This document shows, in pieces, positions 1 through 60,522 of a DNA stretch of 60,522 nt (its first letter is position 1; the number at the start of each line of letters is the position of its first letter). Both the position numbers and the translations under genes were made by a program. A model generated the notes under the pieces. It was not told the origin of the DNA, searched no databases, and was given only the letters and a program-made list of their open reading frames with translations. Origin of the DNA: Lachnospiraceae bacterium (GTDB lineage: Bacteria > Bacillota > Clostridia > Lachnospirales > Lachnospiraceae); contig JAGCUO010000196.1 of the NCBI GenBank assembly GCA_017962825.1, positions 1-60,522 of the forward strand, read 5' to 3'.

Positions 1-33
1 GGGTGACAAAAATGATACGTCCCCACTGTCACC
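1..33. repeat. Partial REP-like palindrome (window edge)
   Basis: The sequence carries GGTGACA and, inverted, CGTCCCCACTGTCACC. These are the same terminal blocks as in the palindromes at 41693-41760 and 47255-47355. It is probably one arm or a short member of that family, cut by the window edge. Confidence 0.55.
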
Positions 34-35
34 AC

Positions 36-64
36 TTGACAACATCCCTTGCAGGGTATACATT
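36..64 (+). promoter_or_regulatory. Sigma-A type promoter of the rimP-nusA-infB operon
   Basis: A perfect -35 TTGACA (36-41), a 17-bp spacer and a -10 TACATT (59-64; TATACA at 57-62 is an alternative) lie just upstream of the leader hairpin and rimP. Confidence 0.75.
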
Positions 65-80
65 ATGTTAAGTATTTGAT

Positions 81-108
81 GTAAGAGTGGCCACGCGGCC
101 ACTCTTAC
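81..108 (+). promoter_or_regulatory. rimP leader hairpin
   Basis: A perfect 12-bp stem (GTAAGAGTGGCC, 81-92, with GGCCACTCTTAC, 97-108) closes an ACGC loop and is followed by a T-rich stretch (TTGTTTGTT). It sits between the promoter and the rimP ribosome binding site. Its terminator-like form fits attenuation or mRNA stabilisation of a NusA-encoding operon; the function is inferred. Confidence 0.6.
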
Positions 109-129
109 TTGTTTGTTGGGAGGGTGCTT

Positions 130-627
130 ATGGGCAGAGCCGAACAGATAGCTAAAAAAGCTGAAGAGCTCCTCGTTCCCGTAACCGAAAGCTATGGCGT
201 ATCGGTTTACGATGTCGAATATGTCACGGAGAATAATGAAAAGTATCTTCGTGCATACATCGATAAGGAAGGCGGAGTGACCATCGATGACTGCGAAAAC
301 GTCAGTCGCGCATTTGAAACAAAACTGGATGAATCCGGACTGATCGATGAACAGTACATTCTGGAAGTGTCAAGTCCCGGGCTTGGAAGAACACTTTCGA
401 AGGACAGACATCTGGAAAAATCGATCGGGCAGTCTGTTGAGATCTCCTTCTACAAACAAATGGTGATCCGTGAGGATGAGACCAGTTCCATCAAATCCAA
501 ATCCATCGCAGGCATCCTTAAAGCCTTCGACAAGGATACAGTCACCATAGAAGATACTGAAACAGAAAATATATCGGTCTGGCAGCGTAATGACATCGCG
601 CAGATCAAGCTGTCTTTGGATTTTTAA
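130..627 (+). CDS. rimP: Ribosome maturation factor RimP
   Basis: Cytoplasmic 165-residue protein needed for 30S subunit maturation. The family signature SPGL(G/D)R is at residues 82-87 (SSPGLGRTLS), with the N-terminal alpha/beta domain before it and the SH3-like C-terminal domain after it. Length is typical. The reading frame is open from a TTG at 109, but the ATG at 130 is preferred because GGGAGG lies just upstream and the product then begins MGRAEQ. It is the first gene of the rimP-nusA-rnpM-L7Ae-infB-rbfA-nrnA-truB-ribF operon, behind a clear promoter and leader hairpin. Confidence 0.93.
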   Translation: MGRAEQIAKKAEELLVPVTESYGVSVYDVEYVTENNEKYLRAYIDKEGGVTIDDCENVSRAFETKLDESGLIDEQYILEVSSPGLGRTLSKDRHLEKSIGQSVEISFYKQMVIREDETSSIKSKSIAGILKAFDKDTVTIEDTETENISVWQRNDIAQIKLSLDF

Positions 628-655
628 TCACAGAAAGGGAAAAGGGAAAAACAAA

Positions 656-1819
656 ATGAACAGCGAACTTATTGAGAGTCTTAATCTGCTTGCAAAGGAA
701 AAAGGCATAGACAGAGAAGCAATCTTCGATGCTATCGAGAATGCTCTTGTTGCAGGTTGCCGTAATCTGTATGGCAGAAATGAGAACATCAAGAACATAC
801 GTGCAGAGGTCAATCGTGAGACCGGCGATCACCGCATCTATGCGGAGAAGACCGTTGTCGAGACCGCTGATGATGTTATGGACCCTCTTGAGGATATTTC
901 TCTTGAAGATGCTCAGGCAATTGCGCCCGATGCACAGATCGGAGACGTTGTACAGGTTGATATCAAGTCCGAGGAACTTACCCGTATCGCAGCAATGAGT
1001 GCTAAGAACGTCATTCTCCAGAAGATCCGTGAGGAGGAGAGACATGCGGTATTTGATCAGTTCTCAGGCAGAAGAAAGAATGTAGTTACCGGAACCGTAA
1101 ATCATTACGTAGGAGGCAATGTAAGCCTTAACCTCGGCAAGGCAGACGGTATCCTTGCAGAGTCTGAGATGATCCCCGGTGAGAAATATCAGAACGGAGA
1201 CAGACTTAAGGTATACGTACTTGATGTTAAGTCCACTCCCAAGGGACCCCGTATCAGCGTAAGCCGTACTCATCCCGAGCTTGTAAGATGCCTCTTCGAA
1301 AATGAAGTAACCGAGATCTCAGACGGTATCGTAGAGATCAGAAGCATTGCACGTGAGCCCGGCAGCCGTTCCAAGATCGCCGTATGGAGCAACAACCCCG
1401 ACGTCGATCCCGTAGGCGCGTGCGTCGGTATGAACGGAGACAGAGTAGGCGCTGTAGTAAGCGAGCTCAATGACGAGAAGATCGACATCGTATGCTGGGA
1501 TGACAACCCCGGAAACCTTGTTCAGAATGCACTTTCACCCGCTTCCGTAAATGCGGTATTTGCAGATCCCTATGAGAAGACCGCTAAGGTAGTAGTTCCC
1601 GATGACCAGCTTTCTCTTGCCATCGGAAAAGAGGGACAGAATGCACGTCTTGCAGCACGTCTTACCGGCTACAAGATCGATATCAAATCAGAGTCACAGG
1701 CTAAGGACGCTCCCGGATTCCGTTATGAGGATTACGAGTATTCGGATGATGAGGAAGAAACATTCGATGAGAGCGTTGAAGCTGTAGACGAAACTTCCGA
1801 AGGGGAAGCAGAGGAATAA
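656..1819 (+). CDS. nusA: Transcription termination/antitermination factor NusA
   Basis: RNA polymerase-binding elongation factor that modulates pausing, termination and antitermination. The 387-residue product has the N-terminal polymerase-binding domain (about 1-130), an S1 RNA-binding domain from about residue 143, KH1 with GMNG near 258 and KH2 with GKEGQN near 324, then a short acidic tail. The frame extends upstream to 590, overlapping rimP, but ATG 656 follows a purine-rich AAAGGGA stretch and gives the normal NusA start [10 protein letters not shown]. The stop codon shares its last A with the ATG of rnpM, so the two are probably translationally coupled. Confidence 0.95.
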
Positions 1820-2091
1820 TGGCATCCGAAGTATCAAGAACTTGCATCGGCTGTGGAGAAGTTCACGACAAGAAGACCATGATCAGGATCGTAAAAGATC
1901 CAAAGGGCATGATCGGGGTAGATGAGAGCGGACGTGCAAACGGCCGCGGGGCATATATATGCCTGAATGAAGAATGCCTTGAGAAAGCCGTCAAAAAGCA
2001 GGGCCTTAACAGGGCTTTTAAGATGCAGGTTTCGAGGGATACCGTTTCGGAAGTATCCGAATATATCAGAAAAAAACTGGCGGAAAGCTGA
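1819..2091 (+). CDS. rnpM: YlxR/RnpM family RNA-binding protein (DUF448)
   Basis: Small 90-residue basic protein. In Bacillus subtilis this family binds RNase P RNA and modulates its activity. The family motif CIGCGEVHDKK is near the N-terminus and GRGAYIC near residue 45, where conserved Cys and Arg residues are seen. It overlaps the nusA stop by one base (TAATG), the usual arrangement in Firmicutes. Its TGA stop is followed, in the same frame, by the L7Ae-like gene. Confidence 0.88.
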   Translation: MASEVSRTCIGCGEVHDKKTMIRIVKDPKGMIGVDESGRANGRGAYICLNEECLEKAVKKQGLNRAFKMQVSRDTVSEVSEYIRKKLAES

Positions 2092-2106
2092 CCGCCGGGA
2101 GGAGTT

Positions 2107-2430
2107 ATTACGCAGGACAAAGTATTATCACTTCTTGGAATCGCACAAAAGAGCGGAAACATTGCCGGCGGTGAAACGCAGGTTCTCGAAAGCATTCGGG
2201 ACGGAACGGCAATGTGTGTTGTGATAGCAGAAGATGCTTCCGACGGTTCGAAGAAAATGTATACGGATAAATGTAAATACTACGAAGTTCCGTATGCATA
2301 TTATTCCGACAGGGAACATTTAGGAAGAGCTGTGGGAAAAGATCTGCGAAGTGCTCTTGCGGTAAAAGATGAAGGATTGTGTCGTGCGATAATGAAGGCG
2401 GCACCTGAGCTTTTTGAGGAGGAATGTTAA
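2107..2430 (+). CDS. L7Ae/YlxQ-family ribosomal-type protein, non-canonical start
   Basis: Kink-turn RNA-binding protein of the L7Ae/L30e fold (YlxQ type), 107 residues if started at ATT 2107. The frame from there reads TQDKVLSLLGIAQKSGNIAGG, the expected N-terminus of the family, and ends FEEEC just before infB. There is no ATG, GTG or TTG in frame between the rnpM stop (2091) and ATG 2212. Starting at 2212 would delete about 35 residues of the core fold. A strong GGGAGGAG (2097-2104) points at ATT 2107 or ACG 2110. The function is known only by family; the start codon choice is inference. Confidence 0.78.
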   Translation: MTQDKVLSLLGIAQKSGNIAGGETQVLESIRDGTAMCVVIAEDASDGSKKMYTDKCKYYEVPYAYYSDREHLGRAVGKDLRSALAVKDEGLCRAIMKAAPELFEEEC

Positions 2431-2433
2431 TTA

Positions 2434-5400
2434 ATGGCAAAACCCAGATTACATGAAATAGCAAAGGAATTAGGCATTAAAAGCAGTGATGTTGTTGCTG
2501 CTGCCATTGAGATGGGAATGGAAGTAAAGTCCCATCAGAGTTCGGTTTCGGAGGAAGAAGCCGATAAGCTCAGAGCCAGGTTCGGAGCAAAAAATACGGT
2601 AAAGGCTGAAGCATCATCCAAGCCCGCTCCTGCAGAGAGCAAGGAAGAGAAAAAGCCCGCCGATTCTAATAATACTGCTTCCGAGAAGAAGCACGAATCT
2701 AAGCCCGCACAGGGTGCAGGCGATTCTTCTCAGCCCAGAAAGAAGATCATTATCGTCAACAATAAGAACGGTAAGCCTCAGGGACAGAGCACTCCCAATC
2801 AGCCTGCCAAGGCATATACCGGACAGACTGCCAACCAGAGACCGAATGCAGGCGGATATAACCAGTCCAGACCCGGACAGGTAAACAATCGCCCCGGTGT
2901 TCAGTCCGGAAGACCCGAAGTCAGAAGGATCATCAAGCCTCTGACCGCTCCTTCGGATACTCCTTCGGTAAATATGGTTCAGGATCCCAGAACTGTTCAG
3001 AATCCCAGAAAGCCTAAGCCTGAGGTTAATGAACAGCCCAAAGAGAAGGTTCAGGAGCATACGGCTCCCGCAGCTCCTCATACTCCCGAAGTAAAGGCCG
3101 AGAACAAGCCCGCACCTCAGGAGAACAATCGTCCCGCAAATAATGATCAGAACAAAAATCAGGGTAACAGAGATGCTAACCGTTCCATCAGCATCAACGA
3201 CAGACCCGGACAGCGTTCAAAAGGCGGATATCGCGGAGGAAACGGATATGGCCAGAACAACTCGGAAAAAGGCCAGAACGGCGGGAATTTCAGGCAGAAT
3301 CAGACAGGGCGCACGAACAATTTCCAGGGCGCGCAAAACCCTCAGAAGGGCGGTTTTAATACTGGAGCTCCTGGCAGGGGCTTTGCTGGTGGCGCTGGAA
3401 ATCAGAGACCAAATGGCAGACCGGGAGCCGGATTTGGAAACGGCAAAGGTGCTGGCGGAGGTAAGATCTTTACCTCAGACGGTCCTACATCGAACAAGGG
3501 CGGCCGCGACGCAAGACGCAGAAACGAAGAAAGAAACAGCAAACACAAGGATATAAATTATAACGAGGAAGAACTGTCAAGAAGCAAGAAGGCAGGACGT
3601 TTTATTAAGCCCGAGAAAAAGGTGGAAGAGGTGGTTGAGGAACAGATCAAGGTTATCACTCTTCCCGATACCATCACCATCGGAGATCTTGCTTCCAAGA
3701 TGAAGATGAAGGCTTCCGATATCATCAAGAAGCTTTTCCTCACCGGTAAGATCGTTACCGTTAACCAGGAGATCTCATACGAAGATGCCGAGAACATCGC
3801 CATGGAGTATGAAATCCTCTGTGAGCATGAGGTTAAGATCAACGTCATCGAAGAGCTTCTTAAAGAGGATGAGGAAGATACCAGCAAGATGCAGGAGAGA
3901 CCTCCCGTTGTCTGTGTAATGGGTCACGTTGACCACGGTAAGACATCACTCCTCGATGCTATCAGAAAGACTCATGTAACCCAGCGCGAGGCCGGCGGTA
4001 TCACCCAGGCCATCGGTGCATATACCGTAGATGTAAAGGGCAAGTCCATTACTTTCCTTGACACTCCCGGACATGAAGCATTCACCGCAATGCGTATGCG
4101 TGGTGCTAATTCCACCGATATCGCGATCCTTGTTGTCGCAGCGGATGACGGCGTAATGCCCCAGACCGTTGAGGCTATTAACCATGCAAAGGCAGCAGGA
4201 GTAGAGATCATTGTTGCAGTCAACAAGATCGATAAGCCCTCTGCAAATATCGACAGAGTAAAGCAGGAGCTTTCGGAGTACGAACTCATCTCAGAGGATT
4301 GGGGCGGATCAACCGTATTTGCTCCCGTATCCGCTAAGACCGGTGACGGACTCGACAACCTGCTTGATATGATCCTTCTTACCGCAGATGTACTTGAGCT
4401 CAAGGCAGATCCCGACAGAAAAGCAAGAGGTGTCGTTATCGAGGCACAGCTTGATAAGGGAAGAGGACCTGTTGCCACCGTTCTTGTACAGAAGGGTACT
4501 CTCCATATCGGAGATTTCGTATCCGCAGGTGCAGCTCACGGTAAGGTAAGAGCAATGATCAACGATAAGGGTGAGAATGTTAAGACCGCAGGTCCTTCAA
4601 CTCCCGTTGAGATCCTTGGCTTAAGTTCGGTACCCGAAGCAGGTGAGGTATTCCTTGCACATGCATCCGATAAGGAAGCTAAGTCCTATGCAGATACCTA
4701 TACCGCAGAGAACAAGAAACAGAAGCTTGCAGAGACTCAGGGACGTATGAGCCTTGAAGATCTCTTCTCCAAGATCAAGGAAGAGAACCTCAAGGAACTT
4801 GATATCATCATCAAGGCAGATGTACAGGGTTCAGTTGAGGCTCTTAAGGAGTCACTCCTCAAGCTTTCCAATGAAGAAGTTGTTGTTAAGGTCATCCACA
4901 GTGGCGTCGGTGCCATCAATGAATCCGATGTCAGCCTTGCAGGTGCATCAAATGCCATCATTATCGGATTCAACGTTAAGCCCGACAGCGCAGCCGGAGA
5001 TAAGGCTGAGCAGGAGAACGTTGACGTCAGATGCTACGATGTCATTTATAAGGCAATCGAGGATGTTGAGCGTGCTATGAAGGGAATGCTCGATCCCGTA
5101 TTCGAAGAGAAGATCCTCGGACATGCGGAGATCAGACAGATCTTCAAGGCATCCGCTATCGGAAACATTGCAGGTTCCTATGTGCTCGACGGTATCATGC
5201 AGAGAGGCGCAAAGGTTCGTATTACCAGAGGAGAGGACACTGTTTACGAAGGAGTTCTTTCATCACTCAAGAGATTCAAGGATGACGTCAAGGAAGTTAA
5301 AGAAGGTTTCGAATGCGGACTTGTATTTGACGGTTTCGATGCCATCAAGGAAGAAGATCGCGTAGAGGCCTACATTATGGTAGAGGTTCCCAGAACGTGA
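2434..5400 (+). CDS. infB: Translation initiation factor IF-2
   Basis: GTPase that places initiator tRNA on the 30S subunit and promotes subunit joining. The 988-residue protein has a short IF2-N helix domain (1-50), a long Asn/Gly/Pro/Gln-rich low-complexity linker (about 55-370), a second IF2-N domain (about 405-460), then the G domain with GHVDHGKT at 497-504, DTPGH near 543 and NKID near 597, and domains II-IV. The long disordered linker is common in Clostridia but is large here. The stop overlaps the GTG start of rbfA by four bases. Confidence 0.97.
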
Positions 5401-5786
5401 GAAAAAACAGTATAAAAAATATAAGACTTAATTCCGAAGTTCAGAAGGAACTTGCGTCCATCATTCGTGATGTTAAGGATCCCAGGGTCAGTCCCTGGAC
5501 CAGCATCATCGATGTTTACGTAGCTCCCGACCTTAAGACCTGCAAGGTATGGATATCCGTTCTCGGCTCAGATGAGGACAGAGACAATACCATCAAAGGT
5601 CTTGAGTCAGCTTCGGGTTACATCAGACATGAACTTGCCATGCGTATGAATATGAGAAACACTCCGCTTCTTACATTCATATCCGATTCTACCGTTGAAT
5701 ACGGTGTCGATATGATCCACAAGATCGATGAGATCATTGCGGATGATGAAGCAAGACATGTGGACGACGGTGAGGAAGAAGAGTAA
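5397..5786 (+). CDS. rbfA: Ribosome-binding factor A
   Basis: Late 16S rRNA/30S maturation factor, 129 residues, KH-like fold. The segment [22 protein letters not shown] is split here as [11 protein letters not shown] and DVKDPR, both typical for RbfA, and a Glu/Asp-rich tail follows. It starts with GTG in a GTGA overlap with infB, so translation is probably coupled. Operon order infB-rbfA-nrnA-truB is the usual one. Confidence 0.94.
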
Positions 5787-5814
5787 GTTCTCACCCAAAT
5801 AGAGGTTTTGTTTA

Positions 5815-6798
5815 ATGCTTGATATTTTAAAAGAATGTAAAGGCGCCAAGAGAATAGGCATCAGCGGTCACATCAGACCAGACGGCGATGCCATTTCTTC
5901 ATGCCTTGCTCTCAGACAGTATCTGCTTAATGCAATGCCGGAAATAACCGCCGATGTTTATCTCGAAAATCCCATCCCCACAATTTTTAACGGAGAGATA
6001 GGGTATTCCGAGATCAGGAGAGAATTTCCCGATGCGGATCCTTATGATGTTTATTTCGTACTGGACTGCAGCAGGGAAAGACTCGGTGAGCCCGGTAAGT
6101 ATTTTGATGCTGCCATTAAGAAGATCAATATCGATCATCATGAGAGTAATAAAACGGGTGCGTGTGACCTCAATGTGATAGATCCCGACATCAGTTCCAC
6201 CTGCGAACTTCTTTATACACTTTTTGATAAGAAGTATGTTGATGTGGAAGTTGCAAAATGTATCTATACCGGAATGGTAACGGATACCGGTGTTTTCCAG
6301 TACTCATGCACTTCTCCCGATACCATGAGGAGAGCTGCGGAGCTTATGGAATATGGTTTTGATTTTCCCGCACTTATCCAGAGATGCTTCTACGAGAAGA
6401 CTTATCTTCAGTCGCAGATTCTCGGAAGATGTCTCATGGAAAGTGTCAGATTCATGGATGACAGATGCGTCGTCAGCTGGCTCGATAAGAGAACCCAGGA
6501 TTTCTACGGCGTAGTGAGTAAGGATTTTGAGGGCATCGTATCCCAGCTCAGGAATATCAGGGGCGCAGAGGTTTCCATCTTCATGTACGAAGTTGCAAAC
6601 CAGGAGTACAAGGTATCTTTAAGATCATCCGAGAAAGTAAATGTTGCAAAGATAGCCGAGAAATTCGGCGGCGGAGGTCATGCGAGAGCAGCCGGATGCA
6701 ACATGAGCGGAAATGTATATGATTGTGTAAACAATCTTTCCAAATATATCGAAAAGCAGCTTGATGCTTCCCCAGAAGGAGAAGAGCAGGATGCCTGA
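5815..6798 (+). CDS. nrnA: DHH-family phosphoesterase, NrnA type (oligoribonuclease / pAp phosphatase)
   Basis: Degrades 2-5 nt RNA fragments and, in characterised homologues, dephosphorylates pAp. The 327-residue protein has the DHH metal motifs HIRPDGDA near residue 19, DCS near 90, IDHH near 106 and VTDTG near 156, and the DHHA1 substrate-binding motif GGGGHARAAG near 285. It lies 28 bp after rbfA, as in many Firmicutes. No close sign of regulation of its own. Confidence 0.9.
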   Translation: MLDILKECKGAKRIGISGHIRPDGDAISSCLALRQYLLNAMPEITADVYLENPIPTIFNGEIGYSEIRREFPDADPYDVYFVLDCSRERLGEPGKYFDAAIKKINIDHHESNKTGACDLNVIDPDISSTCELLYTLFDKKYVDVEVAKCIYTGMVTDTGVFQYSCTSPDTMRRAAELMEYGFDFPALIQRCFYEKTYLQSQILGRCLMESVRFMDDRCVVSWLDKRTQDFYGVVSKDFEGIVSQLRNIRGAEVSIFMYEVANQEYKVSLRSSEKVNVAKIAEKFGGGGHARAAGCNMSGNVYDCVNNLSKYIEKQLDASPEGEEQDA

Positions 6799-7732
6799 TT
6801 CGGGAATAAACGGAATACTTAACATATCAAAGGAGGCGGGATACACCTCCTTTGATGTTGTAGCGGTTGTTCGCGGAGTTTACAGACAGAAGAAAAGCGG
6901 ACACACCGGAACCCTTGATCCTATGGCTACGGGTGTTCTTCCCGTTGCGCTTGGTAAGGCTACCAAGGTCTGCGGCATGATCACCGACTGGGATAAGGAA
7001 TATATCGCAGAGCTTCTCCTGGGTAAGACTACGGATACCCTGGATATCACGGGAGAAGTAACCGGCGGAGATGCAGATGCCGTAAACGGGCTTACAGAGT
7101 CCCGTATAAGGGATGCAGTTAATCGTTACACAGGCGAGATAGATCAGATACCGCCCATGTATTCGGCACTGAAAAAAGACGGAAGAAGACTCTATGACAT
7201 CGCAAGAAGCGGTCAGGTAGTCGAAAGAGAATCGAGAAATGTTACGATACATAATATCGAGGTTCTGGATATCTCACTTCCCGTCGTTAAGATAAAAGTA
7301 CTCTGCTCAAAGGGAACTTATATAAGAACCCTTTGCGACGATATCGGAAGAGATCTGGGATGCGGCGGATGTATGCAGTCCCTTGTAAGAAGCAAGGTCG
7401 GTCCCTTTACTCTGGATAACGCGGTAAGTCTTGATGACATAAGGCATCTGAGAGACGAAGGCAGAGAAAACGAACTCATGGATCATCTTATGAGTATCGA
7501 TACGGTATTTGAAGATCTTCCCGCTCTCACCGTAAAAACAGAAGCCGAGAAGAAACTGCAAAACGGAAACAAACTGGAATGCGGAGATTTCACTGATCCT
7601 TCGGGCTGCCTGGATAAGCCTTTGGGAAACGGTTCCGGGGAGTTCAGGATCTATCACAGTGACGGAACCTTTGCGGCCGTATATGCGCTCGACTCTGAGC
7701 AGAATATCCTTTCACCCCTTAAGATGTTTTGA
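6791..7732 (+). CDS. truB: tRNA pseudouridine(55) synthase TruB
   Basis: Makes pseudouridine 55 in the T-loop of tRNAs. Motif GHTGTLDPMATG places the catalytic Asp at about residue 43; the segment KGTYIRTL is further along and a PUA-like C-terminal region follows. ATG 6791 is favoured over the in-frame TTG 6761 and ATG 6764, because AAGGAG lies 11-12 bases upstream and the product then starts MPDSGINGIL. It overlaps the nrnA stop by 8 bases. Confidence 0.93.
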   Translation: MPDSGINGILNISKEAGYTSFDVVAVVRGVYRQKKSGHTGTLDPMATGVLPVALGKATKVCGMITDWDKEYIAELLLGKTTDTLDITGEVTGGDADAVNGLTESRIRDAVNRYTGEIDQIPPMYSALKKDGRRLYDIARSGQVVERESRNVTIHNIEVLDISLPVVKIKVLCSKGTYIRTLCDDIGRDLGCGGCMQSLVRSKVGPFTLDNAVSLDDIRHLRDEGRENELMDHLMSIDTVFEDLPALTVKTEAEKKLQNGNKLECGDFTDPSGCLDKPLGNGSGEFRIYHSDGTFAAVYALDSEQNILSPLKMF

Positions 7733-7734
7733 AT

Positions 7735-8679
7735 ATGGAAATAATATCCGGAACAAAAGATATATATATAAACGGTCCCTCATGCGTAGCGATCGGCAAA
7801 TTCGACGGCGTGCACATCGGCCATCAGTCCCTTTTGATGGAAATATCGCAGTACGCCAAAAGCCATGCGGATGAGGATTTTAAGTCCGTTGTTTTCACCT
7901 TCGATCCCGCACCGGAAACTTTCTTTGGCGGAGACGGCAGAGTCCTTACGACACCGGCGGAGAAACGTATTCTTTTTGAAAGGAAGGGTGTAGATATCCT
8001 TATCGAATATCCTTTTGACAAGAAGACCGCGGATACGGAGCCGCTGGATTTCTTAAATGACCTGATCGTGGGCAGGATAGGAGCCGTGATGATGGCTGCG
8101 GGCTCAGACCTTTCCTTCGGTAAAAAAGGACTGGGAAATGCGGATCTTTTAAAATCTTACGGCGTGGAAAACGGGATTTTCGTAAGGATCATAGACAAGC
8201 TTACGGTAAGTCTTGATAAAGAATATGAAGTCAGTTCGACTCTTATCAGGCAGATGATCTCCGAGGCTAAGATGGAGGAAGCGGAAGAGCTTCTTGGAAT
8301 TCCTTATTTTGTCTTCGGAAAAGTGGTTCACGGCAATCACATGGGTCATACCTTAGGATTTCCCACTGTTAATATCGTTCCGGAGGAAGATAAGCTGCTG
8401 CCGCCAAACGGTGTTTACACTTCGGATGTGATCATAGACGGGCGCAGGTATGCGGGCCTTACCAACATCGGAACCAAGCCCACCGTATCGGACCACGAGG
8501 TCAGGGGTGCCGAGACTTACATATATGATTTTGAAGGGGATGTGTACGGATGCGATGCGGAGATCTATCTGAAGCATTTCTGCAGACCCGAGACCAGATT
8601 CGAATCTCTGGATGCTCTTAAGGAAAGGCTGGCTGCGGATATAGAGCAGTATCGCCCCCAAAAGCATAAAATGGACTGA
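7735..8679 (+). CDS. ribF: Bifunctional riboflavin kinase / FAD synthetase
   Basis: Converts riboflavin to FMN and then FAD. N-terminal nucleotidyltransferase domain with AIGKFDGVHIGHQ near residue 15; C-terminal flavokinase domain with GFPTVNI near 207 and a YAGLTNIGTKPTV block. About 314 residues, normal for the family. Start is ATG 7735 (an in-frame TTG lies at 7729, overlapping the truB stop). It is the last gene of the operon; no FMN riboswitch is seen because it is expressed from the upstream promoter. Confidence 0.93.
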   Translation: MEIISGTKDIYINGPSCVAIGKFDGVHIGHQSLLMEISQYAKSHADEDFKSVVFTFDPAPETFFGGDGRVLTTPAEKRILFERKGVDILIEYPFDKKTADTEPLDFLNDLIVGRIGAVMMAAGSDLSFGKKGLGNADLLKSYGVENGIFVRIIDKLTVSLDKEYEVSSTLIRQMISEAKMEEAEELLGIPYFVFGKVVHGNHMGHTLGFPTVNIVPEEDKLLPPNGVYTSDVIIDGRRYAGLTNIGTKPTVSDHEVRGAETYIYDFEGDVYGCDAEIYLKHFCRPETRFESLDALKERLAADIEQYRPQKHKMD

Positions 8680-8696
8680 TTATCCCCTCGGATGCC

Positions 8697-8725
8697 TTGC
8701 AACCCCTGCGGCATTCTATTATAAT
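8697..8725 (+). promoter_or_regulatory. Promoter of the Na/Pi cotransporter gene
   Basis: TTGCAA (8697-8702), a 17-bp spacer and a consensus TATAAT (8720-8725), about 60 bp before the start codon at 8787. Confidence 0.7.
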
Positions 8726-8786
8726 CGAAAGCGTTCGAAGAGAGAAAAGAATACGTATTGTTTTTCGGAAACGAGAAGAGGAAGTA

Positions 8787-10460
8787 ATGAGTGTATCAGT
8801 AATAATCGCACTGTGTGGGGGACTTGGTCTTTTCCTATACGGAATGAAAATAATGAGTAAGGCGATCGAGACCGTTGCGGGCGCCAAGCTCAGGCATATT
8901 CTTGAAATTTTTACGACCAATCGTTTTACGGGCATGATCGTCGGATTGATCTTCACTGCTGTGATCCAGTCCTCGTCTGCTTGTACCGCGATGGTCGTTT
9001 CGTTCGTTAATGCGGGTCTCATGAACCTGTATCAGGCGGCGGGAGTTATTCTGGGTGCCAACATCGGTACCACCGTCACCTCACAGCTGGTTTCTTTTAA
9101 CATAAGTAAATATGCTCCCGTGATCTTACTTGTGGGTGTTGTAAGTCTTATGTTTTCCAAAAAAGAAAAGACCAAGGATTTCGCCGAGATAATCGTCGGT
9201 TTCGGTATCCTCTTCATGGGACTTCAGACAATGAGTTCCTCCATGAGCTTTCTTAAAGAGGATGCGAGAGTAGCTTCACTTCTTCTTTCACTTGATAATC
9301 CCATTCTGGCCACACTTGTGGGATTCGCCATAACATCCATCGTTCAGAGTTCATCCGTTACCGTATCCATCGTCCTTTTGATGGCTAAGCAGGATCTTCT
9401 GGGACTTCCCATGTGTATGTACATCATCATGGGTTGTAACATCGGTGCATGTTCCACTGCGGTTCTTGCATCACTTTCCGGTAAAAAAGACGCAAAGCGC
9501 GCCGCAATGATCCATCTTTGGTTCAACGTCATCGGTACCGCCATCATGTATGTCATTATGGCTGTGGGACAGGATCAGGTTATTTCTTTTATCAAGATGT
9601 TCTCCGCGGACAACGGAAGATTCGTGGCAAATGCTCATACCCTTATGAAGATTGCTCAGGTTATCCTGGTTCTTCCTTTTGTAAAGCCTCTTGTTAAACT
9701 CTCTTCCGCTACCGTAAGAGGAGAGGACGAGAAGGTCGGATACCGCGAGAACTTCCAGCTTAAATATATCGGTTCCAAGGTTATCTTTAACCCCGCAACC
9801 GCTATGATCGAAGTTGTCAAAGAACTTGACCGAATGGCATCACTTGCCAGCGAGAATCTTAACCGTGCAATGAATGCCCTGGTAACTCTTGATGAGGACG
9901 ATATCAACGAAGTATATAAGGTTGAGGAAAACATCAATTTCCTGAACCACGCCATAACCGGTTATCTGGTCCAGATCAACCAGATGCCGCTTCCCATCGA
10001 AGACTTGAAATCCATCGGCGCCATGTTCCATGTCGTAAACGATATCGAGAGAATTGGTGACCATGCAGAGAATGCAGCAGATGCCGCAAAGCAGCGTAAG
10101 GAGAACGGAGCGGTTCTTTCCCACGATGCTCTCAGAGAACTCGGTGAGATGCTGGATATGGTCAATACCATTATCAGATATTCCATGGAGATATTTGCCA
10201 AGAGTGATGAGACTCATTTCCAGGATGTAATAGATCTTGAAGAGAGGATCGATCAGGAGGAAAGAAAGCTTCAGGAGAATCATGTAAATCGTCTTACCAA
10301 AGGCGAGTGCACACCCGAAGCCGGTATGATATTCTCCGATATAGTGTCCGGTCTTGAGAGAGTTGCGGATCATGCAACAAATATCGCTTTTGCGATAAAA
10401 GAAGAAGAGGATAATCTTAATGCCGCAAAGCAGGGAGCCATTCCTCTTTCCAAACAGTAA
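8787..10460 (+). CDS. Na/Pi cotransporter with PhoU-like domain
   Basis: Inner-membrane sodium-phosphate symporter of the NptA/YjbB (PNaS, SLC34-like) family, 557 residues. Two inverted repeats each carry a QSSS motif (AVIQSSSACTAM and SIVQSSSVTVSI), the signature of the transport site. Residues from about 345 form a helical PhoU-like cytoplasmic domain (contains NDIERIGDHAENAADA and SGLERVADHATNIAFA). The frame is open from 8697, but the ATG at 8787 has AGAGGAAGTA before it and starts directly at the first membrane helix. It is preceded by a clear promoter. The gene is monocistronic or cotranscribed with the ABC genes downstream. Confidence 0.9.
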   Translation: MSVSVIIALCGGLGLFLYGMKIMSKAIETVAGAKLRHILEIFTTNRFTGMIVGLIFTAVIQSSSACTAMVVSFVNAGLMNLYQAAGVILGANIGTTVTSQLVSFNISKYAPVILLVGVVSLMFSKKEKTKDFAEIIVGFGILFMGLQTMSSSMSFLKEDARVASLLLSLDNPILATLVGFAITSIVQSSSVTVSIVLLMAKQDLLGLPMCMYIIMGCNIGACSTAVLASLSGKKDAKRAAMIHLWFNVIGTAIMYVIMAVGQDQVISFIKMFSADNGRFVANAHTLMKIAQVILVLPFVKPLVKLSSATVRGEDEKVGYRENFQLKYIGSKVIFNPATAMIEVVKELDRMASLASENLNRAMNALVTLDEDDINEVYKVEENINFLNHAITGYLVQINQMPLPIEDLKSIGAMFHVVNDIERIGDHAENAADAAKQRKENGAVLSHDALRELGEMLDMVNTIIRYSMEIFAKSDETHFQDVIDLEERIDQEERKLQENHVNRLTKGECTPEAGMIFSDIVSGLERVADHATNIAFAIKEEEDNLNAAKQGAIPLSKQ

Positions 10461-10464
10461 TATG

Positions 10465-10500
10465 CGGAGCAGCAGCTCCGGTTTTATGCCCGGTCGGGCA
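10465..10500 (+). terminator. Two small hairpins between Na/Pi and ABC genes
   Basis: CGGAGC-AGCA-GCTCCG (10465-10480) followed by GTTTTAT, then TGCCCG-GT-CGGGCA (10487-10500) just before the GGGAGG of the next gene. The first resembles a weak terminator; the second may tune translation. Confidence 0.4.
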
Positions 10501-10511
10501 GGGAGGTTATT

Positions 10512-11261
10512 ATGAAAAAATTATTAGGGATCGTCATGAGTGCCGTTATGATAATGAGCATTGCAGGATGCGGTAAGACTGCAAGCGGAACCGCACAGGC
10601 AGGTGTTCTTGTAATGGCCACCAATGCGGAGTTTCCCCCTTACGAATATCATGAGGGAAGCCAGATCGTGGGAATCGATGCTGAGATTGCAGCTGCAATT
10701 GCAGAGAAGATGGGATGCGAGCTTCAGATCGAGGATATCGCTTTTGATTCCATCATTCCCGAAGTAAGTTCCGGTAAGGCTGATATGGGAATGGCCGGAA
10801 TGACCGTTACCGAAGACAGAAAAACAAATGTTGATTTCTCCGATACCTATGCCATCGCACGTCAGGTTGTCATCGTAAAAGAAGACAGCGGAATCACATC
10901 TCTCGATGATCTTGAGGGACTTACCATAGGAGTTCAGCAGGGTACCACCGGAGATATCTATGCTTCCGAAGAATTCGGAGATGATCACATCGAGCGTTAT
11001 GCCAAGGGAATGGAAGCTGTTCAGGCTCTTTCACAGGGCAAGGTCGACGCAGTCATCATTGACAATGAACCCGCAAGAGTATTCGTTTCCGAGAATGAAG
11101 GACTTGTTATCCTGGATGAGGCATATGCTGACGAAGAGTATGCGATCGCCGTTAAGAAGGGCAATACCGAGCTCCTTAATCAGATCAATGCAGCTCTGTC
11201 CGAGCTCAAGGCAGACGGAACTCTCGATGCCATCGTAGCTAAGTATATTTCTGCGGAATAA
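10512..11261 (+). CDS. Polar amino-acid ABC transporter, substrate-binding lipoprotein
   Basis: Family 3 extracellular solute-binding protein, 249 residues. A lipoprotein signal with cleavage before Cys (MSIAGCGK) anchors it to the outside of the membrane. The fold starts with LVMATNAEFPPYEY, and the amino-acid-binding segments GMAGMTVTEDRK and LTIGVQQGTTG follow. GGGAGG precedes the ATG. The adjacent permease and ATPase complete a His/Gln/cystine-type importer; the exact amino acid cannot be read. Confidence 0.9.
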   Translation: MKKLLGIVMSAVMIMSIAGCGKTASGTAQAGVLVMATNAEFPPYEYHEGSQIVGIDAEIAAAIAEKMGCELQIEDIAFDSIIPEVSSGKADMGMAGMTVTEDRKTNVDFSDTYAIARQVVIVKEDSGITSLDDLEGLTIGVQQGTTGDIYASEEFGDDHIERYAKGMEAVQALSQGKVDAVIIDNEPARVFVSENEGLVILDEAYADEEYAIAVKKGNTELLNQINAALSELKADGTLDAIVAKYISAE

Positions 11262-11264
11262 TAT

Positions 11265-11960
11265 ATGTTTGAAGATTTTAAACAGCAATTAATTTTAAAC
11301 TTCGTAACCGAAGACCGTTGGCGTTATCTCGCGAACGGTCTTCTCGTTACTTTAAAGCTGACTTTTTTTGCGGTGCTTTTGGGTCTTGTGATCGGTTTTA
11401 CCATCGCTATTATCAGAAATATCTACGATAACACCGGCAAATTAAAGATCCTGAATTTCCTGTGCAATGTGTATCTGACCATTATCCGCGGAACACCCGT
11501 TGTGGTACAGCTGATGATCATTTATTTCGTCATCTTCGGAAGCGTGAGGATAGACAAGGCACTTACCGCAATCCTTGCTTTTGGTATCAACTCCGGTGCG
11601 TATCAGGCGGAGATATTCAGATCGGGTATTCAGTCCATACCCAGAGGCCAGATGGAAGCGGGAAGATCCCTCGGTTTTTCCTATTTCCGGACAATGGTAT
11701 ATGTCATTATGCCTCAGGCGGTTAAGAACGTAATCCCCACTCTTTTGAATGAACTCATCACTCTTTTGAAGGAAACTTCCGTGGCGGGCTATATCGCACT
11801 GGAGGATCTTACCAAGGGAGGAGATATCATAAGAAGCCGTACATATTCGGCTTTTCTGCCCCTTATCGCTGTAGCGCTTATTTACCTTGTCATGGTCCTT
11901 ATACTTGAAAGGATCGTCAAACTGATAGAACGGAGGCTTAACAAGAATGACAAACGTTAA
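11265..11960 (+). CDS. Polar amino-acid ABC transporter permease
   Basis: 231-residue HisM/GlnP-type inner-membrane permease. The EAA loop that docks the ATPase is visible as [11 protein letters not shown], followed by [15 protein letters not shown] and LLKETS. It begins 3 bp after the binding-protein stop and overlaps the ATPase gene by 14 bp, so the three genes form one operon. Confidence 0.92.
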
Positions 11961-12693
11961 CGGAAGCCCCCTTATCAGTGTGAGAAATCTCGAGAAGCAT
12001 TTCGGGGACATGAAGGTATTGAAAGGTATTACCGTGGACATCAACAAGGGCGATGTGGTATGTGTCATCGGTCCTTCGGGGTCCGGTAAATCCACTTTCC
12101 TCAGATGTCTTAACAGACTTGATCAGCCCACCGGCGGAGAGATCATTTTTGACGGGGTTAATATATGCGATCCCGCAACCGATATCGATCTTCACAGACA
12201 GAAGATGGGGATGGTGTTCCAGCAGTTCAATCTTTTCCCACATATGTCCATCATGAAGAATCTGACCATTGCTCCCATGACGCTTCAGAAGAAGTCCAAG
12301 GAAGAAGCGGAAGGTTATGCATATGAGCTTCTGGAAAGAGTAGGTCTTAAAAACAGGGCACTGGATTACCCCCTTCAGTTATCCGGCGGACAGCAGCAGA
12401 GAATTGCCATCGTAAGGGCTCTTTGCATGAAACCTGAAGTTATGCTTTTTGACGAGCCTACCTCCGCTCTCGACCCCGAGATGGTAGGAGAGGTTCTTGA
12501 AGTAATGAAAGAGCTGGCTGATGAGCATATGACCATGGTTGTGGTAACCCACGAGATGGGATTTGCCAGGGAAGTAGCCAGCAGGGTAATGTTCCTTGAC
12601 GGCGGCGATTTTCTGGAGGAAAACGAGCCCCGGGAGTTCTTTTCCAATCCGAGGAATGACAGGCTTAAGGAATTTTTGGGAAAAGTACTGTAA
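11947..12693 (+). CDS. Polar amino-acid ABC transporter ATP-binding protein
   Basis: GlnQ/HisP-type ATPase of 248 residues. Walker [10 protein letters not shown] near residue 38, signature LSGGQQQR near 142, Walker [15 protein letters not shown] near 162 and the switch His in THEMGF. It drives the permease at 11265-11960 with the lipoprotein at 10512-11261. Confidence 0.94.
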
Positions 12694-12719
12694 AATCGCG
12701 ATATTTTGCCAATTAATCC

Positions 12720-12748
12720 TTGTTTTTTGCGGGATTTGGTGTTATATT
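12720..12748 (+). promoter_or_regulatory. rpsO promoter
   Basis: TTGTTT (12720-12725), 17-bp spacer, TATATT (12743-12748). It lies 27 bp after the ABC ATPase stop and gives an rpsO leader of about 115 nt. Confidence 0.65.
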
Positions 12749-12756
12749 ATCTAGGC

Positions 12757-12872
12757 ATGCGGTCTTACCAAGGCACAGTCCAGCGGAGAACTCCACCCGG
12801 ACTTTGTTTCAGGCGAAGCGCAGGCGGGATGTTCATAAGAACATCTTAAATACACAAACGGAGGTTTTAGAA
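12757..12872 (+). promoter_or_regulatory. Structured rpsO leader RNA
   Basis: The untranslated leader can fold into AGTCC (12777-12781) with GGACT (12799-12803) around an inner GGA/TCC pair, and into a perfect 7-bp hairpin GATGTTC-ATAA-GAACATC (12828-12845) just before the GGAGG of rpsO. S15 is known to repress its own mRNA in several bacteria through unrelated leader folds, so this is a candidate S15-responsive leader; the function is inferred. Confidence 0.45.
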
Positions 12873-13139
12873 ATGATCAGTAAGGAAAAGAAAACAGCAA
12901 TCATGAACGAGTATGCCCGCACACCCGGGGATACCGGTTCACCCGAGGTTCAGGTAGCGGTTCTCACCGCTCGTATCAGTGAGCTCACCGAGCACCTTAA
13001 GGCTAATCCCAAGGACAATCACTCACGTCGCGGAATGCTTAAGATGATCGGACAGAGACGCGGACTTCTCGATTATCTTGCAAAGAAGGACATCGAGAGA
13101 TATCGTTCCCTTATCGAGAGACTCGGACTTCGTAAATAA
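12873..13139 (+). CDS. rpsO: 30S ribosomal protein S15
   Basis: 88-residue primary 16S rRNA-binding protein. Segments [16 protein letters not shown] and [20 protein letters not shown] are typical S15 helices with the rRNA-contacting HxSRRGL-like block. Although the frame stays open from 12720, the ATG at 12873 with ACGGAGGTTT before it is the standard start. It is followed by a terminator-like hairpin and by pnp, the classical rpsO-pnp pairing. Confidence 0.96.
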
Positions 13140-13147
13140 TTCAAAGA

Positions 13148-13178
13148 CGAGAGGCCGTGCGATATCGCACGCCTCTCG
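13148..13178 (+). terminator. Hairpin after rpsO
   Basis: CGAGAGGC (13148-13155) pairs with GCCTCTCG (13171-13178) around a self-complementary GTGCGATATCGCAC. The T tract after it is weak, so it may act as a partial terminator or 3' end stabiliser. Confidence 0.6.
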
Positions 13179-13203
13179 AGTTGTATTTATCCCTTGTTTT
13201 TAG

Positions 13204-13288
13204 GGAACAGACGGTAATTCCGAGATTGCTGAAAAGCAAGTGAATAAAGGTTCGCCGGTTTTTCAGTAGTTTCGGTACCCTCTGTTCC
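13204..13288 (+). promoter_or_regulatory. Long interrupted stem-loop in the pnp leader
   Basis: Four collinear helices stack into one arm: GGAACAGA (13204-13211) with TCTGTTCC (13281-13288), GGTA (13213-13216) with TACC (13276-13279), CCGA (13220-13223) with TCGG (13272-13275) and CTGAAAA (13229-13235) with TTTTCAG (13260-13266). It ends about 20 nt before the pnp ribosome binding site. In Escherichia coli a long pnp leader stem is processed by RNase III for PNPase autoregulation; an analogous role here is inference. Confidence 0.6.
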
Positions 13289-13320
13289 ATAAAATATTTC
13301 AAATATTTTAAGGAGGCATT

Positions 13321-15411
13321 ATGTACAAGAAGTATGAATTGGACCTTGCCGGAAAAAAGCTTGTCGTAGATATCGACAGAGTCGGCAAACAGGCTAACGG
13401 TTGTGCTCTTATGCACTACGGTGATACCACCGTTCTTGCTACCGCAACCGCATCAAGTGCTCCCAGAGACGGAATCGATTTCTTCCCTCTTTCTGTTGAG
13501 TACGAAGAGAAGTTCTACGCAGTAGGAAAACTTCCCGGAGGTTTTAATAAGCGTGAGGGTAAGGCAAGTGAGAATGCTATTCTCACCAGCCGTGTTATCG
13601 ACCGCCCCATGAGACCTCTTTTCCCCAAGGATTACAGAAACGACGTTACTCTTGACTGCATGGTCATGAGCGTTGATCCCGAGTGCAGACCCGAGCTTGT
13701 TGCCATGCTTGGCGCATCCATCGCTACCTGCATCTCCGATATTCCTTTTGACGGCCCCTGCTCAATGACTCAGGTAGGTATGAAGGACGGCGAGTTCGTT
13801 ATCAATCCTTCTCAGGAAATCTGGGATAAGGGTGACCTTAAGCTTACCGTTGCTTCAACCAAGCAGAAGGTTATCATGATCGAGGCAGGCGCTAACGAGA
13901 TCCCCGAGGAGAAGATGCTTGAGGCTATCTACAAGGCTCACGACATCAACCAGACCGTTATCGCATTTATCGACAAGATCGTAGCAGAGTGCGGAAAGGC
14001 TAAGCACGAGTACACCTCATGTGCAATCCCCGCAGAGATGTTCGAGAAGATGAAGGAGATCGTTCCTCCCGCTGAGATGGAGACTGCTGTCTTCACCGAT
14101 GACAAGCAGACCAGAGAGGGCAACATCGCCGAGATCACCGAGCGTCTTAAGGAAGCTTTCGCAGAGAACGAAGATTACCTTGCAGTTCTCGGCGAGGCAG
14201 TATATCAGTATGAGAAGAAGACCGTCAGAAAGATGATCCTCAAGGATCACAAGAGACCCGACGGACGTGAGATCACCCAGATCAGACCTCTTGCTGCTGA
14301 GGTAGATATCATTCCCAGAGTCCACGGTTCAGCTATGTTCACCAGAGGACAGACTCAGATCTGTGACGTATGTACCCTTGCTCCTCTTTCAGAGGCACAG
14401 CGTGTTGAAGGACTTGATCCTTACGTTACCGAGAAGAGATACATCCATCAGTATAATTTCCCCTCATATTCGGTTGGTGAGACCAAGGTAAGCCGCGGTC
14501 CCGGACGTCGTGAGATCGGACACGGAGCTCTTGCAGAGCGTGCCCTTCTTCCCGTTCTTCCCAGCCCTGAGGAGTTCCCTTATGCCATCAGATGCGTATC
14601 CGAGACCTTCGAGTCCAACGGATCCACTTCAATGGCTTCTACCTGCGCATCCTGCATGTCTCTCATGGCAGCAGGTGTACCCATCAAGAAGATGGTTGCA
14701 GGTATTTCTTGCGGACTTGTAACCGGTGAGACCGATGACGATTTCGTTCTCCTCACCGACATCCAGGGTCTCGAGGACTTCTTCGGAGACATGGACTTTA
14801 AGGTTACCGGTACCACCGAAGGTATCACCGCAATTCAGATGGACATTAAGATCCACGGTCTTACCAGACCTATCGTTGAAGGTGCTATCGCAAGATGCCG
14901 TGAAGCCAGACTCTTCATCATGGACACCTGCATGAAGCCCGCTATCGCAGCTCCCAGAGCTGAGGTCGGACAGTATGCTCCCAAGATCGTATCCATCAAC
15001 ATCGATCCCGAGAAGATCGGCGATGTTGTCGGACAGCGCGGCAAGACCATCAACGAGATCATCGCTCGCACCGGTGTTAAGATCGACATCGATGAAAGCG
15101 GAAGAGTTGATATCTGCGGAACCGACAAAGAGGGTATGGACAAGGCCATCGAGATGGTTCAGATCATTACCACCGAGTTCGCAGAGGGACAGGTTCTCAA
15201 GGGAAAGGTTGTCTCCATCAAAGAGTTCGGAGCATTCGTTGAGTTTGCACCCGGCAAGGAAGGCATGGTTCACATCTCCAAGATCGCTAAGGAGAGAGTT
15301 GAGCATGTAGAAGATTACCTGACACTCGGTGATGTTGTCACCGTTAAGTGCCTTGGTAAGGATAAGATGGGACGTATCAGCTTCTCCATGAAGGACGTTG
15401 CCCAGAACTAA
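13321..15411 (+). CDS. pnp: Polyribonucleotide nucleotidyltransferase (PNPase)
   Basis: Phosphorolytic 3'-5' exoribonuclease, 696 residues, normal length. Two RNase PH domains (about 1-225 with DRPMRPLFPK, and about 305-550) flank a helical domain; a KH domain (IGDVVGQRGKTINEI) and a C-terminal S1 domain (VSIKEFGAFVEFAPGKEGMVHIS) bind RNA. AAGGAGG precedes the ATG. It follows rpsO, has its own structured leader, and ends at a strong terminator. Confidence 0.97.
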   Translation: MYKKYELDLAGKKLVVDIDRVGKQANGCALMHYGDTTVLATATASSAPRDGIDFFPLSVEYEEKFYAVGKLPGGFNKREGKASENAILTSRVIDRPMRPLFPKDYRNDVTLDCMVMSVDPECRPELVAMLGASIATCISDIPFDGPCSMTQVGMKDGEFVINPSQEIWDKGDLKLTVASTKQKVIMIEAGANEIPEEKMLEAIYKAHDINQTVIAFIDKIVAECGKAKHEYTSCAIPAEMFEKMKEIVPPAEMETAVFTDDKQTREGNIAEITERLKEAFAENEDYLAVLGEAVYQYEKKTVRKMILKDHKRPDGREITQIRPLAAEVDIIPRVHGSAMFTRGQTQICDVCTLAPLSEAQRVEGLDPYVTEKRYIHQYNFPSYSVGETKVSRGPGRREIGHGALAERALLPVLPSPEEFPYAIRCVSETFESNGSTSMASTCASCMSLMAAGVPIKKMVAGISCGLVTGETDDDFVLLTDIQGLEDFFGDMDFKVTGTTEGITAIQMDIKIHGLTRPIVEGAIARCREARLFIMDTCMKPAIAAPRAEVGQYAPKIVSINIDPEKIGDVVGQRGKTINEIIARTGVKIDIDESGRVDICGTDKEGMDKAIEMVQIITTEFAEGQVLKGKVVSIKEFGAFVEFAPGKEGMVHISKIAKERVEHVEDYLTLGDVVTVKCLGKDKMGRISFSMKDVAQN

Positions 15412-15426
15412 TCTATCGGCGCATGG

Positions 15427-15457
15427 AAGGGCCCTGTATTTATCAGGGCCCTTTTTC
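15427..15457 (+). terminator. Rho-independent terminator of pnp
   Basis: AAGGGCCCTG (15427-15436) pairs with CAGGGCCCTT (15444-15453) around a 7-nt loop and is followed by a T run. Confidence 0.92.
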
Positions 15458-15500
15458 TATAATCCGGAATGGTGGTTTAGGTAGATATCAGGAAGGGATG

Positions 15501-16084
15501 GGGCTGTAAAAAAGCCGGAAATGCATTGAATTACAGTCCGCATAGCCTGATAGGGCCGCCAAAGATGGGGATAGGGCTGTAGAAAAGCATGAAATGCCTT
15601 GATTTACAGTCCGGGTAGCTTAAATAGGTCCTCCAAGGGCAGGTAATGGCTGTAGAAATGCTGGAAATGGCTGAAATTACAGCCCCGGTGGCCGGAAAAG
15701 CTCTCCAAAGGTCTGAAATGGACTGTAAAAATGCAATAAAAGCCGGAAATTATAGCCCCGGAAGCTTAGAAATAAGCAACTGTGGAATGGCAGGGCTATA
15801 AAATATCCTAAGAAGCCGTAAATTATAGCCCCGGCAGTTGAGAAATAAGCAACTGAGGATCAGCAGGGCAATAAAACATCCTAAGAAGCCGTAAATTATC
15901 GCCCCGGCAGCTTAGAAATAAGCAACCAAGGATTGTCAGGGCTATAAAACTTCCTAAGAAGCCGGAGATTATAGCCCCGGAAGCTTGAAAATGAGCAACC
16001 AAGGATTGTCAGGGCTATAAAATATCCTAAGAAGCCGTAAATTATAGCCCCGGCAGCTGAAAATGAGCAACTAAGGTGAGATAA
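15501..16084 (+). repeat. Eight tandem 73-bp units, each with a 39-nt hairpin
   Basis: This 700-base gap between pnp and the next gene is filled by eight units starting at 15501, 15574, 15647, 15720, 15793, 15866, 15939 and 16012, an exact 73-bp period. Each unit begins with a 39-nt inverted repeat: 9-nt arms (for example GGGCTATAA and TTATAGCCC) around a 21-nt loop. The sixth stem position changes from G-C in units 1-3 to A-T in units 5-8, with wobble G-T in unit 4. The 34-nt linker often carries a small GCTTA-GAAA-TAAGC type hairpin. Units 5-8 are near identical while 1-4 are diverged, yet no unit has an indel. 73 is not a multiple of 3 and no frame is conserved, so it is non-coding. Its function is unknown. 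Confidence 0.93.
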
Positions 16085-16114
16085 GTCAGAAGTGTTTATG
16101 GAAGGTATCAAAAG

Positions 16115-17143
16115 ATGTTTGGTTATACGACCGTAAATAAACCCGAGATGAAGTTTAAAGAGTACGATCTGTATCATTCGTACTACTGTGGTTTGTGTAC
16201 CGTTTTGAAGAAGAAGTTTGGCCTTACGGGAGAATTTACTCTTTCTTATGACGGTGCTTTTTTGTGCAGTCTTCTGTGTGATCTGTATGATGCGCAGGAC
16301 GATATATCCGAAAGAAGATGTGCGGTTCATCCCGGAGTTAAACATGTTATCAGAACTAATGTGGTAACGGATTATGCCGCTGACATGAACGCTCTTATGG
16401 CAATGTTCAAATGTCAGGATGACTGGCATGACGATAAAAAACTTTCGGGGAAGATATTATCCGGTCTCTTAAACGGAAAGACCAAATCAATTCGCGATAA
16501 ATACGCTGATAAGATTGCTGTTATCACGAAAGCAATCGATGACATGAACGAGATAGAAAAAAGCGGAAAGCCGGATCCCGAGGGTATGGCGTTTCTCTTT
16601 GGAAAATGCATGAGCGAAGTCTATGCATATAAAAATGATGAGTGGGAAAAATATCTGAGAGTATTCGGAGACAGACTCGGAAGAGTAGTGTATCTCATGG
16701 ATGCCTATGAGGATGTATATTCCGATATAAAAAAAGGCAGATACAATCCCTATTCCGATGTGTATGAAAGAAATGATTTCGAAGGACTTGCACGTGAAAT
16801 GATAACAGTGCACCTGGAGGAAGCATGCATCGCTTTTGAAAAACTTCCTCTTATCGAGAACGTTGATTTCCTGAGAAATATTCTTTATTCCGGAATATGG
16901 ATCAGATTCAATATAGCGGCGGGTAAGAGATCAGGCAGTACTCCCGCATCTCCGGAAAAGAATTCGAAGCCTGATGTTGATGATGCTTCCGAAAAGAAGA
17001 CAGAAAAAACTTCGGATAACTCCTCCGAAAAAACATCGGAAACATCGGCGGATAAAACTTCTGAAATAACCACGGAAGAAACGTCTGAAATAAAATCTGA
17101 CTCAGATTTAAAAAATGAAAAGGAAGAAGGAGGACAGTCATGA
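16115..17143 (+). CDS. DUF5685-like protein of unknown function
   Basis: 342 residues, cytoplasmic, no signal or membrane segment. The N-terminal block [20 protein letters not shown] followed by [14 protein letters not shown] near residue 25 resembles the Clostridia family DUF5685. A helical body follows, with acidic patches [19 protein letters not shown] near 195 that recall the DxxxD metal sites of all-helical enzymes, but no activity can be assigned. The last 60 residues are a Ser/Thr/Glu/Lys repeat (SEKT, TSE units) and probably disordered. The J-domain gene starts 4 bp before its stop, so the two are coupled. The 73-bp repeat array lies directly upstream. Confidence 0.7.
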
Positions 17144-17853
17144 TGGATCCATACAGGGTTCTCGGAGTTGCCCCCACCGCTTCTGAGGATGAAATAAAAA
17201 AAGCTTACAGAAAACTCAGTCGTATGTATCATCCCGATTCCAACATGAACAAATCGGAAGCGGAGAAAAAGAAGGCTGAGGAAAAGTTCAAAGAAGTTCA
17301 GACCGCATATGAAGATATTATTGACGGTAAAGTAGATCCGAGTGCTTACAGAGGAAGTTCCTCATCTTCTTATGGTCCCGGATCTTCAAGAAGCACCTAT
17401 TCTAATACTTATCGCAGGCAGTACAGTGCGGGAGGAAGCAGTTCCTCAACTTACGATAGCAGTGATGTTCATCTTGAAGCAGCCGCTAATTTTATCGCAA
17501 ACGGTTACTTAAGAGAAGCGAGAAATATACTCGACAACATCGATCCTTCCACAAGAAATGCAAAATGGTATTATTACAGTGCCATTGTTTATGCGAGGAC
17601 CGGTCAGAAGAGCCAGGCGATATATCATGCAAGAGCTGCTGCCTCCATGGAGCCATCCAACTCAGAGTATTCTGTATTTTATGATTACCTGACCGGAGGA
17701 TCCTTTACCAAAAATACACAGGATAGTGCGGCTTCTTACACGGGATGGTACAATGACAGAAGAAACACCTACGGATATGGTGCTTCAAATGTATCGGGAT
17801 GCTGTAACACATGCATTAATCTTGTAGTGTGCGCAACCTGCTTCGGCTGCTGA
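17140..17853 (+). CDS. J-domain (DnaJ-like) co-chaperone with Cys-rich C-terminus
   Basis: 237-residue protein. The N-terminal J domain (about 3-70) has the Hsp70-stimulating HPD at residues 31-33. A Ser/Gly/Tyr-rich linker (about 72-105) leads to a two-helix TPR-like region (about 108-175), and the protein ends in a short Cys-rich hydrophobic tail (CCNTC and CATCFGC). It lacks the G/F, zinc-finger and CTD domains of true DnaJ, so it is a specialised type III J protein. Its ATG overlaps the DUF5685-like gene, suggesting the partner of that protein. The Cys tail could bind metal or membrane; this is a guess. Confidence 0.85.
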
Positions 17854-17879
17854 TCATTAATTCCGAAAGGAGATCGATC

Positions 17880-18338
17880 ATGGAAAACGAGATCAAAAAA
17901 CTCAGGAAACAAGTCATTGCAACACAGACCATTTGTATCCTTATGCTGGTTGTTCTGCTCGGTATGATGGTCGGTATCCTTCAGATTGTAAGAGTGTTCG
18001 GAGAGTATAAGGAAGATCTTGACAGAGCTGCAACTCTTGTGAAGGAACTTAAGAAAGCTGATATACCGCAGCTTGCCGAAGATATACATAATACCTCGGA
18101 AGCCATAAATGCAGTGGACTGGGCAGATCTTTCCGAAAGACTTAATGAGATGGATCTTCAGGGAATCAAGGAGACCATCGATTCACTGGATCTTGAACAG
18201 ATAAATGAAACCTTAGGTCAGCTCGATCTTGAAGATATTGCTCAGACGCTTAACGAACTCGATATAGAGAAAATAAACCAGACCATGGATGATATCCAGG
18301 CTGCACTGGAAAAACTGGATAAATTCGGATTCTTTTAA
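17880..18338 (+). CDS. Single-pass membrane protein with coiled-coil repeats
   Basis: 152 residues, unknown function. One transmembrane helix at about 18-42 follows a basic N-terminus. The rest is predicted coiled coil with a degenerate repeat of about 13-15 residues whose core reads L-(D/N)-x-(L/M)-D-L-(E/Q)-x-I-x-(E/Q)-T, repeated about five times (LNEMDLQGIKET, LDLEQINETL, LDLEDIAQTL, LDIEKINQTM). GAAAGGAG precedes the ATG, 26 bp after the J-domain gene, so it belongs to the same operon. It resembles DUF948-type or chemoreceptor-like stalks only in architecture. Confidence 0.75.
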   Translation: MENEIKKLRKQVIATQTICILMLVVLLGMMVGILQIVRVFGEYKEDLDRAATLVKELKKADIPQLAEDIHNTSEAINAVDWADLSERLNEMDLQGIKETIDSLDLEQINETLGQLDLEDIAQTLNELDIEKINQTMDDIQAALEKLDKFGFF

Positions 18339-18385
18339 ATCACTACATCAGAGGACACTTTTTTAAACATATAAGGCACTTTTTG

Positions 18386-18450
18386 TACGCCTCCGTACAT
18401 CATATCATCAGGTAAAACCGGTGAAAATGATGTTACGGAGGTGTATTTTT
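18386..18450 (+). promoter_or_regulatory. 18-bp hairpin with T run overlapping the rhaB ribosome binding site
   Basis: Bases 18386-18403 pair with 18427-18445 over 18 bp with one bulged T and one G-T pair; the 3' arm contains the GGAGG of rhaB. A T run (18446-18452) follows and runs into the TTG start codon. It can serve as the terminator of the upstream operon and, in a transcript that reads through or starts just upstream, as a lock on rhaB translation. Confidence 0.7.
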
Positions 18451-19866
18451 TTGTCTGCAAAAAAAATTGGAAATTACTATCTTGCGATAGATATAGGTGC
18501 TTCGAGCGGAAGACATATTCTCGGGAATCTTGAAAACGGAAAACTGAGCATCGAAGAGATATATCGCTTCCCAAACGGTGCGATACAAAAAGACGGTCAT
18601 CTCGTGTGGGATATTGACGGTCTTTTTGAAAATGTTCTGACAGGCATGGAGAAATGCAGGGAAGCCGGTAAGATACCGTCTGCCGTAAGCATTGATACCT
18701 GGGGAGTCGATTATGTGCTTCTGGATAAAGACGGAAACAGACTTAGCGACGCCGTATCCTACAGAGATCACCGAAATGATAATGCGGATAAAGCTGTGGA
18801 AAAAATAATTCCCATGAAGGAATTGTATCTGAGGACCGGAATACAAAGACAGCAGTTTAATACCGTATGTCAGTTGATCGCATTGCAAAATGATGAACCG
18901 GAAATATTAAGAAAGGCCGATACACTTCTGATGATTCCGGACTATCTGAATTTTCTCCTCACGGGAGAAAAGAGAACGGAATATACAAACGCAAGCACCA
19001 CGGGACTTTTAGATGCCATTTCCGGAACATGGGATATGGATCTTATAAAAAAACTGAATATACCGACACATATTTTTACATCGGTATGCGAACCGGGGAC
19101 GATTATAGGAAGTGTAAAAGAAGACATAGCAAAACGCATAGGATATTCCCCGTCGGTATATATGACGACTTCTCATGACACCGCATCGGCCATACTTGCG
19201 GTTCCTGCAGAAAACGATTCTGAATTTGCATATATAAGTTCCGGAACCTGGTCTCTTATGGGAACCGAACTTACAAGACCGAATCTGTCATATATAAGTC
19301 TAAAATATAATTTCACAAACGAGGGCGGTTATAAAAGAAGGTACAGATATCTGAAAAACATAATGGGATTATGGATCGTTCAGAGATTAAAAGCAGATTG
19401 TGCGCCTGATATTTCATATGAAGAGTTTTCAAAACGTGCATCCGAAAAAGAAACCGACGGAAGGATCGATGTTAATGATAACAGATTTCTGTCACCGGAA
19501 AATATGCTTCAAGAGATAAATACTTATCTGAATAAAAGCGGACAAAAGCCGGCGGATGACGTATTTGAAGCAGCATCGGTAGTTTACAGATCTTTGTCGG
19601 AATGTTATGCGAGAGCAATTTCTGAAATGGAAGATCTTCTGGAGAAAAAATTCGATGTGATAAATATTGTGGGAGGCGGATCGAATTCTGATTTTTTAAA
19701 TGAGCTAACCGCAAAGAGTACACGAAAAAAAGTACTTGCCGGACCTTCGGAGTGCACCGCAATAGGTAACATGCTGACTGTCATGATTGCATCCGGTGAG
19801 ATAAAAGATCTGTGGGAGGCCAGAGAAACTGTGAGAAGATCATTTGATGTAAAGGAGTATGTATGA
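18451..19866 (+). CDS. rhaB: Rhamnulokinase
   Basis: Phosphorylates L-rhamnulose to L-rhamnulose 1-phosphate. FGGY-family kinase of 471 residues with the ATP/phosphate motif AIDIGASSGRHI near the N-terminus, DTWGVDY near 80 and the C-terminal NIVGGGSNSDFLNE block. The frame is open from GTG 18421, but TTG 18451 is chosen because GGAGG (18437-18441) sits 9 bases before it and the product then aligns with other RhaB starts. That ribosome binding site lies inside a long hairpin. Followed with a 4-bp overlap by rhaA. Confidence 0.93.
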   Translation: MSAKKIGNYYLAIDIGASSGRHILGNLENGKLSIEEIYRFPNGAIQKDGHLVWDIDGLFENVLTGMEKCREAGKIPSAVSIDTWGVDYVLLDKDGNRLSDAVSYRDHRNDNADKAVEKIIPMKELYLRTGIQRQQFNTVCQLIALQNDEPEILRKADTLLMIPDYLNFLLTGEKRTEYTNASTTGLLDAISGTWDMDLIKKLNIPTHIFTSVCEPGTIIGSVKEDIAKRIGYSPSVYMTTSHDTASAILAVPAENDSEFAYISSGTWSLMGTELTRPNLSYISLKYNFTNEGGYKRRYRYLKNIMGLWIVQRLKADCAPDISYEEFSKRASEKETDGRIDVNDNRFLSPENMLQEINTYLNKSGQKPADDVFEAASVVYRSLSECYARAISEMEDLLEKKFDVINIVGGGSNSDFLNELTAKSTRKKVLAGPSECTAIGNMLTVMIASGEIKDLWEARETVRRSFDVKEYV

Positions 19867-21125
19867 ATAAGAATAAGCAAATTTACGAATATGCAAGAGA
19901 ACAATATGCACGATTGGAAATAGATACGGATAAAGTAATTGATGAACTTGCAAAGGTTCCCGTATCTCTTCATTGCTGGCAGGGAGATGATGTTAAGGGG
20001 TTTGATTCCGATTCACCCTTAAGCGGAGGAATTCAAACAACCGGTAACTATCCCGGTGCCGCACGTTCACCAAAAGAACTTTTTGATGATCTTCGGAAAG
20101 TCATTGAGATCACTCCCGGTAAAAAGAAAATCAATGTTCATGCAAGCTATGCGGTTTTTGAAGACGGAAAATTCAGAAACAGAAACGAACTGATTCCCGA
20201 GGATTTTAAAGCATGGGTGGACTTTGCCAAAGAGTATAACGTCGGACTTGATTTTAATCCTACTTTCTTTGGACACAGCATGGTAAAGGACGGTCTGACC
20301 CTCACAAGTCCCGATGAATCCGTAAGAGAATTCTGGATAGAACACGGTAAGGCGTGCGTAAGGATAGCGAATTATTTTGCAAGTGAGCTTGGAGAACCCT
20401 GCGTTCTGAACTTCTGGATCGGAGATGGTTTTAAGGATATACCCGCGGACAGATTGTCACCCAGATTAAGATATAAGGATTCACTTGATAAGATCCTGAG
20501 TGAAAAATATGATCCGCGCATGGTGAAGCCCTGCGTTGAGTCTAAGGTATTCGGTATCGGTGTTGAATCCTATACCGCCGGATCTTCGGAATTTACTCTT
20601 AATTATGCTGCTACACATAAGGGAGTTCTTCCTCTTATGGACAACGGACATTACCATCCGACTGAAGTGGTATACGATAAGATTCCGGCTTTGCTTGCTT
20701 ATTATGACGAGATAGCGCTTCACATTACCAGGCCTGTCAGATGGGATTCGGATCATGTGGTACTGTTTGATGATGAGACAAGAGAGATGGCCAAAGAAAT
20801 AGTCAGAAACGATGCTCTCGGAAGAGTGTATATGGCTCTGGATTTCTTTGATGCTTCCATTAACAGGATCGGTGCCTGGTCTGTGGGCTTCAGAAGCTGG
20901 CAGAAAGCTTTGCTTAATGCTATGCTCACGCCTAATGATAAACTTAAAGCACTTCAGGAAAACGGAGAATTCGGAAAACTTATGGCATATCAGGAGGAGA
21001 TAAAAACTTATCCCTTTGGTGCCGTATGGGATGAATATTGTGACAGATGCCTGGTAAGATCGGACTTCGGATGGTACGACGACGTTATCAGCTATGAAAA
21101 AGAAGTACTGTCAAAAAGGAGATGA
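19863..21125 (+). CDS. rhaA: L-rhamnose isomerase
   Basis: Interconverts L-rhamnose and L-rhamnulose; metal-dependent TIM barrel enzyme. 420 residues, usual length. Typical segments are PVSLHCWQGDDVKGFD near residue 34, GGIQTTGNYPG near 57, MDNGHYHPTE near 258 and HITRPVRWDSDHVV near 285, containing the metal-binding His and Asp residues. It is the middle gene of rhaB-rhaA-rhaD, with overlaps on both sides. Confidence 0.96.
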   Translation: MNKNKQIYEYAREQYARLEIDTDKVIDELAKVPVSLHCWQGDDVKGFDSDSPLSGGIQTTGNYPGAARSPKELFDDLRKVIEITPGKKKINVHASYAVFEDGKFRNRNELIPEDFKAWVDFAKEYNVGLDFNPTFFGHSMVKDGLTLTSPDESVREFWIEHGKACVRIANYFASELGEPCVLNFWIGDGFKDIPADRLSPRLRYKDSLDKILSEKYDPRMVKPCVESKVFGIGVESYTAGSSEFTLNYAATHKGVLPLMDNGHYHPTEVVYDKIPALLAYYDEIALHITRPVRWDSDHVVLFDDETREMAKEIVRNDALGRVYMALDFFDASINRIGAWSVGFRSWQKALLNAMLTPNDKLKALQENGEFGKLMAYQEEIKTYPFGAVWDEYCDRCLVRSDFGWYDDVISYEKEVLSKRR

Positions 21126-21130
21126 TGGAA

Positions 21131-21949
21131 ATGATGAAGGTTACAGATGCAGGATTTGTTAAAGAATTTATCAGAATGTGCGAAGACGGAAACTCTTTAG
21201 GATGGCATGAAAGAAACGGCGGAAATCTGAGTTATCGTATTAAGAGCAGTGAGATCTCGTCGGTGAGTGATCTTTTTTCATACGGAGAATGGAAAGATAT
21301 TACGGTATCCGTACCGGGACTTGCAAATGAGTATTTTCTTGTAACCGGAAGCGGAAGATATTTTAAGAATGTGATCCTTCGTCCTGAAGAATCAATAGGA
21401 ATAATCCAGCTTGATAATAAAGGTGATAAATACAGGATAGTATGGGGGCTTGAAAATTCAAAGCCTACTTCGGAACTCCCGACACACCTTATGAATCACG
21501 AGACTAAAAAAATCCTTACTAACGGAGAACACAGAGTTATCTATCATGCACACACGACCAATGTGATCGCACTTACTTTTGTTCTTCCTCTGAAGGACGA
21601 AGTATTTACCCACAAGCTCTGGGAGATGGCAACCGAGTGTCCGGTTGTTTTCCCGGATGGAGTCGGAGTGGTTGAATGGATGGTTCCGGGAGGAAGAGAC
21701 ATTGCTCTGGCTACCAGAGAAAAAATGAAAGAGTATGATCTTGTGGTTTGGGCACATCACGGAATGTTCGCATCGGGACCGGATTTTGATACCACATTCG
21801 GCCTGATGCACACAGCGGAAAAATCGGCAGAGATACTTGTTAAGGTTCTCTCAATGAGATCCGAAATGCTTCAGACTATCACAGATGATGATTTCCGTAA
21901 TCTAGCAAAGGAATTTAACGTAACCCTTAAAGAGAAATTCATCGGCTGA
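21131..21949 (+). CDS. rhaD: Rhamnulose-1-phosphate aldolase
   Basis: Cleaves L-rhamnulose 1-phosphate to dihydroxyacetone phosphate and L-lactaldehyde. Class II aldolase of about 272 residues; the zinc-binding HAH is in IYHAHTTN near residue 140 and a further His in VWAHHGMF near 208. Four ATGs lie close together at the start (21122, 21125, 21131, 21134); 21131 has the best distance from AAAGGAG, while 21122 would overlap the rhaA stop. Its 3' end overlaps the convergent AraC gene by 11 bp. A lactaldehyde reductase is not in the window. Confidence 0.93.
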   Translation: MMKVTDAGFVKEFIRMCEDGNSLGWHERNGGNLSYRIKSSEISSVSDLFSYGEWKDITVSVPGLANEYFLVTGSGRYFKNVILRPEESIGIIQLDNKGDKYRIVWGLENSKPTSELPTHLMNHETKKILTNGEHRVIYHAHTTNVIALTFVLPLKDEVFTHKLWEMATECPVVFPDGVGVVEWMVPGGRDIALATREKMKEYDLVVWAHHGMFASGPDFDTTFGLMHTAEKSAEILVKVLSMRSEMLQTITDDDFRNLAKEFNVTLKEKFIG

Positions 21950-22898
21950 TGCGGTATTGTCTCGGTGACATGCCGTAACGCTTTGTAAAGATGCGGTGGA
22001 AATAACTTACATTTTCATATCCGACTTTCATAGATATATCAATGATCTTCATGCGAGTGTTTTTTAGAAGAAAGCATGCCTGATCAAGTCTTTTGGACAT
22101 AACAAGTTCCGAGTATGTATGGGTGCTTATACGCTTGATCTCTTTGGATAACCAGAAAGTATCGTAGTGGAGAAGTGATGCAAGATCCTTGAGTTCTCCG
22201 TTTGCGTAATTATCCTCTATATATCCGAGAACCGACATCATAAGCTTATGATCTTTATCCGAGTTTTTAAACACAACTCTTTCGGTGTTGTTAAGAAGCT
22301 GCAGGAAAAGAACGCCCATGGTTATGCGGTTGATGTTTCTCATATTCGGTTCGTGCTTTTCAAGAGACCATATGAGATTTTCAATAAGATTTTGAATGGG
22401 CAGGATATCCGAAACTTTGAAATGAAGATATGAAGGACCTTCTCCTGCGCCCACAAGAGAATCAATGACGAAATCGTGGAGAGGAGACGGATCGTTTCCG
22501 AGCATTTTTACGGTCTCGGAGAAAAACTCAGGAAGAATTATAAAGTTGACGGCGATGTCATTTTCATCCGCAGGATATATTTCCTGCCTTGCATTTTTAC
22601 TTAAGAATAGAAGCTCACCTTCGGACAGATATATATCATTTCCGTCGATGACGTGATGAGTGCTTCCCGAACACATATAGACCACTTCGATGTAATTGTG
22701 ACCGTGCTCGGGAAAGTGTACGAATCTGGTGTGAGGACGATAGGTTATGAGTTTTCCTTCTTCCAGAAGTTTACCTGAATCGATTATCCCATCGGTATCC
22801 GACATATATATTGTTTTGTCTATGCCGTTTTTTTCCCTGAGGATGGTCTTTTCTTCTTCGGTTATTTCGGACAGCTTGGAAAACAGTTCTTTATCCAT
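21939..22898 (-). CDS. AraC-family regulator with cupin sensor domain
   Basis: 319 residues. N-terminal cupin domain (about 40-140; HFPEHGHNYIEVVYMCSG, then GELLFLS) would bind a sugar. The C-terminal double helix-turn-helix (about 220-319) ends in the AraC signature VGYENVSYFHRIFTKRYGMSPRQYR. It starts immediately after the stop of the second AraC gene (22899-23774), with GAGG inside that gene, so they are one minus-strand operon. By position it is the likely regulator of the rhaBAD and/or uxaBA genes. Confidence 0.9.
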   Translation of the reverse strand: MDKELFSKLSEITEEEKTILREKNGIDKTIYMSDTDGIIDSGKLLEEGKLITYRPHTRFVHFPEHGHNYIEVVYMCSGSTHHVIDGNDIYLSEGELLFLSKNARQEIYPADENDIAVNFIILPEFFSETVKMLGNDPSPLHDFVIDSLVGAGEGPSYLHFKVSDILPIQNLIENLIWSLEKHEPNMRNINRITMGVLFLQLLNNTERVVFKNSDKDHKLMMSVLGYIEDNYANGELKDLASLLHYDTFWLSKEIKRISTHTYSELVMSKRLDQACFLLKNTRMKIIDISMKVGYENVSYFHRIFTKRYGMSPRQYRISR

Positions 22899-23774
22899 TT
22901 ATTTTACCTCGGTCTCACCGATGATCAGCTCACCATGTGCGTTATTGTCCTTCATGACCATACGGAAATTTCTCGGAGATGTTCCGAATGCGTTTTTAAA
23001 GCAGTCCTTGAAATAATTGCTGCTGTTAAATCCGCAGTCGGTTGCAATCTTGGTTATGGAATCATCCGTGGTAAGAAGCATTCGCTGAGCCTGACGGATT
23101 CTTATGTAATTGATATATTCGGTAAAGGATTTGCCTGTTACCTTTTTGAATTTTTTGGACAGATATGTGGGGCTTAATCCGACCTTATCCGCGGTATCTT
23201 CCAGAGTGATCATATTCTGATAGTTCATGGCGATATAGTGGATAGTTTTCTCGATATCTTCGGGGATGCCTGTATCAAGCTGAACTGATTCATAGACAAA
23301 TATTCCGTTACGGATAAATGTGAGAAGCAGAAGAACGGCCTGATAGGTCAGCATCTCGGATGAAAAGTCATCGGGCAGGTCGTTTTCGGTGAGCATCAGA
23401 TCGATATATTTTTCTATCTTGATCCTTCCGTCTTTGCTGAGAACGATCTTTCCGCTTTTTTTCAGGATATCGTTGATACCGGGGTGCTCTTTCCTAAAAG
23501 CATTAGGGATCAGTTTAGACTTGATGCATATGATGACTCTTTCGCAGCGGACTTTGCCCTCGTATCCGGTGCAATGCCGCATTCCGGGAGGAACGATGAA
23601 TACTTCCCCTGATGAGAGATGGTATTTTCTGTCCTCAACCGTGTAATTACATTGTCCGGTTTTGAGATAGAAGATTTCTATATAGTCATGGGTGTGCTCA
23701 TAGGTCATGACAAAGTCAGGTTTACGGACCTGTTTTTCAACAAATATTCCCATGTTTTCATTTTCGGTATACAT
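22899..23774 (-). CDS. AraC-family regulator
   Basis: 291 residues. N-terminal cupin-like sensor (about 15-100; EHTHDYIEIFYLKTG, then GEVFIVPPGMRH) and C-terminal AraC DNA-binding domain ending CGFNSSNYFKDCFKNAFGTSPRNFR. Divergent from uxaB, with 152 bp between the starts that contain an inverted repeat. It probably controls uxaB-uxaA and perhaps the downstream transporter; which of the two AraC proteins senses rhamnose and which galacturonate cannot be told. Confidence 0.9.
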   Translation of the reverse strand: MYTENENMGIFVEKQVRKPDFVMTYEHTHDYIEIFYLKTGQCNYTVEDRKYHLSSGEVFIVPPGMRHCTGYEGKVRCERVIICIKSKLIPNAFRKEHPGINDILKKSGKIVLSKDGRIKIEKYIDLMLTENDLPDDFSSEMLTYQAVLLLLTFIRNGIFVYESVQLDTGIPEDIEKTIHYIAMNYQNMITLEDTADKVGLSPTYLSKKFKKVTGKSFTEYINYIRIRQAQRMLLTTDDSITKIATDCGFNSSNYFKDCFKNAFGTSPRNFRMVMKDNNAHGELIIGETEVK

Positions 23775-23818
23775 ATACTATCGTCCTCTTTCTGAAAAAA
23801 AAGATTGCATAGTTTTAA

Positions 23819-23832
23819 TGTAAGTGCTTACA
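23819..23832. promoter_or_regulatory. Palindromic operator candidate between araC-like gene and uxaB
   Basis: TGTAAGTGCTTACA has perfect TGTAAG/CTTACA arms about a 2-bp centre. It is close to the LacI/CcpA (cre) type consensus and sits in the divergent intergenic region. The binding protein is not known. Confidence 0.5.
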
Positions 23833-23926
23833 TGGATTGTAAGAAATAAACGATAAAATGACAAGGGAATTTTGAATACATGTAAAAAATATACAGTATC
23901 AGCTTTTATATCAGGAGGTTGTTGAT

Positions 23927-25387
23927 ATGGATCTTTTGAACGGAAACAAGATAAAAAGTGTAGCACGCCCGATAAAGGTGGTTCAGTTCGGCGAAGGAAA
24001 TTTTCTGAGGGCATTTGTGGATTATATGATCGACATTGCCAATGAGTACGGATCTTTCGACGGAAATATCGTGCTGGTAAAGCCCATCCCTTTCGGCTCA
24101 CTTGAAATGTTCCATAAACAGGATTGCCGCTATACCGTATCCCTCAGAGGCAATGTAAACGGAGAGGCAGTAAAGCAAAACAGAATAGTAACTTCCGTAG
24201 AAGATGCGGTTGATTCCGTTAATGAGTATGACAAGTATATTAAACTGGCGGAGACGGACTCTCTCAGATTTATTGTATCCAATACAACGGAAGCGGGTAT
24301 TGTTTACGATGAAACCGACCGTTTTGACATGAAGCCTCCCAAGAGTTTCCCCGGAAAGCTCACACAGTTTTTATATCACAGGTTTGAGACATTTAACGGA
24401 GATCCTGATAAAGGACTTGTAATGCTTCCCGTCGAGCTTATCGATGATAACGGAATGCATCTTAAAGAGTGCGTCCTTAAGCAGATCGATAACTGGGGAT
24501 TGTCCGAATCATTTAAAAAGTGGGTGTGCGATAGCTGTATATTTACCCAGACACTGGTAGACAGGATAGTTACCGGATTTCCCAAGGCTGATGCGCAGAA
24601 TGAGTGGGATGAAATGGGATACGAGGATAATCTTTTGGTAACCGCGGAACCCTTTGGCCTTTGGGTAATAGAATCCGATACGGATATCAGCAAAGAATTC
24701 GATCTTCCCGGTGCGGGACTTCCCGTTGTTTTCACTAAGGATCATCATCCTTTTAAACAGAGAAAGGTTAGGATATTAAACGGAGCGCATACATCCTTTG
24801 TACCGATGGCATACAGGATGGGAGAAGATATCGTCCGTGACTGCATGAATGATGATGATATCAGAAACTTCATGCTTAAGACCATATACGATGAAGTGAT
24901 ACCGACTCTTTCTCTCCCGGAAGACGACCTTAAGAAATTTGCATCTGAAGTTGTAAACAGGTTCAACAATCCATATGTGGATCATGCGCTTCTTGCAATC
25001 TCACTGAATTCCGTATCAAAGTGGAGAGCACGCTGTCTGCCTACACTTCTTGATTATGTGAAGAAATTCGGAAAGCTGCCGGTTCATCTGACATTTTCAA
25101 TTGCGGCTCTTCTTGATTTTTACGGAGGTAAAGAACTTGAGGACGGAGTGTTAAAAGGACATCGCGGAGATAATACGTATGATATCAAGGATGATGAGAG
25201 TGTTCTTAAATTCTTCGCGGACAGATATTCAGAAAATGCAGCGGATCTTGTAAAGGAATATCTGGGAAGAGAAGACTTCCATGGTATGGACCTTAATACC
25301 GTTCCGGGACTTACGGAAGCTGTTACGGATTATCTGAGTGATATACGTGAAAACGGAATGAGACAGGCTATGAAGAGGATAGGATGA
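23927..25387 (+). CDS. uxaB: Tagaturonate reductase
   Basis: NADH-dependent reduction of D-tagaturonate to D-altronate in galacturonate breakdown. 486 residues, long-chain mannitol dehydrogenase family. The N-terminus RPIKVVQFGEGNFLRAFVDYM is split here as KVVQFGEGNFLRAF (nucleotide-binding) and is characteristic of UxaB; ILNGAHTSF near residue 284 carries the catalytic region. AGGAGG precedes the ATG. Overlaps uxaA by four bases. The isomerase UxaC and the kinase and aldolase for KDG are not in the window. Confidence 0.92.
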   Translation: MDLLNGNKIKSVARPIKVVQFGEGNFLRAFVDYMIDIANEYGSFDGNIVLVKPIPFGSLEMFHKQDCRYTVSLRGNVNGEAVKQNRIVTSVEDAVDSVNEYDKYIKLAETDSLRFIVSNTTEAGIVYDETDRFDMKPPKSFPGKLTQFLYHRFETFNGDPDKGLVMLPVELIDDNGMHLKECVLKQIDNWGLSESFKKWVCDSCIFTQTLVDRIVTGFPKADAQNEWDEMGYEDNLLVTAEPFGLWVIESDTDISKEFDLPGAGLPVVFTKDHHPFKQRKVRILNGAHTSFVPMAYRMGEDIVRDCMNDDDIRNFMLKTIYDEVIPTLSLPEDDLKKFASEVVNRFNNPYVDHALLAISLNSVSKWRARCLPTLLDYVKKFGKLPVHLTFSIAALLDFYGGKELEDGVLKGHRGDNTYDIKDDESVLKFFADRYSENAADLVKEYLGREDFHGMDLNTVPGLTEAVTDYLSDIRENGMRQAMKRIG

Positions 25388-26877
25388 TGCAGGATTATCT
25401 AAGGATCAATGATAACGATAATGTGGCAGTAGCTCTGAAAACACTTCCGCTGGGATACAACGTGACAATAGACGGAGGATCACTTTCCGTCCGCACTCTT
25501 GATATCATACCGGCAGGTCATAAGGTTGCGCTTACGGATATCGCAAAGGGAGACAAAGTTATTAAGTATGGTCATTCCATAGGATATGCCATTTGCGATA
25601 TCAAAGCAGGCTCCCATGTCCATATACATAATCTGAAAACAGGACTGGGAGATAATCTGGAATATGTATATGAACCTGCTGAGATAAATTTACATTCCGA
25701 AAAACCGGATACTTTTAAGGGCTTTGTCAGAAATGACGGAAGTGTCGGAATCAGGAATGATATCTGGATCATACCCACAGTAGGATGCGTGGGCAGTGTT
25801 GCTGCGGCCATTGCAAATATGTCCCGTAAGTATGTAAAAGGAAGCGTTGAAGATGTTATCGCTTTTGATCACCCATACGGATGTTCCCAGATGGGAGAAG
25901 ATCAGGAAAATACAAGGCGTATTCTTTGTGATCTTATAACTCATCCGAACGCAGGAGGAGTGCTGGTTCTCAGTTTGGGATGTGAAAACAGTAATCTGAA
26001 TTTTATCCGTCCCATGCTCGAAGGATCGGACCTTTCCAGAGTTCGTTTTCTTGTCTGCCAGGAATCGGAAGACGAAATAGAAGACGGATGTAATATCGTA
26101 AAGGAACTGATAGACAAAGCGTGCACCGATGTAAGAGAAGACGTCCCGGTTTCAAAACTTGTGGTGGGACTTAAATGCGGAGGATCCGACGGCCTGTCCG
26201 GTATCACCGCAAACCCTCTCGTCGGAAGCTTTTCCGATGAACTTATTTCACGCGGCGGTACAACAATACTTACGGAAGTTCCGGAGATGTTCGGAGCAGA
26301 AACCGTTTTGATGAACAGATGTGCAAACAGAGAACTCTTTGATAAAACAGTTTGCCTTATCAATGATTTCAAAGACTATTTCAGATCAAACGGTCAGACA
26401 ATATACGAGAATCCTTCGCCCGGTAACAAAGAGGGCGGTATATCAACGCTCGAAGACAAGTCTCTCGGCTGCACTCAAAAGTCAGGTACAGCTCCGGTTA
26501 CGGGAGTACTGGAATACGGAGAGAAGGTTAAGAATACAGGATTAAACCTTCTGTCATCCCCCGGTAACGATCTGGTTGCCGCTACAGCGCTTGCCGCATC
26601 CGGAGCACAGGTGATCCTTTTTACGACAGGAAGAGGAACACCCTTTGCATCACCGGTTCCCACCATCAAAATCTCAAGTAACTCTGCGCTTGCCGCGCAT
26701 AAAAAGACATGGATAGATTTCAATGCAGGAGTACTTGCCGAAGAAGGGCATGACATTTCCGGAGAGACAGATCTTCTCTACGATCTTGTCATAGCCGTTG
26801 CGGAAGGGAAAAAGGTAAGATCCGAGGAAGCGGGATTCCATGATATGGCAATCTTTAAACAGGGAGTCACTCTGTAG
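25384..26877 (+). CDS. uxaA: Altronate dehydratase
   Basis: Dehydrates D-altronate to 2-keto-3-deoxygluconate. 497 residues, full-length fused form: N-terminal SAF domain (about 1-95) and the large UxaA domain with VGCVGSVAAAIANM near 137, HPYGCSQMG near 163, GLKCGGSDGLSGI near 258 and FTTGRGTPFASP near 418, with the Cys residues expected for an Fe-dependent enzyme. ATG 25384 or 25387 is possible. The two enzymes uxaB-uxaA are probably cotranscribed from the promoter upstream of uxaB. Confidence 0.93.
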   Translation: MMQDYLRINDNDNVAVALKTLPLGYNVTIDGGSLSVRTLDIIPAGHKVALTDIAKGDKVIKYGHSIGYAICDIKAGSHVHIHNLKTGLGDNLEYVYEPAEINLHSEKPDTFKGFVRNDGSVGIRNDIWIIPTVGCVGSVAAAIANMSRKYVKGSVEDVIAFDHPYGCSQMGEDQENTRRILCDLITHPNAGGVLVLSLGCENSNLNFIRPMLEGSDLSRVRFLVCQESEDEIEDGCNIVKELIDKACTDVREDVPVSKLVVGLKCGGSDGLSGITANPLVGSFSDELISRGGTTILTEVPEMFGAETVLMNRCANRELFDKTVCLINDFKDYFRSNGQTIYENPSPGNKEGGISTLEDKSLGCTQKSGTAPVTGVLEYGEKVKNTGLNLLSSPGNDLVAATALAASGAQVILFTTGRGTPFASPVPTIKISSNSALAAHKKTWIDFNAGVLAEEGHDISGETDLLYDLVIAVAEGKKVRSEEAGFHDMAIFKQGVTL

Positions 26878-26942
26878 GACAAAATTTCTGTAGTTTTTCC
26901 AAAAAACATATAAATTTTTGGTATTTTAGGTGGTTTTCTTTT

Positions 26943-27020
26943 CATAGAATCTTCTCATAGCAATTGCGAGTAACATCGAAATTGTTTTTCCCCGAAGGGG
27001 GTACGAAAGGAGATTCTATG
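26943..27020 (+). promoter_or_regulatory. Branched leader RNA that encloses the binding-protein start
   Basis: CATAGAATCTTCT (26943-26955) can pair over 13 bp, with one G-T, with 27008-27020, which contains both the GGAG ribosome binding site and the ATG. Inside lie two more helices: CAATTGCGA (26961-26969) with TCGAAATTG (26976-26984, one mismatch) and CCCC-GAA-GGGG (26990-27000). This is a three-way junction with the start locked in its closing helix. The regulatory role is inferred. Confidence 0.55.
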
Positions 27021-28373
27021 ATAAAAAAACTACTTGCAACATTCTTAACAGCGTCGCTGATCTTAGGGGTATGCGGCTGCGCAAATTCTTCAGGACAGGA
27101 ACAGAGCGGTGGTAACACATCGTCCACCGATACGGTCGTCGAAGCCGATCCTTCCGAACCTGTCACTCTCAGAATGGCATGGTGGGGATCACAGACCAGA
27201 CATGACATCACTGTTGCTGCGATCGAGCTCTATGAGGAGCAGAATCCCAATGTCACCATCGAATATGAATTCTATGATTTCGACAGCTATTTCACCAAGC
27301 TTAAAACTCTTGTAGCTTCCGATCAGGTATGGGACATCTTCCAGCTTGGCGGAAACTTCCCCGAGTATATCGACAAGATCTATTACATGAATGAGTTCAT
27401 CGATAACGGAACCATTGATGTATCCGATATTCCCGAGTCATATCTCAAGATCACTCAGGATACTGCCGGTAATCAGATCGGTCTTTCCAACGGACTTAAT
27501 ACCTACGGTATCGCTTATGACGTTGATATGTTCAAAGAAGCAGGTGTTCCTCTTCCTACCGATAACTGGACATGGGACGATTATAAAAATGCAGCTCTTA
27601 AGATAAGCGAAGCAACAGGTCATTACGGAAGCTCAGGACTTGCAAGTTCCGAATTCATCGCAGGATGCTCAACCTTTATAGGACAGCAGGGTAAAGTCGG
27701 TGAGTACAGCTTCTTCAACCTTGACCTTACCGGAATGGGATTTGATGATGCACAGATGCTCACTCCTTACATCCAGATGAGAGCAGACCTGATCAACGCA
27801 GGAGCTTCACCCGATGCAGGTGCCGAGATGGAGATCACCAACATCGAGAACGACTTCCTTGTTACCGGCGAAGCTGCACTGACATGGGTGGCAGTTAACC
27901 AGTTCCCTACCATTTATGATATTTGCAAGGAAGAGGGAAGAAACCTTGCACTTGCAACCATTCCCAGAGTAAGTGCAAACGGACCTGCAGGTTCTGTTAT
28001 CCAGTCATCACAGATGCTCTGTGTATCTCAGGACAGTGCTTACAAGGCAGAAGCAGCTAAGTTCATCGCTTGGTTCCAGACCAGTGTTGAGTGCAACCAG
28101 ATCCTTAACGGTGAGAGAGGAATTCCCGTAGCTGATTCCGTAAGAGCAGCACTTGAAGAGAACCTTACCGAAGGACAGCAGATCATGTACGATTACGTTA
28201 CTCTCGTTGGAACATTTGAGACACCCGAGAAGGTTAACGTTCTCAGCCCTGACGGACAGGATGAGGTAGTTGATAACTACAGGAACTATATACAGCAGGT
28301 TGTTTCCGGAGATATCACGGCGGCAGAAGCAGCAGAAAAGACCTATGCAGACGCCGAGGAATTATTCAAATAA
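27018..28373 (+). CDS. Carbohydrate ABC transporter, substrate-binding lipoprotein
   Basis: Family 1 extracellular solute-binding protein, 451 residues. The lipoprotein signal MIKKLLATFLTASLILGVCG is cleaved before Cys in GCANSS. The binding fold starts VTLRMAWWGSQTRHD and contains aromatic residues typical of sugar binders. The frame runs upstream to 26964, but ATG 27018 has GAAAGGAG before it. With two permeases and cytoplasmic glycosidases it forms an LplABC-like importer, here probably for pectin-derived oligosaccharides. Confidence 0.9.
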   Translation: MIKKLLATFLTASLILGVCGCANSSGQEQSGGNTSSTDTVVEADPSEPVTLRMAWWGSQTRHDITVAAIELYEEQNPNVTIEYEFYDFDSYFTKLKTLVASDQVWDIFQLGGNFPEYIDKIYYMNEFIDNGTIDVSDIPESYLKITQDTAGNQIGLSNGLNTYGIAYDVDMFKEAGVPLPTDNWTWDDYKNAALKISEATGHYGSSGLASSEFIAGCSTFIGQQGKVGEYSFFNLDLTGMGFDDAQMLTPYIQMRADLINAGASPDAGAEMEITNIENDFLVTGEAALTWVAVNQFPTIYDICKEEGRNLALATIPRVSANGPAGSVIQSSQMLCVSQDSAYKAEAAKFIAWFQTSVECNQILNGERGIPVADSVRAALEENLTEGQQIMYDYVTLVGTFETPEKVNVLSPDGQDEVVDNYRNYIQQVVSGDITAAEAAEKTYADAEELFK

Positions 28374-28387
28374 CCTTCAATAATATC

Positions 28388-28415
28388 GGGCACACTCTCG
28401 TCCGAGGGTGTGCCC
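28388..28415 (+). terminator. Strong hairpin between binding-protein and permease genes
   Basis: GGGCACACTCTC (28388-28399) pairs with GAGGGTGTGCCC (28404-28415), 12 bp, without a T tract. Such hairpins usually protect the upstream mRNA, giving more binding protein than permease. Confidence 0.7.
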
Positions 28416-28462
28416 ATTCTATACCCTAAACACCCCATTTTTTAGTGAAACGGAGAGTTATT

Positions 28463-29377
28463 TTGAAAACCGAAGTCATAAAAGCCAAAGCCAGAAAAAT
28501 ATTTTACAGTAATGAAATGGTCGGATATGTTTTCGCCTTTCCGTTCATATTCGGTTTTATCTGTTTTTCGCTTATTCCCATTATTACTTCCCTGCGTTAT
28601 GCGTTCACGGATTTTTCCATGGGAAATAAGACAATCGAATTTGTGGGAGGCGCAAATTTCAAACAGCTTCTCGGGGATGAGATATTCCTGAAGTCATTGG
28701 GAATAACCCTGAAGTATGTATTCATATCTGTACCCTTGAAACTTGTATTTGCTTTGCTTGTTGCGTTTGTTCTGACCAGAAAGACAAGGATGCAGGTTTT
28801 ATACAGATCACTGTATTATGTTCCTTCACTTGTGGGAGGAAGTATTGCGGTAGCACTTGTATGGAAACAGCTTTTTGCCAGAAAGGGATTGTTTAATTCC
28901 GTTTTGGCCAATATGGGACTCGGAACCATAAACTGGTTTGGAGATCAGAAACTGGCACTTTATCCTCTTATCCTTATGAGTGTATGGCAGTTCGGATCAT
29001 CCATGATCATTTTCGCTGCGGGATTAAAGGAGATATCGCCTACCTACTATGAAGCAGCCAGAATTGACGGTGCAAATACTTTTCAATCATTTGTAAATAT
29101 CACTTTACCCTGCTTGTCCCCGATAATTCTTTATAATCTGGTAATGCAGACCATTCAGGCATTCATGTCATTCACCCAGGCATTTGTAATAACAGCCGGA
29201 GGACCTGATAACGGAACAATGATGTATGCACTGTATGTATATAACCAGGCATTCAAATATAACCATATGGGTTATGCATGTGCGATGAGCTGGTTCATGC
29301 TGATAGTAATGTGCATCATCACTCTGGTTATCTTTAAGACATCCAGAAGCTGGGTCTTCACGGAATCCGGAGATTGA
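28463..29377 (+). CDS. Carbohydrate ABC transporter permease (MalF/LplB type)
   Basis: 304-residue inner-membrane protein with about six helices. The EAA loop reads YYEAARIDGANTFQSFVNITLP. TTG 28463 is preferred to GTG 28445 because GGAGAG lies 5 bases before it. It pairs with the permease at 29391. No ATPase is encoded nearby, so a shared MsmX/MsmK-type ATPase from elsewhere is expected. Confidence 0.9.
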   Translation: MKTEVIKAKARKIFYSNEMVGYVFAFPFIFGFICFSLIPIITSLRYAFTDFSMGNKTIEFVGGANFKQLLGDEIFLKSLGITLKYVFISVPLKLVFALLVAFVLTRKTRMQVLYRSLYYVPSLVGGSIAVALVWKQLFARKGLFNSVLANMGLGTINWFGDQKLALYPLILMSVWQFGSSMIIFAAGLKEISPTYYEAARIDGANTFQSFVNITLPCLSPIILYNLVMQTIQAFMSFTQAFVITAGGPDNGTMMYALYVYNQAFKYNHMGYACAMSWFMLIVMCIITLVIFKTSRSWVFTESGD

Positions 29378-29390
29378 GAGGTGCATTGAT

Positions 29391-30233
29391 ATGAAAACAA
29401 AAAAATTAGCATTAAAAACCGTATATCATATTCTTGTCATCGCCTTCGGATTCGTAATGATATATCCGGTGTTGTGGATGATAAGCGGATCCTTTAAGGA
29501 CAACAGTGAGATCCTTAGAGGTTCACTTTCACTTATTCCATCCGAGTGGAAATTCAGTAACTATCCCACGGGATGGAAGGGATTTTCCAAGATAAGTTTT
29601 GCAAGATTTTTCTTCAATTCATTTTTTATAACTGCACTATCAACATTCGGAACCGTCATAAGCTCATCACTGGTAGCTTATTCACTTTCGAGGGTAAAGT
29701 TCCGCGGCCGTCGTTTATGGTTTACATGTATGCTTGCGACGATGATGTTGCCGGGACAGGTTATTATGATACCGTCATTCCTTATATGGTATCGCCTCGG
29801 GCTTGCAAACAGTTATGTGCCTCTTATTTTCCCCTACTTCTGCGGTCAGGCATTTTTTATCTATCAGATGATGCAGTTTATGTCGGGCATTCCAAAAGAA
29901 CTGGATGAGGCGGCGACCATCGACGGATGCAGTAAATATACGATCTATTCGCATATCATTCTTCCGCTGTTGAAGCCTGCGATCGTCACCACCGTCATAA
30001 TCCAGTTCTATTGGAAATGGGATGACTATATGGGACCGCTCCTTTATCTGAGTAAGCCTGCTTCTTATACGGTATCCCTGGCTATCAAGATGTTCGCGGA
30101 TGCTGCATCCACAACGGATTACGGTGCAATGTTTGCAATGTCCACATTATCACTTTTACCTGTATTTTTGATATTCCTGTTCTTCAACAAATATCTTGTT
30201 GAAGGTATAGGAACAAGCGGACTGAAAGGATAA
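29391..30233 (+). CDS. Carbohydrate ABC transporter permease (MalG/LplC type)
   Basis: 280 residues, about six membrane helices. The EAA loop is IPKELDEAATIDGCSKYTIY, then LPLLKPAI. Starts 13 bp after the first permease with GAGAGGTG before the ATG; the GH43 gene starts 2 bp after its stop. Together with the lipoprotein at 27018 it makes the importer. Confidence 0.92.
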   Translation: MKTKKLALKTVYHILVIAFGFVMIYPVLWMISGSFKDNSEILRGSLSLIPSEWKFSNYPTGWKGFSKISFARFFFNSFFITALSTFGTVISSSLVAYSLSRVKFRGRRLWFTCMLATMMLPGQVIMIPSFLIWYRLGLANSYVPLIFPYFCGQAFFIYQMMQFMSGIPKELDEAATIDGCSKYTIYSHIILPLLKPAIVTTVIIQFYWKWDDYMGPLLYLSKPASYTVSLAIKMFADAASTTDYGAMFAMSTLSLLPVFLIFLFFNKYLVEGIGTSGLKG

Positions 30234-30235
30234 AC

Positions 30236-31759
30236 ATGCTCAGGAATCCGATCATAAAAGGTTTTAATCCCGATCCTTCCATAACGTGCGCAGGAGATAA
30301 ATTCTATATCGTTAACTCCACCTTCGAATGGTGGCCCGGAGCAAGACTTTATGTTTCGGAAGACCTGGCTGATTGGGAGGATCTGGGAGGGATTCTTACA
30401 AATCCATCCCAGATAGATCTTACCGGTTGTCATCCTTCATGCGGAGTATGGGCATGTGATCTTACTTTTGACGGCAGCAGGTTTTATCTGGCATATACGG
30501 ATGTTAAGACCAAAAAATATTTTTATAATACACATAATTACCTGATATATTCCGGCAGTATAAACGGTCCGTGGTCAAAGCCCGTTTATTTAAACAGTGC
30601 AGGATTTGATCCTTCCTTATTTCATGATCCCGACGGAAGTAAATACCTGGTGGGTATGCTAAACGGTTTCAAAGGAATAACGGTTCAGAGTCTGGATCCT
30701 GTGACCATGGTTCCTATGGGAGAGCCTGTGAAGATATTCGAAGGCTCGGGAATAGGCTGCACTGAGGGCCCGCATTTATACAAAGTGGGAGGGTATTATT
30801 ATCTGATCACTGCGGAAGGTGGGACAGGGTATTCCCATTGCGTAAGTGTGGCCAGATCAAGAAATCTGTACGGACCTTACGAGGTTCATCCCGATAATCC
30901 GATACTCACGTCTTTTGCTGACAGTCCGCTTCAAAAATGCGGTCACGGAGATATTGTTTTTGATAAAGACGGAAGATCATATATCGTCTTTCTGTGTTCA
31001 AGACCTGTGGATGGTAATACATCCATATTGGGACGCGAGACTGCAATAGAAGAGCTTGTGTGGGAAGACGGATGGCCGAGACTGAAAAACGGTACGAAGT
31101 GTTCAAACCTTCTGACAGATCTCGACAGACCACAGAAAGAGTCCGATGTATTTTATGATGATTTTTCGGAAGCGGATATTAAAACGGTCTATTCATCTCC
31201 CAGAAGAAACTATCACGAATTTGCGGAAGTATGTACCGGACGAAACGGTGACAGAGTACTTAGGATAACCGGAAGAGAATCCATCAATTCATTTTTCAGG
31301 GTATCGCTTTTGACTTACAGGATCCGTGAGGTAAATGTCAGAGCATCAACACGAATGCATTTTTCTTCTTTCTCTTCTGAGCAGATGGCAGGGTTATGTA
31401 TCGTATATGACGCACTTAACAACTATATGTTTGTTCAAACGTCTATGGATGGCAGGCCTTGCCTGAAGCTCATAAAGAGTGATAAAGGAGTTGTCGAGGA
31501 ACTGGAAACACTCATTCTTGAAGATGCGGAAAACGGAGTGGAGTTGTCGCTGGAAATGCGTGAGGGTAAGAAGATACTTTTCGGATACCGTACTCACGAA
31601 GAATGGTTTATGATGGATAGTGTGGTAGATGCGAGTATTCTATCGGACGAGTATTGCCGCGGATTTACCGGAACACAGGTCGGTATGTATGCTCATGATC
31701 TTACGGGCGCCGGAACTTGTGCCGAATTTGACTATTTTAAAGTAGAGGAAAAGCTGTGA
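30236..31759 (+). CDS. Glycoside hydrolase family 43
   Basis: 507 residues, no signal peptide, so it acts on imported oligosaccharides. Five-bladed propeller with the catalytic base Asp at residue 13 (GFNPDPS), the pKa-setting Asp near 125 (GFDPSLFHDPDG) and the general acid Glu near 177 (GCTEGPH). A C-terminal beta-sandwich (about 315-505) follows, as in the beta-xylosidase/alpha-L-arabinofuranosidase subfamilies. In a rhamnose-galacturonate locus it would most likely remove arabinose, xylose or galactose side groups. Overlaps the next gene by four bases. Confidence 0.9.
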   Translation: MLRNPIIKGFNPDPSITCAGDKFYIVNSTFEWWPGARLYVSEDLADWEDLGGILTNPSQIDLTGCHPSCGVWACDLTFDGSRFYLAYTDVKTKKYFYNTHNYLIYSGSINGPWSKPVYLNSAGFDPSLFHDPDGSKYLVGMLNGFKGITVQSLDPVTMVPMGEPVKIFEGSGIGCTEGPHLYKVGGYYYLITAEGGTGYSHCVSVARSRNLYGPYEVHPDNPILTSFADSPLQKCGHGDIVFDKDGRSYIVFLCSRPVDGNTSILGRETAIEELVWEDGWPRLKNGTKCSNLLTDLDRPQKESDVFYDDFSEADIKTVYSSPRRNYHEFAEVCTGRNGDRVLRITGRESINSFFRVSLLTYRIREVNVRASTRMHFSSFSSEQMAGLCIVYDALNNYMFVQTSMDGRPCLKLIKSDKGVVEELETLILEDAENGVELSLEMREGKKILFGYRTHEEWFMMDSVVDASILSDEYCRGFTGTQVGMYAHDLTGAGTCAEFDYFKVEEKL

Positions 31760-33153
31760 TCAAATTTTCGGATGTGAAATTTAAATCTGAAGATGAATTG
31801 CTTGATAAGCTGTTTAATGCGGCTCTGAAAAAGTGCGAGGATAATATTGTCTCATTTAACGGCCGTGATGTTCTTGTTGAGGGGGGAGGATACGAGAAGA
31901 TCTGGCTTGAAACCCAGCCCATGGGCGGGCGCATGTATGCCAAGAAAAATATTACGGTTGCACTTAATAACCAGCTCATGTTCATGGAACACCGGAGAAA
32001 AGACGGAAGAATACCCGGAAGCATTGCACTTGAAGACGGTATAGTCATACCACAGTTTAACAAATTTCAGGGTTTTTGTTTTCCGGAGCCTGCTCTTGAT
32101 ATGTATTTCATAGCAGGTGCAGGGGAGGATTATCTCGACGAGCTTTATGATTGTCTTGAAGGTTTTGATAAATACCTCTGGGAGAACAGAGATTCCGACG
32201 GAGACGGCTGCCTTGAATCCTGGTGCAAATATGATACTGGCGAAGATAATGCCGTCAGGTATAAAAACGCACCGGATGCGTGGTCTGCGGAATATCCACC
32301 CGTGGGATTGAGTATAGTTCCCATGGCTTCACTTGATGTGATGAGTTATTCGTACTCTTCCAGATTTACTTTATCCAGAATTGCCTATCTGAAAGGAAAT
32401 GAAAGATTAGGCGATGAATGGGCCAGACTGGCCGGTGCCGTTAGAGCCAAGATACGTGAATATCTGTGGGATGCTGACGCACATATCTGTTTTGACAGAG
32501 ATAAGAATCACAGAAAACAAAAGATCATAACCCATAACACTTTAAGGGCGATGTATTGGGGAAGCATCGATAAAGATATGGCTTCCAAATTCGTAAACGA
32601 TCATTTGCTGAACGAAAAAGAGTTTTGGACTTATATGCCTCTTCCTTCCGTTTCGGTAAGCGATCCTAATTTTGTAAATGAACCGACCAATAATTGGAGC
32701 GGACAATGTGAGGCTCTTACGTATCAGAGAGCGATAAATGCTTTGGAAAAATACGGCTACGATCATTTGATACCGTATCTTGGAAGAAAGCTTTTCTCTG
32801 CGATAGGTAATGATCTCATGTTTGTGCAGCAGTATGATCCCTTCACCGGCAAACCTTCGGTAAATGAGGATACCGGCGGAAGAGACGGATACGGTCCCGC
32901 ACTTTTATCCGTGATCGAGTATATGGCCGCAATGTACGGAGTACGTAGAAAAGAGAACAATCTGATATGGGGATGCATGCAGGGGACTTCTTATGAATAC
33001 GAGCAGATCCTGGGTGATGATACCTATCTGATCCGTAACAAGGATGACGAAACCACTGCATTCATTAACGGGAACAAAATATTCGGTACCAAAAAGAATG
33101 TAAAGATCATAACTGATTTGAGAGGAAATGTGGTTAAAGCCACAGATGTATAA
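31756..33153 (+). CDS. Putative (alpha/alpha)6-barrel glycosidase, GH63/MGH1-like
   Basis: 465 residues, GTG start in a GTGA overlap with GH43; no signal peptide. The repeated helical pattern and the motifs NRDSDGDGCLESW near 135, THNTLRAMYWG near 258, NEPTNNWSGQCEALTYQRAI near 305 (split: NNWSGQCEAL) and NEDTGGRDGYGPALLSV near 371 are those of trehalase/GH63/MGH1-type barrels. The Asp in RDSDGDG and Glu in GQCEAL are candidate catalytic residues. The substrate is not known; the operon suggests a rhamnose- or galacturonate-containing oligosaccharide. The last 50 residues form a beta-rich tail. Confidence 0.7.
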   Translation: MIKFSDVKFKSEDELLDKLFNAALKKCEDNIVSFNGRDVLVEGGGYEKIWLETQPMGGRMYAKKNITVALNNQLMFMEHRRKDGRIPGSIALEDGIVIPQFNKFQGFCFPEPALDMYFIAGAGEDYLDELYDCLEGFDKYLWENRDSDGDGCLESWCKYDTGEDNAVRYKNAPDAWSAEYPPVGLSIVPMASLDVMSYSYSSRFTLSRIAYLKGNERLGDEWARLAGAVRAKIREYLWDADAHICFDRDKNHRKQKIITHNTLRAMYWGSIDKDMASKFVNDHLLNEKEFWTYMPLPSVSVSDPNFVNEPTNNWSGQCEALTYQRAINALEKYGYDHLIPYLGRKLFSAIGNDLMFVQQYDPFTGKPSVNEDTGGRDGYGPALLSVIEYMAAMYGVRRKENNLIWGCMQGTSYEYEQILGDDTYLIRNKDDETTAFINGNKIFGTKKNVKIITDLRGNVVKATDV

Positions 33154-33171
33154 AAGATACGAGGATAGAAA

Positions 33172-34548
33172 ATGAAATATACTGATAATTTTGTTGAAGA
33201 TGTAACCATTGCTTATATCGGAGGAGGTTCAAGAGGCTGGGCCTGGACATTCATGACAGACTTAGCTCTTGAAAAGCAACTTTCCGGAACCATCAGGCTT
33301 TATGATATAGACAAAGAAGCGGCTAAAGCTAATGAGATCATCGGTAATTCCATCAAGGGAAGAGAAGAAGCTGTAGGCAAATGGAATTATGTTGTATCGG
33401 ATACTGTCGAGGAAGCACTTACCGGAGCGGACTTCGTAGTGATCTCCATACTTCCCAAGACTTTTGACGAAATGGAAGTTGATGTTCACATGCCGGAGCG
33501 TCTCGGCATTTATCAGTCCGTCGGCGATACTGCAGGGCCCGGAGGAATGATCAGGGCACTCAGAACGCTTCCCATTTTCTATGAATATGCCAAAGAAATA
33601 GAAAAGTATTGTCCCGATGCCTGGGTCATCAATTATACGAACCCCATGTCTCTTTGCGTCAAAGCAATGTACGATGCTTTCCCCGGTATCAAAGCATTCG
33701 GATGCTGTCACGAAGTATTCGGAACCGAGAAGATCCTTGCTCAGATAGTTGCGGAAAAGCTGGGAGTGGAGAAGATCGACAGACATGAGATCGAAGTGAA
33801 TGTAATGGGAATAAACCATTTCACATGGTTTGATTATGCTTCGTATAAAGGAATAGATCTCTTCCCCATATACAGAGAATTCATAAAAGATCATTTCGAG
33901 GAAGGCCTTGATGAAAGGGATGCTAACTGGGCTAATTCATGCTTTGCATGTAAGCACAGAGTAAAGATGGATCTGTTTAATAAGTACGGACTCATAGCTG
34001 CTGCGGGAGACAGACATCTTGCAGAGTTCATGCCCGGTGATATGTATCTGAAAGATCCCGAGACCGTAAGATGCTGGGGATTTGATCTTACAAGTGTCAA
34101 GTGGAGAAAAGAAGATCTCCAAAACAGGTTGGCTAAATCGGGAAGATTGGTGAGAGGTGAAGAGCAGATAAATCTCCTTCCGACCGGTGAGGAAGGAATA
34201 CTCCTCATAAAAGCTCTTTGCGGACTGACGAGAATCGTAAGTAATGTTAATATCCCCAACACAAGTCGTCAGATTCCCAATCTTCCCGAAGAAGCAGTAG
34301 TGGAAACAAATGCTTTGTTCGGAAGAGATTCGATCCGCCCGATCTATGCGGGAGAGATGCCTGAGAACATCAGAGAGCTTGTTATGCCTCATATTGAGAA
34401 TCATGAGCGAATACTCGAGGCTTCCAAGACAAGGGATGTTAATCTTGTGGTCGAAAGCTTTATGAACGATCCGGTCACCAAAGGTGCTCATGCATCGGAG
34501 GATGATATCAGGAAACTTGTTACCGATATGATGAACGCGACTCTTTGA
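33172..34548 (+). CDS. Glycoside hydrolase family 4, probable alpha-galacturonidase
   Basis: NAD- and Mn-dependent glycosidase, 458 residues. The Rossmann motif is IAYIGGGSRGW; the metal/substrate motifs are NYTNPMSLC near 160, the Cys-His pair in FGCCHE near 179 and MGINHFTWF near 215. GH4 includes alpha-galactosidases, phospho-glycosidases and alpha-galacturonidases such as LplD of the Bacillus subtilis lplABCD operon, which has the same layout as here. With uxaB-uxaA in the locus, alpha-galacturonidase is the best guess. Ends at a bidirectional terminator. Confidence 0.85.
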   Translation: MKYTDNFVEDVTIAYIGGGSRGWAWTFMTDLALEKQLSGTIRLYDIDKEAAKANEIIGNSIKGREEAVGKWNYVVSDTVEEALTGADFVVISILPKTFDEMEVDVHMPERLGIYQSVGDTAGPGGMIRALRTLPIFYEYAKEIEKYCPDAWVINYTNPMSLCVKAMYDAFPGIKAFGCCHEVFGTEKILAQIVAEKLGVEKIDRHEIEVNVMGINHFTWFDYASYKGIDLFPIYREFIKDHFEEGLDERDANWANSCFACKHRVKMDLFNKYGLIAAAGDRHLAEFMPGDMYLKDPETVRCWGFDLTSVKWRKEDLQNRLAKSGRLVRGEEQINLLPTGEEGILLIKALCGLTRIVSNVNIPNTSRQIPNLPEEAVVETNALFGRDSIRPIYAGEMPENIRELVMPHIENHERILEASKTRDVNLVVESFMNDPVTKGAHASEDDIRKLVTDMMNATL

Positions 34549-34563
34549 CGATATCTTATATGG

Positions 34564-34599
34564 AAAAACCGGCTTGCCTTAACGGTAAGCCGGTTTTTC
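34564..34599. terminator. Bidirectional terminator between GH4 gene and nrdG
   Basis: Arms 34564-34578 and 34584-34598 pair over 15 bp (AAAAACCGGCTTGCC with GGTAAGCCGGTTTTT), with A and T runs at the two ends, so it can stop both convergent genes. Confidence 0.92.
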
Positions 34600-34608
34600 T
34601 TGGATTAT

Positions 34609-35139
34609 TCACCTCAGATTGTTTTCGTCGCACAGGATCGTTTTCCCTTCAGCAAGGGATCGTTGCACATCTATGAGTCTCTGATTTTCGCTTCCGCGGA
34701 ATTTAAGTCCGAGATTTTTTTCCCTGATATGGAATTCTCCGTCCACTATCACATCCAGAAGAGGAAGGAGGCTCTTTACGATCTCATCGGATTTCGCCCA
34801 TTCCAGTATATCGGTTTCGTAAGTATATCCGCTGTAGAGCCATATTGTTTTCTCGGGATATTTCTCTCGGAGTTTTTTGGCAAGAGAGAAGACGAAGGGT
34901 CTGTTTTCCGGTTCCATGGGTTCTCCGCCTAAAAAGGTGAATCCGGAGATGTAAGAAGGCTCCATTGCTTTTATAAGTTCTTCCTCGATCTCTGCGGTAT
35001 ATACCTCCCCGTATTTGAAATCTCTGGTTTCTGCGTTAAAACAACCTTCGCATCTGTGACGGCATCCGCTTACGAATAGGGATACTCTTACTCCCGGACC
35101 GTCGGCAACATCAGATTTTTTGATCATTCCGTAATACAT
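34609..35139 (-). CDS. nrdG: Anaerobic ribonucleotide reductase activating protein
   Basis: Radical SAM enzyme that forms the glycyl radical on NrdD. 176 residues; the [4Fe-4S] motif CxxxCxxC is in GCRHRCEGCFN near residue 30 and the SAM-binding GGEP in FTFLGGEPMEP near 73. Length and order are typical. The class III reductase nrdD is not beside it in the window, although the two are usually adjacent, so it is either an orphan or separated from its partner. Confidence 0.88.
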   Translation of the reverse strand: MYYGMIKKSDVADGPGVRVSLFVSGCRHRCEGCFNAETRDFKYGEVYTAEIEEELIKAMEPSYISGFTFLGGEPMEPENRPFVFSLAKKLREKYPEKTIWLYSGYTYETDILEWAKSDEIVKSLLPLLDVIVDGEFHIREKNLGLKFRGSENQRLIDVQRSLAEGKTILCDENNLR

Positions 35140-35370
35140 AAGATTGGCCTCATATACAGGATATCAATTAATTATCAATAAGTAATAATACTATATGAAA
35201 TCCGTATCCTTTTTTCAAGATTTCCGGATAAGCGTTTTGACAAAATCTTCCTGTTAATCCAAAGAATTTACGATTTATTACCAAAAATTCCCCTTTTATA
35301 ATTTTTCTTGTAAAAACCCGAAATCAATTGGGGTATGCCGCAAGGCAATAAAATGTATGAGGTGAGTTTT
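35140..35370. other. AT-rich intergenic region between nrdG and dctP
   Basis: 231 bp divergent spacer. A TATAAT-like box (TTTTATAATTTTT near 35295-35307) could be the -10 of the TRAP operon, and TTTTGACAAAAT near 35235 could be another promoter element, but no pair with good spacing is convincing. A tiny TGCC-GCAA-GGCA hairpin is near 35336. Nothing else is seen. Confidence 0.4.
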
Positions 35371-36471
35371 ATGAAAAAGAAATTATTAGCATTATTCCTA
35401 ACATCGTCAGTGTTACTTTCTCTCGTCGGATGCGCTTCCTCCTCCGGTTCCGCAAATAATTCCGGATCCGGAGCTGCATCCGCCTCCACCACCGCTTCTG
35501 CGGATGCGGGACAGACGGGCGAAAGTAATTCAACCCCCGCTTCAACCACCGATGAGCCTCTTAAACTTACGTATGCAGAGGTTAATCCCGAAGATACCAT
35601 CGTCGGACAGGTTGCTGCGGATTTCAAGACCAAGGTAGAAGAGCTTTCCGGAGGATCCATCATTATCGACGTCCAGTACAGCGGCGTTCTAGGAAGTGAG
35701 GCAGACGTTCTTGACGGAATGCTCGCAAATTCAGGTGCTGCGGATATCTCCAGAATTTCTGCATTCTCACTTAACTCTTACGGTTCCGAGAAGTCTGTTC
35801 TCCTTTCTCTTCCTTACACTTTCGAGAGCAGAGATCATTTCTGGAATTTCGCAATGAGCGATCTTGCAGATGAGTTCCTTGATGAGCCCTATGAAAAAGG
35901 AATCGGCGTTAAGGGTCTTTTCTACGGAGAAGAAGGTTTCAGACATTTCTTCACCAGAACTCCCGTAAATTCAATTTCCGATTTCGCAGGAATGAAGATC
36001 CGTGTTTCAACAGACCCTGTTATGACCGGACTTGTAGAAGGCCTCGGCGCATATTCAACCGTTGTTGCATTCGGTGAGCTTTATTCCGCACTTCAGTCCG
36101 GCCTTGTAGACGGAGCTGAGCAGCCTATTGCAAACTATAAGTCAAACTCCTTCCCTGAAGTTGCAAACAACCTTATCCTTGACGGACATACTCTCGGTGC
36201 CATCGAGATTGTTGTAGCTTCAAATGTTTGGGATTCACTTACCGAAGAGCAGCAGAACATTCTCCTCGAGGCAGGCAGATATGCTCAGGAGAAGAACAGA
36301 GAGAATTCTCAGGCTAAGGAAGACGAAGTTCTTGCACAGCTCAAAGAAGAGGGATGCAACGTAGTAGAAGTAACCGATCTTGAGCCTTGGAAAGAAGCTG
36401 TTACCGATATCGTTGCTCAGAATATCGTTGGTCAGGAAGATCTTTATGATCAGATTCTTGCCATGAAATAA
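35371..36471 (+). CDS. dctP: TRAP transporter substrate-binding lipoprotein DctP
   Basis: 366 residues. Lipoprotein signal (LLSLVGCASS) and a Ser/Ala/Thr-rich linker to about residue 55, then the DctP fold: GSIIIDVQYSGVLGSEADVLDG, GMKIRVSTDPVMTGLVEGLGA (the conserved Arg near 210 that binds the carboxylate) and LQSGLVDGAEQP. It captures a carboxylic or sugar acid and delivers it to DctQM. ATG 35371 follows GAGGTGAG; the frame is open from 35335. In this locus uronates are plausible substrates. Confidence 0.92.
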   Translation: MKKKLLALFLTSSVLLSLVGCASSSGSANNSGSGAASASTTASADAGQTGESNSTPASTTDEPLKLTYAEVNPEDTIVGQVAADFKTKVEELSGGSIIIDVQYSGVLGSEADVLDGMLANSGAADISRISAFSLNSYGSEKSVLLSLPYTFESRDHFWNFAMSDLADEFLDEPYEKGIGVKGLFYGEEGFRHFFTRTPVNSISDFAGMKIRVSTDPVMTGLVEGLGAYSTVVAFGELYSALQSGLVDGAEQPIANYKSNSFPEVANNLILDGHTLGAIEIVVASNVWDSLTEEQQNILLEAGRYAQEKNRENSQAKEDEVLAQLKEEGCNVVEVTDLEPWKEAVTDIVAQNIVGQEDLYDQILAMK

Positions 36472-36488
36472 ATCTTTAGGAGTTTCAT

Positions 36489-37019
36489 ATGCCTGCTATT
36501 TTTACCAAACTTGATAAGATCAAGCCAATCTATGATCTGACTTATAAGGCACTTATGATTCTCTGTAAATTGCTCCTTATCGGAGACATTCTCATAACGT
36601 CCATGGCGGTTACGGGACGATACGTCCCCTTTGTCCCCGATCCGTCCTGGACAGAAGAGATTGTCCTTACACTTATGGCTTACATGGCGGTCATTTCGGC
36701 CGCCTTAGCCATCAGAAAAGGAGCACATATCAGAATGACCGCATTCGACAGATATCTTCCCAAAACACTTATAAAGGTGCTGGATATTATCGCAGATCTC
36801 TTCGTTATGGCATTCGGATTCGTAATGCTCGTGGTCGGTTTTAAGTATGCGTCTTCTATCGGAGCAAAAGGTTTCTATATCAGCCTTCCGAAATTATCTA
36901 AATTCTGGATGTATTTTCCTATTCCGGTAGCCGGATTTGCCATGATCGTTTTTGAGCTTGAATCAATCTACAATCATATAAAATCATTTTTTGTTACAGA
37001 TAAGGAGGAGGCAAAATGA
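36489..37019 (+). CDS. dctQ: TRAP transporter small permease DctQ
   Basis: 176 residues, four predicted membrane helices, with the DctQ-typical WTEEIVLTLMAYMAVISAAL and KGAHIRM segment near residue 75. Lies between dctP and dctM, overlapping dctM by four bases. Stabilises or couples the large permease. Confidence 0.9.
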   Translation: MPAIFTKLDKIKPIYDLTYKALMILCKLLLIGDILITSMAVTGRYVPFVPDPSWTEEIVLTLMAYMAVISAALAIRKGAHIRMTAFDRYLPKTLIKVLDIIADLFVMAFGFVMLVVGFKYASSIGAKGFYISLPKLSKFWMYFPIPVAGFAMIVFELESIYNHIKSFFVTDKEEAK

Positions 37020-38308
37020 CAACACAGAGTCTTGCCATTCTTGTTCTTCTCGGAACATTTATATTGCTGATACTTCTCCGTTTTCCCATAGCATATGCGG
37101 TTGGAATCTCATCGGTTCTATGCCTCCTTGTTCAGGGTGTTCCGGTATCAACCGTATGTCAGCAGATGGTCAAAGGAATCAATTCCTTTTCTCTCATGGC
37201 AGTACCGTTTTTCATAACCATGGGCGTGCTGATGGGAAGCGGAGGGATATCAAAGAAGCTGATAGCACTTGCTGACGCCTGCGTCGGATGGATGACCGGC
37301 GGAATGTCAATGGTTAATATCGTAGCTTCTTATTTCTTCGGAGGAATATCCGGATCCGCAGCTGCGGATACCGCGTCACTGGGTTCAATCCTTATCCCTA
37401 TGATGAAAGAGCAGGGATATGACGAAGATTTTTCCACTGCTGTAACCATTACTTCATCATGTGAGGGTCTTCTTGTTCCTCCCAGTCATAATATGGTCAT
37501 CTTCGCTATGGCCGCAGGCGGTGTATCCGTAGGAAGTCTTTTCCTGGCAGGATATGTCCCCGGTGCGATGCTTGCACTGTCACTTATGATCGGCTCTTAC
37601 ATTATTTCCAAGAAGAGACATTATCCCAAGGGAGATAAATTCTCGATCAAGAGACTGATCAAACAGCTGGGCACATCGTTTTGGGCTCTTGCAGCAGTGC
37701 TTATCGTTGTATTCGGTGTTGTAGGCGGATTGTTCACCGCAACCGAATCTGCAGCAGTCGCAGTTATCTATTCACTTCTGGTAAGTGTGTTTATATACAA
37801 AGGACTTACTTGGAAAGGTGTCTGGAAGATACTTGAGCAGTGTATCGACACCCTTGCGATCGTTCTGATCCTGATCGCTACATCCAACGCTTTCGGTTAC
37901 TGTCTTACCACATTGCATGTCCCCGATCTTGCTTCCAAAGCGATCATCGGTCTTACAAGCAATAAGATAGTCATCGCACTGCTTATCGATCTGATCATTC
38001 TGGTACTTGGTTGTATTATGGATATGGCCCCCATTATTCTGATCGCGACCCCGATCTTACTCCCAATAGCCGTATCCATCGGGATTAACCCTATACAGTT
38101 CGGTATCATGATGGTCCTTAACTGCGGAATCGGCCTTCTGACACCTCCCGTAGGTGCAGTTCTCTTCATCGGTTCCGCGGTGGGGAAATTACCGATGGAA
38201 AAGGTCGTCAAAGCAACGATTCCTTTCTACATATGCATGATAATAGTCCTTTTGATGATCACATTTATTCCGCAGATCAGTTTATTCCTGCCGGGATTGT
38301 TCATGTAG
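37016..38308 (+). CDS. dctM: TRAP transporter large permease DctM
   Basis: 430 residues, about 12 membrane helices, sodium-driven transport subunit. Family blocks: AVPFFITMGVLMGSGGI near 60, FGGISGSAAADTASLGSI near 107, and the C-terminal repeat with NCGIGLLTPPVGAVLF near 370. A 15-bp hairpin follows the stop. Confidence 0.94.
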   Translation: MTTQSLAILVLLGTFILLILLRFPIAYAVGISSVLCLLVQGVPVSTVCQQMVKGINSFSLMAVPFFITMGVLMGSGGISKKLIALADACVGWMTGGMSMVNIVASYFFGGISGSAAADTASLGSILIPMMKEQGYDEDFSTAVTITSSCEGLLVPPSHNMVIFAMAAGGVSVGSLFLAGYVPGAMLALSLMIGSYIISKKRHYPKGDKFSIKRLIKQLGTSFWALAAVLIVVFGVVGGLFTATESAAVAVIYSLLVSVFIYKGLTWKGVWKILEQCIDTLAIVLILIATSNAFGYCLTTLHVPDLASKAIIGLTSNKIVIALLIDLIILVLGCIMDMAPIILIATPILLPIAVSIGINPIQFGIMMVLNCGIGLLTPPVGAVLFIGSAVGKLPMEKVVKATIPFYICMIIVLLMITFIPQISLFLPGLFM

Positions 38309-38316
38309 ATTTAAGA

Positions 38317-38350
38317 CGGAGCAAACTTTTCATTCGAAAGGTTTGCTCCG
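38317..38350 (+). terminator. Hairpin between dctM and the sensor kinase
   Basis: CGGAGCAAACTTTTC (38317-38331) pairs over 15 bp, with one G-T, with 38336-38350. No T run follows, so it is a partial terminator or processing signal that could lower expression of the kinase genes. Confidence 0.65.
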
Positions 38351-38378
38351 CTTGTATAAAGGGTGATATATTTTTTTT

Positions 38379-39902
38379 ATGAGCAATAATATGTCGGCAG
38401 AATTTGCCGGTCCGATAAACAGAATATATCACAGATGGCTTAAGCTTACGCTTAAGAATAAGCTGAATCTTGTATCTATATTGGGATTTATCATAATCCT
38501 CACTTCTGTATGCCTTGACATCTGGACTGTTAAGTTTTCTATTTTCGATTTCAACAGATCGTATTCGAGCAGTGAAAAGATCGTTAATCTGATCCAGGCT
38601 TTGGATGCAGAGTACACTGCTTTAAAAGACTATACGAGAGATGACCTGACTATGGAAGGGTATCTTCAGACGGCTTCTCTTACGGATTCTGCGGTGTCGG
38701 ATCTGGTCCGCGACTATGAATCACTCGGTGAGGAAAGATTTGCCTGGACTTCAAGCATAATAAATCTGTATTCCGTCTACAGAAGAGATTGCGATCATTT
38801 CCTGAAAATATCGGAGGATGATCCGGGTTATCTCGAAAAAGAATACGAATTATACGAGATGCTGGATTATCTGAAGACTTATTCAAGTAAGCTTCTCAGT
38901 CTTACCACCATAGCAACCAGTGATTTCTACAGGGAGAGATTTACCAGTCTGATCTTTTTCCCGGTGATCATAATCCTGCTTGCGATAGTTTTTGTATTGA
39001 TAATAGCCATTCTTTCAAAAGCTGTCTTTAAGAGTCTTATTGACCCTCTCATCAAACTGTCGGCAGCTTCCGGAAAGATTGCAAACAATGAATTTAATAT
39101 AGCTGACGTTGAGGTTGACTCCGAGGACGAGATAGGAGAGCTTGTCCACGCGTTTAATAAAATGAAATTTGCGACCGGCAGATATATTGCCACCATGGAA
39201 GATAACAGGGTCGCTCTGGATAAACTTCATGCCGAAGAACTTCAGAAAAAAGAGATCGAGAACCGTCTTGAGAGAATGAAATTCGAAGTCTTGAGACATC
39301 AGATCAATCCGCACTTTTTGTTCAATACTCTCAATGTAATATGCGGAATGGCAAAGCTTGAAAATGCGGAGACCAGTGAGAAAATGATCAAAGCGCTGAG
39401 TTCTCTTTTCAGATATACTCTGCATACTGATGAAAAAGAAAGTAATGTGGCTCAGGAAATAGCCGTGATCAAGGATTATATTTTCCTTCAGAAAATGAGA
39501 TTCGGAGACCGCATTAAGTATGAGATAGAATGTGATCCTGAAACGGAAAATGCGGGCATACCTTCATTTACCATACAGCCCCTTGTGGAGAATTGTATCG
39601 TCCACGGACTTTCTCCGGTTGAAGACGGCGGAACCATCAGGATCGTTACACAAAAAACGCCGGATGAAAAACCCAGACTGCGCGTTGTTATCTCGGATAC
39701 GGGAGTGGGTATGAGTCCCGAAAAACTTGCCGAGATAAATGAGAAATTAAAGAATGATGATAATCCCGACCATAAGGGAATCGGTATCGGAAACATAAGC
39801 AGAAGATTGTCCCTTATGTACCCCGATTCTGTTTTTAAGATAGAAAGCACCGAGAATTCGGGTACGGTTTTTACTATAGATATTCCATACATCGGAGGAT
39901 AG
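38379..39902 (+). CDS. Sensor histidine kinase (YesM/LytS type)
   Basis: 507 residues. Two membrane helices (about 28-47 and 187-212) frame an extracytoplasmic sensor domain of about 140 residues. A HAMP domain follows (about 213-265), then the His_kinase domain with phosphoacceptor His near 307 (RHQINPHFLFNTLN) and the ATPase domain with NCIVHGL near 400 and DTGVGMSP near 443. It pairs with the AraC-type response regulator 10 bp downstream. Its place between a TRAP transporter and an anchored DctP-like protein suggests it controls that transporter. Confidence 0.92.
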   Translation: MSNNMSAEFAGPINRIYHRWLKLTLKNKLNLVSILGFIIILTSVCLDIWTVKFSIFDFNRSYSSSEKIVNLIQALDAEYTALKDYTRDDLTMEGYLQTASLTDSAVSDLVRDYESLGEERFAWTSSIINLYSVYRRDCDHFLKISEDDPGYLEKEYELYEMLDYLKTYSSKLLSLTTIATSDFYRERFTSLIFFPVIIILLAIVFVLIIAILSKAVFKSLIDPLIKLSAASGKIANNEFNIADVEVDSEDEIGELVHAFNKMKFATGRYIATMEDNRVALDKLHAEELQKKEIENRLERMKFEVLRHQINPHFLFNTLNVICGMAKLENAETSEKMIKALSSLFRYTLHTDEKESNVAQEIAVIKDYIFLQKMRFGDRIKYEIECDPETENAGIPSFTIQPLVENCIVHGLSPVEDGGTIRIVTQKTPDEKPRLRVVISDTGVGMSPEKLAEINEKLKNDDNPDHKGIGIGNISRRLSLMYPDSVFKIESTENSGTVFTIDIPYIGG

Positions 39903-39912
39903 CCTGATATTA

Positions 39913-40689
39913 ATGCATAAGATACTTGTTGCAGACGATGAGCCCATAGAGCTTACCGTCGTTGAAAAGATCATAAATGAAAATCTGTCTGATAAGGTGA
40001 GCATCTGTCTGGCGGATAACGGCCGGGAAGCAGTCGATCTCTATGAAAAAGAAAATTGCGATATAGCTCTTCTTGATATTGCCATGCCCGGACTTAACGG
40101 ACTGGAGGCGGCGGAGATCATAAGAGCCAGACACCCCGGTCACGTGATAATCTTCCTTACCGCATTCGATGAATTTGATTATGCGAAGAAAGCGATAGCG
40201 GTCAAGGCACTTGATTATCTCTTGAAGCCTGTTGACGAAAAGGAACTTATCCTTGTTCTGGAAGAAGCTCTCGGACAGGTTGAGAAAGAAACGACGGGAT
40301 CTCCTGCGGAAAACAGAACCATCGATAACACCGAGTTTTCCGATATGAAGATGTCTGCCATAAGAACCAGGATTTCCGATTATCTGGAAAACAGATATAT
40401 GGATGACATTTCGCTCAGTGACATTGCGGGCGAGCTTAAATATTCGGATGCGTATTTTTCAAAAGTATTCAAGAAGTGTTTTAACAAAGGTTTTATCGTA
40501 TATCTGACCGAACTTCGTATAGAGAAATCCAAAATACTTTTGGAGGATATTTTTGTAAACATCAAGGACATCAGTGCCAAAGTGGGATTCAGGGATTCCA
40601 ACTACTATACGAAAGTGTTTAAGAGAATGGAAGGACTGACTCCGTCCGAATACCGTATCATGAAAGGAATCCATGCAAATAACGATTAA
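39913..40689 (+). CDS. Response regulator with AraC-type DNA-binding domain (YesN type)
   Basis: 258 residues. Receiver domain (about 1-120) with phosphorylated Asp near 55 (LLDIAMPGLNG) and Lys in LLKPVDEKEL near 97; C-terminal double HTH (about 155-255) ending VGFRDSNYYTKVFKRMEGLTPSEYR. Cognate of the upstream kinase. Its 3' end overlaps the next gene by 17 bp. Confidence 0.93.
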   Translation: MHKILVADDEPIELTVVEKIINENLSDKVSICLADNGREAVDLYEKENCDIALLDIAMPGLNGLEAAEIIRARHPGHVIIFLTAFDEFDYAKKAIAVKALDYLLKPVDEKELILVLEEALGQVEKETTGSPAENRTIDNTEFSDMKMSAIRTRISDYLENRYMDDISLSDIAGELKYSDAYFSKVFKKCFNKGFIVYLTELRIEKSKILLEDIFVNIKDISAKVGFRDSNYYTKVFKRMEGLTPSEYRIMKGIHANND

Positions 40690-41686
40690 GAAAATTTTCA
40701 TAGCGGTCATTTCGTTTCTTTTCATAGGGATCGTCGCGGGACTTATTTACAGGCATGTGACCAAAGAGCCCGTGCCCGAATATGTCTTCACCTATGCGGA
40801 GAACCAGTCCGACAGCTTTCCCACATCGCTGGGAGCGTATTATTTTGCCGATCTGGTAAATGAACGGTCGGACGGACGTATTAGGATCATGGTATATACC
40901 AATGGTGAGCTCGGAAGAGAAGCGGATGTCATCAGGCAGATGAAATACGGCGGAGTGGATTTTACCAGAGTTTCGCTTTCGCAGGTTGCGGAAGTTTACC
41001 CGGACCTTAATATCCTGCAAATGCCGTATCTGTATAATGATGCGGATCATATGTGGCGCGTACTGGATGGACGTATCGGGGATATGTTCCTCGAGCGTAT
41101 GGAGGATCTGGATATGGTGGGGCTGTCATGGTACGACGCCGGGGCCAGAAGTTTTTATGTAACGGGTGAGGGCGTCAGTTCTCCGGAAGACATGCAGGGA
41201 CTTCGGATCAGGGTTCAGCAGTCCGAACTTATGGAAGATATGGTGGAGTGCCTTGGCGCGGAACCTGTTCCCATCAGTTATGAAGAAGTATATTCCGCAC
41301 TTGAACTGGGTACCATTGACGGAGCGGAAAATAACTGGCCTTCGTATGAGGATATGGGACATTACAAAGTTGCGGATACTTATATCGTAGATGAGCATAC
41401 AAGGGTACCCGAAATGCAGCTTTGCTCGGAGAATACCTGGAATATGCTGTCCGAAGAGGACAGAGAGATCATTAAGCAGTGTGCGATGGAATCAGCGATA
41501 TATGAGCGCGTGCTCTGGCAGGAAAGAGAAAAGAGCTCTAGGGAAAGATGCGTAAACGCCGGCGTCACCATCATAGAGATAAGCGCCGAAGAAAAGAATG
41601 CATTCAGGGAAGCCATGGCTCCCGTCTACGAAAAATACTGCAAGGATAATAAGGAACTGCTGGAAGAGATCATAAACATGGGATAA
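40673..41686 (+). CDS. Membrane-anchored DctP-like solute-binding protein
   Basis: 337 residues. DctP fold with GELGREADVIRQMKYGGVDF near 80, GLRIRVQQSELMEDMVECLG near 180 (split: GLRIRVQQSE; ligand Arg) and LELGTIDGAENN. The N-terminus is an uncleaved-looking helix (KIFIAVISFLFIGIVAGLIY) with no lipobox Cys, so it is tethered by a transmembrane segment rather than a lipid. Overlaps the response regulator gene, and no second DctQM follows. This fits a ligand-presenting sensor partner of the kinase, or a second receptor for the same permease; the first is inference. Confidence 0.82.
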   Translation: MQITIKKIFIAVISFLFIGIVAGLIYRHVTKEPVPEYVFTYAENQSDSFPTSLGAYYFADLVNERSDGRIRIMVYTNGELGREADVIRQMKYGGVDFTRVSLSQVAEVYPDLNILQMPYLYNDADHMWRVLDGRIGDMFLERMEDLDMVGLSWYDAGARSFYVTGEGVSSPEDMQGLRIRVQQSELMEDMVECLGAEPVPISYEEVYSALELGTIDGAENNWPSYEDMGHYKVADTYIVDEHTRVPEMQLCSENTWNMLSEEDREIIKQCAMESAIYERVLWQEREKSSRERCVNAGVTIIEISAEEKNAFREAMAPVYEKYCKDNKELLEEIINMG

Positions 41687-41692
41687 CAGCAG

Positions 41693-41760
41693 GTGACAGT
41701 GGGGACGTACCCCTTTGTCAGGACGGACTTCCTGACAAAGGGGTATGTCCCCACTGTCAC
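41693..41760. repeat. REP-like 68-nt palindrome
   Basis: 31-nt arms (starting GTGACAGTGGGGACG and ending CGTCCCC-type complement, here TGTCCCCACTGTCAC) with one G-T pair surround a 6-nt centre (41724-41729). Shares its outer block with 1-33 and 47255-47355. It sits 6 bp after the anchored DctP gene and may also end its transcript. Confidence 0.88.
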
Positions 41761-41779
41761 TAGGTATAGAATCCGTTAT

Positions 41780-41864
41780 AAAGAGATTGTGTGAAAGTTA
41801 CAAAAATACTGTGATTATTGTTTTATATTGTGAATAGTAATGTGACAGTTTTCTATTCTATAAT
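41780..41864 (+). promoter_or_regulatory. Conserved upstream element and -10 of gene 41925
   Basis: AAAGAGATTGTGTGAAAGTT, followed by ACAAAAATACTGTGATTATT, closely matches 43638-43677 upstream of the related gene at 43775. A TATAAT lies at 41859-41864, about 60 bp before the start. No clear -35 is seen. Confidence 0.55.
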
Positions 41865-41924
41865 GATTTGCGAAGCTTTTTTAATCCGAAGCATTTCGGA
41901 GTTTCCGTACAAAGGAGTACCTTT

Positions 41925-42605
41925 ATGAAATTGAATTACGGCAAGACGATTTACAATTTTCAGTTTGGCGGAGACGCGGTGACGGTAAATAACATTGTCC
42001 AGGCATGGCTGACTGCCAACGGTTTCACCTTGGTTAATAACTTCAACGAAACCTATTATTTTTATAAAGATGCCTGGTACGGAAACAGATGCTTTCAGTA
42101 TACGATCGAAGGAAATATCATAACAATTTACGCGTGGACCATCGGTATCGGCAATAAGTTTTTTATGCTTGATTCCGGCGCTCACAACAATATGGCAGGA
42201 GATGCCTACAAATCGGTTCTTAACAGTCTTTTCTCGCAGATTAATATTAACAGTGCAACCAATATGTCGCAGACCCCCAACATGGCACAGGATCCCAGCA
42301 TGACTCAGGATCCTAATATGGTGCAGAATCCCTACGGCCCTGTTCCTGACTCGGCACAGTTTATCGATGCTTTCCAAAGAGAAGTAAATGAAAAAGATGA
42401 AAAACTGTGTACCATCGGTTTTTGGCTTTCTGTCGTCGGATTGTTAGTATCATTTATGGGGATAATGTATGGTGTTTGGATATATTTCCTCGAGATATAT
42501 TTTGCATACAGAGGATTGAAAACTTCCAAGAGAGGTAAAGCAATCGTGACATTTATCCTTGCGGGTGTCTCTATATTGATCATTATTTTTCAACTGACGC
42601 ACTAA
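41925..42605 (+). CDS. Membrane protein of unknown function with DUF4190-like C-terminus
   Basis: 226 residues. N-terminal soluble domain (about 1-115; MKLNYGKTIYNFQFGGDAV) of an unrecognised alpha/beta type, a linker with repeated (Q)DP(S/N)M units (about 118-145; NMSQTPNMAQDPSMTQDPNM), then two membrane helices (about 165-225) with LEIYFAYRGLKTSKRGKAIV between them. That last block matches the small protein at 43775 and, loosely, 44275. AAAGGAG precedes ATG 41925. Function unknown. Confidence 0.75.
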   Translation: MKLNYGKTIYNFQFGGDAVTVNNIVQAWLTANGFTLVNNFNETYYFYKDAWYGNRCFQYTIEGNIITIYAWTIGIGNKFFMLDSGAHNNMAGDAYKSVLNSLFSQININSATNMSQTPNMAQDPSMTQDPNMVQNPYGPVPDSAQFIDAFQREVNEKDEKLCTIGFWLSVVGLLVSFMGIMYGVWIYFLEIYFAYRGLKTSKRGKAIVTFILAGVSILIIIFQLTH

Positions 42606-42657
42606 TAATCCGTGTCCGGGATAATCTGATTTGATAACGGACTAAGCATATGATACG

Positions 42658-42691
42658 GGGATGAGTATAATTAGGCTCATCCCTGTTTTTT
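42658..42691 (+). terminator. Terminator after gene 41925
   Basis: GGGATGAG (42658-42665) pairs with CTCATCCC (42676-42683), followed by TGTTTTTT. Confidence 0.85.
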
Positions 42692-42762
42692 GTGACTTTC
42701 CGGACCCGGGATTCGTCTGTATAATTGAAAGGGAACAGGGAGCTTTCCTGTGGGAGAACATT

Positions 42763-43602
42763 ATGAAAAAATTGCTTATCATCATTGCCGCGCTTCTGGT
42801 CATGACCGGATGCGGAAGACCGCATGAATATACCCTCACGGAAGAGGAATACGAAAGGCTCATCACTCTTGACGGCCCTATGTTTTCCTATGGCCGTTAC
42901 AGTAACGGTCTTGTTTTCGGAAGGGATGATTATTGGGAGGGAAGCGGTTTTACCGTTTACTATGACGGCACCATAGAAGGGTTTACATCCTATAACCTCT
43001 CAGGAGAGTTCACATCAGCTGCAACTCTGGAAAAGGAAGACTATTTCACCATATACGAGTTCTGCAGAAACTGGATGCTGAGTGATATGAACGGAGCTTA
43101 TGATTACGGCGGATGCGAACAGGATTCCTACAGCTTTAACTTCTATGATGAGGATGGCGAACGAAACAGTCTTTATTACACTGACAATATCGATGACGAT
43201 AAGCTGAAGGAGATTGTCGATATCTACGGTAAATACGATATTAAGATCGAAGTCATTCCGGTATTCAACGTTTTCCAATACCTTGCCGATCCGGGCACTC
43301 CGGACCTGTTCGTCGCAGAATACAACGAGGCCAAATACACCGGCTATAAATACGAATGCAGGTATGACGGAACAATGTTATTCGGTGGTGAGAACTGTGA
43401 GGACCTGGACTGGTATGTCTATATCCGCTCCGGAGACTCCGCAGAAAGTAAGGAGTCGTTCATACTTCAAACATTGCCCGAAACAAGCCTTGAAGAGTAT
43501 GAGGTTAAGACGGGAGACGTGATATTCGTTTATCCCGAGTATCACGGAGAAGGCGAACCTCCGGAGACCCATATGTGGGGCTACTACTTCCAACTGTATT
43601 GA
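42763..43602 (+). CDS. Lipoprotein of unknown function
   Basis: 279 residues. Lipoprotein signal MKKLLIIIAALLVMTGCG with Cys at 17. The rest is rich in Tyr, Asp and Glu and looks like a beta-rich surface domain; an internal similarity to bacterial immunity or sensor lipoproteins cannot be claimed. The frame is open from 42661, but ATG 42763 starts the signal peptide. A TATAAT at 42720-42725 is a likely -10. Monocistronic by appearance. Confidence 0.75.
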   Translation: MKKLLIIIAALLVMTGCGRPHEYTLTEEEYERLITLDGPMFSYGRYSNGLVFGRDDYWEGSGFTVYYDGTIEGFTSYNLSGEFTSAATLEKEDYFTIYEFCRNWMLSDMNGAYDYGGCEQDSYSFNFYDEDGERNSLYYTDNIDDDKLKEIVDIYGKYDIKIEVIPVFNVFQYLADPGTPDLFVAEYNEAKYTGYKYECRYDGTMLFGGENCEDLDWYVYIRSGDSAESKESFILQTLPETSLEEYEVKTGDVIFVYPEYHGEGEPPETHMWGYYFQLY

Positions 43603-43637
43603 TAGAAACCTTACCAGTAAAAGAAAACCTTTGGAAT

Positions 43638-43722
43638 AAAGCGATTGTGCGATACGTACAAAAACTGCGTGATTATTCATTCATATCGTTAATATTATAA
43701 TTCCCCCTCCCTATAATATAAT
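43638..43722 (+). promoter_or_regulatory. Second copy of the shared upstream element
   Basis: AAAGCGATTGTGCGATACGT, then ACAAAAACTGCGTGATTATT, matches 41780-41820 almost base for base with a one-base gap. Overlapping TATAAT boxes (43712-43717, 43717-43722) follow, about 55 bp before ATG 43775. Confidence 0.55.
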
Positions 43723-43774
43723 GCTCTTTGGGTATTAGTTTTGGGGTTCGCCGGTTTCCGGCATCGGGGTATAT

Positions 43775-44038
43775 ATGGATATAGACAGAAATTGGTTCGT
43801 TTCTGAAGATGACGCACGGAATAACATTCTCTGTGTGATCGGTTTTGTTATTTCGATAGCTGCGTTTGCGTTATCATGTTTCGGCTATCCGATAGGCTTG
43901 ATCCTTTTTATAATGAATCTTTATTTTGCATCTCAGGGATTGAAATCGTCCCGCAGAAAATTTGCGATCGCTACTTTTATTATCTCGGGATTATCATTCT
44001 GTATTCTTTTGCTTCATTCATTTATATTCCACATGTAG
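43775..44038 (+). CDS. Small two-helix membrane protein (DUF4190-like)
   Basis: 87 residues. Two membrane helices (about 18-50 and 62-85) joined by LFIMNLYFASQGLKSSRRKF, which is the same loop as in the C-terminus of the protein at 41925. Probably a paralogue lacking the soluble domain. GGGGTATAT is a weak ribosome binding region. Function unknown. Confidence 0.7.
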   Translation: MDIDRNWFVSEDDARNNILCVIGFVISIAAFALSCFGYPIGLILFIMNLYFASQGLKSSRRKFAIATFIISGLSFCILLLHSFIFHM

Positions 44039-44065
44039 ACAATTAAACAGTCGTAGGAGAATGTG

Positions 44066-44278
44066 ATGGATAATATCGACAACATCGATGAGCTTATCAA
44101 TATGATAGACGGTAAGATGGAAAACGGAGTAAGCAGACTCAAAGTCGGCTTTTCCGAAGAACTTGAATCCGGTGTTAAGAAGGAAGCATATCATCATGGC
44201 AGATGCGATGTGGGAAGTCCCTGGGCTACCGGTACCGTAGGAAATTGTGACGCGATAGATTCGGAGATTGATGAGTGA
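44066..44278 (+). CDS. Small acidic protein of unknown function
   Basis: 70 residues, no signal or membrane segment: MDNIDNIDELINMIDGKMEN. A helical N-terminus is followed by a Gly/Cys/Ser-containing stretch (HHGRCDVGSPWATGTVGNCD). ATG 44066 follows TAGGAGAATGTG; a GTG at 44063 is possible. Overlaps the next gene by four bases (GTGA), so it is probably coupled with 44275. Not recognised. Confidence 0.65.
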   Translation: MDNIDNIDELINMIDGKMENGVSRLKVGFSEELESGVKKEAYHHGRCDVGSPWATGTVGNCDAIDSEIDE

Positions 44279-45207
44279 ACGAACAAGCTGAAACAGAAGA
44301 TAGAAAAGAAGCGGATACTTATGCGATAGTGTGTCTCGTTTTGGCAGTCATAGCTTATCCGCTTGCCTGTACCATTTTCGGAGGAGCGTTATTACTTTTT
44401 ATATCGGTTATATTGGGAATAATTGCTCTAAAGGATCGTACATCAAAACGGGAACTTGCAATAGTCGGATTAGTGCTGGATGCATTTTTATGCATTATTG
44501 TAGGCATCGTCGTTTATCTGCTATCTACATTCGGTAGCGTGACGGTTAAAGAAACTTCCGTATCACCTTCGGGATCATATCAGGTTGAGGTTATTGCAAA
44601 TGATCAGGGAGCAACCGGCGGGAATTATGAATTGTACTTTGAACGCTCATCCGAAGGGAAATTTGCTTCCGTAGGAGATAAGAAACCGCGAGATGCAGAG
44701 TATATAAGCGGAACCACAAGGACGTGGGGGACTTATTACGACATAAAGTGGACCTCGGACGATACAATCTATGTCACTGCAGATTACGTTCGTGTTTCCG
44801 GGATTAATCTGATCAAGGTGGAATTATTCCCGGATACTTATCAGACATATGAGGGAAAAGTATATTTAAACCGCGATGAATCGTATTTCGATCATTATGA
44901 GATATCGGGTGATAAAGTTTTCTATGTGTGCTATCTGAACATAACCAATACTTTTTATGAGCCGATAGATTTTTCACTTGAGGCTGAAGATATACAGGGT
45001 CAGGACGGATTGCTTCTTGACGGTCATATGGTTTCGGCAGACCGTGAGGGCGGCGAAGCAGTTTATTCGATAGGTCCCGGAGAGACCGAAATGTTTGAAG
45101 TTGTTTTATGCGGGGAAAAAGGAGCTAAAGACGAGCGCATAGAGGAAGAGCTGCTCCCGGCTATTTATTTAATCCCGGTGTCTTATTATCCGAATTACGA
45201 ACCGTAA
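44275..45207 (+). CDS. Membrane protein with DUF4190-like helices and an extracytoplasmic domain
   Basis: 310 residues, GTG start. Two or three membrane helices (about 16-45 and 58-85; VISVILGIIALKDRTSKREL loop resembles DUF4190) are followed by SVSPSGSYQVEVIANDQGATGG (split: SPSGSYQVEV), as in DUF5412-type domains, and a second beta-rich domain (about 205-300) with YFDHYEISGDKVFYVCYLNI. Together with 41925, 43775 and 44066 it forms a cluster of poorly known envelope proteins. Confidence 0.7.
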   Translation: MNEQAETEDRKEADTYAIVCLVLAVIAYPLACTIFGGALLLFISVILGIIALKDRTSKRELAIVGLVLDAFLCIIVGIVVYLLSTFGSVTVKETSVSPSGSYQVEVIANDQGATGGNYELYFERSSEGKFASVGDKKPRDAEYISGTTRTWGTYYDIKWTSDDTIYVTADYVRVSGINLIKVELFPDTYQTYEGKVYLNRDESYFDHYEISGDKVFYVCYLNITNTFYEPIDFSLEAEDIQGQDGLLLDGHMVSADREGGEAVYSIGPGETEMFEVVLCGEKGAKDERIEEELLPAIYLIPVSYYPNYEP

Positions 45208-45227
45208 ACTGATTTATAACCAAACAT

Positions 45228-45263
45228 GGGACAGGCTCGCGGGCTTGTCCCTGTTTTATTTTT
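45228..45263 (+). terminator. Terminator after gene 44275
   Basis: GGGACAGGC (45228-45236) pairs with 45243-45251 (one G-T) and is followed by TGTTTTATTTTT. Confidence 0.85.
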
Positions 45264-45285
45264 CGGGAACTACATGCTCAAAATA

Positions 45286-45294
45286 TGTTATAAT
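45286..45294 (+). promoter_or_regulatory. Extended -10 promoter of map
   Basis: TGTTATAAT has the TGn extension and a consensus TATAAT (45289-45294), 26 bp before ATG 45320. The -35 is poor, as usual for extended -10 promoters. Confidence 0.6.
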
Positions 45295-45319
45295 AGCTTA
45301 GTTTGTGAAGGAGATAGTT

Positions 45320-46255
45320 ATGACTAACAATGAACATTTTGAAGCACTTTGCCCTGAAATGGCAAAGCATTCCGAGGAAGTTGTCAGGAAAATGGGCAGG
45401 AACGATCCCTGCTGGTGCGGAAGCGGTAAGAAATACAAGGCCTGCCATGCAGCATTTGACGATAAGCTCAAGAAGTATGCCCTTATGGGAAAGATAGTAC
45501 CCGATCACAGCATTCTCAAAACGCCCGAACAGATCGAGAAGATCAAGGAATCTGCTGCAATAAACATTGCGATCCTTGACCGCATAGAAAAAGAGATCCA
45601 TGAGGGAATGCCTACATCAGAGATCGATAAGATCGTCTACGATATGAGCATTGAAGCGGGTGCAATCCCCGCACCTTTAAACTACGAAGGATATCCTTAT
45701 TCCGTATGTACCTCCGTAAATGAGCAGGTATGTCACGGATTCCCTTCGGACAAGGTCATCCTTAAGAGCGGCGATATCGTAAATGTTGACTGCTCAACGA
45801 TCCTGAACGGTTTCTTTTCCGATTCATCGAGAATGTTCTGCATAGGTGAAGTTTCCGAAGAAAAGAAGCGCCTTGTGCAGATCACCAAAGAGGCCTGCTA
45901 TGAAGGTCTCAAATATGCAAAGCCCTGGGGATACTTGGGCGATGTGGGTCAGGCGGTTCACGATTACTGCTATGATAACGGATACACCATCGTAAGAGAG
46001 ATCGGCGGACACGGCGTGGGACTTGAATTCCATGAAGATCCCTGGGTAGGATACCATTCCAAGAAGGGTACCGAAATGCTTCTTGTTCCCGGAATGATCT
46101 TTACGATAGAGCCCATGGTAAATATGGGAAAAGAAGACATTGTGACCGACAAATCAAACGGCTGGGAAGTATCCACCAAAGACGGTCAGCCTTCCGCTCA
46201 GTGGGAGCTGATGGTACTTATCACAGAGGACGGCAACGAAGTTCTCAGCTGGTAA
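45320..46255 (+). CDS. map: Methionine aminopeptidase with N-terminal SEC-C motif
   Basis: Removes the initiator Met from new proteins. 311 residues: an N-terminal zinc SEC-C motif (GRNDPCWCGSGKKYKACH, about 28-45), which in related enzymes aids ribosome docking, then the type I catalytic domain with the two metal Asp residues in VDCSTILNGFFSDS near 160, His in GHGVGLEFHE near 236 and Glu in FTIEPM and WELMV. AAGGAG precedes ATG 45320. Many Clostridia have a second, short map in the ribosomal protein cluster, so this is probably the extra copy. Confidence 0.92.
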   Translation: MTNNEHFEALCPEMAKHSEEVVRKMGRNDPCWCGSGKKYKACHAAFDDKLKKYALMGKIVPDHSILKTPEQIEKIKESAAINIAILDRIEKEIHEGMPTSEIDKIVYDMSIEAGAIPAPLNYEGYPYSVCTSVNEQVCHGFPSDKVILKSGDIVNVDCSTILNGFFSDSSRMFCIGEVSEEKKRLVQITKEACYEGLKYAKPWGYLGDVGQAVHDYCYDNGYTIVREIGGHGVGLEFHEDPWVGYHSKKGTEMLLVPGMIFTIEPMVNMGKEDIVTDKSNGWEVSTKDGQPSAQWELMVLITEDGNEVLSW

Positions 46256-46259
46256 ACTT

Positions 46260-47258
46260 ATGAAAAGATCACGGATCATCCATATATGCTTCGTGGCAGC
46301 GATAGTAGTGATACTGGCACTTGTGATAGTCAGAGTAAAGGGCTGGATCAGGATCGTGGATCTGGGCGATATAACCGGTTCCGATAGTGAAATCGCCGAT
46401 TTTGAGTGCCATGACAGCATCATGCCGCTGACCGACGAAGAATACAATCTCATACGTCAGAATGAAGAGGTGATCCTGGTTTTCGGTAACGATCCTTTTT
46501 CGGAGAACTGCGGTGAAAACGGCAGTTTATCTGTGATGGTAGAAGAAGCTTCCGGAGCTAAAGTGATCAATTGTGCCATAACCGGTTCCTGTATTGGTAT
46601 GCAGGAGCCGGCTTTTGATATGTCCAAAAGTCCCATGAACCTTTTCAGTCTGTATTATCTGGCATGCGTCGCCTGTGCGGATGAAATGGATTATTCGAGG
46701 GATCTTGCGCTTGCGAAGGATGCTTTGGGGGATTCTTTTTCCGAAGACGGTGAGATGGTGCTTAAGATCCTTGATGATCTTAATATCTCGGATGTGGATG
46801 TCATCGTATTGTGCTATGACGGATCCGATTATCTCATGAACATCCCCACCGGCCTTGATGAAAAAGAATACAGCGACCCTTTCTGTTCGTATCTGGGTTC
46901 GTTTTCAGCAACAATCGAGCTCTTTAAGAAAGCGGCTCCCGGTGCGAGGATCATCGTTTTATCCGCACCTTACATGTTCCGCACAACTGAAGCCGGAAAC
47001 TGGGAACCCTGCGAAGATCATCCGAATCTTTTGGGCGAAGATCTGTCGGATTATGTGTTAGGACAGTATAAGCTTTGTACCGAGGCTTACGATATCAGCT
47101 TTGTAGACAATTATTATTCGAGCGTAAATCTGGAAAACGGACGGGATTATCTTATTGACGGCCGTATTCTTAACGAAGAGGGCAAAAGGATCATTTGCGA
47201 CAGATTTATGTACGCATTGACCTATTATGACGCTGAAAATGCCGGTAAGGTGGAGTGA
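46260..47258 (+). CDS. Membrane-anchored SGNH-like protein lacking canonical catalytic residues
   Basis: 332 residues. N-terminal membrane anchor (about 6-26), then an alpha/beta domain that follows the SGNH hydrolase plan: block I ILVFGNDPFSENCG near 74, where the usual GDS is GND; block III VIVLCYDGSDY near 182; block V DGRILNEEGKRIICDRF near 302, where the usual D-x-x-H is D-x-x-I. So the nucleophile Ser and the His are both absent. It starts 4 bp after map. Its stop codon lies inside a palindromic repeat. A binding or structural role is more likely than hydrolysis; the assignment is by pattern only. Confidence 0.6.
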   Translation: MKRSRIIHICFVAAIVVILALVIVRVKGWIRIVDLGDITGSDSEIADFECHDSIMPLTDEEYNLIRQNEEVILVFGNDPFSENCGENGSLSVMVEEASGAKVINCAITGSCIGMQEPAFDMSKSPMNLFSLYYLACVACADEMDYSRDLALAKDALGDSFSEDGEMVLKILDDLNISDVDVIVLCYDGSDYLMNIPTGLDEKEYSDPFCSYLGSFSATIELFKKAAPGARIIVLSAPYMFRTTEAGNWEPCEDHPNLLGEDLSDYVLGQYKLCTEAYDISFVDNYYSSVNLENGRDYLIDGRILNEEGKRIICDRFMYALTYYDAENAGKVE

Positions 47259-47355
47259 CAGCGGGGACGCTAAGTGACATTGGGGACGCTTCTGATTTGT
47301 CACCCGGTGACAAATCAGAAGCGTCCCCAATGTCACTTAGCGTCCCCAATGTCAT
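47255..47355. repeat. REP-like palindrome of about 100 nt, nested double copy
   Basis: Two arms of about 49 nt pair almost perfectly around GTCACCCGGTGAC. Each arm holds two GTGACA-nn-GGGGACGC blocks, so it looks like one REP-like element inside another. The left end supplies the TGA stop of the SGNH-like gene (47256-47258). Confidence 0.9.
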
Positions 47356-47525
47356 TTTGAACGAAGGTAACAAAAAAGTGCCTTCTCTGTTGTCATTTTT
47401 CTTCAAAATATATGGTTTAAAAAGTTGCTTTAGTGTAGTAAAATATGTATTTGCAGTTACTTTGTGCTCTGACGGGCGCGCATGCACTTAAACTGATGTA
47501 AAAATGGCCTTTTTGAGGAGGTTTC

Positions 47526-50015
47526 ATGACATCGGAAGTCAAGCTGACTGATTACATTGACAAGGACATACTGCAAAAGATCCAGGACTCCTTTTCAGAT
47601 ATGACGGGCCTTGCGGCACTCACCACGAATGCCGACGGATCCGCTGTTACTGAAGGGTCCAATTTCTGCCGTTTTTGTACCGAATTAAACAGAGGATGTC
47701 CGCTGGGAAAACAGCTTTGCGAATATTCCGATAAGACCGGGGCAATGATGACCCACTCCATGGGTAAGCCCACATTCTATACATGCCATGCGGGTCTTGT
47801 GGATTTTTCTGCTCCCATCATCATAAACGGAGAGATGATAGGTTGCTTTGTCGGAGGCCAGGCGCTTACTTCTGAGCCTGAAGAGCCCAAGGTCAAGGCT
47901 CATGCACTGCAGCTGGGGCTGGATCCCGACGAATACTGGAAGGCTATCTGCGAAGTCCCCGTGATATCCGAGGACAAGGTGGGAAAAGCCATGGATTTCC
48001 TCTACACCATATCCGGAGTTTTATCCGATATCGCCTACGGAAAATATACCTCCGACAGGGCGAAGGTGGAGATGGAGCATGCCGTTAAGATGAAGTCCGA
48101 CTTTCTGGCCAATATGAGCCATGAGATAAGGACACCCATGAACGCCGTTATCGGAATGGCTGAGATGGCACTGAGGGAAGATATTCCCGATAACGCAAGA
48201 AGCTATATCAACCAGATCAAATCATCCGGAAGAGCGCTTCTGACCATCATCAACGACATACTTGATTTTTCAAAGATCGAATCGGGCAAGATGGATATAA
48301 GCCCGGTGGAATATGAACCCATGAGCCTCTTTAACGATGTGGCGAACATCATCATGACAAGGCTGATGGACAAAGAAATCGAACTGATCCTTAACATGAA
48401 CGTTGATATGCCCCATCTGATCTACGGCGATAATGTGAGGATCCGCCAGATACTTATCAATCTGGCAAACAATGCGGTTAAATTCACCCGTTCGGGACAG
48501 GTACGTTTCGTAGTTGATTTCACCTGGATCGACAGTGATAACATAATGCTCAGCGTAGCGGTAGAAGATACCGGAATAGGAATTAAGCCCGAGAATGTGG
48601 GCAAGATATTCGAATCTTTCTCACAGCTTGATTCCAAGAGAAACAGAGATGTGGAAGGCTCCGGACTCGGACTTGCCATATCCAAGAATCTTCTGAACCT
48701 GATGAACGGAACGATACATGTCGAATCCGAATACGGCAGGGGATCGGTGTTTTCTTTTAAACTGCCTCAGAAGGTGGTTGATAAGACGCCCAGCATGAGC
48801 GTAAAGAATCCTTCGGGAGTTCTCGCAATAGGATTGTTTGAGAATATTTATCTCTCGGACGGATTTACCTGGGATGCGGCCAAACTCGGGGTATCGGTAA
48901 TGAACCTTGCACTCGATGCCGATCTTCCCATGGCGTGCGATACATTCCGAAAGAGAAATCCCGGAAGAAAGCTCTTTGTTTTTATAGAGCAGGAACTTCT
49001 CACAGAAGAGAAAAAGGCATACTTCCGGCAAAATCCCGATATCTGTGCTGTTTCGGTAGTGGGATTCTTCGACAGGATAGAGTCTGATCTTTCAAATCTT
49101 CTCGTGGTCAAGAAGCCTCTTTCGGCCATGAACATGGCAATGATACTTAATCACGAAAAGGTTAATTACACCGTGACGGAGGAACATGCCGACGAAGTAA
49201 CGTTTACCGCACCCGAAGCAAAGGTTCTCATAGTAGATGACAACTCGGTCAACCTGACCGTTTCCGAAGGACTTCTTGAACCGCTTAAGATGAAGACCGC
49301 CACGGCCATCAGCGGCAAGGAAGCTATTCGTAAGATAGAAGAGACACATTTCGACCTGATACTTATGGATCACATGATGCCCGAAATGGACGGCGTCGAG
49401 ACCACCAGGATCATCAGAAGAATGTATCCCGATTATGATAATGTTCCGATCATTGCCCTTACCGCCAATGCGGTAAACGGAGTAAAGGAAATGTTCCTCT
49501 CCGAAGGCATGAATGATTTCGTGGCTAAGCCGATAGAGCTCAGAGTTCTGGTCGGTAAGATCAGACAGTGGCTTCCTCCGGACCTTATCGTTAAAGGCGG
49601 TTCTCCGCCAAAAGAAAACGATACGGAGAAGGATGCATCTGATGAAGAAGTGATCTCTGTGTCCGGTGTTCTTGCGGATCTTGATACTGAAGAAGCCATG
49701 AGGCTTCTGGGTACTGAAAAACTCTTCAATGCGGTACTTGCAGAGTACACGCGTACCATACCCGAGAAAGTAGAGAGACTCGAAAAACTCTACCGCACGA
49801 GAAAGTGGGCCGATTATGCGATCGAAGTTCACGGACTCAAGAATGCATCGAGGCAGATAGGCGCAATGGAGCTTTCAAGCGTTTGTGCCGAACTTGAAAA
49901 AGCTGCCAGATCCGGAAGTGAAGAGACGATCATGCAGATCCATGACGGTATGATCGAAAGGTACAGGGCTTATGAGCCGGTGCTCAAAGCATATCTGGCC
50001 GAACACGGGACTTGA
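47526..50015 (+). CDS. Hybrid histidine kinase with PocR sensor, receiver and Hpt domains
   Basis: 829 residues, no membrane segment, so a cytoplasmic phosphorelay. N-terminal PocR-type sensor (about 8-175) with a Cys cluster (FCRFC, RGCPLGKQLC, YTCHAG) able to bind metal or a small molecule. HisKA with phosphoacceptor H199 (MSHEIRTPMNAV), HATPase with NLANNAVKF near 313 and DTGIGIKP near 350. A degenerate receiver-like stretch (about 430-535) leads to a receiver with D615 (LILMDHMMPEMDG), and a C-terminal Hpt with H769 (IEVHGLKNASRQIG). No DNA-binding response regulator is adjacent, so its output partner is elsewhere. Confidence 0.92.
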   Translation: MTSEVKLTDYIDKDILQKIQDSFSDMTGLAALTTNADGSAVTEGSNFCRFCTELNRGCPLGKQLCEYSDKTGAMMTHSMGKPTFYTCHAGLVDFSAPIIINGEMIGCFVGGQALTSEPEEPKVKAHALQLGLDPDEYWKAICEVPVISEDKVGKAMDFLYTISGVLSDIAYGKYTSDRAKVEMEHAVKMKSDFLANMSHEIRTPMNAVIGMAEMALREDIPDNARSYINQIKSSGRALLTIINDILDFSKIESGKMDISPVEYEPMSLFNDVANIIMTRLMDKEIELILNMNVDMPHLIYGDNVRIRQILINLANNAVKFTRSGQVRFVVDFTWIDSDNIMLSVAVEDTGIGIKPENVGKIFESFSQLDSKRNRDVEGSGLGLAISKNLLNLMNGTIHVESEYGRGSVFSFKLPQKVVDKTPSMSVKNPSGVLAIGLFENIYLSDGFTWDAAKLGVSVMNLALDADLPMACDTFRKRNPGRKLFVFIEQELLTEEKKAYFRQNPDICAVSVVGFFDRIESDLSNLLVVKKPLSAMNMAMILNHEKVNYTVTEEHADEVTFTAPEAKVLIVDDNSVNLTVSEGLLEPLKMKTATAISGKEAIRKIEETHFDLILMDHMMPEMDGVETTRIIRRMYPDYDNVPIIALTANAVNGVKEMFLSEGMNDFVAKPIELRVLVGKIRQWLPPDLIVKGGSPPKENDTEKDASDEEVISVSGVLADLDTEEAMRLLGTEKLFNAVLAEYTRTIPEKVERLEKLYRTRKWADYAIEVHGLKNASRQIGAMELSSVCAELEKAARSGSEETIMQIHDGMIERYRAYEPVLKAYLAEHGT

Positions 50016-50105
50016 TAAAAGACCCGACGAATTTATGATTTTTTGTTTTTTTCAAAAACGTAAAAATACAACGAATTAATTAATTTTTTTGCAGGAGGTT
50101 TTTTA

Positions 50106-51347
50106 ATGTATTCGCTTGATGAAGTAAAGAACGTAGATCCCGAGATCGCGCAGGCCATCGTTGATGAGCAGAACAGACAGAATTCCCATTTGGAATTGAT
50201 CGCATCCGAGAACTGGGTAAGCAAGGCTGTTATGGCAGCCATGGGAAGCCCTCTCACCAACAAATATGCCGAAGGATATCCCGGAAAGCGTTATTATGGC
50301 GGATGTGAGTGTGTTGACGTTGTTGAGGAACTCGCAAGAAACCGTGCTATGGAGCTTTACGGATGCACATACGCAAATGTTCAGCCCCACTCCGGAGCAC
50401 AGGCAAACCTTGCGGTTCAGTTTGCACTCCTTCAGCCCGGTGACACCCTTATGGGTATGAACCTCGATCACGGCGGACATCTTACTCACGGATCCGCAGC
50501 AAACATCTCCGGAACTTATTTCAATATCGTTCCTTACGGTGTTAACGATGAGGGATTCATCGACTATGAAAAGCTTGAGGAGATTGCAAAAGAGTGCAAG
50601 CCCAAGATGATCATCGCAGGTGCTTCCGCATATGCACGTACCATTGACTTCAAGCGTTTCAGAGAGATTGCCGATATGGTTGGCGCATATCTCATGGTTG
50701 ATATGGCTCACATTGCAGGTCTTGTTGCTGCAGGACTTCATCCCAGCCCCATTCCCTATGCACATGTAGTCACCACCACCACTCACAAGACTCTTCGCGG
50801 ACCCAGAGGCGGACTTATCCTCTCAAGTGCAGAGTTTGCCAAAGAGCACAAGCTCAACAAGGCAGTATTCCCCGGAATCCAGGGCGGACCTCTTATGCAC
50901 GTTATCGCTGCAAAGGCAGTATGCTTCAAGGAGGCTCTCGATCCTTCATTCAAGGTATATCAGCAGGGCATCGTAGACAATGCTCAGGCTCTTGCAAAGG
51001 GACTTATCTCAAGAGGACTTAAGATCGTATCCGGCGGAACCGATAACCACCTTATGCTTCTTGATCTCACTCCTTTCAACCTTACCGGAAAAGAGATCGA
51101 GGCACTTATGGATCAGGCACATCTTACTGCCAACAAGAACACCATCCCCAACGATCCTCAGAAGCCTAACGTAACCAGCGGTATCAGACTCGGTACTCCC
51201 GCTGTTACCTCCAGAGGCCTTAATACCGATGATATGGACCAGATCGCAGAGGCGATCAGCATCATCGTTAAGGAGAAGGAAGCAGGCGTTGAGAAGGCAA
51301 AGGCTATCGTAATGGCCCTTACAGAGAAGTATCCTCTGAATAAATAA
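50106..51347 (+). CDS. glyA: Serine hydroxymethyltransferase
   Basis: PLP enzyme that interconverts serine and glycine and charges tetrahydrofolate. 413 residues; cofactor Lys at 228 in [14 protein letters not shown], with ELIASENW near 28 and [10 protein letters not shown] near 97. GCAGGAGG precedes the ATG. Two further amino-acid genes (hom, aspartate kinase) follow on the same strand with short gaps, so they are probably cotranscribed. Confidence 0.96.
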
Positions 51348-51363
51348 TTGACTGGAGACTGAA

Positions 51364-52572
51364 ATGATTCAAGTAGCTGTATTCGGATACGGAACCGTAG
51401 GAAGCGGAGTTGTGGAAGTTATCGACCGCAACAATTCTTACGTTTCCGATAATTCGGGAGATAAGGTTAACGTTAAATACATACTCGATCTTCGCGATTT
51501 CCCCGGAGATCCCAATGAGTCTAAGATCGTACATGATGTAGATATCATTGTTAATGATCCTGAAGTTTCGATCGTTTGCGAGACCATGGGAGGAGTCGGG
51601 GCTGCTTACAAATTCACCAAAGCAGCTCTCGAAAAAGGAAAGAGCGTATGCTCATCCAATAAGGAGCTTGTAGCAAAACACGGCGCCGAGCTTATTCAGG
51701 TTGCCAAGGCTCACGGATGCGCATATCTTTTCGAAGCAAGTGTAGGCGGAGGTATTCCCGTTCTCAGAACACTTACAACCGCACTCACTGCAGAGAGGAT
51801 CACTAAGATCGCAGGTATCCTTAACGGTACCACCAATTTCATTCTGACCAAGATGGAGCAGGACGGTGCCAATTTTTCCAATACCCTTAAGATCGCACAG
51901 GATCTCGGATATGCCGAGAAAGATCCTACCGCGGATATCGAGGGACATGACACTGCCAGAAAGATCTCCATTCTTTCCGACATTATGTCCGGACATTTTG
52001 TTGATTCCGATGCGGTTTCCACCGAAGGCATCACCAAGATCACAAGCTCCGACATTACCATTGCTTCAAAAGCCGGATACAGCATTAAACTCCTCGGACT
52101 TGCATCCAGAAATGATGATGACAGCGTAGGCACGATGGTAGCACCTTTCCTTGTTGCAAAGTCTCATCCCCTTGCAGGTGTGAATGATGTATTCAATGCA
52201 GTATTCGTAACCGGTAACATGCTCGGTGAGACCATGTATTACGGAAAAGGCGCAGGAAAGCTTGCAACCGCAAGTGCTGTTGTTGCGGACGTTATCGACG
52301 CGGCCAGAAAAGGATCTTCCTGCATGTATAAGGGATGGGATGATACTCCCGTAAAGACAGCATCTTTGTCCGATTCCGAGTACAGATTTTTCGTAAGATG
52401 CTCATCAGGCGATGCGGAAGCCGTTAAGGCGAAGTTTGCAGGCGCAGGTGAGAGCATCACTGCAGGATCCGAGACCGGATTTATTACAGAAAAGATGACT
52501 CAGTCGGGATTCGATGCCGTTGCTTCCGAATTAGGCATCAGAATACTCGGCAGCATCAGAGTATATGAATAA
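51364..52572 (+). CDS. hom: Homoserine dehydrogenase
   Basis: Reduces aspartate semialdehyde to homoserine. 402 residues: Rossmann motif VFGYGTVGSGVVEV near the start, catalytic domain with GILNGTTNFILTKM near 156 and YAEKDPTADIEGHDTARK near 182 (split: DPTADIEGHD), and a C-terminal ACT-like regulatory region. Starts 16 bp after glyA; the aspartate kinase gene follows. Confidence 0.94.
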   Translation: MIQVAVFGYGTVGSGVVEVIDRNNSYVSDNSGDKVNVKYILDLRDFPGDPNESKIVHDVDIIVNDPEVSIVCETMGGVGAAYKFTKAALEKGKSVCSSNKELVAKHGAELIQVAKAHGCAYLFEASVGGGIPVLRTLTTALTAERITKIAGILNGTTNFILTKMEQDGANFSNTLKIAQDLGYAEKDPTADIEGHDTARKISILSDIMSGHFVDSDAVSTEGITKITSSDITIASKAGYSIKLLGLASRNDDDSVGTMVAPFLVAKSHPLAGVNDVFNAVFVTGNMLGETMYYGKGAGKLATASAVVADVIDAARKGSSCMYKGWDDTPVKTASLSDSEYRFFVRCSSGDAEAVKAKFAGAGESITAGSETGFITEKMTQSGFDAVASELGIRILGSIRVYE

Positions 52573-52596
52573 ATTTTGAAAGAGGATTATGAAAAA

Positions 52597-53919
52597 ATGG
52601 CAACGGTAGTAAAATTCGGCGGCAGCTCACTTGCTTCTGCCGAGCAGTTCAAGAAGGTCGGCGATATCATCAGAGCTGACGAAGAGAGAAGATATGTTGT
52701 TCCTTCCGCTCCCGGTAAGAGATCTCCCAGAGATACCAAGGTTACCGACATGCTCTACAATCTCTACGACAGTGTTTCGGATGAGAGAAGTTTTGCGGAG
52801 TGCCTTAAGGAAATCCGCACCAGATATGATGAGATCATCAAAGGACTCGGACTTACACTTGATCTTACTCCCGAGTTCGATCTGATCGCCAAGAACCTTA
52901 AAGCAGGAGCAGACAAGGATTATGCCGCATCCAGAGGAGAGTATCTCAACGGACGCGTTATGGCAGCATATCTCGGATATGAATTCCTTGATCCCGCTGA
53001 ATATATTATCTTTGACAAGAAAACAGAGAATTACGATCCCGAGAAGACTTACAAGAATCTCGGAAAGAAACTTGAAAAGGTAGAGAGAGCCGTTATTCCC
53101 GGATTCTACGGAGCATATTCCGACGGCACCGTTAAGACCTTCTCAAGAGGCGGATCCGATATCACAGGTTCCATCGTTGCACGTGCGATCCATGCAGATG
53201 TTTACGAGAACTGGACCGATGTATCCGGATTCATGGTAACCGATCCCAGGATCATCAAAAATCCTGCCAAGATCGAGACCATTACTTACAGAGAACTCAG
53301 AGAGCTCGCATACATGGGAGCCGGAGTTCTTCATGAGGATGCAATTTTCCCCGTAAGACAGGAAGGCATCCCCATCAATATCAGAAATACCAATGACCCT
53401 AAGGATGACGGAACCTGGATCGTGGAGACCACTTCCAAGAAGTCCAAGTATGTCATTACCGGTATCGCAGGCAAGAAGGGATTCTGCGCCGTTAACGTTG
53501 ATAAGGACATGATGAACTCCGAGATCGGATTCGGAAGAAGAGTTCTCCAGGCATTTGAGGAGAACAATATCTCATTTGAGCATCTTCCCTCCGGTATCGA
53601 TACCATGACCGTTTTCGTACATCAGGATGAGTTCAGGGATAAGGAACAGAGCGTTGTTTCCGCTATCCGCAGAATGACTGATCCCGACACAATAGATATC
53701 GAGTCGGATCTTGCACTTATCGCAGTCGTAGGACGCGGCATGAAATCAACCAGAGGAACTGCGGGAAGAATCTTCTCCGCACTTGCTCATGCACATGTTA
53801 ACGTTAAGATGATCGATCAGGGTTCATCCGAGATCAACATCATCATTGGTGTGGCTAATTCCGATTTCGAGACGGCTATCAAGGCCATCTACGATATTTT
53901 TGTCGAGACAAAAATGTAA
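52597..53919 (+). CDS. Aspartate kinase
   Basis: First step of the aspartate family pathway (Thr, Met, Lys). 440 residues, monofunctional: kinase domain with KFGGSSLAS at the N-terminus and FSRGGSDITGSIVAR near 186, and two C-terminal ACT domains (about 290-440) for feedback control. ATG 52597 follows AAAGAGGATTATGAAAAA; an in-frame TTG at 52576 is less likely. Follows hom closely. Which amino acid inhibits it cannot be read. Confidence 0.93.
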   Translation: MATVVKFGGSSLASAEQFKKVGDIIRADEERRYVVPSAPGKRSPRDTKVTDMLYNLYDSVSDERSFAECLKEIRTRYDEIIKGLGLTLDLTPEFDLIAKNLKAGADKDYAASRGEYLNGRVMAAYLGYEFLDPAEYIIFDKKTENYDPEKTYKNLGKKLEKVERAVIPGFYGAYSDGTVKTFSRGGSDITGSIVARAIHADVYENWTDVSGFMVTDPRIIKNPAKIETITYRELRELAYMGAGVLHEDAIFPVRQEGIPINIRNTNDPKDDGTWIVETTSKKSKYVITGIAGKKGFCAVNVDKDMMNSEIGFGRRVLQAFEENNISFEHLPSGIDTMTVFVHQDEFRDKEQSVVSAIRRMTDPDTIDIESDLALIAVVGRGMKSTRGTAGRIFSALAHAHVNVKMIDQGSSEINIIIGVANSDFETAIKAIYDIFVETKM

Positions 53920-53967
53920 AGTTTTCAATTTTCCGGGGGTCTCCCCCGGATAAAAGGAGCTGAGATT

Positions 53968-55800
53968 TTGAGCAGACATAAGAAGAAAAACAGGAAGAAC
54001 AACGCTTCACAGACAAGTGAAGAGATCAAGAACACGGTAACGGATGAAGTGACCGAAGAGGAAATCTCATCCGAAACTGAAACCGAAGCGGAAGAGACGG
54101 ATTCCGAAGAAAACGTAACCGAAGGATCCGCATCCGAAGAAGTACCCGCAGAAGATGATTCAACCGAAGTGTCTTCCGAGGAGGTATCTGACGAGGAACA
54201 GCCTTCCGAAGAAGAAACGCCTTCCGCCGAAACTCAGGAAGATGATGATGTCCGGGAAGCTTTAGCTTCTGCGGAGGATGAAGATTCCGAGGATAAGACA
54301 TCCGAAGAAAAAACTTCCGAAGAAAAAGATTCTAAGCCGGAAAAATCCCCGGAAAAAGAGAAAAAAGAAAAGAAAGTCAGCCGTGATGCTCTCAGGGAAC
54401 AGACCGAGAATGAGAGACTGAGACGTGAAGCCAGACACAGAAAGCGTATCCGTCAGCAGGTTACCGCATATGTGATACTGGTTATTATTCTTGCGCTCAT
54501 CGGATGCGGTCTCTTTTTCGGGATAAAGTTTTTTGTAAATATAGCCAGGGAGAGAAGAGCGGCGCAGGCGGCAGCGGAGCTTGAAGCTCAGCAGCAGCTC
54601 GAAGCTCAGGCACAGGAGCAGGCTCAGACTGAGCCCGTAAACGAAGAGCCTCCCGCACCCACTGTTGAAGACCTCGGACCTACACCCATGGAGCAGCTTG
54701 ATGCACTTATCGCTTCCGATATCTCATCAATGACTCTCGAAGAGAAGATCCAGGGGCTCATGTTCATAACCCCCGAATCGATCACGCACGTTGACCGTGT
54801 AATGATCGCAGGTGAAGGAACCGCAGCGGCGCTTTCAGACTTTTGCCCGGGCGGAATAATCTATTCCGCAAAAAATGTATCAAATGCAAACCAGTTCTCC
54901 GAAATGATGGCTACAACTTCAACTCTTGTAAGCCGTCCCGTGTTCCTCGCAACATCCGAGACGGGACTTAACGAGTCCGGACTTGTGGGAGCAGGAGTGA
55001 TCACTTCATCCATGACACCTGCGGATGCGGCCGCAACGGGCGATGTAGAGCAGGTTGTTAATGTAGGTATAAATGTCGGCGTTGGACTTCACAGCGTGGG
55101 AATTACGGTTGATTTTGCCCCTGTAGCGGACCTTTCCGTTACCGCAGGCGGAATCGGTGCAAATGCGACATACGGAAACGATGCTGCGGCAATCACGCCC
55201 TATGTAACGGCAATGGCGGACGGACTTATGCAGTCGGGCGTAACACCTGTCTACAGATATTTCCCCAGCCTTGCGGCATGCGGCCAGAATCCTCTCTGGG
55301 GAAGAGCCGTAAGTGACAGAAGCATCGAAGATTTCAGAAGCAACGAGTTCCAGGTATGGCTTTCCGCGATAAATGCAGGAGCTTCAATGATCCAGATGAG
55401 TAATGTCATCTATCCCTCCATCGACAGTGATTCCCTTCCTTCATCACTTTCGGACAAGACCGTAACGGGTGTCCTTCGTGATGAGCTTAAGTACGACGGA
55501 GTCATCATAAGCGGACCTTTGAGTGACGCTGCGATCACATCGTATTATACGGCCTCTGATGCGGCCGTAATGGCCCTTAAAGCGGGATGTGACATGATTT
55601 ATTCATCTCCCGATCCCAGAGCCGCAGTACAGGGCATTTTGGACGCTGTAGCGGAAGGCGTTATCTCAGAGCAGAGAATTGACGATGCGCTGACAAGAAT
55701 CTACAGAGTAAGATATGCCGATGAGCTCGAAAGACTCAGAGGAGAGTATGAACAGGCTGCTGCTTCCATGGGAGTCGATCTCACCGGAGTTCAGTATTGA
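53968..55800 (+). CDS. Membrane-anchored GH3/NagZ-like protein, probably inactive
   Basis: 610 residues, TTG start after AAGGAGCTGAG. A long cytoplasmic Glu/Ser/Thr-rich acidic region (about 10-130) and a basic stretch precede one membrane helix (about 164-190). A Gln/Ala/Glu-rich spacer follows, then a GH3 N-terminal barrel (about 245-590) outside the cell. NagZ landmarks are changed: KHFPGHG is YRYFPSLAA near 429, and the nucleophile motif VxxSDDL is VIISGPL near 512, so the nucleophile Asp is Gly. The EGGR region is also lost. It probably binds peptidoglycan or another glycan rather than cutting it. Confidence 0.75.
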   Translation: MSRHKKKNRKNNASQTSEEIKNTVTDEVTEEEISSETETEAEETDSEENVTEGSASEEVPAEDDSTEVSSEEVSDEEQPSEEETPSAETQEDDDVREALASAEDEDSEDKTSEEKTSEEKDSKPEKSPEKEKKEKKVSRDALREQTENERLRREARHRKRIRQQVTAYVILVIILALIGCGLFFGIKFFVNIARERRAAQAAAELEAQQQLEAQAQEQAQTEPVNEEPPAPTVEDLGPTPMEQLDALIASDISSMTLEEKIQGLMFITPESITHVDRVMIAGEGTAAALSDFCPGGIIYSAKNVSNANQFSEMMATTSTLVSRPVFLATSETGLNESGLVGAGVITSSMTPADAAATGDVEQVVNVGINVGVGLHSVGITVDFAPVADLSVTAGGIGANATYGNDAAAITPYVTAMADGLMQSGVTPVYRYFPSLAACGQNPLWGRAVSDRSIEDFRSNEFQVWLSAINAGASMIQMSNVIYPSIDSDSLPSSLSDKTVTGVLRDELKYDGVIISGPLSDAAITSYYTASDAAVMALKAGCDMIYSSPDPRAAVQGILDAVAEGVISEQRIDDALTRIYRVRYADELERLRGEYEQAAASMGVDLTGVQY

Positions 55801-55810
55801 TCAAAAAAAT

Positions 55811-55924
55811 ATGATTAGATTTATCCTCACCACAACAGATACAGTCACTACCACATCCGTGAACACTACTCAGGGATCTGTTTCTGCTACGCATGATGAG
55901 GAAGAAGTTTTGTATAGAACGTAA
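55811..55924 (+). CDS. Threonine-rich leader peptide (attenuator)
   Basis: 37 codons: MIRFILTTTDTVTTTSVNTT and then QGSVSATHDEEEVLYRT; 11 Thr in total, nine of them within codons 7-20. It begins 10 bp after the GH3 stop with no own ribosome binding site, so re-initiation after that gene is possible. The run of Thr codons followed by mutually exclusive RNA helices (55825-55832, 55894-55901, 55956-55963, 55974-55981) and a terminator is the layout of a threonine attenuator such as thrL. The gene it would control (56008) is not an obvious threonine gene. Confidence 0.5.
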   Translation: MIRFILTTTDTVTTTSVNTTQGSVSATHDEEEVLYRT

Positions 55925-55951
55925 TCTCAGCTATACAGCTTATATGTATCC

Positions 55952-55989
55952 AAAGCCTCATCAAGCGAAAGTTTGATGAGGCTTTTTTT
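55952..55989 (+). terminator. Terminator / attenuator hairpin before gene 56008
   Basis: AAAGCCTCATCAAGC (55952-55966), GAAA loop, 15-bp stem with 55971-55985, then a T run. The 5' half can pair instead with TGATGAGG at 55894-55901 in the leader reading frame. Confidence 0.85.
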
Positions 55990-56007
55990 ATTAAGAGAGG
56001 AGCAGAT

Positions 56008-56547
56008 ATGAAATACGCGATTGAACTGTACTTTGACCATGAAACCGAACAAAAACTGTTTGAGTATCCGAAGCTATTGGATAAGGAAAAATTGAGCAGT
56101 AAATATCTGGAGTGGAAAACAAGACCGCATGTGACACTGGCTTGTTTTAACGATGTGGATGAGGAAAAGTGCAGGCACATAATGGAAGATTTTGCGTCAT
56201 CACATGCCGCTTTATTTGCTTATATAGGGTCACTTGGTTTCTTTACGGATACCAGAACTATATTTGCTTCTCCTGTTATGAACTGCAGTATGTATGATAT
56301 ACAAAGAGAGATTCACGGTATGATGAGCGATTTCGATACATCCGGGCACGAATGGTATCTGCCGGACAGATGGGTGCCTCATTGTGCACTGGCACTTATG
56401 TCTGAAGATGATGCGGAAGCGTTCTTTAAGGCAGGAGATTTGATTATACGCAGATTTGAAAAAGTCGCCGGAAAGTTTTCATCTATCGGTTTGGTAAAGA
56501 TTTCTTTTCCGGTAGAGGAGATATTCACGGTAGATCTTCAAGGTTAA
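56008..56547 (+). CDS. 2H phosphoesterase (2'-5' RNA ligase-like)
   Basis: 179 residues, cytoplasmic. The two His motifs of the 2H superfamily are RPHVTLACF near residue 40 and VPHCALALM near 127; the second has Ala in place of the usual Thr/Ser. The family includes RNA ligases and cyclic phosphodiesterases acting on 2',3'-cyclic or 2'-5' linkages; the substrate here is unknown. AGAGGAGC precedes the ATG. The nucleotidyltransferase follows 47 bp later. Confidence 0.8.
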   Translation: MKYAIELYFDHETEQKLFEYPKLLDKEKLSSKYLEWKTRPHVTLACFNDVDEEKCRHIMEDFASSHAALFAYIGSLGFFTDTRTIFASPVMNCSMYDIQREIHGMMSDFDTSGHEWYLPDRWVPHCALALMSEDDAEAFFKAGDLIIRRFEKVAGKFSSIGLVKISFPVEEIFTVDLQG

Positions 56548-56594
56548 AAAGTATTATTGATGCAGGGAAAAAATATCGATATAGGAGTTTTGAA

Positions 56595-57386
56595 ATGGGA
56601 GACGTTTTTAGTGTAAAGGACAGACAAAATACTTTTGATGATATCGTATCTGTTGCTAAAGAATGCGACAAAATTATATCTCTGGTCCAAATAGGATCCG
56701 GGGCTGTGGGATATCATGATGAAAAGTCCGATCTGGATTTTGTGGTGGCACTTGATTCAGGTGATTCCATGCCGGAAGTAATGGATTTTATGCATCAAAG
56801 GATAAGCGATAAATATGATGTTCTTTGGTTCAAGCAGGATGAATCCAGGCATATTCAGGTTTATGTATTAAAGAACCTGTTGGAGATAGACATCGGGTAT
56901 GGCGGTTACCTGAATGCGGCAGCATTAAAGCCGAATTTTAAAGTTATCTATGATAAATCGGGTACTGTTGAGGCTAAAATGACAGGGTCAAGAGAGTTTA
57001 TAGATGACAGAATATTCGGAGATAAGTTAAAAAAGGATATAGAGTCGGTTCGGGATACTTTCTGGTTCCATCTGATGCATGCAGCTGTAGCCGTTAATCG
57101 CGGTAATTTTCTACGGGCGATCGGGGAGCTTGAATTTGTCAGGAATCAGTATATTGATCTGCTTGGGGACTGCTACAGGTTAGAAAGCAGATATAACCAT
57201 GATATGGATAATCTGCCGGAAGAAGTAAAAGACAAAATCAGAAGCACATATGTGGTCAGCGAAAACCCTCAGGATATGTGGAAGAATATTTATAATCTGA
57301 CTCATCTGCTGTATAAAGAGCTGGAAGATTACGAGGTTCCTGTTTCTCAGGAATTGCTTCTGGGGTATTACAACAGCTTTAAATAG
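56595..57386 (+). CDS. Nucleotidyltransferase-domain protein
   Basis: 263 residues. The pol beta-type active site GSGAVGYHDEKSDLDFVVAL near residue 34 has GS and the metal pair SDLD; a helical C-terminal domain (about 135-260) follows. The architecture is that of aminoglycoside adenylyltransferase-like and related proteins, but the target cannot be told. ATAGGAG precedes the ATG. Probably cotranscribed with the 2H phosphoesterase. Confidence 0.78.
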   Translation: MGDVFSVKDRQNTFDDIVSVAKECDKIISLVQIGSGAVGYHDEKSDLDFVVALDSGDSMPEVMDFMHQRISDKYDVLWFKQDESRHIQVYVLKNLLEIDIGYGGYLNAAALKPNFKVIYDKSGTVEAKMTGSREFIDDRIFGDKLKKDIESVRDTFWFHLMHAAVAVNRGNFLRAIGELEFVRNQYIDLLGDCYRLESRYNHDMDNLPEEVKDKIRSTYVVSENPQDMWKNIYNLTHLLYKELEDYEVPVSQELLLGYYNSFK

Positions 57387-57447
57387 TTGCGGAAAAAATA
57401 ATAATCCCTCAGCCGTATAAAGTTCCGGGGTTTAGGCATAAAAAAAG

Positions 57448-57520
57448 AGCGATAGACGGGGCTCGAACCCGCGCTCTCCACCTTGGCAAGGTGGCGCTTT
57501 ACCAACTAAGCTACTATCGC
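57448..57520 (-). tRNA. tRNA-Gly (GCC anticodon)
   Basis: On the minus strand the sequence starts GCGATAG and ends CTATCGC plus a T discriminator. D arm AGCTTAGTTGGTAAAGC, anticodon arm CCACC-TTGCCAA-GGTGG with anticodon GCC, T arm GCGGGTTCGAGCCCCGT. 73 nt, CCA not encoded, followed by a T run (57446 to 57441). Confidence 0.97.
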
Positions 57521-57607
57521 ATGTCTGCTTCAGACGACATGTGTTAATATACTAAAAAGCAGACTCTTTGTCAACAAGATTTTGAAAAAACTTTTTGATG
57601 TTTTTTT

Positions 57608-58228
57608 TCAGGCCTTAACTTCTTCCCTGTTCTCTTTTTTCTCGGGGATACAGAGGAGAGAAGCAAGCTTTGCGGGAGCCTTTTTCTCGACTATGCTCCA
57701 GATCATAAATGAGATGATGGCACAGCAGGTTCCGGTGATGATACCCGCTATTACATCGGTGGGATAATGAACTCCTACATAAAGTCTTGAAAAAGCTATC
57801 AAAAATGCCATAATAATTGAAGGTATTCCGAGCTTCTTGGGTCCCTTTACGAGGAAGACGACCGCAGCCGCAAATGATGCTCCGGAATGTCCGGAAGGAA
57901 ATGACCAGTCGCTCTGTTCTCCGATGAGGAGCTTAAGCCCCTGACCGCCGACGGTCTCGGGCAAATAAGGTCTGGGTCTTGCGACCAGGTTCTTGATGAT
58001 CGCATTGTTGATAAGGACCGAAAGTACAAGTGCCATACCTGCCATGATTCCGATGGGTCTTGTTTTCTTGAAGAAGCAAAGGATGATGGCGATCAGGATC
58101 CAGAAGATTCCTTTATCACCCAGGTGAGTGATGAGTTTCATGACAGGAGTGAGTACATCGTTTCTTACGTTTTCCTGAAGGAAGAGCAGAAACTGTCCGT
58201 CCCAGGGCATGTTTAAAAGTGCGTTCAT
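57608..58228 (-). CDS. PAP2-family membrane phosphatase
   Basis: 206 residues, about five or six membrane helices. The three PAP2 motifs are KNLVARPRP near 79, PSGHS near 111 and SRLYVGVHYPTD near 147 with the catalytic His residues. Such enzymes dephosphorylate undecaprenyl diphosphate, phosphatidate or similar lipids; next to a GT2-GtrA gene a role in polyprenyl-phosphate recycling is plausible. Divergent from the GT2 gene. Confidence 0.9.
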   Translation of the reverse strand: MNALLNMPWDGQFLLFLQENVRNDVLTPVMKLITHLGDKGIFWILIAIILCFFKKTRPIGIMAGMALVLSVLINNAIIKNLVARPRPYLPETVGGQGLKLLIGEQSDWSFPSGHSGASFAAAVVFLVKGPKKLGIPSIIMAFLIAFSRLYVGVHYPTDVIAGIITGTCCAIISFMIWSIVEKKAPAKLASLLCIPEKKENREEVKA

Positions 58229-58265
58229 TATTTAATTCCTTTCGATACAGGCTTTAGCCCGTTTT

Positions 58266-58296
58266 TTTACAGTCTTTAAACCGACTGAAATATAAT
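58266..58296 (+). promoter_or_regulatory. Possible promoter of the GT2-GtrA gene
   Basis: TATAAT (58291-58296), with TTTACA at 58266-58271 (19-bp spacer), 20 bp before ATG 58316. Confidence 0.45.
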
Positions 58297-58315
58297 AACA
58301 CAAACAGAGGTTTTT

Positions 58316-59380
58316 ATGTACGATAATGTTCAGGTAATAATTCCGTCACTTAATCCCGACGAAAAGCTTGCGAAAACAGCTGCAGGGATGATAGAAAAAG
58401 GATTCACCGATATTGTACTTGTGGACGACGGATCCGATGAAGCTCACAGAGGGGAATTCGGCAAGATCAAAGAATCCTTCCCCGATAACATCACCGTTTT
58501 GGTGCATGAAGTTAACAAGGGTAAGGGAAGAGCCATGAAGACGGCCTTCGAATACGTGATGAAAGAGAGAAAAGATTCTCTCGGAGTAGTTACCGTGGAC
58601 GGGGACGGACAGCATACTCCCGATGACGCCGCAAAATGTATCGATGCAATGATCGAAAAGAATGCGTTCATTATCGGATGCAGGGATTTTTCGCTTCCCC
58701 AGGTTCCTTTGCGGAGCAGACTGGGTAATGTCATCACCAGAAACGTGTTCAGATATGTATGCGGAATAAAAGTATCCGATACACAGACGGGACTCAGAGC
58801 GGTTCCCGCATCCCTTCTTGAGTATATGACTCAGGTTGAGGGCGACAGATACGAATATGAGACCAACCAGCTCTTAAAGATCGGTTCGGATCATATCGCC
58901 TATTCCGAAGTTCCCATAGAAACGGTCTATATCGACGATAATCAGACTTCGCATTTCCATCCCTTAAGGGATTCCGCAAGAATATACGGAGTTATACTTA
59001 AATTTGCCGCAAGCTCCGTAATTTCGTGTATAATAGATATAGTTTCATTCAGGGTGATACTCTTTTTTATACCGCGTATCATCGAAGAGGCCTTAAGAAG
59101 CTCGATAGCGGGCGTTCTGGCTCGTATCATATCGGCAACATGTAATTTCCTCATCAACAAAAAGGTTGTATTCGGAGCTAAGGGAAATTCCGCAAAAAGC
59201 GCTGTCAGGTATTTGATCCTGGCATTATGCCAATTGGGTGCTTCGCTTGGCCTTGTTGCGTTGTTTACGGAAATGTTCAGTGCCGGTGACTGGCTGAAAA
59301 CACTTATCAAGATAGTAGTGGATACCGTTTTGTTTTTCATAAGTTTCAAGATTCAGAGAAACTGGGTATTCAAAAAATAA
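58316..59380 (+). CDS. GT2 glycosyltransferase fused to a GtrA-like membrane domain
   Basis: 354 residues. N-terminal GT2 domain (about 1-225) with VIIPSLNPDEKL, the nucleotide Asp pair LVDDGSDE near 40 and TVDGDGQHTPDD near 97, as in polyprenyl-phosphate sugar transferases. The C-terminal GtrA-like part (about 228-354) has four helices and the typical LINKKVVFG and QRNWVFKK ends. The fusion would make and flip a lipid-linked sugar for cell-envelope glycosylation. GAGG precedes ATG 58316. Confidence 0.9.
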   Translation: MYDNVQVIIPSLNPDEKLAKTAAGMIEKGFTDIVLVDDGSDEAHRGEFGKIKESFPDNITVLVHEVNKGKGRAMKTAFEYVMKERKDSLGVVTVDGDGQHTPDDAAKCIDAMIEKNAFIIGCRDFSLPQVPLRSRLGNVITRNVFRYVCGIKVSDTQTGLRAVPASLLEYMTQVEGDRYEYETNQLLKIGSDHIAYSEVPIETVYIDDNQTSHFHPLRDSARIYGVILKFAASSVISCIIDIVSFRVILFFIPRIIEEALRSSIAGVLARIISATCNFLINKKVVFGAKGNSAKSAVRYLILALCQLGASLGLVALFTEMFSAGDWLKTLIKIVVDTVLFFISFKIQRNWVFKK

Positions 59381-59426
59381 AGACATGCGTATGTCCGCAT
59401 GCCTGCAGAAAGGTTTGATCGTTAAA

Positions 59427-60522
59427 ATGTCTAAGGTTGAAAAAAGTTCCGGCTCAGGTTTAAGAGTCGCAAAGATCGTATTAAAGGTATTCTTAAGATT
59501 CTTGGCAATTCTCGGTGTTACACTCGCACTCGTGCTTATCCTTCTGGTGGGCGCATGTTTCCTTGCAATGCACGGTCCGAGCCCCGCATTCAGAAGTCAG
59601 TTTGCCATGTTTGCGTATGAGACCAGTGCACTCAAATGGCTCCCCAGGCTTTTCCTCGGAAATGAGCGCTTTGAGACCATCATAGCCGAAAATACAATGC
59701 CCGAGGTAGAGGACGGCACCTCTTCAAATACGGATCTTATCCAGATCGTCGACACACCCGTTGACGGTGAGGAAGTAAAGCCCATCATCATAGAGGAGAT
59801 AAACGGCGGAACCTATCACGGATATATGATGATCATTCAGGATCCTTCTACAGTATTTGTAGGAACCGTTGAACAGTTTGCACAGACAGACGGAGATGTT
59901 GTTAAGAAGTTCTGTGACCGTTATACGGCTATCGCAGGTGTAAACGGCGGAGAATTCGTTGATATGGGTTCTTACAGCTATACCGCATGCCCTGTCGGCG
60001 GTGTTATTTCTCAGGGCGTTCCCGTATATGAAAATAATGATATCGGCAAGTGGAATCTTGTCTGTATGACAAATGACAACAAACTTATCCTTCTCAAGGG
60101 ATATTCCGTCTCTCAGGCTCTTTCCATGGGCGTAAGAGATGCGGTTCATGTAAAGCATGAGACGGGACCTTTCCTCATCATCGACGGTGAGCCTCTCGAA
60201 GTTCCCAGTGTTGATGTATACGGAGGAGGTAAGAATCCCCGTACTGCCATCGGACAGCGTGCGGACGGAGCGATACTTATGTGCTGCATCGACGGACGTC
60301 AGGCATCCAGCCTTGGCGCTACATTTAAAGAGATGATCGATATCATGCAGGATTACGGTGCGATAAATGCCGCTTGTCTTGACGGTGGTACTTCCACCCA
60401 GATGGAATACAACGGAATCACCGTTAACAATCCTTATTCTCCTACGGGACCCAGAAGATGTCCCACTGCATTCTTAGTTATGAGCACTCCTGAGAATTCC
60501 TCTTATGATGCTCTTGCAATCA
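59427..60522 (+). CDS. Phosphodiester glycosidase family protein, partial (3' end outside window)
   Basis: Open to the window end, at least 365 residues. One membrane helix (about 24-48) anchors a long extracytoplasmic part. A NAGPA-type domain shows AGVNGGEF near 172, NPRTAIGQRADGAILMCC near 270 (split: RTAIGQRADG) and AINAACLDGGTSTQMEYNG near 313 (split: ACLDGGTSTQ), the typical blocks. Homologues remove GlcNAc from phosphodiesters or bind cell-wall glycans. AAAGG lies 13 bp before ATG 59427, a little far; TTG 59415 is an alternative. It follows the GT2-GtrA gene, fitting an envelope-glycan role. Confidence 0.82.
   Translation, partial: MSKVEKSSGSGLRVAKIVLKVFLRFLAILGVTLALVLILLVGACFLAMHGPSPAFRSQFAMFAYETSALKWLPRLFLGNERFETIIAENTMPEVEDGTSSNTDLIQIVDTPVDGEEVKPIIIEEINGGTYHGYMMIIQDPSTVFVGTVEQFAQTDGDVVKKFCDRYTAIAGVNGGEFVDMGSYSYTACPVGGVISQGVPVYENNDIGKWNLVCMTNDNKLILLKGYSVSQALSMGVRDAVHVKHETGPFLIIDGEPLEVPSVDVYGGGKNPRTAIGQRADGAILMCCIDGRQASSLGATFKEMIDIMQDYGAINAACLDGGTSTQMEYNGITVNNPYSPTGPRRCPTAFLVMSTPENSSYDALAI

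Follow-up and report, generated by a model that had tools for sequence, protein, structure and literature searches.

The array of eight 73-bp repeats at positions 15501 to 16084 of a contig from a rumen-type Lachnospiraceae bacterium is probably a helically phased set of palindromic binding sites that acts at the DNA level, forming the cis half of a two-component system whose other half would be a putative dedicated partner protein. The stretch analysed, hereafter the window, covers 60,522 nucleotides (contig JAGCUO010000196.1). An initial annotation had offered two readings of the array, small structured RNAs or phased protein binding; our analysis of the array and its relatives favors the second as a prediction, since unit length and helical register are kept where spacer sequence is lost, with a register common to loops, arms and spacers.

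The array in the window

The eight units start at 15501, 15574, 15647, 15720, 15793, 15866, 15939 and 16012, each comprising a dyad of 39 bp and an interspacer of 34 bp, and no strand is assigned to the array. Every dyad is, as described in the annotation, a 39-nt inverted repeat with 9-nt arms and a 21-nt loop. Unit 1 (15501–15539, R1 36.9 bits) carries the half-sites GGGCTGTAA and TTACAGTCC and is followed by units 2 (15574–15612, R1 33.3 bits) and 3 (15647–15685, R1 37.9 bits). The half-sites of unit 4 are mixed, GGACTGTAA and TTATAGCCC (15720–15758, R1 37.3 bits), while unit 5 joins GGGCTATAA to TTATAGCCC (15793–15831, R1 42.2 bits). Units 6 (15866–15904, R1 36.9 bits), 7 (15939–15977, R1 42.0 bits) and 8 (16012–16050, R1 42.2 bits) complete the series; the tail 3' of the last dyad is one base shorter than that of unit 7, so the reported absence of indels holds for the dyads but not for this tail. 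TRF independently returned a period of 73 in two rows (15494–15669 and 15740–16076).

Stem position 6 reads G-C in units 1-3, G-T in unit 4 and A-T in units 5, 7 and 8, as first noted. The accompanying proposal that pairing is maintained stands where arrays are compared with one another, through covariation, but units 4 and 6 each hold one A.C mismatch. The division into near-identical units 5-8 and diverged units 1-4 was too strong: the groups are 1-3 and 4-8, with 48-51 of 73 positions identical among units 1-3, 55-56 between unit 4 and units 5-7, and 58-64 among units 5-7. The array is beyond chance. At 73/7 bp its A+T power reaches 22.9, whereas none of 589 other 584-bp segments taken from the window exceeds 7.7; these controls are not tandem repeats, and the comparison between harmonics given below is the fairer one.

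The array begins 3' of a terminator-like hairpin of pnp, read from the sequence on the forward strand at 15429–15456 (GGGCCCTG, 7 nt, CAGGGCCC, then a T run), pnp itself ending with its stop at 15411. Relatives have this hairpin at the same place, and it is absent from the list of a consensus scanner. On the 3' side lie a DUF5685 gene (16115–17143) and then a J-domain gene. The array is thus located upstream of a J-domain operon, as annotated, but this position is not specific, as arrays adjoin unrelated genes elsewhere. A link to the J-domain/DUF5685 operon was rejected on the same ground, and relatives with the first gene of the operon have one unit or none. Across the array, no Rfam family reached its gathering score and a promoter scan found no promoter. 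Two further observations concern repeats: TRF alone reports a short 15-bp tandem repeat at 54274–54327 of the window, and many arrays, among the window array and L141-L180, contain in their loops and at interspacer ends a recurrent motif that resembles GCTTCTGAGGA or AGCAACTGAGGA or is the complement of such a sequence.

Half-sites and spacing

Searches by DNA similarity found more 73-bp arrays in the genome of the window (G000) and in genomes of the same genus. What these arrays have in common is a pair of inverted half-sites (GGCTATAA, GGCTGTAA, GGCTAATAA) and a set of lengths, 37 for the outer distance and 36 for the interspacer, and nothing else. Half-sites fall into three classes, CTATA (A), CTAAT or CTAAA (B) and CTGTA (C). 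Among 198 distinct units in 38 arrays, 67 are A/A, 32 join TAATAA to TAATAA and 42 are C/C, with 15 more carrying a TGTAG arm; TAAAA arms pair with either kind, and in none of the 198 is TATAA joined to TAATAA. Half-sites vary within arrays, and neighboring spacers are often related.

The arms covary between arrays, with 86.3% of cells paired and double changes at 6 of 10 pairs. At position 2 of class C half-sites, G-C occurs 23 times, G.T 22, A.C 9 and A-T 4; from these counts, the partners vary independently and A.C, which pairs poorly in RNA, is frequent. Counted across positions 1-8, G.T (49 cells) is in mild excess over A.C (28), although cells within an array are not independent.

Spacing is nearly exact: of 172 adjacent pairs, 155 are 73 bp apart, 10 are 72 and 5 are 74, with 220 and 221 found once each. 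Neighboring interspacers are less than 50% identical in 40 of 135 comparisons (random pairs being 31% identical), and even here the spacing of about 73 bp persists where spacer similarity is gone, with 73 (32 cases) or 72 (8) before these diverged interspacers and 73 (28), 72 (10) and 220 or 221 (2) after them. In one degenerate array, neighboring units are 62 and 83 bp apart, about six and about eight turns. At L142:3549-3881 the units are all spaced 74 bp apart, which makes this array a drifted form of the 73-bp type.

Helical register and predicted curvature

The annotation had remarked that 73 bp is close to seven helical turns, and base composition bears this out. With half-site columns removed (153 units, 35 arrays; the L153 and L155 arrays were excluded from the phase analyses), the strongest A+T component is the seventh harmonic of 73, equivalent to 10.43 bp, with an amplitude of 0.095; the second strongest of the 20 harmonics reaches 0.046. 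The phase is common to the arrays (concentration R 0.95 over 35 arrays, or 0.94 over 21 when each orthologous locus contributes a single array), a value reached in none of 5000 column shuffles and none of 5000 rotations. Loops, interspacers and arms share it, and A/T and G/C dinucleotides run in antiphase. Since A+T oscillates seven times per unit with a common phase, the signal belongs to the DNA helix, contrary to the RNA reading. Base identity between arrays is barely above expectation (0.307 vs 0.258; 0.545 vs 0.511 given that both bases are A/T), suggesting that shared ancestry explains little of the register. A+T power exceeded the 95th percentile of 766 control segments, which are not tandem repeats, in all 35 arrays.

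The register extends to other lineages. Seven other species, outside the 31 genus genomes as far as their handles tell, were compared: four have an A+T signal with shuffle p <0.05, all in the same phase, while the signals of RGIG507, RUG13451 and UBA3772 fall short of p 0.05 and the phase of UBA3772 differs. Moreover, fifteen units of a class with different arms, GGCTAAG (described below), have the same A+T phase (1.89 vs 1.66 rad). Outside the 73-bp class the register is weaker, which speaks against the preferred reading: the helical harmonic ranks first in 9 of 33 arrays, and several 53-bp arrays have A+T in antiphase to the dyad centre. For the other classes, the mean direction relative to the dyad centre is -0.05 rad (R 0.45, 23 rows). 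The arrays are also predicted from wedge values to be strongly curved, the end-to-end ratio being 0.787 for arrays, 0.889 for their own shuffles and 0.953 for flanks, and curvature exceeding that of the shuffles in 27 of 29 arrays.

Dispersal and distribution

Arrays are dispersed within genomes. G000 holds at least 18 on 17 contigs, and the related isolate P6A3 (G001) at least 15 plus two single units; a covariance model built from 46 units matches at least 147 times in G000 and at least 149 times in P6A3, mostly in 73-bp series. Exact single units number 80 in P6A3, 37 in G000, 29 in G017, 10 in G015, 6 in G026 and 1 in G002; the pattern has no match in G016, G007 or G023, and its reversed control none in any of the nine genomes. 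Homologous arrays, expected in Lachnospiraceae, were thus found by both covariance-model and pattern searches. At E 1e-5 the model matches in 5 of 31 genus genomes, which are the closest to the window's genome by pnp (99-100%; 26 of the 31 have a pnp match), the next full-length pnp sequences being 96-97% identical. A strict two-unit pattern, narrower than the covariance model and not reached by the one unit of G002, found 40 stretches among 84,980 species genomes, spread over 12 of them (11 bear Lachnospiraceae in the title, the other Eubacterium sp.), and occurred in 1 of 397 family genomes. Exact 20-nt matches in G003, G018, G019 and others were set aside as chance, lying in the first part of the coding sequence of a conserved gene, presumably efp. 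A phage origin was likewise rejected: viral contigs contained neither a strict two-unit array nor a relative of the partner protein.

Array neighbors are diverse and include polA, recD2, ychF, a BtuF/FecCD pair and GH10/Mntp. The array between the BtuF-like and FecCD genes (L144:3607-4154), which run in the same direction, starts 9 nt past the first of them, and a cobalamin riboswitch lies farther upstream (L144:91-298). A first tally, in which none of 36 arrays with both neighbors called lay between divergent genes, was discarded because the caller had missed comEC. With a length-based caller, 3 of 37 arrays fall between divergent genes, small ORFs of doubtful status being involved in two of these; in P6A3, one array separates the divergent mscL and comEC.

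Change between relatives

At the pnp site, five relatives carry 8, 7, 5 (plus one degenerate), 1 and 0 units, and outgroup sequences with pnp-site synteny, among the matches listed, have none. Eleven loci, orthologous by their neighbors (74-99% identical), bear arrays in both G000 and P6A3. Half-site classes at these loci differ wholesale between the two species: of the 176 half-sites in the units retrieved from G000, 123 belong to class C and none to class B, while the 198 from P6A3 include 99 of class B and none of class C. Such a wholesale change at orthologous sites suggests a trans-acting reader. In addition, comEC and the nuclease-like gene belong to a 3.4-kb segment, bounded by arrays at either end, that has opposite orientations in G000 and P6A3 (L148:3436-7750, L165:3050-7400), and the flanking arrays may act as recombination points.

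The candidate partner gene

In RGIG507, RUG13451 and Tb.RUG.144, the only array among the matches listed sits between comEC and a second gene, here called the partner gene; its homologue in G000 and in P6A3, where it lies at L165:6103-6921, is likewise 3' of comEC and abuts an array. Homologues at E 1e-10 occur in 15 of 31 genus genomes and 95 of 299 family genomes. G015 and G026 (MAGs, 84% and 80% complete) have arrays and no homologue at this threshold; arrays may persist there without the gene, or a homologue may have been missed.

Tandem arrays (period 45-160) lie beside 33 of 54 distinct homologue loci, as opposed to 3 of 34 controls (Fisher 5e-7), these three being known arrays that the pnp control includes. 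The 54 loci derive from 55 homologue rows among the matches listed (25 from the genus and 30 from the family search), in which one locus appears twice, as L215 and L243; L217 and L230 probably represent fragments of a single gene. Counting palindrome-bearing arrays only, the figure is 26 of 54 (Fisher 8e-5), as 7 loci have an array without a palindrome in the consensus unit; the remaining 21 of 54 loci have no tandem array at the threshold used. A dyad falls inside the repeat unit in 40 of 62 TRF rows (8.5 expected), palindrome sequences differ between homologue loci, and the array is upstream of the partner gene in 27 of 34 rows.

Periods of these arrays cluster near whole turns. Taking one array per locus (33 rows, 30 of them below 100 bp), periods below 100 bp are 51-54 (8 loci), 62-64 (11), 73-74 (10) and 84 (1), a quantisation of R 0.90 against a null maximum of 0.59 in 2000; extra TRF rows lie at 45, 48, 69 and 90 bp, some probably coding. 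Period class also follows a tree of 31 proteins, changing 5 times compared with a mean of 15.5 after shuffling (0 of 200 shuffles as low), though such clustering is partly expected because close relatives are included. The tree comprises the rows with a period, without L233 (no palindrome), the fragments L217/L230 and the duplicate L243, and with the 108 bp of L219 entered as 2 x 54. Eight of the nine proteins with arrays of about 73 bp form one group with support 100/100.

An adjacent palindrome predicted dispersed copies elsewhere, a prediction borne out for one arm class. In G103 and G119, the partner gene is flanked by GGCTAAG palindromes, and the pattern GGCTAAGN{23}CTTAGCC finds 37 and 30 exact units there, on 9 and 10 contigs and mostly in 73-bp series, of which 30 and 25 lie off the contigs of the genes that had suggested it (L242 and L245). 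Neither this pattern in ten other genomes, three of the window's genus, nor the reversed control gave any match. Elsewhere, TTGATGC-type palindromes at 62 or 84 bp occur beside the homologues L231 (G001:C5:141010), L238 (G017) and L218 (G020); P6A3 and G017 carry two kinds of palindrome because further homologues have their own TTGATGC-type palindromes. In RM5, a 53-bp CGAATAG array (9.9 copies, 1587-2112) is nested in a 73-bp GGCTATAA array (L128:1345-2206).

The candidate partner protein

We call the partner protein PD-(D/E)XK-like, and its nuclease assignment is weak. The C-terminal ~115 aa match the PADLOC PDC-S68 candidate defence proteins at 8e-16 to 9e-29; these strongest profile matches have names that do not say nuclease. 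PDDEXK-named models match weakly, with HEAT_CxxC_PDDEXK at 8.4e-6 at best (3 of 4 proteins) and PD_DExK at 0.004 (1 of 4). No match was found in Pfam for two homologues, in NCBIfam for one and in PHROGs for four. Across 53 aligned rows, one locus appearing twice, RSKxE, YE, the DF of PDF and EHxG are held in common, with the Asp of PDF, the Glu of EHxG and the Glu of RSKxE invariant, while the usual lysine of the ExK position is missing. An AlphaFold model from 4 rows has a mean pLDDT of 54.6, with most of the C-terminal half below 50, and is confident only for residues 1-100 (a helix, two strands and a long helix). No PDB relative was found by sequence or, with this low-confidence model, by fold (E 0.001), and the top fold matches were discarded as coiled-coil-like and insignificant. 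Identity between the G000 and P6A3 proteins is 69% over the first 150 residues and 90% over the next 120; an N-terminal part that sets the changing specificity would fit this pattern, but the divergence is unexceptional locally, neighboring comEC being 74% identical.

Alternative explanations

The strongest rival, which overlaps with the preferred reading and which we consider a serious possibility though short of an even chance, is a selfish REPIN-like element, in which the protein mobilises or amplifies arrays and the phase reflects its mode of binding, with no host function. Dispersed copies that match a gene flanked by the same palindrome recall REP/RAYT, as described in PMC2817692 and PMC3116915, and the variable unit number at the pnp site points the same way. 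However, 11 of 18 G000 arrays stand at places that also have an array in P6A3, indicating that array movement is slow, and the spacing constraint in diverged arrays suggests use after amplification. A general DNA-wrapping protein such as gyrase, reading arrays that are strong wrapping sites and manage supercoils or nucleoid folding, a role suggested for BIME-2, beside an incidental neighbor gene, is an unlikely reader. The strong predicted curvature suits it, and the E. coli gyrase motif, according to PMC6379681, spans 130 bp with GC content periodic at 10.75 bp, its authors proposing that A/T faces the protein, and is over-represented in BIME-2 (see also PMC12393610). Our arrays resemble it in being intergenic and in a helical phasing of A/T and G/C content that extends beyond 100 bp, but differ in their 10.43 bp per turn (a weak argument), sequence-specific half-sites and lineage-specific palindromes. 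Gyrase leaves unexplained both half-site classes that differ by genome and homologue-specific palindromes and period classes that track the protein tree.

An array of small structured RNAs, the other reading first offered, is very improbable. Although the covarying arms would suit it, palindromic DNA sites give arm covariation likewise, and the independence of position 2, the occurrence of A.C as well as G.T, the lack of an Rfam match at gathering score, the placement of the window array 3' of a terminator-like hairpin, and near-exact spacing with a helical A+T register across unpaired stretches all count against it. Ordinary neutral slippage, yielding a minisatellite, is as a sole explanation if anything still less credible: copy number does differ at the same locus and many neighboring units are close copies, but drift would neither preserve 72-74 bp once spacers no longer resemble one another, nor quantise the periods of unrelated arrays, nor align A+T phase across unrelated spacers.

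Comparison with known systems

The system is best read as resembling REP/RAYT in outline while being unrelated to it. Both comprise dispersed extragenic palindromes, often in arrays, and a dedicated gene flanked by the same palindrome (PMC2817692, PMC3116915); here, however, the partner is PD-(D/E)XK-like, the period is tied to whole helical turns, and half-sites of 8-13 bp surround a long loop instead of forming the compact hairpin of a REP. A GTAG-type tetranucleotide is conserved neither beside the dyad (143 units) nor within half-sites, and the REP table of PMC2817692 shows that GTAG is not present in every REP. The Y1 transposase PF01797 was rejected as partner: it is found in 6 of 15 genomes, including arrayless G002, and has no match in array-bearing G015, G017, G026, RM5, RUG12797 and RGIG10340.

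Plasmid centromeres of the sopC type consist of tandem fixed-length units, each with an inverted repeat, bound by a dedicated protein at a single plasmid locus. Our arrays are alike in their fixed-length units with an inverted repeat and unlike in their many chromosomal loci and nuclease-like partner; no ParB-like domain was found among the neighboring proteins scanned. MIRU/VNTR minisatellites are dispersed intergenic tandem repeats of 50-100 bp with varying copy number and near-identical units, whereas the arrays described here keep mainly half-sites and lengths. They also differ from CRISPR, with its identical repeats and unrelated spacers, in that half-sites vary within an array and neighboring spacers are often related.

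Proposed mechanism and significance

Under the preferred reading of a phased binding-site array, the geometry of the units would set the mode of binding. Half-site centres are about 29 bp apart, inverted, and recur every seven helical turns; A+T-rich steps come once per turn in a single register through the unit, and the design is repeated at many intergenic places. The partner protein, a candidate reader of the palindrome by its adjacency, which is no proof, would bind half-sites as a dimer or oligomer along one face of a curved, wrapped array. Less certainly, it might also cut, with repair then amplifying units and converting half-sites, which would explain the wholesale half-site change between species. 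The outcome could be a benefit to the host, through nucleoid or supercoil organisation, or selfish persistence. More speculatively, and as a tentative extension rather than our expectation, a widespread Lachnospiraceae system can be envisaged whose PD-(D/E)XK-like proteins would each write and maintain a chromosome-wide set of curved, phased palindrome arrays of their own, reading a half-site and a whole number of turns (5, 6, 7 or 8), while cutting and repair seed, amplify and convert units in concert; the result would be satellite DNA maintained by a protein, with a possible role in organising the nucleoid.

The array and its partner protein point to a previously undescribed system; no description was found in listings of open-access PMC text. 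Sequence similarity or hairpins are the usual explanation for dispersed bacterial repeats. Geometry, namely whole helical turns and a phase signal in DNA that is otherwise mostly without similarity, is what these arrays conserve. If confirmed, the protein-DNA system would join a nuclease-like protein to chromosomal arrays that evolve along with it, and its natural variants, with periods of about 53, 63, 73 and 84 bp and many palindromes, would make specificity, wrapping and concerted evolution testable.
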